In this document: positions 1 through 21,736 of the stretch, piece after piece
Layout: every line of letters starts with the position of its first letter
Position numbering within the stretch: position 1 is the first letter of the stretch
Virus record (IMG/VR): IMGVR_UViG_3300035034_000168
Location: 1-21,736 of that record
Reading direction: 5' to 3' (one strand)
From: a virus
Length of the DNA stretch: 21,736 nt
Translations under genes and position numbers: made by a program
Notes under the pieces: generated by a model
Told to the model about the DNA's origin: nothing
Database searches by the model: none
The model's input: only the letters and a program-made list of their open reading frames with translations

Positions 1-385
1 AACTAGGATAACCCAGTACGTTTTTCATATTTCTAAATGCACTCCGACTTTGATGCACTGCTTTTGCAGGCTTTCCGTTTTGATGTATATATCCGCCAGA
101 CATACCCACCAAAATGCAACCCTTAGTCTCAGACGCCCAATTACCGATATGAAATAATATATCAGTCCTACCCTTTACGTTCTCAACTTTCCAAACGTTC
201 TTATGTTTCGGTGATTCATGCGTAATAACAGAATACACACCCTCTGGTATGCAGCTTATTTTTTTCTGATTACCCAAATTAGGTAACTCTAAAGTATACC
301 AAATTGGATTCTCCTCGCCCAAAATAGATAACGTGCCGATTGTTGCATCATTAAAATATGTTCTTTTAAGTATTAATTCTTTCAT
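1..385 (-). CDS. DUF5675-like phage protein, candidate lysis enzyme (3' end outside window)
   Basis: The reading frame starts at ATG 385 and stays open to the window edge (128 codons seen). Its ATG overlaps the TGA of the upstream coiled-coil gene as ATGA, so the two are probably translationally coupled. The residues resemble the DUF5675 family of phage proteins: an N-terminal beta-rich part, WYTLELP near residues 29-35, SCIPEGVY at 45-52, then ILFHIGNW at 76-83 and GCILVG at 89-94. The His79...Cys90 pair in an HIGN/GC setting recalls the catalytic His/Cys of L,D-transpeptidase folds. That comparison is my inference; catalysis is not established here. Placement right after a holin-like and a one-TM gene suggests a cell-wall or lysis role. 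The C-terminus cannot be judged because it is outside the window. Confidence 0.75.
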   Translation of the reverse strand, partial: MKELILKRTYFNDATIGTLSILGEENPIWYTLELPNLGNQKKISCIPEGVYSVITHESPKHKNVWKVENVKGRTDILFHIGNWASETKGCILVGMSGGYIHQNGKPAKAVHQSRSAFRNMKNVLGYPS

Positions 386-681
386 TTTTCTAACTTTTTT
401 CTAATGTTTAAGATTTCTTTGTCATTCATATGTACGTTGTATTTTAATACACTCTGGTTTTCTTTTATCTCATGTAGCAGGCGACTGTTACCATTTATTT
501 GTATTTTAACATCTTGGTAAAACCATATCGTTAATGATAAAAACACCACACCGACTGTAAGCAAAATGCCTATCACCGCCTTAATGTACGGAAGGAACGT
601 CTGCAAGCAATCCCTATTGATTTGCTTAACCCGCTTTTCAAATAGCGCATCCTCCTCCTTTTGTGTCATTCTCACCACCAT
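382..681 (-). CDS. Small one-TM coiled-coil protein of the lysis cassette
   Basis: This frame encodes 99 aa from ATG 681, or 95 aa from ATG 669. The second start has a GGTG-rich stretch just upstream and avoids most of the overlap with the previous gene, so it may be the real one. The protein has a charged N-terminal helix with a basic patch (KRVKQINR), one membrane segment around residues 36-56 (VIGILLTVGVVFLSLTIWF), and a polar C-terminal half of about 40 residues predicted to be helical or coiled. The positive-inside rule would put the C-terminus in the periplasm. Such a shape fits an inner-membrane spanin-like protein or a holin partner, but no family signature was recognised. It lies between a holin-like gene and the DUF5675-like gene, with overlaps on both sides. 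Confidence 0.7.
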   Translation of the reverse strand: MVVRMTQKEEDALFEKRVKQINRDCLQTFLPYIKAVIGILLTVGVVFLSLTIWFYQDVKIQINGNSRLLHEIKENQSVLKYNVHMNDKEILNIRKKLEK

Positions 682-920
682 AAGTACGATACCGCTATGT
701 AATCAAATAAAAACCATAAGCTTAACATCAGTATAACAAATGCAACCAAATGTTTAAAGCCCTCTTTTTTTGGAATAGTTTTATAAATATAAAAAGACTG
801 CACCAATATAACTAAATACATTGATATTATATTAACTTGCCATGCCACATCACCCTCTAACCTTTGCGTTAAGATGCAAGGGAATATCAGTAATGATAAT
901 GTTATTATTAAACTAGGCAT
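672..920 (-). CDS. Small multi-TM protein, holin-like
   Basis: An 82-aa, strongly hydrophobic protein with three probable membrane segments, around residues 2-18, 28-48 and 57-80, separated by short charged loops (RLEGD; KTIPKKEGFKH). It ends in two tryptophans. Size, hydrophobicity and position, just before a one-TM coiled-coil gene and a DUF5675-like gene, fit a phage holin. No sequence family was recognised, so holin is an inference. Its ATG (918-920) overlaps the stop of the preceding 37-aa gene by 8 nt, and its own TGA overlaps the next frame if that one starts at 681. There is no independent strong ribosome binding site, which suggests coupling to the gene upstream. Confidence 0.65.
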   Translation of the reverse strand: MPSLIITLSLLIFPCILTQRLEGDVAWQVNIISMYLVILVQSFYIYKTIPKKEGFKHLVAFVILMLSLWFLFDYIAVSYLWW

Positions 921-1026
921 TCTTTGTCCTTGGCTTGCTAAGCTTTGGCGTTGGGATGGTCTTACTTCCCTTATTGATAATGCGTTGTATTTTAACCGAT
1001 GGTTTAGTTTTTGGTGCTTTAGCCAT
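913..1026 (-). CDS. Basic 37-aa small protein
   Basis: A short frame of 37 codons plus TAG, starting at ATG 1026, 2 nt after the stop of the 418-aa virion protein gene. An AGGAG motif sits about 8 nt upstream of the ATG, inside the end of the preceding gene. The product is rich in Lys, Pro and Thr (it begins MAKAPKTKPSVK), has no acidic residues and no membrane segment. Its stop overlaps the start of the holin-like gene by 8 nt. The close packing and good ribosome binding site support a real gene. Function is unknown; it could also act mainly as a coupling leader for the holin-like gene. Confidence 0.6.
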   Translation of the reverse strand: MAKAPKTKPSVKIQRIINKGSKTIPTPKLSKPRTKNA

Positions 1027-1028
1027 TA

Positions 1029-2285
1029 TTATACTCCTATTACTTTTGATATATTTGCCGTTGCAACGCCCATTACCTTTGCTATAGCAGCAGGCGCTAC
1101 TCCGTTTACTGTGTTTGCGTAATTACCGCCAGCACCCGCAGGCGTGACAAATATTGCCCCCGATACAGCGTATAACGCTGCATTAGAACCTGTTGCTCTA
1201 AAGTTTAGCAAATCTCCTGAACTAGCAGAATCCGTATTGATAGCGTCTGTGTAAACTGCGTCTGTCGATGCAGCTATGGTTATATTCTGGTTAGCGTCTA
1301 CCCCCCCGATGCGCAGAGCAACTGCGGTGGGACTTGTTGATCCGTTAAACCTAGATTTAATAGCCATGTTTTTTATATTTATATCAAAAGGAGTCGGCCA
1401 CTGCACAAGAGACTCGGTTGCTCCCCCAGTTATTTCACCGCACAATGGGAAAAAATTTGCTGAGTTTAATTCATTTAACCCAGTCGAACCTAAGATGAAC
1501 CCCGTTTCTGCGGGATCGAATTTATGCCCGCTGCCTTTTAATACTATACCCCCAGACCCCGACCCTGTAGTTATTGACGTATTGTAGAAATCACCAAGAC
1601 CTATGGTGTCTGTGTTGGTAACATCCTCTTTTACTCCTGTTTGTCCAGATGAATAAGCCACCGTCTGATTGCCATTACTTCCGTTTTTTCTGAACCGAAA
1701 AGTGGTTGTAGATGTCCTTGCGTTAGATGATACATTTATTTGGAAATTGCTGGAAGTCCCTGCAATAGGTGAAACCGCTGCATAACGTTCATCTGTTGAT
1801 AGTCCATTAGCTCCCCTCAAGGGTATATACCTTGTGGTACTCGCATTACTCATAATTGTGTTGCTGTCACAGTTTTCGGGGAATGCTGAACCACTTGAAG
1901 GCTCAAATTGAACCTCAATAAATTGTGTAACTATAGACCCGCTGCCTGTCGATGTAACTTGCCTTAATGATAGAGTATCTCCGTCTGAAATTGAAACGCT
2001 ACCAGTTGCCGATTGTGTGCCAGTTGCACCCCCCGCCACCGTCAGTGTCAGCGCAGAAGCCGAACCATTGACCATTAAAGCATAGGTAGTGTTTGTGCCT
2101 CTACCGTTCGATTTAACTATTGCCCTGATTAATGTGGCATTTCCTGCAACTCGACATGTATGCGCTGCATCACTTTCTGTTGTCTTTGAAAAAATGGCGT
2201 ACGAGTTACCTATAGGGCAGTATCTTGTAGCACTGTTTGTGGAAAAACCAAAAGCATTTGCCGAGGATGATATAATCTTTGCCAT
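1029..2285 (-). CDS. Virion/tail protein with three tandem beta-rich modules
   Basis: A 418-aa protein, low in Lys and rich in Gly, Ser, Thr, Asn and Ala, typical of extracellular phage structural proteins. I see three diverged copies of one module, about residues 20-127, 151-256 and 276-381. Each starts with an aromatic-x-P motif (RYCPIG, RYIPLRG, NFFPLCG), continues through a strand with NG or GG turns (MVNGSAS, RKNGSNG, RIGGVDA) and ends with a GD plus TGS segment. Behind them, residues 393-418 form a short tandem peptide repeat, VNGVAPAAIAK then VMGVATANISK then VIGV. An AGGAG ribosome binding site lies about 8 nt before the ATG, inside the preceding gene. No named family was recognised. 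It probably decorates the tail or capsid or forms a receptor-facing appendage. Confidence 0.75.
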   Translation of the reverse strand: MAKIISSSANAFGFSTNSATRYCPIGNSYAIFSKTTESDAAHTCRVAGNATLIRAIVKSNGRGTNTTYALMVNGSASALTLTVAGGATGTQSATGSVSISDGDTLSLRQVTSTGSGSIVTQFIEVQFEPSSGSAFPENCDSNTIMSNASTTRYIPLRGANGLSTDERYAAVSPIAGTSSNFQINVSSNARTSTTTFRFRKNGSNGNQTVAYSSGQTGVKEDVTNTDTIGLGDFYNTSITTGSGSGGIVLKGSGHKFDPAETGFILGSTGLNELNSANFFPLCGEITGGATESLVQWPTPFDINIKNMAIKSRFNGSTSPTAVALRIGGVDANQNITIAASTDAVYTDAINTDSASSGDLLNFRATGSNAALYAVSGAIFVTPAGAGGNYANTVNGVAPAAIAKVMGVATANISKVIGV

Positions 2286-2287
2286 CG

Positions 2288-2647
2288 CTATTTCTCCTGC
2301 ACTTGGTCTGCTTTTCTAACGAGTTCATTCCTTCTTGTTTTATCACGCATTGTAGGAAAATCAGTAAAAACCCTTCCGTTTTTGACTACAAACTCTGGCT
2401 GATGTTTAAAGTCCTCACCATTAATTGTGTTGATTTTTTCATCTTCATTAAGATTTTTTAACAATTCCGATTTAAGAACAAAATTGACAAACACACATTT
2501 GCCCACCATTTCATCATAGGTAACATCCTCCGAGTTAGGTTTTTGCCGAACCTCTATAGCCTCAAAAGTGTCTAAATCTGAATCATACCTCTCAACAACT
2601 GTAACGCCAGGGTATAAAGGGGTTGTCCATAAGTATGTGCTTATCAT
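2288..2647 (-). CDS. Hypothetical 119-aa tail-region protein
   Basis: A 119-aa, mixed-charge protein beginning MISTYLWTTPLYPGVTV, with a likely beta-rich first half and a charged C-terminal end (RDKTRRNELVRKADQVQ) that looks helical. No membrane segment, signal peptide or known motif was seen. Its ATG is 1 nt after the stop of the 25-aa ORF, so it is probably translated by coupling, and its stop is 2 nt before the start of the 418-aa modular protein. Sitting between two fibre-type genes it could be a fibre chaperone or a small tail component, but this is only positional inference. Confidence 0.65.
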   Translation of the reverse strand: MISTYLWTTPLYPGVTVVERYDSDLDTFEAIEVRQKPNSEDVTYDEMVGKCVFVNFVLKSELLKNLNEDEKINTINGEDFKHQPEFVVKNGRVFTDFPTMRDKTRRNELVRKADQVQEK

Positions 2648-2648
2648 C

Positions 2649-2726
2649 CTATGCTATCTCAATATAAGTTACACTGATATGTATGTTTAAATGCTTTGCA
2701 AAGTCTGGTGTCCAAGAAATAGGCAT
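2649..2726 (-). CDS. 25-aa ORF with very strong ribosome binding site
   Basis: The 105-nt space after the collagen-like fibre gene holds a 25-codon frame starting at ATG 2726. It is preceded by AAGGAGGT, a near-perfect anti-Shine-Dalgarno match with about 6 nt spacing, the best in the window. The peptide begins MPISWTPDFAKHLN and has no membrane segment. Its TAG is followed after a single base by the ATG of the 119-aa gene, which itself lacks a good ribosome binding site. It is either a genuine small virion or regulatory peptide or a coupling leader that loads ribosomes for the next gene. Confidence 0.55.
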   Translation of the reverse strand: MPISWTPDFAKHLNIHISVTYIEIA

Positions 2727-2752
2727 ATGATAACCTCCTTTTTTTATTTTAT

Positions 2753-5134
2753 TTACGCAACTTCAACCCAAGCGCCGCTTGGTAAAAAGTAAACTACATC
2801 CGCTGAAATAGCATACCCTGCAACACGAACTATATCACCTGTTGCTGATGGTGCTGTTTCTGTTAATTCTCCCGCCGTTAAGCCTACATACAATATAGCG
2901 CCTACAGTCCAATTATAAGTATCGTCACGAACAAAGCTACCAGATAATGCAACTATCATAGGGTTAGTGTCGCTTGAGGCTTCTACGGATATCCCTAGCA
3001 TACCTGTTGCCGTTGCCGCTGCATCTGCATCCGTTTTTAGCCATTTACCACCTGACCCTAGATAACATAACTCACCTATGCCAATAGTTGCGCCTGCGTT
3101 AATCGTGTTAGTTGTTAATCCTGTTGCTGTGTGGTCTGCATCTGGCGTTGCGTCAATCCGCAATTCTTGAACGTCTGTTATCTTTTGACCATTTGCGTCT
3201 AAATCACCACCTAATTGTGGTGATGTATCTGTGACAATATTTGGCGCTATATCAGCCGTTCCGTCAAAACTAACACCGCCAATGTTTCTAGCTGTTGCAA
3301 GTGCCGTAGCCGTTCCCGCATTGCCTGATACCGCCGTTTGGTCGCCTGTGTTTGTACCTGATAAATTATTAGCCGCTATATTACCTGAGTCATCAGCCGT
3401 TACACCGCTATCTTGTAGCAATTTACCTGTTGTTGTGTCAAATCGTGCTAAGGCGTTATTTGTTGCGCTAGATGGTCCAACTACATCACCACTCCCGCCC
3501 CCGCCAAACTCTGAGAAATCCGCATATTTTAAGACGTTACTATCGGACGTATCTTGTATTAAAATCTTGTCATTACTAGCAGGCGTTCCTAAATCCGTTA
3601 GCGTTGCACCGTCAAGAGCGTCAGTTACATTAGCTTCGTCTGTGACATCAGCGCTCGTTTCAATTCCCGATAATTTCGTTTCTTCTGCAGACGTATAACT
3701 TGCCGTTGTATTATCTAAAACGGTGGCATGCGCCTGTACGTCTGAGCCGATTGCAAGACCTAAAGTAGTCCTTTGAGCTGAGGCGTTTGCATCATCTAGT
3801 ATAGCCCTGCCTGCTGCTGTGCAAGCTATTTCTTGAACAACGCCACCGCCTGAGCTTGAACGCCCTAGCAGCCTATCTGTAGCAGTGGTATTTTGCATCT
3901 TAGCATAAGTAACAGCGTCATCAGCTATTGTTGCCGCATTACCACTGGACGTTACATCGCCTGTTAAATTTGCATTAGTTGTAACTGTGTCCGCATTACC
4001 TGTTACATCACCTGTGATATTTCCCGCAAAACCAGTAGCCGTTAGTATCGCTGTCGAACTATTAAATGTTATACCAGAATTAGTCTTAGGCTCTAAATCG
4101 CCTGTTGCTGCGGTAAAAAAGGCTGGAAAACAAGTAGTATCACTTGCTTCATCTGCTACGGTTATATCTGTTGGAGTTCCGCCACCGCCGCCCGCTGGTA
4201 AATCATCGTAATCTATCTGTCTATTGCCTACGCCCGCTTCAAAAATAATTAACTTATCACCAGAAGCAAAAGCCGTTCTCGCCGTTAGATTCTCGATATC
4301 TATTGCGGTTGCTATTTCTGCGCCTGTCTGGTCTGCCGTTGCACTAGCCTCAATACCTGCCAACTTAGAGACTGCCGCATCATCATAAGCGTTGGTATCA
4401 GCATTTGCCTCATAAGCCGCCTTAACCTCGCTATTGGTCATATCACCAGTGTTTGTACCTGATAAATTATTAGCCGTAACATTGCCAGAGTCATCTATGG
4501 TAGCGCCGCTATCTTGGATAGCCTTACCAGTTGTTCCGTCATAACGTGTGATTGCGTTATTCGTTGCACTAGATGGTCCAACTACATCACCTGAGCCTGC
4601 AACCGCCCCCGCTTCCCATTTATTAGTTGCTGAGTTGTATTTTAAAACCTGCCCATTTACCGCATTAAATACGTCTGTATCTTCTAGTTGGTCTAATTCT
4701 GTATAAGAGTTACCATGCCATTGTGCGTTTTGACCGTCTTTACCTTTTAAAGATTTAATAAAATCTTCTTCCTCACCTTCATTTCCTTGACTTAACCAAA
4801 CTTGATAAGCTGATGCACCGTCTAATCCCGCTACTCCTTCGGCTCCATTTAAGCCCTTGTCACCTTTGGCACCAACCTCACCTTTTTCTCCCTTTGCGCC
4901 TGTCTCACCTTTTTCTCCCTTTGCGCCTGTCTCACCTGCCTCTCCTTTTTCGCCACGTTCTCCACGTTCTCCACTCGCACCTACTTTGCCCGCTTCACCT
5001 TGCAAAGAATCTATCATTTGATTTAACAAGTCTCGAGGTTTTGGCAATATAGCTTTATCACCCTTATCACCCTTCTCGCCTTTTTCCCCTTCAAAACCTA
5101 AGTTTATATTGAGTAAGTCGTCAAATTCATCCAT
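2753..5134 (-). CDS. Collagen-like tail fibre protein
   Basis: A 793-aa fibre. It starts with a short acidic segment, then Gly-X-Y triplets at about residues 16-27 and an unbroken run of 21 triplets at 46-108, rich in GEK, GAK and GER, which should form a trimeric collagen-like rod. Next comes AYQVWLSQGNEGEEEDFIKSLKG (109-131 in outline), a motif common in phage fibres. The shaft has repeats: residues 181-231 and 548-598 are near copies containing GDVVGPSSATNNA and NNLSGTNTGD, with KLAGIEASA/KLSGIETSA variants between. The C-terminal 120 residues are a compact beta-rich domain, probably the tip. The ATG directly follows the TAA of the XkdW-like gene. Role: host adsorption. No endosialidase or lyase motif was seen. 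Confidence 0.85.
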   Translation of the reverse strand: MDEFDDLLNINLGFEGEKGEKGDKGDKAILPKPRDLLNQMIDSLQGEAGKVGASGERGERGEKGEAGETGAKGEKGETGAKGEKGEVGAKGDKGLNGAEGVAGLDGASAYQVWLSQGNEGEEEDFIKSLKGKDGQNAQWHGNSYTELDQLEDTDVFNAVNGQVLKYNSATNKWEAGAVAGSGDVVGPSSATNNAITRYDGTTGKAIQDSGATIDDSGNVTANNLSGTNTGDMTNSEVKAAYEANADTNAYDDAAVSKLAGIEASATADQTGAEIATAIDIENLTARTAFASGDKLIIFEAGVGNRQIDYDDLPAGGGGGTPTDITVADEASDTTCFPAFFTAATGDLEPKTNSGITFNSSTAILTATGFAGNITGDVTGNADTVTTNANLTGDVTSSGNAATIADDAVTYAKMQNTTATDRLLGRSSSGGGVVQEIACTAAGRAILDDANASAQRTTLGLAIGSDVQAHATVLDNTTASYTSAEETKLSGIETSADVTDEANVTDALDGATLTDLGTPASNDKILIQDTSDSNVLKYADFSEFGGGGSGDVVGPSSATNNALARFDTTTGKLLQDSGVTADDSGNIAANNLSGTNTGDQTAVSGNAGTATALATARNIGGVSFDGTADIAPNIVTDTSPQLGGDLDANGQKITDVQELRIDATPDADHTATGLTTNTINAGATIGIGELCYLGSGGKWLKTDADAAATATGMLGISVEASSDTNPMIVALSGSFVRDDTYNWTVGAILYVGLTAGELTETAPSATGDIVRVAGYAISADVVYFLPSGAWVEVA
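3348..3490 (-). repeat. Direct repeat copy B within fibre gene
   Basis: This 143-nt segment matches 4449-4591 at a constant offset of 1101 nt. It contains an exact 28-nt match (3348-3375) and an exact 23-nt match (3468-3490). It encodes the second shaft repeat of the collagen-like fibre. The offset is a multiple of three, so recombination between the copies would remove 367 codons and keep the frame. Confidence 0.8.
4449..4591 (-). repeat. Direct repeat copy A within fibre gene
   Basis: Partner of 3348-3490, with exact matches at 4449-4476 (28 nt) and 4569-4591 (23 nt). It encodes the first shaft repeat of the fibre, directly after the collagen-like region. Confidence 0.8.
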
Positions 5135-5461
5135 TTACTTTACCTTTTTTGGGTGTCTGGTTTTAATTTCATCATCACGCTGCCTTAGCTTCTCAATACC
5201 ATTATCTATTAGGTATTCTAGCTGTTCTGCTATTGTACCACGTTCTGCGTTGCGTTGCTGAATAATTGCTAACACCTCTCTATTTGGTGCGTCTGCCTGC
5301 CAATCCCGCTCTTTTTGTTCTATGTCGTCAAAGATTTTCTTATCTAGTACCTTGTCTAACATAACAGGTAACGCACCATTTTTACCAGCGTGGCAAGGTG
5401 TGTCATCTGCAACTTCTACTATATTACCGTCTTTATCTTGTACTGTTTTCATTCTAATCAT
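5135..5461 (-). CDS. XkdW-like small tail protein / fibre accessory
   Basis: A 108-aa charged protein. The C-terminal part, from about residue 68, shows the pattern RGTIAEQLEYLID...IEKLRQRDDEIKTRHPK, which resembles the C-terminal region of XkdW-type phage proteins (EQLD...IK..YPK). The N-terminus (KTVQDKDGNIVEV) is beta-like. A GGAG motif lies 7 nt before ATG 5461; a second ATG at 5452 is less well placed. Its TAA abuts the ATG of the collagen-like fibre. XkdW-like proteins are usually encoded beside fibre genes and may help fibre assembly; the exact role is not known. Confidence 0.65.
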   Translation of the reverse strand: MIRMKTVQDKDGNIVEVADDTPCHAGKNGALPVMLDKVLDKKIFDDIEQKERDWQADAPNREVLAIIQQRNAERGTIAEQLEYLIDNGIEKLRQRDDEIKTRHPKKVK

Positions 5462-5494
5462 TATAAAACTCCGATTGTTTTAGTTGGTTTTATA

Positions 5495-7018
5495 TTATCT
5501 AATGCCATGCAACTCAATAATTCCAGACAAAATAGAGCCTGTGCTTGCGCTAATCCTGAGCGCATTAACTGCCGAAGCTGTATTAATCTGGGCTATCAAT
5601 ACCCCGCCTTGTGCATTAACTGAATCATTCATATGAATCAAATCACCTCTAACGGCTTTATACAAACTACTACTTGATGGATTCGTTATTATTATATCAC
5701 CTGATATACCCGACTCATTTGTATTATTACCAACATCCGAGGCAAATAATAAACTACTAGCACCTGAACTTGCGGAAGCTGAATACGTGGTATTTCCCGC
5801 TACAAGGTTTTGAGATTGGTATTCGTAAGTCGTGCCAGCTATATAAGAAGAACCACCATCCGTAGAAGCTGTCAGGTTAAAACTAACCGCATTTGTTACT
5901 GGTATTACATTTGTAAATCTTAACATATAAGATTTGTACGTAGAATTTATACTGCTCGTGAAATCTATCGAAGCTGAAGAACTAGCAGTTTGCGTTTCTA
6001 ACAACCTCAATACCCCTTTAATTTCGTTTAGAGCAACTTTTTTAGTAGCATTACTGTCACTAATATCCGTAAATATAAACGTGTCAGCATCAACAGGCGT
6101 TCCGCTACTTACCCCGCTAATATCACTAATTGAGCCTGTCACTCCTGTAGCTCCTCGCTCACCAGTTAAATACATAGTCCAATCAGCAAGTGTTCCACTA
6201 CCACCGATTGTGGCAACTATCACCGTTAAAGTCGTGCCAGAATAACTTGCAATAGTTCCCCACATAAAATTTGCATCTGGGTCTGCATCACTAGCTATTA
6301 GTATAAATTGCCCCGCCGATAATGCTAAATCAGCCGCCACTGTAAAAGCTTTACTGCCCGTCTCTATAGCCAAACTTGTTGTTGAAGTAATCGTTAATTG
6401 CCCCGCATAAACTCCCGCCTGAGTCTCACTAGTCGCTGCCGCCGCCGCTCTTGCCGCCGCATCCGCTGCCGAACTTGAAGCCGCACCAACTAATAAAGAT
6501 GGGGCAGATACATATATATTATTTGTTCCACTTGCAGGAGCCGTCGAAAATGTTAACGTAGTGCCAGATATTGTGTAAGCACTTGGATTTACAATCTCGT
6601 ACCCGACTTCATCCGCGACACTGGCATCAACCCATACATATATAGCCTTCTCATCAGTTCCTAAGTCGTCTGAGGTGGTAAACGCTGTTAATGAGCCGTT
6701 CCCGCTAAACGTTTCAAAATACGCATTAGACGCAGATGGCAACGCTGTAAAAGATGTTACATTGTCCGTTGTGCTGATAGTGACATCTAAAGAGTCTTTT
6801 ACAATAAATTTATATGAACCACTTATCCAAATACTAGCCTTACCCACGCTATCCAAAATAATAGGGTTATCGAGCTGAACGTCGCCTGCGGCTGTTGTGA
6901 AAGCTGCTTTATTTGTAGTTGTTCCCGCCTCATAAGTATACACCTTGCCACCAGATAAAGGAGTCACACCATCTGAGCCAAAAAATTGTAATACTGGGCT
7001 TGTCATTAATACTGCCAT
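5495..7018 (-). CDS. Tail fibre/spike with tailspike-like head-binding N-terminus
   Basis: A 507-aa protein. Residues 5-90 (PVLQFFGSDGVTPLSGGKVYTY...NPIILDSVGKASIWISGSYKFIVKD) follow the pattern of the head-binding domain found at the start of many podovirus tailspikes and fibres. Residues 100-172 look like another beta domain and 173-202 are Ala/Ser-rich, probably a helical neck. A GATGVTG element occurs near residue 290, followed by an ISDISGVSSGTP linker. The last 160 residues form a beta-rich C-terminal domain with a SYMLRFTNVIP start and a closing SGIIELHGI, typical of marine and freshwater phage fibres. AGAGGA lies upstream of ATG 7018. It is preceded by a 157-nt gap, the longest one in the virion gene block. 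No hydrolase motif was seen. Confidence 0.8.
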   Translation of the reverse strand: MAVLMTSPVLQFFGSDGVTPLSGGKVYTYEAGTTTNKAAFTTAAGDVQLDNPIILDSVGKASIWISGSYKFIVKDSLDVTISTTDNVTSFTALPSASNAYFETFSGNGSLTAFTTSDDLGTDEKAIYVWVDASVADEVGYEIVNPSAYTISGTTLTFSTAPASGTNNIYVSAPSLLVGAASSSAADAAARAAAAATSETQAGVYAGQLTITSTTSLAIETGSKAFTVAADLALSAGQFILIASDADPDANFMWGTIASYSGTTLTVIVATIGGSGTLADWTMYLTGERGATGVTGSISDISGVSSGTPVDADTFIFTDISDSNATKKVALNEIKGVLRLLETQTASSSASIDFTSSINSTYKSYMLRFTNVIPVTNAVSFNLTASTDGGSSYIAGTTYEYQSQNLVAGNTTYSASASSGASSLLFASDVGNNTNESGISGDIIITNPSSSSLYKAVRGDLIHMNDSVNAQGGVLIAQINTASAVNALRISASTGSILSGIIELHGIR

Positions 7019-7175
7019 GTAATCCTCTATTGTTATTGTCTTTCGTTTGTGTTACCGTCTGTGTATGGACTTAGAAATATACTATCTTAACCTTCTCAAG
7101 GCACTTAACACCATTTCGTGGTTGCTATTTTTTATCCTTCTCACTTTACTTTATCCTTATTTTTTATAGCTATTC

Positions 7176-8660
7176 TCAAGGCTTGTGCGCTGGTAACGAT
7201 TTAACCTCTTTTATAATATCCTTGGCTTCTTTTGCTGAAAAACCCATCAACTCCTTTGGGGTCTTGCCATCTTTTATCGCCTGTATTAAAGCTGGTTTTA
7301 ATTTTGATAAATCAATACGCCTTTCTTTTTTAACTAGCCCACTGCGCTCACCTAGTAACCTGTTTACTTTGCCACCTTTACCCTTTTTAATTGCTTCACT
7401 TGCAATTCTGCCACCACCTGACACCGACATCCCTAAAGCCGCCCCTGGTAATCCTCCTGCTACCGCGCCTCCTATTGCGGTCAATTTACTTCCGAATGTT
7501 TGAATTATACCTTCTAAGCTTCCAGTTTCTGCGGCTCTTCTTATTGAGGCTTGTTCTTTGCGAGTATATCCACGCTTAAGCTTGTCAGTAGTAGCAATAC
7601 GCCTAAAGCCTGTTCGTATAGCGGTTGCTGGAACTGCATATAAGTCGGCATCATCTATAATTCTTTGTATATCTTGCATTTTGAGTTGTATTGACCACAA
7701 TCGAGTGGCTTCCCTGTGAGCCGCTAACCCCTCTCCGCTTCCTGTTACATTTTTAGGATTCTCCACGCTATCCCTTAAAGATGCTTGTAGTTTTGTAAAC
7801 TTAGCAGAAAGCGGCGGATTGTCGCTAAATGCAGCATGCGCTCTATCGCCTAAATGTCTATCAATATCTTGGAAATCATTTAGCGTTGGATTCTCGCCTA
7901 ACACCTCATCCAAAGATGTTACAAAGGAGTCAGCCTCATCAGGCTTTATTAACTTTTGTGACAATTTGCCCTTTGGCAGCATATCTTGACCTGTTTTGTA
8001 TAAATCATCCATTATTGTAGGAGTGAAATTTACGCCTGACTCTTTTCCTTTCGTGAATAAATCCGTTGCTTTTTGCTTTACCGCTTCTGCGTCTGGGTAA
8101 ACCTTTTTCATATTTACTGCTTTTTCTGCCGCTTTTCCTGCTTTACCAACGCCCGTTGCTACTGGCGGCAACCCGCCAATCATTGCAGCGCCTTCTAGCA
8201 CGTCCACTACATTAGGAGCTTTCTCTTTTGCGAATTGATACCCCTCGCTTATAGCTTGCCCGCCTGACGTTCCCATAAGATAATCCGCCGCTTGCCCCGC
8301 ATACTCTTTTAAAGGCTCTTCTATAAAATCTGGTGTTATAGCACTTACCGCCTCACCTCCCATATCATAAACACCACCAGCCACTTCTTTAGCAGCTCGC
8401 CAAGGTAGTGTCATAGCTGGCTTTGCACCAGATGCGGTATTTAAAACCTCGTTCATAATATTGCCGCTTCTAGTATCTATGATAGATTGCTCTGGCATCG
8501 GTTCTGGCATGTTATTAGCTGTGCTAGAACTCATATTAGGTGCTACTGTAAATCCCGCCGCAGCCTCCATTTGACTCATTACATCAGGAGATAAATTTGA
8601 ACCTGTGGTAAACCCTGCCGCTGCTTCCATCGCTGCCATTTGCTCAGTGGTTAATGGCAT
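7176..8660 (-). CDS. Ejection (internal virion) protein at P22 gp16 position
   Basis: A 494-aa protein, third of three consecutive ejection-type genes, matching the place of P22 gp16 (about 609 aa in P22). The N-terminus carries two copies of a short motif ending MEAAAGFT, near residues 8-18 and 28-38. A long Ala/Gly/Lys-rich helical region follows. Residues about 390-420 form a Gly-rich hydrophobic stretch (AIGGAVAGGLPGAALG) that could insert into a membrane. The end is Lys-rich (KPALIQAIKDGKTPKELMGF). The start overlaps the stop of the upstream gene as TAATG, with AAGGGGAT as ribosome binding site. No lysozyme or transglycosylase motif was found. Role is inferred from position and composition. 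Confidence 0.7.
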   Translation of the reverse strand: MPLTTEQMAAMEAAAGFTTGSNLSPDVMSQMEAAAGFTVAPNMSSSTANNMPEPMPEQSIIDTRSGNIMNEVLNTASGAKPAMTLPWRAAKEVAGGVYDMGGEAVSAITPDFIEEPLKEYAGQAADYLMGTSGGQAISEGYQFAKEKAPNVVDVLEGAAMIGGLPPVATGVGKAGKAAEKAVNMKKVYPDAEAVKQKATDLFTKGKESGVNFTPTIMDDLYKTGQDMLPKGKLSQKLIKPDEADSFVTSLDEVLGENPTLNDFQDIDRHLGDRAHAAFSDNPPLSAKFTKLQASLRDSVENPKNVTGSGEGLAAHREATRLWSIQLKMQDIQRIIDDADLYAVPATAIRTGFRRIATTDKLKRGYTRKEQASIRRAAETGSLEGIIQTFGSKLTAIGGAVAGGLPGAALGMSVSGGGRIASEAIKKGKGGKVNRLLGERSGLVKKERRIDLSKLKPALIQAIKDGKTPKELMGFSAKEAKDIIKEVKSLPAHKP

Positions 8661-9919
8661 TATTTTATCCCCTTACGGCTTAAAAACTCTGTAATTTGCT
8701 CTGCTGAAAAACCTTTCTTTTTGAGGTTAAATCTTATCTCAGCCGCTCCTCCCTTTGGAGGTGTAGCCTCTTGCTCTAACTCAAAAGGAGCTAAAACGCT
8801 GCGAGAAATATTATCCTCCATGCTAGCTGGCGAGGGTAAAAACTCGTCCGCCGCACCGTTAAACCGCTTGTAATCCTCTGCATAAGCAGCTCTAACATTT
8901 TGTAAACCTCTAATACGCTGTGCTTGGAATTGTTCTATATTTTTAATAAACTGCCCCTCGCTTTGCGAGTTCAGTATATTTTGAGCCGCTGCTTGTAATA
9001 AATCTAATTCTTTTTCTGTTATTGCGCCTAAAGCACCACCTGTAACTGAATTATCACGCATTTCTTGAAGCCTATCAAAACCCGCATTAGCTAACAAAGT
9101 GCCAACATCTTTTGCAAAGTCCGCTGCTGCTGTTCCTGGTATTGCTCCTGCTAACGCCCCTGTAAATCCAGTTGCAGACCAAATATTTAAAGCTCTATTT
9201 TTTAAGTCAGCTATCTTTGGCTGCAAAAACTCTTCTTTTAATTCTTGGGATTGTAAAGCCCTTTGCAACTTAGGTAATGACTGCTTACCTTCTTGTATAT
9301 ACTTGGCTTGCAACTCTCGTGCTTTTGTTTCTACGGCTATATCTGCTAGTCTTTGCGCTTTATCTGCCTCTCTTGGTGGCATCATTTTAGACAAAACATC
9401 CTCTTTGCCTTGTGTTTCCGCTCTGGCTTTTAACCCTGCGTTTCTAGCTAATTGCTCTGGGACAGACAGCTGCCGTTCTGGTGCTTTATAGTATTGAGGT
9501 ATAGATTCTTGGTCACGTGGCGCGCTTTGCATTAAATCCATAGGCTGACCAGTAGGGATAAATTCTGATTGCTCTATAGGCGCGCCTCCTTGTGGCTCTT
9601 GAGGTCTGTTTTCTTGCGGCGGTTGAAAACGGTCTACACCAAAAGCCGCCGCCCTGTGAGTCTGGAACAACCTATTTGCACCATCATAGTCACCAGCGTC
9701 TAGGCGGCTTTTAAGCTCATTATCAATTATGATTGCTGGCGGCGTTTTATTATCACTACCTGGATTATCACGCTTAAATTGTGCGTTGAACATCTTTTCA
9801 GCATGTTCTTCTTTGTTAATAGACATATTTTGAGCTTGCAAGTCTTTACGCATGTTAAACTCCTCCTCATCACGAGAAAAGTCTGATATATTCCTTAAAC
9901 TGCTAAATCTATTTTGCAT
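8660..9919 (-). CDS. Ejection (internal virion) protein at P22 gp20 position
   Basis: About 419 aa from ATG 9919, which lies 1 nt after the TAA of the upstream gene; a TTG at 9931 would add four residues. The first half is polar, Gln/Arg-rich and likely disordered. The second half contains a segment I recognise from many podoviral internal proteins: NIWSATGFTGALAGAIPGTAAADF followed by GFDRLQEMRDNSVTGGALGAIT and ELDLLQAAAQ (about residues 250-315). The C-terminus is Lys-rich (RFNLKKKGFSAEQITEFLSRKGIK in outline). The order 185-419-494 aa mirrors P22 gp7-gp20-gp16, the three proteins released with the DNA to form a trans-envelope conduit. Confidence 0.75.
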   Translation of the reverse strand: MQNRFSSLRNISDFSRDEEEFNMRKDLQAQNMSINKEEHAEKMFNAQFKRDNPGSDNKTPPAIIIDNELKSRLDAGDYDGANRLFQTHRAAAFGVDRFQPPQENRPQEPQGGAPIEQSEFIPTGQPMDLMQSAPRDQESIPQYYKAPERQLSVPEQLARNAGLKARAETQGKEDVLSKMMPPREADKAQRLADIAVETKARELQAKYIQEGKQSLPKLQRALQSQELKEEFLQPKIADLKNRALNIWSATGFTGALAGAIPGTAAADFAKDVGTLLANAGFDRLQEMRDNSVTGGALGAITEKELDLLQAAAQNILNSQSEGQFIKNIEQFQAQRIRGLQNVRAAYAEDYKRFNGAADEFLPSPASMEDNISRSVLAPFELEQEATPPKGGAAEIRFNLKKKGFSAEQITEFLSRKGIK

Positions 9920-9920
9920 A

Positions 9921-10478
9921 TTAAAATCCAAAGCCCCCTAAGATGCCAGATATACCCTGACTGCGTTGATTTTCTTTTTCTAAGACAGCGTCTGCCATTG
10001 TATTGCCGATTCCTATAGACGCATTACCATATGCAGTGCCTGCCTGCCTTCCTTGAGCTTGCTGACCAGATAAGATTCTATACGTGTTGTTCTGTTCACC
10101 CATATAGCGATTGTATGCGTCGTTATATGTTTGGTCTGCTAAACCTTGTCCAAACTCTGCAGCTTCTTTTAAAGCTTGTCCAGAAAAATAACCACCTCCT
10201 CCAGGTCCAGCCGCTTTACGATTTAAAGCCTTCGTTCCTTGCTCTTTTCTAAATTGATAACCAGGGTCTGCCTCAAAGTCTCCCGCTGTAAACTTCCCAC
10301 CTAATGCCCCACTACCTAATTGATTTTGCAGCATTGTGTTAGCTTGTAAACCTGTATCCATATACGGCTGCTGTTGCGCCTGAGCATCTCTATACCCACT
10401 TGTTATATGATTAGCACCCCTATCAACTGCTTTGGGGCTGCGAAACATACCCACTACTGATTTAACTACTTTTGACAT
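9921..10478 (-). CDS. DNA transfer / ejection protein at P22 gp7 position
   Basis: A 185-aa protein rich in Gly, Gln and Ala. It contains the pattern DFEADPGYQFRKEQGTKALNR (about residues 67-87), then GGGYFSGQALKEAAEFGQGLADQTYNDAYNRY, which is shared by many podovirus proteins annotated as DNA transfer or injection proteins. It begins with MSKVVKSVVGMF, a short amphipathic start, and ends in a Gly/Phe-rich tail. AGGAG lies about 8-9 nt before ATG 10478. It is the first and smallest of three adjacent ejection-type genes, as gp7 is in P22. It is small enough to need no processing; whether it is processed is unknown. Confidence 0.75.
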   Translation of the reverse strand: MSKVVKSVVGMFRSPKAVDRGANHITSGYRDAQAQQQPYMDTGLQANTMLQNQLGSGALGGKFTAGDFEADPGYQFRKEQGTKALNRKAAGPGGGGYFSGQALKEAAEFGQGLADQTYNDAYNRYMGEQNNTYRILSGQQAQGRQAGTAYGNASIGIGNTMADAVLEKENQRSQGISGILGGFGF

Positions 10479-10482
10479 TTTT

Positions 10483-10785
10483 TTACACTCCTATTTGAAA
10501 TCTTCTGCGTGGTCCAGCTTGTCGCACTTCTTGCTCTTGACCGCCGCCTATATTTTGCATCATACCCTGAGGCGTTGCACCGCCCATTTTGCCACCTGAC
10601 AACACACCTAATAAGCCTTTGCCTTGTGTCGCACCTTGCATACCACCACCCATTGTAGAACCTGCCATTTGACCTAAGCCACCTGCGCCGCCTAATATAT
10701 TAGCTAAGCCACCTGCGCCACCTAAGCCGCCTGCTGCGCCACCCGCTCCTAGTGAGCTAATGAGTGGTATTAGAAATTGCATCAT
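10483..10785 (-). CDS. Glycine-rich 100-aa protein, probable internal virion component
   Basis: A 100-aa protein with extreme glycine content: residues 13-80 are mostly Gly, Ala, Leu and Met in GG, GAGG and GxxxG patterns. The N-terminus is hydrophobic (MMQFLIPLISSLGAG) and the C-terminus basic (RQAGPRRRFQIGV). GGAG lies 8 nt before ATG 10785, and the start overlaps the end of the GNAT-like gene by 29 nt in another frame. Glycine zippers and a hydrophobic start suggest a membrane-inserting or self-assembling role, and its place ahead of three ejection genes suggests it is packaged in the virion. No family was recognised. Confidence 0.65.
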   Translation of the reverse strand: MMQFLIPLISSLGAGGAAGGLGGAGGLANILGGAGGLGQMAGSTMGGGMQGATQGKGLLGVLSGGKMGGATPQGMMQNIGGGQEQEVRQAGPRRRFQIGV

Positions 10786-11221
10786 AATAAATACTCCATA
10801 CCGTGTGCCTTGGTTTATACTTCGCTCGTTTTAACAGCGCACCTATTCTTTCATCTTTTAGAATATACGTTGTCTCCATAACTCCAGCCGCTTTTAAAAA
10901 TTCGTCTGAGTTCCTTACAAGTTCTAGCGTTATCTTTCCTCTGTATTGGGGATGTACCCATATTCCTGTATTTGCTGCCTCAACCACTGTCTTGTGGTTC
11001 ATATTCACGCCCATGCAAAATACTGAATAAGCTACTAAAACCCCTTTATCTCTTGCGGTTACTGCTTTGCAAGCGCCCATTTCGCTTTGCATAAGATAGT
11101 TTTCCCAATCTAAATTAGGTCTACCATAATCGTCTTTTTTATCCACATCGTCATAATGCGTATTTATATTCTGCGCTATTTCTTCTGCCACCTCATGAAA
11201 AGGCACGAAATCAAATATCAT
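10757..11221 (-). CDS. GNAT-like protein, gp13-type internal virion candidate
   Basis: From ATG 11221 this encodes 154 aa; that ATG overlaps the upstream TGA as ATGA and has AGAGG 5 nt before it, so I prefer it to ATG 11272. The fold order looks like a GCN5-type acetyltransferase: an N-terminal helix (FHEVAEEIAQNI), strands around residues 50-70, a strand TGIWVHPQYRGKIT (86-98) matching the acetyl-CoA binding QxxGxG/A region only partly (QYRGKI), then a helix and KDERIGALLKRAKY. T7 gp13, an internal protein needed for assembly, has a similar layout. The degenerate motif makes active acetylation uncertain. It sits between neck and ejection genes. Confidence 0.6.
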   Translation of the reverse strand: MIFDFVPFHEVAEEIAQNINTHYDDVDKKDDYGRPNLDWENYLMQSEMGACKAVTARDKGVLVAYSVFCMGVNMNHKTVVEAANTGIWVHPQYRGKITLELVRNSDEFLKAAGVMETTYILKDERIGALLKRAKYKPRHTVWSIYYDAISNTTH

Positions 11222-11649
11222 GTTGCCTCTACCACCCCCATTATATTTATAGGAGATGTAACCGTAGACCATGCAGGAACGTATATTCTATTACTTGAAG
11301 CCTCTACCATCCCGATACCACCGCCCAATTTATTTGATACTGTCGCACAAAATCCATTAGCATAAGACGTTACTGGCAGATTACCCACGTAAGTAGTCCC
11401 CGCTGTAGCAGATGTATTTGTGGCTGGTGTAACTAATATGTTGAAATATGTTAGGTATTTGGATAATTGATAATAACGACCTGCTATAGTCGCTACCCCA
11501 CCAACTTCCGTTAAACCGCTAAATGTAGGAGTCCACGCCGTTCCACCGTCACCGTTAAACGTTTGGTTAAAATAGAGAATCCAAGGCATTGAGATTGCCC
11601 CATTGTCTTCTATTAATTCTTCACGTATAGGAGGAGCTTCCGTTGTCAT
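11218..11649 (-). CDS. Virion-associated 143-aa protein, beta-rich
   Basis: A 143-aa protein with an N-terminal extended part (TEAPPIREELIEDNGAISMPW) and a beta-sandwich-like body containing WTPTFSGLTEVGG and YYQLSKYLTYFNILVTPA, then SNRIYVPAWSTVT near the end. I recognise this layout from a common set of phage structural proteins whose role is not defined. It occupies the position where P22 carries gene 26 (tail needle), yet it lacks the long coiled coil of a needle. Its ATG overlaps the gp10-like stop by 4 nt, and its TGA overlaps the GNAT-like ATG. GGAG lies about 9 nt upstream of the start. Confidence 0.7.
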   Translation of the reverse strand: MTTEAPPIREELIEDNGAISMPWILYFNQTFNGDGGTAWTPTFSGLTEVGGVATIAGRYYQLSKYLTYFNILVTPATNTSATAGTTYVGNLPVTSYANGFCATVSNKLGGGIGMVEASSNRIYVPAWSTVTSPINIMGVVEAT

Positions 11650-13046
11650 AGGAGGTAACTCCCTGACATTGCTACTTTTACTGGGTCTGTGACATACACT
11701 CTAAAAGTCATTGTTTCCGCTATACCTAACCGTCTAAATGTAACTTTTGTCTGATACTTGCCTACGGCTCCGATAGAAGCATTATAACTAGTCGACCATT
11801 CTTTTGCGCCATCTTTAGAAAGCTGCAATGAGCATACAGGGGCTGAACCTTGACCGTTTTGTAAACCTACGCCAACCTCGAAGCCTATCTCTAAGCTATT
11901 GTAACGCATTCGCTTCCCTTCGTCAACTAAATGCGTGTATATCCGTTCACGCCTTAATGGCTGCCCTGCGTCGTCATAGACATCCATTGACATGTTGTAA
12001 ATTTTACCATTCTCTCTATCGCCTACTATGTGCTTATTAAACGCAAACATGCAGCACGAGGCTCTATGTAGCTCAAACTCACCTTCGTCATTTAGCCACG
12101 CTCGCTCATGCCACATTTTAGTGGTAAAATCATAAACTAACGAAGTAGCTAACCCGCCACCAGTTAAAATATAAAAGGTATGCCCTTGTTGTTGATATGC
12201 AAATGCTACAATTTCACTACGCTTTGTTGCCTTTTGTAGCAATAGCTCTATAGGTTCTGTGGATATCTTTTGCGGTCTAATACCTGTTGCCATATATACG
12301 CCGCCTGTGCCAAACCTATCCTCTCCCAACCAAACTAAAGCCTCTTTTACTGCCACTGCTGAATGTGGCGCAGATATTCCTAATTCTAAATTTGCACCCG
12401 ATATTCTTTGAAATGGAAATGCTGCCGCCCCTGTATTAGTCCATATTTCCGTTGTACTTGTGCCTAATAACCATAATTGTCCAACAGCCGCAACAACTCT
12501 TGATAAGCCGTCTGGGCTTGATTCTGCTGTTGCAAAGTCTAATGCCGCCCATAACAATCCGTTATATTGAGTCGAAATATAAAGCTCACCAGTATCAACC
12601 TTATTTACAATAAAATAGCTGTCTAAAAAGACTATAGTTGCCGCTGTGCCGTAGCCAGGGGAGCTAGGAGATGCAAAGGCGTTAGATGCGTATGTTAATA
12701 TATAAACTGTCGTGCCATCGCAAATAGCTAATTGCAAACCGTTCTCGGCTATAGTTATATTGCCCGAGCTTTGATTTAAAGCGCCTCTTGAGGTCGCAGC
12801 GCCCACGCTATCTATTTCGTATAATGTAGAGCCTGATACAATAAAAGCCCTGCCATTTTGCGCTGAGAAACAACCCCTTATTCCACCAACGCCAACCGTA
12901 GATATAGTTTCTATTCCAGGCGTACCATATAGCGCTGCAACTTCTTTGCCTCGCTTGTCTAATACAGGAAATAAGTTTACAGTTCTTTCCGCGTTAAAAG
13001 GTAAGCTCCAAGCTTGTGCCGTCGGTCCGACTAATCCTATCTTCAC
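11646..13046 (-). CDS. gp10-like packaged DNA stabilisation protein (tail hub)
   Basis: A 466-aa protein, close to the 472 aa of P22 gp10, in the same gene order after the gp4-like gene. The start (KIGLVGPTAQAWSLPFNAERTVNLFPV...ALYGTPGIETI) matches the usual opening of this family, in which a run of small beta-propeller-like blades follows. Many GxxxY and W-containing strands are seen. The start is GTG 13046, overlapping the upstream TGA as GTGA, with AGGGG upstream. In P22 this protein binds beneath gp4, closes the portal after packaging and carries the needle. The final residues overlap the next gene by 4 nt. Confidence 0.82.
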   Translation of the reverse strand: MKIGLVGPTAQAWSLPFNAERTVNLFPVLDKRGKEVAALYGTPGIETISTVGVGGIRGCFSAQNGRAFIVSGSTLYEIDSVGAATSRGALNQSSGNITIAENGLQLAICDGTTVYILTYASNAFASPSSPGYGTAATIVFLDSYFIVNKVDTGELYISTQYNGLLWAALDFATAESSPDGLSRVVAAVGQLWLLGTSTTEIWTNTGAAAFPFQRISGANLELGISAPHSAVAVKEALVWLGEDRFGTGGVYMATGIRPQKISTEPIELLLQKATKRSEIVAFAYQQQGHTFYILTGGGLATSLVYDFTTKMWHERAWLNDEGEFELHRASCCMFAFNKHIVGDRENGKIYNMSMDVYDDAGQPLRRERIYTHLVDEGKRMRYNSLEIGFEVGVGLQNGQGSAPVCSLQLSKDGAKEWSTSYNASIGAVGKYQTKVTFRRLGIAETMTFRVYVTDPVKVAMSGSYLL

Positions 13047-13729
13047 TGATAACCCCTATTTATATTAAAGTTACCTATAGCGCCAGGCTGTGCGTCCATA
13101 TTCCTAGCTCGCATAATTGGCTTTGATATATTCCCCTTGGAGTCTTTAGCTATTTGAAGCAATAAAGGGTTAGGTTGCTGTCCATACTCAACAGACAATT
13201 CCACAGCCAATGTATCTGTTATAGCTTTGCGCCATCCTGGTGGGAGTGATACAGTTTGATTTAGTGTAAACTCTGCTAATTCTTTCTCGGATGTTAAGAA
13301 TAGCGTATATCCACCAGGCGCAATTGGGTAAAAATTTAATGTTGCTAGTGGGTAGGCGTTTGTAAAATTTAGGTAATCAGGAGTTGAGCCTGTGTTTTTA
13401 CTCACAATTCCTTGAAATACCTTATCTGATACTAATTTCATAAGGTAATCAGTCGTACCTAAGCGTGTATGTGCCTCTATAATCTTTATAGGACGTATGG
13501 TGTTAAAATCGCCTCCCTCGCCTATAGTATAACTTGCCTTGCCCGCAGTTAATGCGAATGATTCCGTCACTCTTTCGTAAACTGTCAAAGAGTCATTAGA
13601 CCACGATGCCAATATATCGTTTAACGTATCTAATGCATCAGAAGCCTCATCAGCAGCGGGAACTTCTGCTTTTGTTAGAATCCACGCCTTCTGCATAGCT
13701 TTTTTTATCATAGTTAAAGCTGTAGCCAT
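13043..13729 (-). CDS. gp4-like head-to-tail adaptor (tail accessory factor)
   Basis: A 228-aa protein. The start MATALTMIKKAMQKAWILTKAEVPAADEASDALDTLNDILASWSNDSLTVY (given in outline) is the hallmark of P22 gp4-type tail accessory factors: a helix hairpin, then LNDxLxSW. The central part is beta-rich and the C-terminus is Asn/Arg-rich. P22 gp4 (166 aa) attaches to the portal ring after packaging. This protein is longer, as in many environmental relatives. AGGAG lies upstream and overlaps the stop of the preceding 45-aa gene; the TGA overlaps the gp10-like start. The muramidase activity reported for some gp4 proteins cannot be judged from motifs here. Confidence 0.82.
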   Translation of the reverse strand: MATALTMIKKAMQKAWILTKAEVPAADEASDALDTLNDILASWSNDSLTVYERVTESFALTAGKASYTIGEGGDFNTIRPIKIIEAHTRLGTTDYLMKLVSDKVFQGIVSKNTGSTPDYLNFTNAYPLATLNFYPIAPGGYTLFLTSEKELAEFTLNQTVSLPPGWRKAITDTLAVELSVEYGQQPNPLLLQIAKDSKGNISKPIMRARNMDAQPGAIGNFNINRGYQ

Positions 13730-13738
13730 TTTACTCTC

Positions 13739-13876
13739 CTACTCGCTAAGAGTTTTTGCTTTAGGCTTACTCGCCTCTTTTACTTCTTTTTGCTCAGTCC
13801 AGCCATCAGCCAAACATTGCTTTATTAAATCTTTATTTGTTAAGGTTTTGACACCGCCGTTTTTTGTTAAAGTCAT
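13739..13876 (-). CDS. 45-aa protein between coat and adaptor genes
   Basis: A short frame of 45 codons from ATG 13876 to TAG, with AGGAG 8 nt upstream. The product begins MTLTKNGGVKTLTNKDLIKQCLADGW and ends in a Lys/Ala-rich tail. Spacing is tight on both sides: its TAG is part of the ribosome binding site of the gp4-like gene. Small genes at this place are common in relatives of this phage group, but I do not recognise a function. It could be a minor capsid or neck factor, or a regulator of the adaptor gene. No membrane segment is present. Confidence 0.65.
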   Translation of the reverse strand: MTLTKNGGVKTLTNKDLIKQCLADGWTEQKEVKEASKPKAKTLSE

Positions 13877-13894
13877 ATATATCTCCTAATAGTA

Positions 13895-13916
13895 AGGGGA
13901 GGCTTTCACCCCCCCT
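13895..13916 (-). terminator. GC-rich hairpin after coat gene (attenuator or processing site)
   Basis: In the minus-strand transcript an 8-bp stem (AGGGGGGG with CCTCCCCT, one G-U pair) closes a 6-nt loop, 7 nt after the coat gene stop. No U-run follows, so full termination is doubtful. It may stabilise the abundant coat mRNA 3' end or lower expression of the neck genes downstream. Confidence 0.5.
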
Positions 13917-13922
13917 AATTAA

Positions 13923-15161
13923 TTATGATGTTACTTTACAAGCCCACTCTGGACGTACTGCAACCAAACCACCTAAGAAGTCTAATCTAGTAACCATTGA
14001 GCGCTTATTTACGTCAAAGTCACGTATGACTGAAACTGTAATACCTTGGTAACTGTCTTGCGCTGCAAATTCTGCCTTCGTAGGCATAACTAGAGGCACA
14101 GACACCATGCGGAACGCTTCCTTGTGATAAGCCATATTATCAGTATAAGTTGTAGACACTGCGCCTATAGGTACACAAGCACCGCCATCAGCAGGAAAAG
14201 CATCAACATTCTGTAGACCGCCAGATGCGGACGTGTAAATTGCTGGGCTTATTGATACTGTCGCCACACCTGAGCCATTAGCCGTAGCCGTAGCTGTAGC
14301 TGTAAACTGCTGCAAGAAAGGATAAGCTGCTTTAGTAATTGGGTTAACCGCATACACATCTGCAACTGTAAAAGTAGTTCCTGCGGTTACTGTACCAGTT
14401 GTGTTAGTCAATCCCTCAACAACCAAAGTACTTTGACCTTCCACTGATACAGTTGTGCTAACTTCAAAAGTAACATCTGTACCATTAGTGTGTTGGTTAA
14501 GTAATTCGTTTTCCATCCACTTAAAGCCATCAGCTATGCCGATAAAGCCTTTTTTGTACTGCTTACTAATCTCATCAGAAGATTGGAATAATCCTTTGCG
14601 GGCGTTAGTAGCTTTACGGCTTGCTGTAGAATCAGACAAGAAGTACCTGTTGTCATCTTTAGGACATAGATACTTGTTCATTTTTTCTTTAGCAGAAAGA
14701 ATAGTGTCCGTATCAAAAACGTTTGTTCCAGCCGCACCAACTGAGTTAGCTGTTGCAACAGAAGCTAAAGTCAAAAAGCGACTTTCTACGTTTTGTGCTA
14801 TAGACTGAATAGCAGGCTTAACAACACGTTTAATAATTTCCTTCACTTGAATTTCAGTAGCTGTTTCTAAAGAATCAATCTCTATACCAACTGTAGAAAT
14901 AACGTCTAAAACTAAAGGCACTTTCTCTTCCGTAACATCTTGTTTAGAAGAAGTTATGTCAAAAGTAGTTTGTGGAATGAATCTAGGCGGCTTGTTAATT
15001 TGGATAGTATTACCAGCAGAATAGCCATTCTTGCCTTTATATTCACTTGCAGGAACTTTATCAATAGTTTTGCAAAATTGTAGTTCATCGGACAATATAC
15101 GAGCCGCAGCTTTCGCTATAACTCCTGGTGCGTCCTTCATTTGGTTAAAAGTATTAGCCAT
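13923..15161 (-). CDS. Major capsid (coat) protein, P22 gp5-like
   Basis: A 412-aa protein, near the 430 aa of P22 gp5, following the scaffold gene as in P22. The N-terminal region (NQMKDAPGVIAKAAARILSDELQFCKTID) and the segment GNTIQINKPPRF resemble the P22 coat N-arm and first strand. A central Thr/Val/Ala-rich stretch (about residues 225-320) would be an insertion domain. The C-terminal part AYHKEAFRMVSVPLVMPT...VSVIRDFDVNKRSMVTRLDFLGGLVAVRPEW is the typical HK97-fold end of the family. GGAG lies 11 nt upstream. It forms the icosahedral shell; ends in Cys-Lys-Val-Thr-Ser. Confidence 0.85.
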   Translation of the reverse strand: MANTFNQMKDAPGVIAKAAARILSDELQFCKTIDKVPASEYKGKNGYSAGNTIQINKPPRFIPQTTFDITSSKQDVTEEKVPLVLDVISTVGIEIDSLETATEIQVKEIIKRVVKPAIQSIAQNVESRFLTLASVATANSVGAAGTNVFDTDTILSAKEKMNKYLCPKDDNRYFLSDSTASRKATNARKGLFQSSDEISKQYKKGFIGIADGFKWMENELLNQHTNGTDVTFEVSTTVSVEGQSTLVVEGLTNTTGTVTAGTTFTVADVYAVNPITKAAYPFLQQFTATATATANGSGVATVSISPAIYTSASGGLQNVDAFPADGGACVPIGAVSTTYTDNMAYHKEAFRMVSVPLVMPTKAEFAAQDSYQGITVSVIRDFDVNKRSMVTRLDFLGGLVAVRPEWACKVTS

Positions 15162-15181
15162 TTTAAATAGTCTCCATTAAA

Positions 15182-16030
15182 TTAAGAATCTAGCCACTTC
15201 ATGACATCGTTAGACGATGGGTTATCATTAATTGACTTTGTTGTTTTACCTGTTCCACGCACTGGTGCGATAGGAGCAGGCGCTTTCGTTATCTCTTTTT
15301 TCTGCGCCATTGCAGCGCCCCTCATCTCAGCCTTGCCAATTTCCATCGCCGCTCTCGCAGGAGTCATATTCGCTAAACCTTCTAAACCACCTTCCTTTGC
15401 TAATGCTAAAAATGCATAAGCTGGCTCTTCAGCCTCTAAGAAAGCTCGTTCTAAATGTTGAGGCAAGCTTTGAAGTACATCCGCATGTTCAGAAACCAAT
15501 TGTTGATACTCAGGAATTGCCGCTATAGCTGCTTGCGCTTTCTCTATGGCGTATGTCTCCCTTTCTGCAACGTAAGCCTGCTCTGTCTCAGCAACTTTGG
15601 CTTCTTGTGCTTCTTGTGCTTTTGCAGACGCTTCTTTTTCAAACTTTTGCTTGTGAACAGCCTCTAAATAACTACCGTAATTGTCATAATCGTCCTCATT
15701 TGGAACATTATCAACTTTGGCTTTGTTGGCTTGCTCTCTAAAAGCTTGAAGTTCGCTATGTGCTGCAGCGTTATCGGCTTGCAGTTTGCTAATTTTCTTA
15801 TCACGCCTAGCAAGCGCGTTTACTGCCTTCTTAGGAAATACAATATCATCGGTTGCCGCAGCTTCCTCCGCAATCTCCTTAGTGGCTTCTTCTTCTGTTT
15901 CCTCTGTCGTTTCCTCGGTTACTTCCTCAGTTACTTCTTCGGGGTTATCGTTAATCGGCTCTTCGATAGCAAAAGTTTCTGCTTCGCTCATTACCTGGTC
16001 AATGATATCGTCACTCATAATAGTACCCAT
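15182..16030 (-). CDS. Scaffolding protein
   Basis: A 282-aa, highly charged, helical protein. Residues about 20-60 are an acidic Glu/Thr repeat (EEVTEEVTEETTEETEEE), followed by a long coiled-coil region (about 75-200) and a basic C-terminal part (about 235-270) rich in Lys, Thr and Pro. P22 gp8 scaffold (303 aa) also binds coat through a basic C-terminal helix-turn-helix; here the extreme end is KWLDS. The gene sits between portal and coat, its standard place. ATG 16030 and ATG 16018 are both possible starts; neither has a strong ribosome binding site. No protease signature is visible, so scaffold is probably recycled, not cleaved. Confidence 0.85.
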   Translation of the reverse strand: MGTIMSDDIIDQVMSEAETFAIEEPINDNPEEVTEEVTEETTEETEEEATKEIAEEAAATDDIVFPKKAVNALARRDKKISKLQADNAAAHSELQAFREQANKAKVDNVPNEDDYDNYGSYLEAVHKQKFEKEASAKAQEAQEAKVAETEQAYVAERETYAIEKAQAAIAAIPEYQQLVSEHADVLQSLPQHLERAFLEAEEPAYAFLALAKEGGLEGLANMTPARAAMEIGKAEMRGAAMAQKKEITKAPAPIAPVRGTGKTTKSINDNPSSNDVMKWLDS

Positions 16031-16052
16031 TTAAATTAAAGTTGGCAAATGC

Positions 16053-18146
16053 CTAACTACCAGAAGGGATTTCTGATTCTGCTTGCGAGTTTTTCAACCG
16101 CATATTATCTTGACGCTCTTGTGCCTTTTGCGCTATCTCTTCACGCTTTAAAGCTATCGCCTCCGTCTTAAGCTGATATTCCATAATCAACTTTTCTCGG
16201 TTGGTCTGGGCGTTCATCAACTCAATATTTATCTTCTTATCGTTATCGTCGGATTTGTTTTGCTCTGCCTCTGCTTTTAACAACAACTCAGCCTCTTTAT
16301 CATCTAACTGCTGCTGCAATTCTTCCATGGCAGCCTGCATTTGCTCCATTTGCTGCAATCCTTCTTGTATTACAACACCCATTTGCTCTTTTTCTGGGTC
16401 CACTTGAGCCTCTTCTTCTTCCTCTAAGAACTTAGGGTCTATGATTTTCTCCATACGTTTAGCCATGCCTTGTGCGCCTGCAAAATCCATATTCTTAAAT
16501 AACAAATCGCCCATTACTTCCATAAGTTGCGGCTGCTTTTCTACTATAGATGTGAAGAATTGAGCTGCCTCTTGACGTTTTGTCGTAAATGATGCACCTG
16601 TAACAACTTTCGTATCATACTTGCCTTTTCTTAAATCAAACGTCTCTTCTTGGTCTTTTACCATTTTGCCATTGATACCAACCTCTTTTGCCTCATCCTC
16701 CTCACCTATGATACGCAAAACTCTTGCTGTGTCATAAACTTCTGGGATAGCGCAAACTAAAATCTTGCCAACGTGAGTTATAGATTTATTTAGATTATCA
16801 CCGAAATGGAACGTAGCTACCTCACCCTCTTGCTTCCGCTCATTGATTGCAACGCCCGATGTTTCATTAGACCTAGCGCCTATAGATGCGCCATACATCC
16901 CCATGGAAGCTTTAATGTCATCAACTGTTGCCCTTGCTGCGTTTACAATGCCTGTTGGGATAGTAGGAGGGGAAAGCCTTTCTGGTTTAGCTACTGCATT
17001 ACCGTCTACATCTACTGGGTCATATCGAAGCACCATAGCTTTATCGGGGCTTTTCCAGTCGTCTTCGTAATTCTCAACTGTGCCACCAGCTGCTAAAATA
17101 GGGGCTTGTGGCTGCTTCATTAAAAGTTCTGTTTCTAAGGACTTCCAAAAGTTGAACATTCTTTGTGCGTCTTTAGACTTGCGAATCAAGCTATAGATTT
17201 CACGCTTTCCGTCAACCCACGCCTCCTCACCATAAACGGGTATTAATGGAATATACTTACCAGGGAATCTTGTTTGCTCTAAAATCTCATTACCAGACAA
17301 AACGTATTTCATTACCTTTTTCTTCTTCATGGTCCGTCTAGCGCTGTATTCTACGCCCTCTTGATATTCCTGCATTTCGCCATCTTCTGACATGCCAACA
17401 TCTTTGGACTCTTCTTCTATTTCGTAATAGGTAGCTATATTTACAAACTCTTCGTCTTTTAAATCTTTATCCTTGTTCTCATCTTCGTCAGCAAAACTTA
17501 CTGGGTCTGCTTTTGGATATTTCTTTTTGAAAGCCGATACTTGTAAAGACTCTATTTCGATTGCTCTAGTTGCATCGCTTCCATCCACTTCTATAGAACC
17601 ACTATCTATCCATATATTTAAAGGATTAACAACTCTTGTGATTTTTAACTCTTGCTCAAAACTGCTATCATCTACATAATCATTTTCAACACGAATAAAG
17701 CCAAGTGAGCTTTTTACAGAATTATTAGAAGCTGTATCATAAGCCTCATCAGCATTCGACACGTATTCGATATTTCTTATCAAACCCTTCATAACGTCCG
17801 CTGTCTCAACAGAAGAATCAGAACCGTTAGGTATTATTTTAATTGTAGGTGTATTCATGCGAATGTCATTAGACACTTGATGCACAAACTGCCCTAACTG
17901 GTCAATTGTTAGTGCTGGTCTGCCAGCTTCCGAACGTGCCGTTAATGCCGAGCTATCCCACTGTGCGTTCTTATCATCGGACAAGAAAAACATATCATCA
18001 CGAGCCTTAGTATATATTTCAGACCAGAATTGCTTATCCTGTTTGTAGCCGTCTTCGGCTCTTTGTATGATTTTTGCGTTATTCTCAGGACTTGACACCA
18101 TTACCTCTAAAAATAATAGCTGCCTATTAAGACGCTTATTTGACAT
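16053..18146 (-). CDS. Portal protein, P22 gp1-like
   Basis: Up to 697 aa, close to the 725 aa of P22 portal. Recognisable blocks include FWSEIYTKARDDMFFLSDDKNAQWD near the N-terminus, VVNPLNIWIDSGS, and IPLIPVYGEEAWVDGKREIYSLIRKSKDAQRMFN near the middle (P22 has IPIVPVFGE...). The last 115 residues are a Gln/Glu-rich coiled coil, equivalent to the long helical barrel that P22 portal places inside the head. ATG 18146 (AAGG upstream) and ATG 18101 (AGAGGT upstream) are both plausible; the second matches the P22 N-terminus better. A strong promoter lies immediately upstream. Twelve copies form the packaging channel. Confidence 0.88.
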   Translation of the reverse strand: MSNKRLNRQLLFLEVMVSSPENNAKIIQRAEDGYKQDKQFWSEIYTKARDDMFFLSDDKNAQWDSSALTARSEAGRPALTIDQLGQFVHQVSNDIRMNTPTIKIIPNGSDSSVETADVMKGLIRNIEYVSNADEAYDTASNNSVKSSLGFIRVENDYVDDSSFEQELKITRVVNPLNIWIDSGSIEVDGSDATRAIEIESLQVSAFKKKYPKADPVSFADEDENKDKDLKDEEFVNIATYYEIEEESKDVGMSEDGEMQEYQEGVEYSARRTMKKKKVMKYVLSGNEILEQTRFPGKYIPLIPVYGEEAWVDGKREIYSLIRKSKDAQRMFNFWKSLETELLMKQPQAPILAAGGTVENYEDDWKSPDKAMVLRYDPVDVDGNAVAKPERLSPPTIPTGIVNAARATVDDIKASMGMYGASIGARSNETSGVAINERKQEGEVATFHFGDNLNKSITHVGKILVCAIPEVYDTARVLRIIGEEDEAKEVGINGKMVKDQEETFDLRKGKYDTKVVTGASFTTKRQEAAQFFTSIVEKQPQLMEVMGDLLFKNMDFAGAQGMAKRMEKIIDPKFLEEEEEAQVDPEKEQMGVVIQEGLQQMEQMQAAMEELQQQLDDKEAELLLKAEAEQNKSDDNDKKINIELMNAQTNREKLIMEYQLKTEAIALKREEIAQKAQERQDNMRLKNSQAESEIPSGS

Positions 18147-18169
18147 GACCTTAAGTCTATGTTTCGCTA

Positions 18170-18198
18170 AGTATATATATAACTGGCGATTGTGTCAA
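18170..18198 (-). promoter_or_regulatory. Sigma70-type promoter ahead of portal
   Basis: On the minus strand, TTGACA (18193-18198) is followed after exactly 17 nt by TATACT (18170-18175). The -35 is perfect and the -10 has one mismatch. It lies in the 61-nt gap between terminase stop and portal start, so transcription would begin near 18163 and give a short leader. It would boost head genes relative to the terminase. Confidence 0.72.
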
Positions 18199-18207
18199 GG
18201 TTTTGTG

Positions 18208-19716
18208 CTATTGACCCATCCAACCACCGCTAACGGTTTGCATCTTCATAGGTGGCTTCTTCTTGGCTACATCGAGCTTCCCTGTCTTTAATGCAACTGC
18301 TGCTGTCCTAAATGCGTCTGAGCCATGACTTGCCTCATCGTGCAATGGCTCTTGTGAGTACATTGATACAGTTTTATCCCATTTTTTCCTGTAGTTATCT
18401 AAGTGAACAATACCAGCGCTACAAGCATTTTCGTCAAAATAACAAAGTGGCAAAGTAGTTATGCAATGGTTCTTTATGTCCTGCGCTACACTCTTTGTGA
18501 CTGGTATGATTTCAATAGGTCTAATGCCCTGTTGCGTTGCCATCTGCTTATCTGTCACCACCTCCGCACCTCTGACACGCTTATTACCGTCGTGGGGAAA
18601 TAAATGCTTCTCATACAAATGGTCTTTTTCTTTAAGCATTTTTGCGTAATACTCCCAACCTTCGTTAGAGCTTTCGTGATAGTCGATAAAATACAACTCT
18701 CCATCTATGTATTGAAAAAACCACACCGTCATTAAATCGTTTAAACCTAAATCCCACGCCGTATAGACAGGGTAACTTGGGTTTTTTGGAGTTCTGCGAA
18801 TCCTTCCCTTTTCTCGCAGTTTCTTCATGCATTGTGTATAATAAGCCCCCTCTAACGAGCCTTCAAAAGCCTCCCCTGGGCTAGAAGGGAACTCTCTTTT
18901 CATGTCACTACCCATCACTTCAAACTTAGCTGCGTACCAAGCTTTTTGTTGTGCATCAACAGGTAGTGCGTCAAGATAAGCTTGTTGCGATTGGGGGATT
19001 ACTGTTAGCATTGTATGGTTTTGACTTAATCTATACTCTGGATTATCAAACCACGCGTAGAAGTGAAACTTTGGCTGCATTGGCGTTAACTTTCTATTCT
19101 GGTCCTTTAACTTCCTAGCTTGTTCACACATTTTAAAAAACTCTCCTGACTTTCCCTCTGCCGTTGACTCTATAAAGATTTGCTGTCCTGCGTCTACTGT
19201 GTTAAGCGCTCCTGTCTTTATCTCTTTTGCTTTTTCTGGGGATTTAGCCGATACCTTTCCAAACTCTGAAACTAACAGCTTTTGATATGTTCCCGAACGC
19301 AAAGACGTACCTACGTTAATTGAACTGTCGTTACTAAAAGTTAATGTTCTAGCACTATCTTGCTTGGCTTTCCTTAAATCCCTTAACCATTCTGGCAAAT
19401 TATCATAGGCATATTTAATTTTATTCTTAAATAAGTCTTGTGCGTCTGGGATTGTTTGTGCAATAACTCCTGCTGAATGATTACTATTAAATAAGCAAGA
19501 ATCTAAAAAATACATCATTACAAAAGTTGTAAAACCCAACTGCCTAGCTTTCAATATTACGTTATAATACCAAATATTTGAGTAAAGCTCGCATTGTCCC
19601 CAATTTAACCTTAATAAAACCTTCTTTGCTTGCTTATCTTTTATGTAATAAAGATTATTAAGCCGCCAAGTTCTATCGCCTAATTTATGTTTTATCCTTT
19701 CGTAGTCATTTAGCAT
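18208..19716 (-). CDS. Terminase large subunit (packaging ATPase/nuclease)
   Basis: A 502-aa protein. The ATPase half shows a Walker A-like KARQLGFTT (residues 56-64), Walker B KLLVSE (146-151) and coupling motif ESTAEG (183-188). The nuclease half shows AWDLGLND (320-327, first catalytic Asp at 322), FPHDG (373-377) and a final HDEASHGSDAFR (459-470). All motifs expected of a working motor and headful or cohesive-end nuclease are present. An in-frame TAG directly precedes ATG 19716, fixing the start. It docks on the portal encoded next. The N-terminal WRLNNLYYIKDK is common in this terminase branch. Confidence 0.92.
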   Translation of the reverse strand: MLNDYERIKHKLGDRTWRLNNLYYIKDKQAKKVLLRLNWGQCELYSNIWYYNVILKARQLGFTTFVMMYFLDSCLFNSNHSAGVIAQTIPDAQDLFKNKIKYAYDNLPEWLRDLRKAKQDSARTLTFSNDSSINVGTSLRSGTYQKLLVSEFGKVSAKSPEKAKEIKTGALNTVDAGQQIFIESTAEGKSGEFFKMCEQARKLKDQNRKLTPMQPKFHFYAWFDNPEYRLSQNHTMLTVIPQSQQAYLDALPVDAQQKAWYAAKFEVMGSDMKREFPSSPGEAFEGSLEGAYYTQCMKKLREKGRIRRTPKNPSYPVYTAWDLGLNDLMTVWFFQYIDGELYFIDYHESSNEGWEYYAKMLKEKDHLYEKHLFPHDGNKRVRGAEVVTDKQMATQQGIRPIEIIPVTKSVAQDIKNHCITTLPLCYFDENACSAGIVHLDNYRKKWDKTVSMYSQEPLHDEASHGSDAFRTAAVALKTGKLDVAKKKPPMKMQTVSGGWMGQ

Positions 19717-19835
19717 CTATGCTCTCTGCAAACTGTGTTGTTACTTTCCTAATGTTACACTTTTTAAGTCTTTATGCGGTTTTTTGAGTTACCCACCCGT
19801 GGCAAATCGCATATATTAGATGATTTACTGGCTAT

Positions 19836-20177
19836 TTACTCCCCCTTTGTAACATCGTTCTTAATGTTATCTTCTCGTGGAAGGTTTGCAGACCGACCAT
19901 CTATATCAAGCAATATGCCAGCAAGCGTATCATCAACAGAATGTTCTATTGTATTATCAGACCTAGCCAATTTTGGTAAATGATACTCCATAACCTTAGT
20001 TATAGCGTCAAATGCATCCTTGGGAGAATTGGCTTCTATCTCGTCTAAGAGCCGTTCTAGCCTATGTGTATTATTATTTACAAACGCTGCTATTGCCTCT
20101 CTAGCGTTAGCCGTAGCCTTGTTAGAAGTGCCTTTCTTTTTGCCTCCTGTTTTCTTACGCCCGCTTTCAAAAGTCAT
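19836..20177 (-). CDS. Putative terminase small subunit
   Basis: A 113-aa protein, first gene behind the promoter at 20217-20245 and directly upstream of the large terminase. It begins with a basic segment, GRKKTGGKKKGTSNKATANAR (about residues 6-26, outline), seen in many small phage DNA-packaging proteins, then a helical part (LERLLDEIEANSPKDAFDAITKVMEYHLPKL) and an acidic tail. The basic start would bind DNA and the helices would form the ring. Its assignment rests on gene order and this pattern. The frame continues open for 24 codons beyond its TAA. The 119 nt before the large subunit hold no other gene. Confidence 0.72.
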   Translation of the reverse strand: MTFESGRKKTGGKKKGTSNKATANAREAIAAFVNNNTHRLERLLDEIEANSPKDAFDAITKVMEYHLPKLARSDNTIEHSVDDTLAGILLDIDGRSANLPREDNIKNDVTKGE

Positions 20178-20216
20178 ATTCTAACCTATTCTATATTAGA
20201 AGTGATACGTTGTGCT

Positions 20217-20245
20217 AATATAACACATAAACCCTTGTGTTACAA
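20217..20245 (-). promoter_or_regulatory. Sigma70-type extended -10 promoter of the packaging operon
   Basis: Minus strand: TTGTAA (20240-20245), 17-nt spacer, TATATT (20217-20222), with TG one base before the -10. Transcription would start near 20210, giving a leader of about 33 nt to the small terminase ATG. This is the first promoter of the late region in the window. Confidence 0.65.
20221..20242. promoter_or_regulatory. Inverted repeat inside the promoter, candidate operator
   Basis: TAACACA and TGTGTTA, perfect 7-bp arms around 8 nt, span the spacer and reach into both -10 and -35. A dimeric repressor or activator bound here would control packaging transcription. No regulator gene is in the window. 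Confidence 0.55.
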
Positions 20246-20286
20246 GTAATACTCTATTGCGTTAAAAGTTACAGCTTGTCAATGTC

Positions 20287-20370
20287 TTATAGGATTGTTA
20301 ATAGTATGGTAGTCCATAGTAGTAAGTTGCTTAGCATAAATAAAGATTCTTGCTTATCTTGCTTACTCAT
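20287..20370 (-). CDS. 27-aa single-TM small protein
   Basis: A frame of 27 codons starting at ATG 20370 with AGAGG 6 nt upstream, 9 nt after the stop of the 127-aa gene. The peptide has a polar start (MSKQDKQES) and then a 17-residue hydrophobic stretch (LFMLSNLLLWTTILLTIL) that would span a membrane. It ends before the packaging promoter. Short membrane peptides with this layout occur in many phages, with varied or unknown roles. It may be real given its ribosome binding site, but its length keeps confidence modest. Confidence 0.5.
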   Translation of the reverse strand: MSKQDKQESLFMLSNLLLWTTILLTIL

Positions 20371-20379
20371 TCTAACCTC

Positions 20380-20763
20380 TTATTGCTTTAATGGCTGCTT
20401 TTCTAGCTTTTTATAAAATATAATATTGCAGTTCTTATATCCTTGCCCTTTCTCCAGTTGCTCCGCCCAACTTTTTATTACTTCGTAAGTTAAAACGCCT
20501 TGTACGTTGTGTACCGCCGCTGACCCCGTTACAATGGCATTGGGGGCAGTGTATTGATAAGTAATATAAAAACTGCGCTCCTTCGCCTCTTCAGACTCTA
20601 ATCTCGCCTCATAAGCCTCTAGGGCGGTTAAAGCGGTTTTTGCATCCCTACCCGCAACACAAACCCATTGGCACAACGACGCGTTGGTGTGATTATCTAT
20701 ACCATCACGCAGCTTACTGACGTTTTCCAAAGCCTGTTTAACTTGTTCTAGTTCTTTATTCAT
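20380..20763 (-). CDS. Hypothetical 127-aa protein
   Basis: A 127-aa protein with two halves: a helical, coiled-coil-prone first half (MNKELEQVKQALENVSKLRD; TALTALEAYEARLESEEAKE) and a beta-rich second half (SFYITYQYTAPNAIVTGSAAVH; NCNIIFYKKLEKQ). Three cysteines are spread out, without metal-binding spacing. GGAG lies 8 nt before ATG 20763, within a translation start region almost identical to that at 21352-21372. No family was recognised. It belongs to the set of small accessory genes ahead of the packaging operon. Confidence 0.7.
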   Translation of the reverse strand: MNKELEQVKQALENVSKLRDGIDNHTNASLCQWVCVAGRDAKTALTALEAYEARLESEEAKERSFYITYQYTAPNAIVTGSAAVHNVQGVLTYEVIKSWAEQLEKGQGYKNCNIIFYKKLEKQPLKQ

Positions 20764-20813
20764 TATTCTTGCTCCTTTGGTGTTAATTGATTTAACGCCT
20801 CTACTACCCTTTT

Positions 20814-21239
20814 TTATATTTTACACTCAATTGCAAGTAATTCATCTAGTTGGTTTTGCACCCCTAACGCTTCTTTGTGCGCCTTTGCTAAAATCTCTTT
20901 CTTTTTCCGCCTTAAACTTTCAGCATAAGTTTTTACACAATCGTCATAAGTCACATCTGGTAACTCTAATTCTATCACAAGTTTTGCTAGATTTATGTGT
21001 GGGTTGTCATCCTCGCCGTCTAAATAAATACTACTATCATAATGAATAAACCTCTCCTCTCTTAGTGAATAATTAACATACATCGGCAGCGATATTCTTT
21101 TGACGGTGTTTATTTCTTTTACTGGCGTTTTATTTAAATTGCTTCTATATGCGAGTGATGTTTCGTGCTCCCACATACGATCGGGAAGTTCTTCTTCTGT
21201 TGCAAATCTCACCGATACTTTATTTTTTATTTTAGACAT
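20814..21239 (-). CDS. Hypothetical 141-aa protein
   Basis: From ATG 21239 this encodes 141 aa; GTG 21248 would add three residues. A GGTGG stretch lies upstream of the ATG. The protein has a beta-like first half (KVSVRFATEEELPDRMWEHE; ISLPMYVNYSLREERFIHYD), an acidic loop, and a Lys-rich helical C-terminus (YAESLRRKKKEILAKAHKEA). The C-terminal helix could be a coiled coil. No enzyme motif was seen. The start overlaps by 8 nt the stop of the interrupted frame upstream, which points to a coupled pair. Function unknown. Confidence 0.7.
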   Translation of the reverse strand: MSKIKNKVSVRFATEEELPDRMWEHETSLAYRSNLNKTPVKEINTVKRISLPMYVNYSLREERFIHYDSSIYLDGEDDNPHINLAKLVIELELPDVTYDDCVKTYAESLRRKKKEILAKAHKEALGVQNQLDELLAIECKI

Positions 21240-21354
21240 TTCTACCACCCCAACTGTTAAATACTCGTTTTTTAATCATTAATTTTGTGAAGTCGCTTCT
21301 TATACTCTCCAGACCGAATTCTTTTTCTTCTATTTTTTAAATCTTTTCTGTCAT
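21232..21354 (-). pseudogene. Small gene interrupted by an in-frame stop
   Basis: ATG 21354 has a strong AAAGGAG ribosome binding site but is followed by only five codons (MTEKI) and TAA at 21337-21339. The same frame then stays open for 34 codons with a protein-like composition (KIEEKEFGLESIRSDFTKL; IKKRVFNSWGGRNV) and ends in a TAA that overlaps the next ATG by 8 nt, the usual packing here. I read this as a 40-codon gene with a premature stop. A leader peptide plus random open frame, or use of a different start, is possible. Confidence 0.4.
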
Positions 21355-21389
21355 TATTCTTTCTCCTTTGGTAGTTTATTCTTGCTTGG

Positions 21390-21566
21390 TTAGATTCGTT
21401 TAAATTCAAGAACCTCAACGCCCGTTTTACCCATATCTTCGATCTGATTAACTAAATCACGTATTATCGTCGTTGGTCTATTCCAGAAGTGCGAACCAAC
21501 TACACGCCAATGCACACTATCATCCGTTTTAAATCTAGCAAAATAATATCTATTGAAAATTCTCAT
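21390..21566 (-). CDS. Hypothetical 58-aa basic protein
   Basis: A 58-codon frame from ATG 21566, with GAGG 10 nt and AAGGA closer upstream. The product starts MRIFNRYYFARFKTDDSVHW and continues RVVGSHFWNRPTTIIRDLVNQIEDM, suggesting two or three beta strands and one helix. It is net basic and has no membrane segment. Its start lies just after a stable hairpin (21589-21620). No family was recognised; phages often carry such small modifiers of host proteins, but nothing here shows a target. Confidence 0.6.
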   Translation of the reverse strand: MRIFNRYYFARFKTDDSVHWRVVGSHFWNRPTTIIRDLVNQIEDMGKTGVEVLEFKRI

Positions 21567-21588
21567 AATCCTTTAACCTCTTTTAATC

Positions 21589-21620
21589 GCAGGGCAGTGC
21601 TGTTGCTGACACCACCCTGC
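21589..21620 (-). other. 12-bp RNA hairpin between small genes
   Basis: On the minus strand GCAGGGTGGTGT pairs with GCACTGCCCTGC (9 Watson-Crick and 3 G-U pairs) around an 8-nt loop. It lies 11 nt after the stop of the partial gene at the window end and 22 nt before ATG 21566. No U-run follows, so it is more likely a processing or mRNA-stability element than a terminator. Confidence 0.55.
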
Positions 21621-21631
21621 AAACTGTTTAC

Positions 21632-21736
21632 CTAGACTTCCAACCCTTCCTCTAGGAAGTCTATAGCGTATTGTATCCATTGTTCATCCTCGGCTGAATA
21701 ACATTCTACATTACTCAAATAACTTGCTACCTCTTG
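21632..21736 (-). CDS. 3' end of a small hypothetical gene (5' end outside window)
   Basis: The last 34 codons of a minus-strand gene that enters from the right edge and ends in TAG at 21632. The visible part is acidic and probably helical (EVASYLSNVECYSAEDEQW; IQYAIDFLEEGLEV). No function can be assigned. It shows that the accessory gene set continues beyond the window. Confidence 0.5.
   Translation of the reverse strand, partial: QEVASYLSNVECYSAEDEQWIQYAIDFLEEGLEV

What the first reader, a model, noticed from the sequence alone, without database searches (positions are those of the whole stretch)
1029..2285. 418-aa virion protein built of three tandem copies of one unnamed beta module
Residues 20-127, 151-256 and 276-381 repeat with about 130-residue period, sharing an aromatic-x-P start, NG/GG turn and GD...TGS end, although sequence identity is low. 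One chain with three related domains could mimic a trimer, or give three binding sites on one appendage.
Basis: seen in the sequence. Interest (0 to 1): 0.6.

Follow-up and report, generated by a model that had tools for sequence, protein, structure and literature searches.

The report
One-chain trimer-like phage knob protein
This phage gene, read on the minus strand, makes one protein chain of three similar jelly-roll domains; dozens of very distant phage relatives carry exactly three (twice, six) such domains, so one chain probably does the job of a three-chain fibre tip, a design previously known mainly from engineered proteins and a few mussel proteins.

Summary
The 418-aa ORF (minus strand, 1029-2285) is three copies of one ~130-aa beta module. 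AlphaFold2 gives three jelly rolls (residues 1-132, 133-261, 262-390; pLDDT 85.9, pTM 0.83). The module has no family in Pfam, NCBIfam or PHROGs. Homology scans recovered about 50 distinct relatives, nearly all from uncultured phages and mostly 20-35% identical. Every complete multi-module protein has exactly three modules (48) or six (2); none has two, four or five, even when the query was a single module. In both six-module proteins module i is closest to i+3, so the triplet is what duplicates. Module positions 1/2/3 cluster on a tree. Single-module relatives sit on collagen or at the C-terminus of tail-fibre proteins, which are normally trimers. Foldseek's best PDB matches include the engineered single-chain trimers of C1q and APRIL-BAFF, but whole-chain superposition fails (TM 0.24), so the threefold geometry is not demonstrated, and one module alone is a generic jelly roll (TNF, BclA and carbohydrate-binding modules tie). 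Best reading: a natural single-chain pseudo-trimer acting as a tail-fibre or baseplate adhesion knob. Trimer mimicry is likely; virion location and receptor binding are inferred.

The parts
1029..2285 (-). 418-aa triple-module protein gene (including stop)
   Evidence: ORF and translation; AGGAG upstream of ATG; HMM and AlphaFold2
1890..2285 (-). module 1, residues 1-132 (jelly roll, strands 4-129)
   Evidence: AlphaFold2; HMM E 3e-19
1503..1889 (-). module 2, residues 133-261 (jelly roll, strands 135-258)
   Evidence: AlphaFold2; HMM E 9e-28
1116..1502 (-). module 3, residues 262-390 (jelly roll, strands 263-382)
   Evidence: AlphaFold2; HMM E 2e-22
1032..1115 (-). C-terminal tail, residues 391-418, 11-residue repeats (AAIAKVMGV / ANISKVIGV); low-confidence short helices; possible anchor
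   Evidence: same type of tail in L013
2288..2647 (-). 119-aa ORF directly upstream, its 3' end carrying the triple gene's ribosome-binding site; function unknown
2753..5134 (-). 793-aa collagen-like fibre protein, upstream neighbour
   Evidence: Pfam Collagen E 6e-12, PHROG tail fibre matches

Best explanation
The gene encodes a natural single-chain pseudo-trimer. Three jelly-roll modules, each equivalent to one subunit of a homotrimeric fibre-tip knob of the C1q/TNF/BclA type, are fused head to tail and pack as one compact unit. It most likely sits in the adhesion apparatus (fibre or baseplate) and binds a cell-surface ligand, probably at the clefts between modules, as homotrimeric TNF-like lectins do. 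Fusing the three lets each module diverge on its own, giving a hetero-trimer from one gene. Shown: three modules; the jelly-roll prediction; a confident whole-chain model; strict copy number of 3 or 6; duplication by triplets; clustering of modules by position. Inferred: threefold ring packing, virion location, ligand binding.
For: Copy number: 48 distinct complete ORFs with 3 modules, 2 with 6, none with 2, 4 or 5; the two ORFs showing 2 are cut by a contig end. The 54 intact 3- or 6-module ORFs fall in 47 clusters at 70% identity. A scan with a single module as query gave 39 contigs, again with 39 three-module ORFs. In both six-module proteins module i matches i+3 best. Module position is clustered on the tree: 47 changes against 70.8 +/- 3.5 with positions permuted inside each protein, 0 of 1000 as low. 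Single-module relatives: C-terminal cap of a collagen-like protein (L015), and C-termini of proteins encoded near the triple gene that match phrog_7049 'tail fiber'. AlphaFold2 pLDDT 85.9, pTM 0.83 for the whole chain; residues 133-142 form a strand in the full chain but are poorly ordered (pLDDT 59) when module 2 is folded alone, so they seem to depend on a neighbour. Foldseek PDB hits 1, 2, 4, 5 and 6 are a Cbln1 C1q trimer entry, single-chain C1q heads and single-chain APRIL-BAFF-BAFF. Context: neighbours include tail fibre, tape measure, sheath, endolysin; L019 is fused to tail protein phrog_2048, E 1e-26; in phage Bajun the homologue lies between tail proteins and the baseplate spike gene. 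TNF-like lectins bind sugar between adjacent protomers (PMC12914763).
Against: Whole-chain superposition on the engineered single-chain trimers fails (TM 0.24, rmsd about 22 A), so the modules are not arranged in the same circular order, or not as a TNF-type ring at all. One module alone does not discriminate TNF/C1q from carbohydrate-binding modules (Z 8.6 CBM16, 8.3 EDA, 7.8 BclA). No C1q or TNF family match for any member. Common descent alone could keep the number at three. No experiment shows the protein in virions.
Confidence: 0.6

Rival explanations
1. Three independent carbohydrate-binding beta-sandwich modules strung in a row on one chain, giving avidity rather than a closed pseudo-trimer.
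For: Module 2 alone matches CBM16, CBM35, CBM36 and CBM6 as well as TNF/BclA; whole-chain superposition on closed single-chain trimers fails.
Against: Beads for avidity would be expected to vary in number, but copy number is fixed at 3 or 6; the triplet duplicates as a unit; pTM 0.83 predicts a fixed inter-module arrangement; strand 133-142 is ordered only in the full chain.
Confidence: 0.22
2. A structural or decoration element of the virion (collar, capsid or fibre spacer) built on the same triple jelly roll, with no receptor binding.
For: No N-terminal anchor and a short repeated C-terminal tail in the window; long repeat arrays after the triplet in many relatives; one relative weakly matches a head decoration family, E 0.009.
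Against: Fusion to a tail protein in L019, position next to the baseplate spike gene in Bajun, single-module versions on tail-fibre C-termini.
Confidence: 0.13
3. Copy number three is only inherited from one ancestral triplication and has no functional meaning.
For: Positions 1/2/3 are clustered on the tree, which fits one old triplication for much of the family.
Against: About 47 clusters, mostly under 50% identity to each other, all kept three, and the only departures are doubled triplets; tandem modules usually change in number over such divergence (general knowledge).
Confidence: 0.05

Closest known systems
Engineered single-chain trimers: single-chain C1q head (5hkj, 5hzf), APRIL-BAFF-BAFF (4zch); also the Cbln1 C1q domain trimer entry 5kca
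   Same: Three jelly rolls in one chain of about 400 aa with short linkers; among the top Foldseek hits over the whole chain.
   Different: These are man-made (linkers described in PMC13097705); no sequence family in common; the whole-chain superposition fails (TM 0.24).
Mussel C1qDC proteins with three tandem C1q domains (HcC1qDC6, 444 aa; PMC5519582)
   Same: Natural chain of three C1q-type jelly rolls, similar length and spacing; domains 24-159, 167-302, 305-443.
   Different: Animal secreted immune proteins with real C1q profiles; the word 'trimer' does not occur in that paper; no C1q profile match for the phage family.
BclA C-terminal domain / ExsFA, spore-surface trimeric caps on collagen-like stalks
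   Same: Jelly roll; a single module at the end of a collagen stalk as in L015, which hits BclA_C weakly (E 0.045); structure matches at Z 7.6-8.7.
   Different: One module per chain; far below Pfam's cut-off (14.1 against 38 bits).
Single-domain phage fibre knobs: lactococcal phage 1358 RBP, Agrobacterium phage 7-7-1 tail fibres, phi812 central spike knob, phrog_7049 tail-fibre C-terminus
   Same: Phage virion domains with the same fold (Z 8.4-9.3); phrog_7049 matches the single-module neighbours.
   Different: One such domain per chain as far as these matches show.
TNF-like lectins BC2L-C N-domain and PLTL
   Same: Trimeric TNF fold; sugar bound between adjacent protomers; BC2L-C N-domain Z 8.0 on module 1.
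   Different: Homotrimers; no sequence relation found.

Membership tests
C1q/TNF superfamily | Jelly-roll beta sandwich of about 10 strands | tested here: inconclusive
   Each module is predicted as a jelly roll; 4-1BBL Z 9.4 on the full model, but carbohydrate-binding modules tie on module 2 alone
C1q/TNF superfamily | Recognised by the C1q or TNF sequence profiles | tested here: not met
   No C1q, TNF or BclA_C family among Pfam matches of 47 members; no credible PDB sequence relative
C1q/TNF superfamily | Trimer around a threefold axis | tested here: inconclusive
   pTM 0.83 and copy number 3 or 6 favour it; no coordinates available; superposition on single-chain trimers TM 0.24
BclA C-terminal domain (PF18573) | Pfam score above cut-off | tested here: not met
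   Window protein no match; relative L015 14.1 bits against cut-off 38
phrog_7049 tail fibre | PHROG profile match | tested here: not met
   Window protein none; 1 of 47 triple proteins at E 1.7e-4; single-module neighbours E 1e-5 to 3e-13
Carbohydrate-binding modules (CBM16/35/36/6) | Fold plus sugar-binding site | tested here: inconclusive
   Fold similarity Z 7.3-8.6; no binding site examined
Triple-module phage protein family (defined here) | Exactly three modules matched by the iterated module HMM in one ORF | tested here: met
   Window ORF: three matches, E 3e-19, 9e-28, 2e-22

The most novel reading that the evidence does not exclude
A widespread, unnamed phage family in which a homotrimeric fibre-tip knob was turned into one gene: natural single-chain hetero-pseudo-trimers in which copy number is locked to multiples of three and each position has evolved separately.
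Probability: 0.55. Interest if true: 0.65.

Novelty: new variant of a known kind. Interest (0 to 1): 0.52.

Why it matters
Phage fibre tips are normally homotrimers, so all three faces evolve together. A single-chain version would let the three faces diverge, giving asymmetric or multi-receptor tips. It would be a natural counterpart of the engineered single-chain C1q and TNF proteins, and it is directly testable with the cultured Brevundimonas phage Bajun. It would also give a name to an unannotated family found in dozens of uncultured phages.

Tried and rejected
Known family by sequence: Pfam, PHROGs, NCBIfam and PDB sequence searches gave nothing credible; scattered hits such as Nup188, HAMP_2 or EMG1 match one to three members each and were treated as chance. 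Assignment of the module to TNF/C1q by fold: not decided, as unrelated carbohydrate-binding modules score the same on module 2 alone. Same circular order as engineered single-chain trimers: not supported. C-terminal tail as a widespread anchor: no match in phage records. Named phages with the module: only Bajun. Literature on natural pseudo-trimers of this kind in phages: none found in the held library.

Full report
What is there. The finding's ORF lies on the minus strand, 2285 down to 1029, 418 aa. It starts with ATG behind an AGGAG that overlaps the stop of the preceding 119-aa ORF, so translation is probably coupled. The window is a 21.7-kb virus record with a P22-type block: portal (Pfam E 1e-155), P22 coat, scaffold, head closure Hc3, ejection protein, then fibre genes. 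Reading along the minus strand, the order around the finding is: 793-aa collagen-like fibre, 119-aa ORF, the triple protein, then two small ORFs with hydrophobic stretches.

The repeat is real. Modules 1/2 and 2/3 align at about 30% with no shuffle as good; modules 1/3 alone are marginal. An iterated module HMM finds all three copies strongly. AlphaFold2 on a 47-sequence alignment gives three jelly rolls, pLDDT 85.9 and pTM 0.83. A pTM this high for a chain of three equal domains means that the relative placement of the domains is predicted with confidence; free beads would be expected far lower (inference).

Relatives and the rule of three. Homology scans gave about 50 distinct proteins, from IMG/VR contigs, one small contig binned in a Dehalococcoidia MAG (L013) and one cultured phage, Brevundimonas phage Bajun. 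Typical identity to the window protein is 20-35%. HMM counting shows 48 distinct complete ORFs with three modules and two with six; ORFs with two occur only at contig ends. At 70% identity there are 47 clusters, and the best match of the window protein is 32%. The first scans used the triple protein as query, so a further scan used one module: 39 contigs, 39 three-module ORFs, only two of the contigs new. A protein with two, four or five modules would have been found as easily. The scans do rely on a conserved motif (F-E-D-T-T-x-T/S-D) and are biased against single-module proteins that lack it.

Triplets are the unit. In both six-module proteins (L010 and Bajun) each module scores highest with the one three places on. 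On a tree of 156 modules the position labels need 47 changes against 70.8 +/- 3.5 when positions are permuted within each protein (near-copies removed). The tree has few columns and many weak forks, so it shows clustering, not one clean triplication.

Single-module relatives. A module caps a collagen-like Arthrobacter protein (L015), and weaker copies form the C-termini of 210-270-aa proteins encoded close upstream of the triple gene in L005, L025, L036 and L052. Those four match phrog_7049, tail fibre; two also match tail-protein families at their N-termini. Collagen stalks and phage fibre tips are trimeric as a rule (established knowledge; phage collagen fibres PMC3368898). So where there is one module per chain three chains are expected, and where there is one chain there are three modules.

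Structure comparison. Foldseek hits 1, 2, 4, 5 and 6 over the whole chain are a Cbln1 C1q trimer entry, single-chain C1q heads and single-chain APRIL-BAFF-BAFF, E 4e-9 to 3e-6. However TM is about 0.24 and rmsd about 22 A. The single domains fit, but the triangle does not superpose in the same order. A ring that runs the other way round would give such numbers, and so would an open arrangement; this is unresolved. In the VIA list, five alignments of single-domain trimer formers (ExsFA twice, EDA-A1, C1ql3, adiponectin) span model residues 1 to 385-397. This hints that the N-terminal strand lies beside module 3, as a closed ring needs; only end points are printed, so this is weak. Residues 133-142 form a strand in the full chain (block pLDDT 85-91) but not when module 2 is folded alone (pLDDT 59), which points to pairing with a neighbouring module. 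Module 2 alone is a plain jelly roll matched equally by carbohydrate-binding modules, TNF relatives and BclA. BFVD holds other viral proteins of about 400 aa that align over the whole chain, including a Caudovirales 'C1q domain-containing' protein and giant-virus proteins, so the architecture may be wider than this sequence family.

Context for function. Genes beside the triple gene match tail fibre, tape-measure, sheath, head-tail adaptor and endolysin families in different phages. L019 carries a tail-protein domain (phrog_2048, E 1e-26) behind the triplet. In Bajun the six-module gene lies after two putative tail proteins and before the baseplate central spike gene, then holin and spanin. 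This places the family in the adhesion part of the virion in phages of several types. Long repeat arrays or a Ser/His-rich stalk follow the triplet in many relatives; in the window only a 28-residue repeated tail does.

Mechanism proposed. The chain folds into one compact knob of three jelly rolls attached through its C-terminal part, perhaps as the cap of a fibre, and offers three similar but non-identical clefts between modules to a surface ligand, as TNF-like lectins do between protomers. Shown: repeat, fold prediction, copy-number rule, triplet duplication. Inferred: ring packing, place in the virion, ligand.

Novelty. No named family covers it. Three tandem C1q domains are known in mussels and single-chain trimers have been engineered, so the kind is known. 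A phage family locked to multiples of three was not found in the literature searched.

Noticed in passing
window 2753-5134 (-): 793-aa collagen-like fibre (Pfam Collagen E 6e-12) with a different C-terminal domain, close upstream of the triple gene.
   Followed up: partly
window 1032-1115 (-); L013 685-1971: C-terminal 11-residue repeats of the type A-x-I-x-K-V-x-x-V, shared by the window protein and L013 only; no match in phage records.
   Followed up: partly
L082 3893-7246: Triple module followed by roughly 600 residues of Ser/His-rich repeats (SSSSH), apparently a stalk, then a different C-terminal end.
   Followed up: no
L027, L040, L053, L054, L057, L023 (C-terminal parts of the triple ORFs): Long arrays of short degenerate repeats (roughly 15-20 aa) directly after the triplet; different sequence in each phage.
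   Followed up: no
L008 966-1373, L020 6374-6847, L026 162-572, L034 1481-1876, L037 6563-6958, L054 6087-6488 and others: A small conserved Cys/His protein (RWxPDTCxC ... CxxH) encoded directly upstream of the triple gene in many relatives, not seen in the window.
   Followed up: partly
L047 6929-8668 and 8972-10738; L022 4745-6316 and 6320-7576: Two adjacent or nearby triple-module genes in one phage, suggesting paired or alternative knobs.
   Followed up: no
window 10757-11272 (-): Acetyltransferase-like ORF (phrog_1249) inside the head/ejection gene block.
   Followed up: no
L014 146-331: Module fragment (62 aa ORF) on a contig binned as Nitrososphaeraceae archaeon; Foldseek also finds a Nitrosopumilus spindle-shaped virus protein (A0A514K2V8, 128 columns at 1.3 A).
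   Followed up: no
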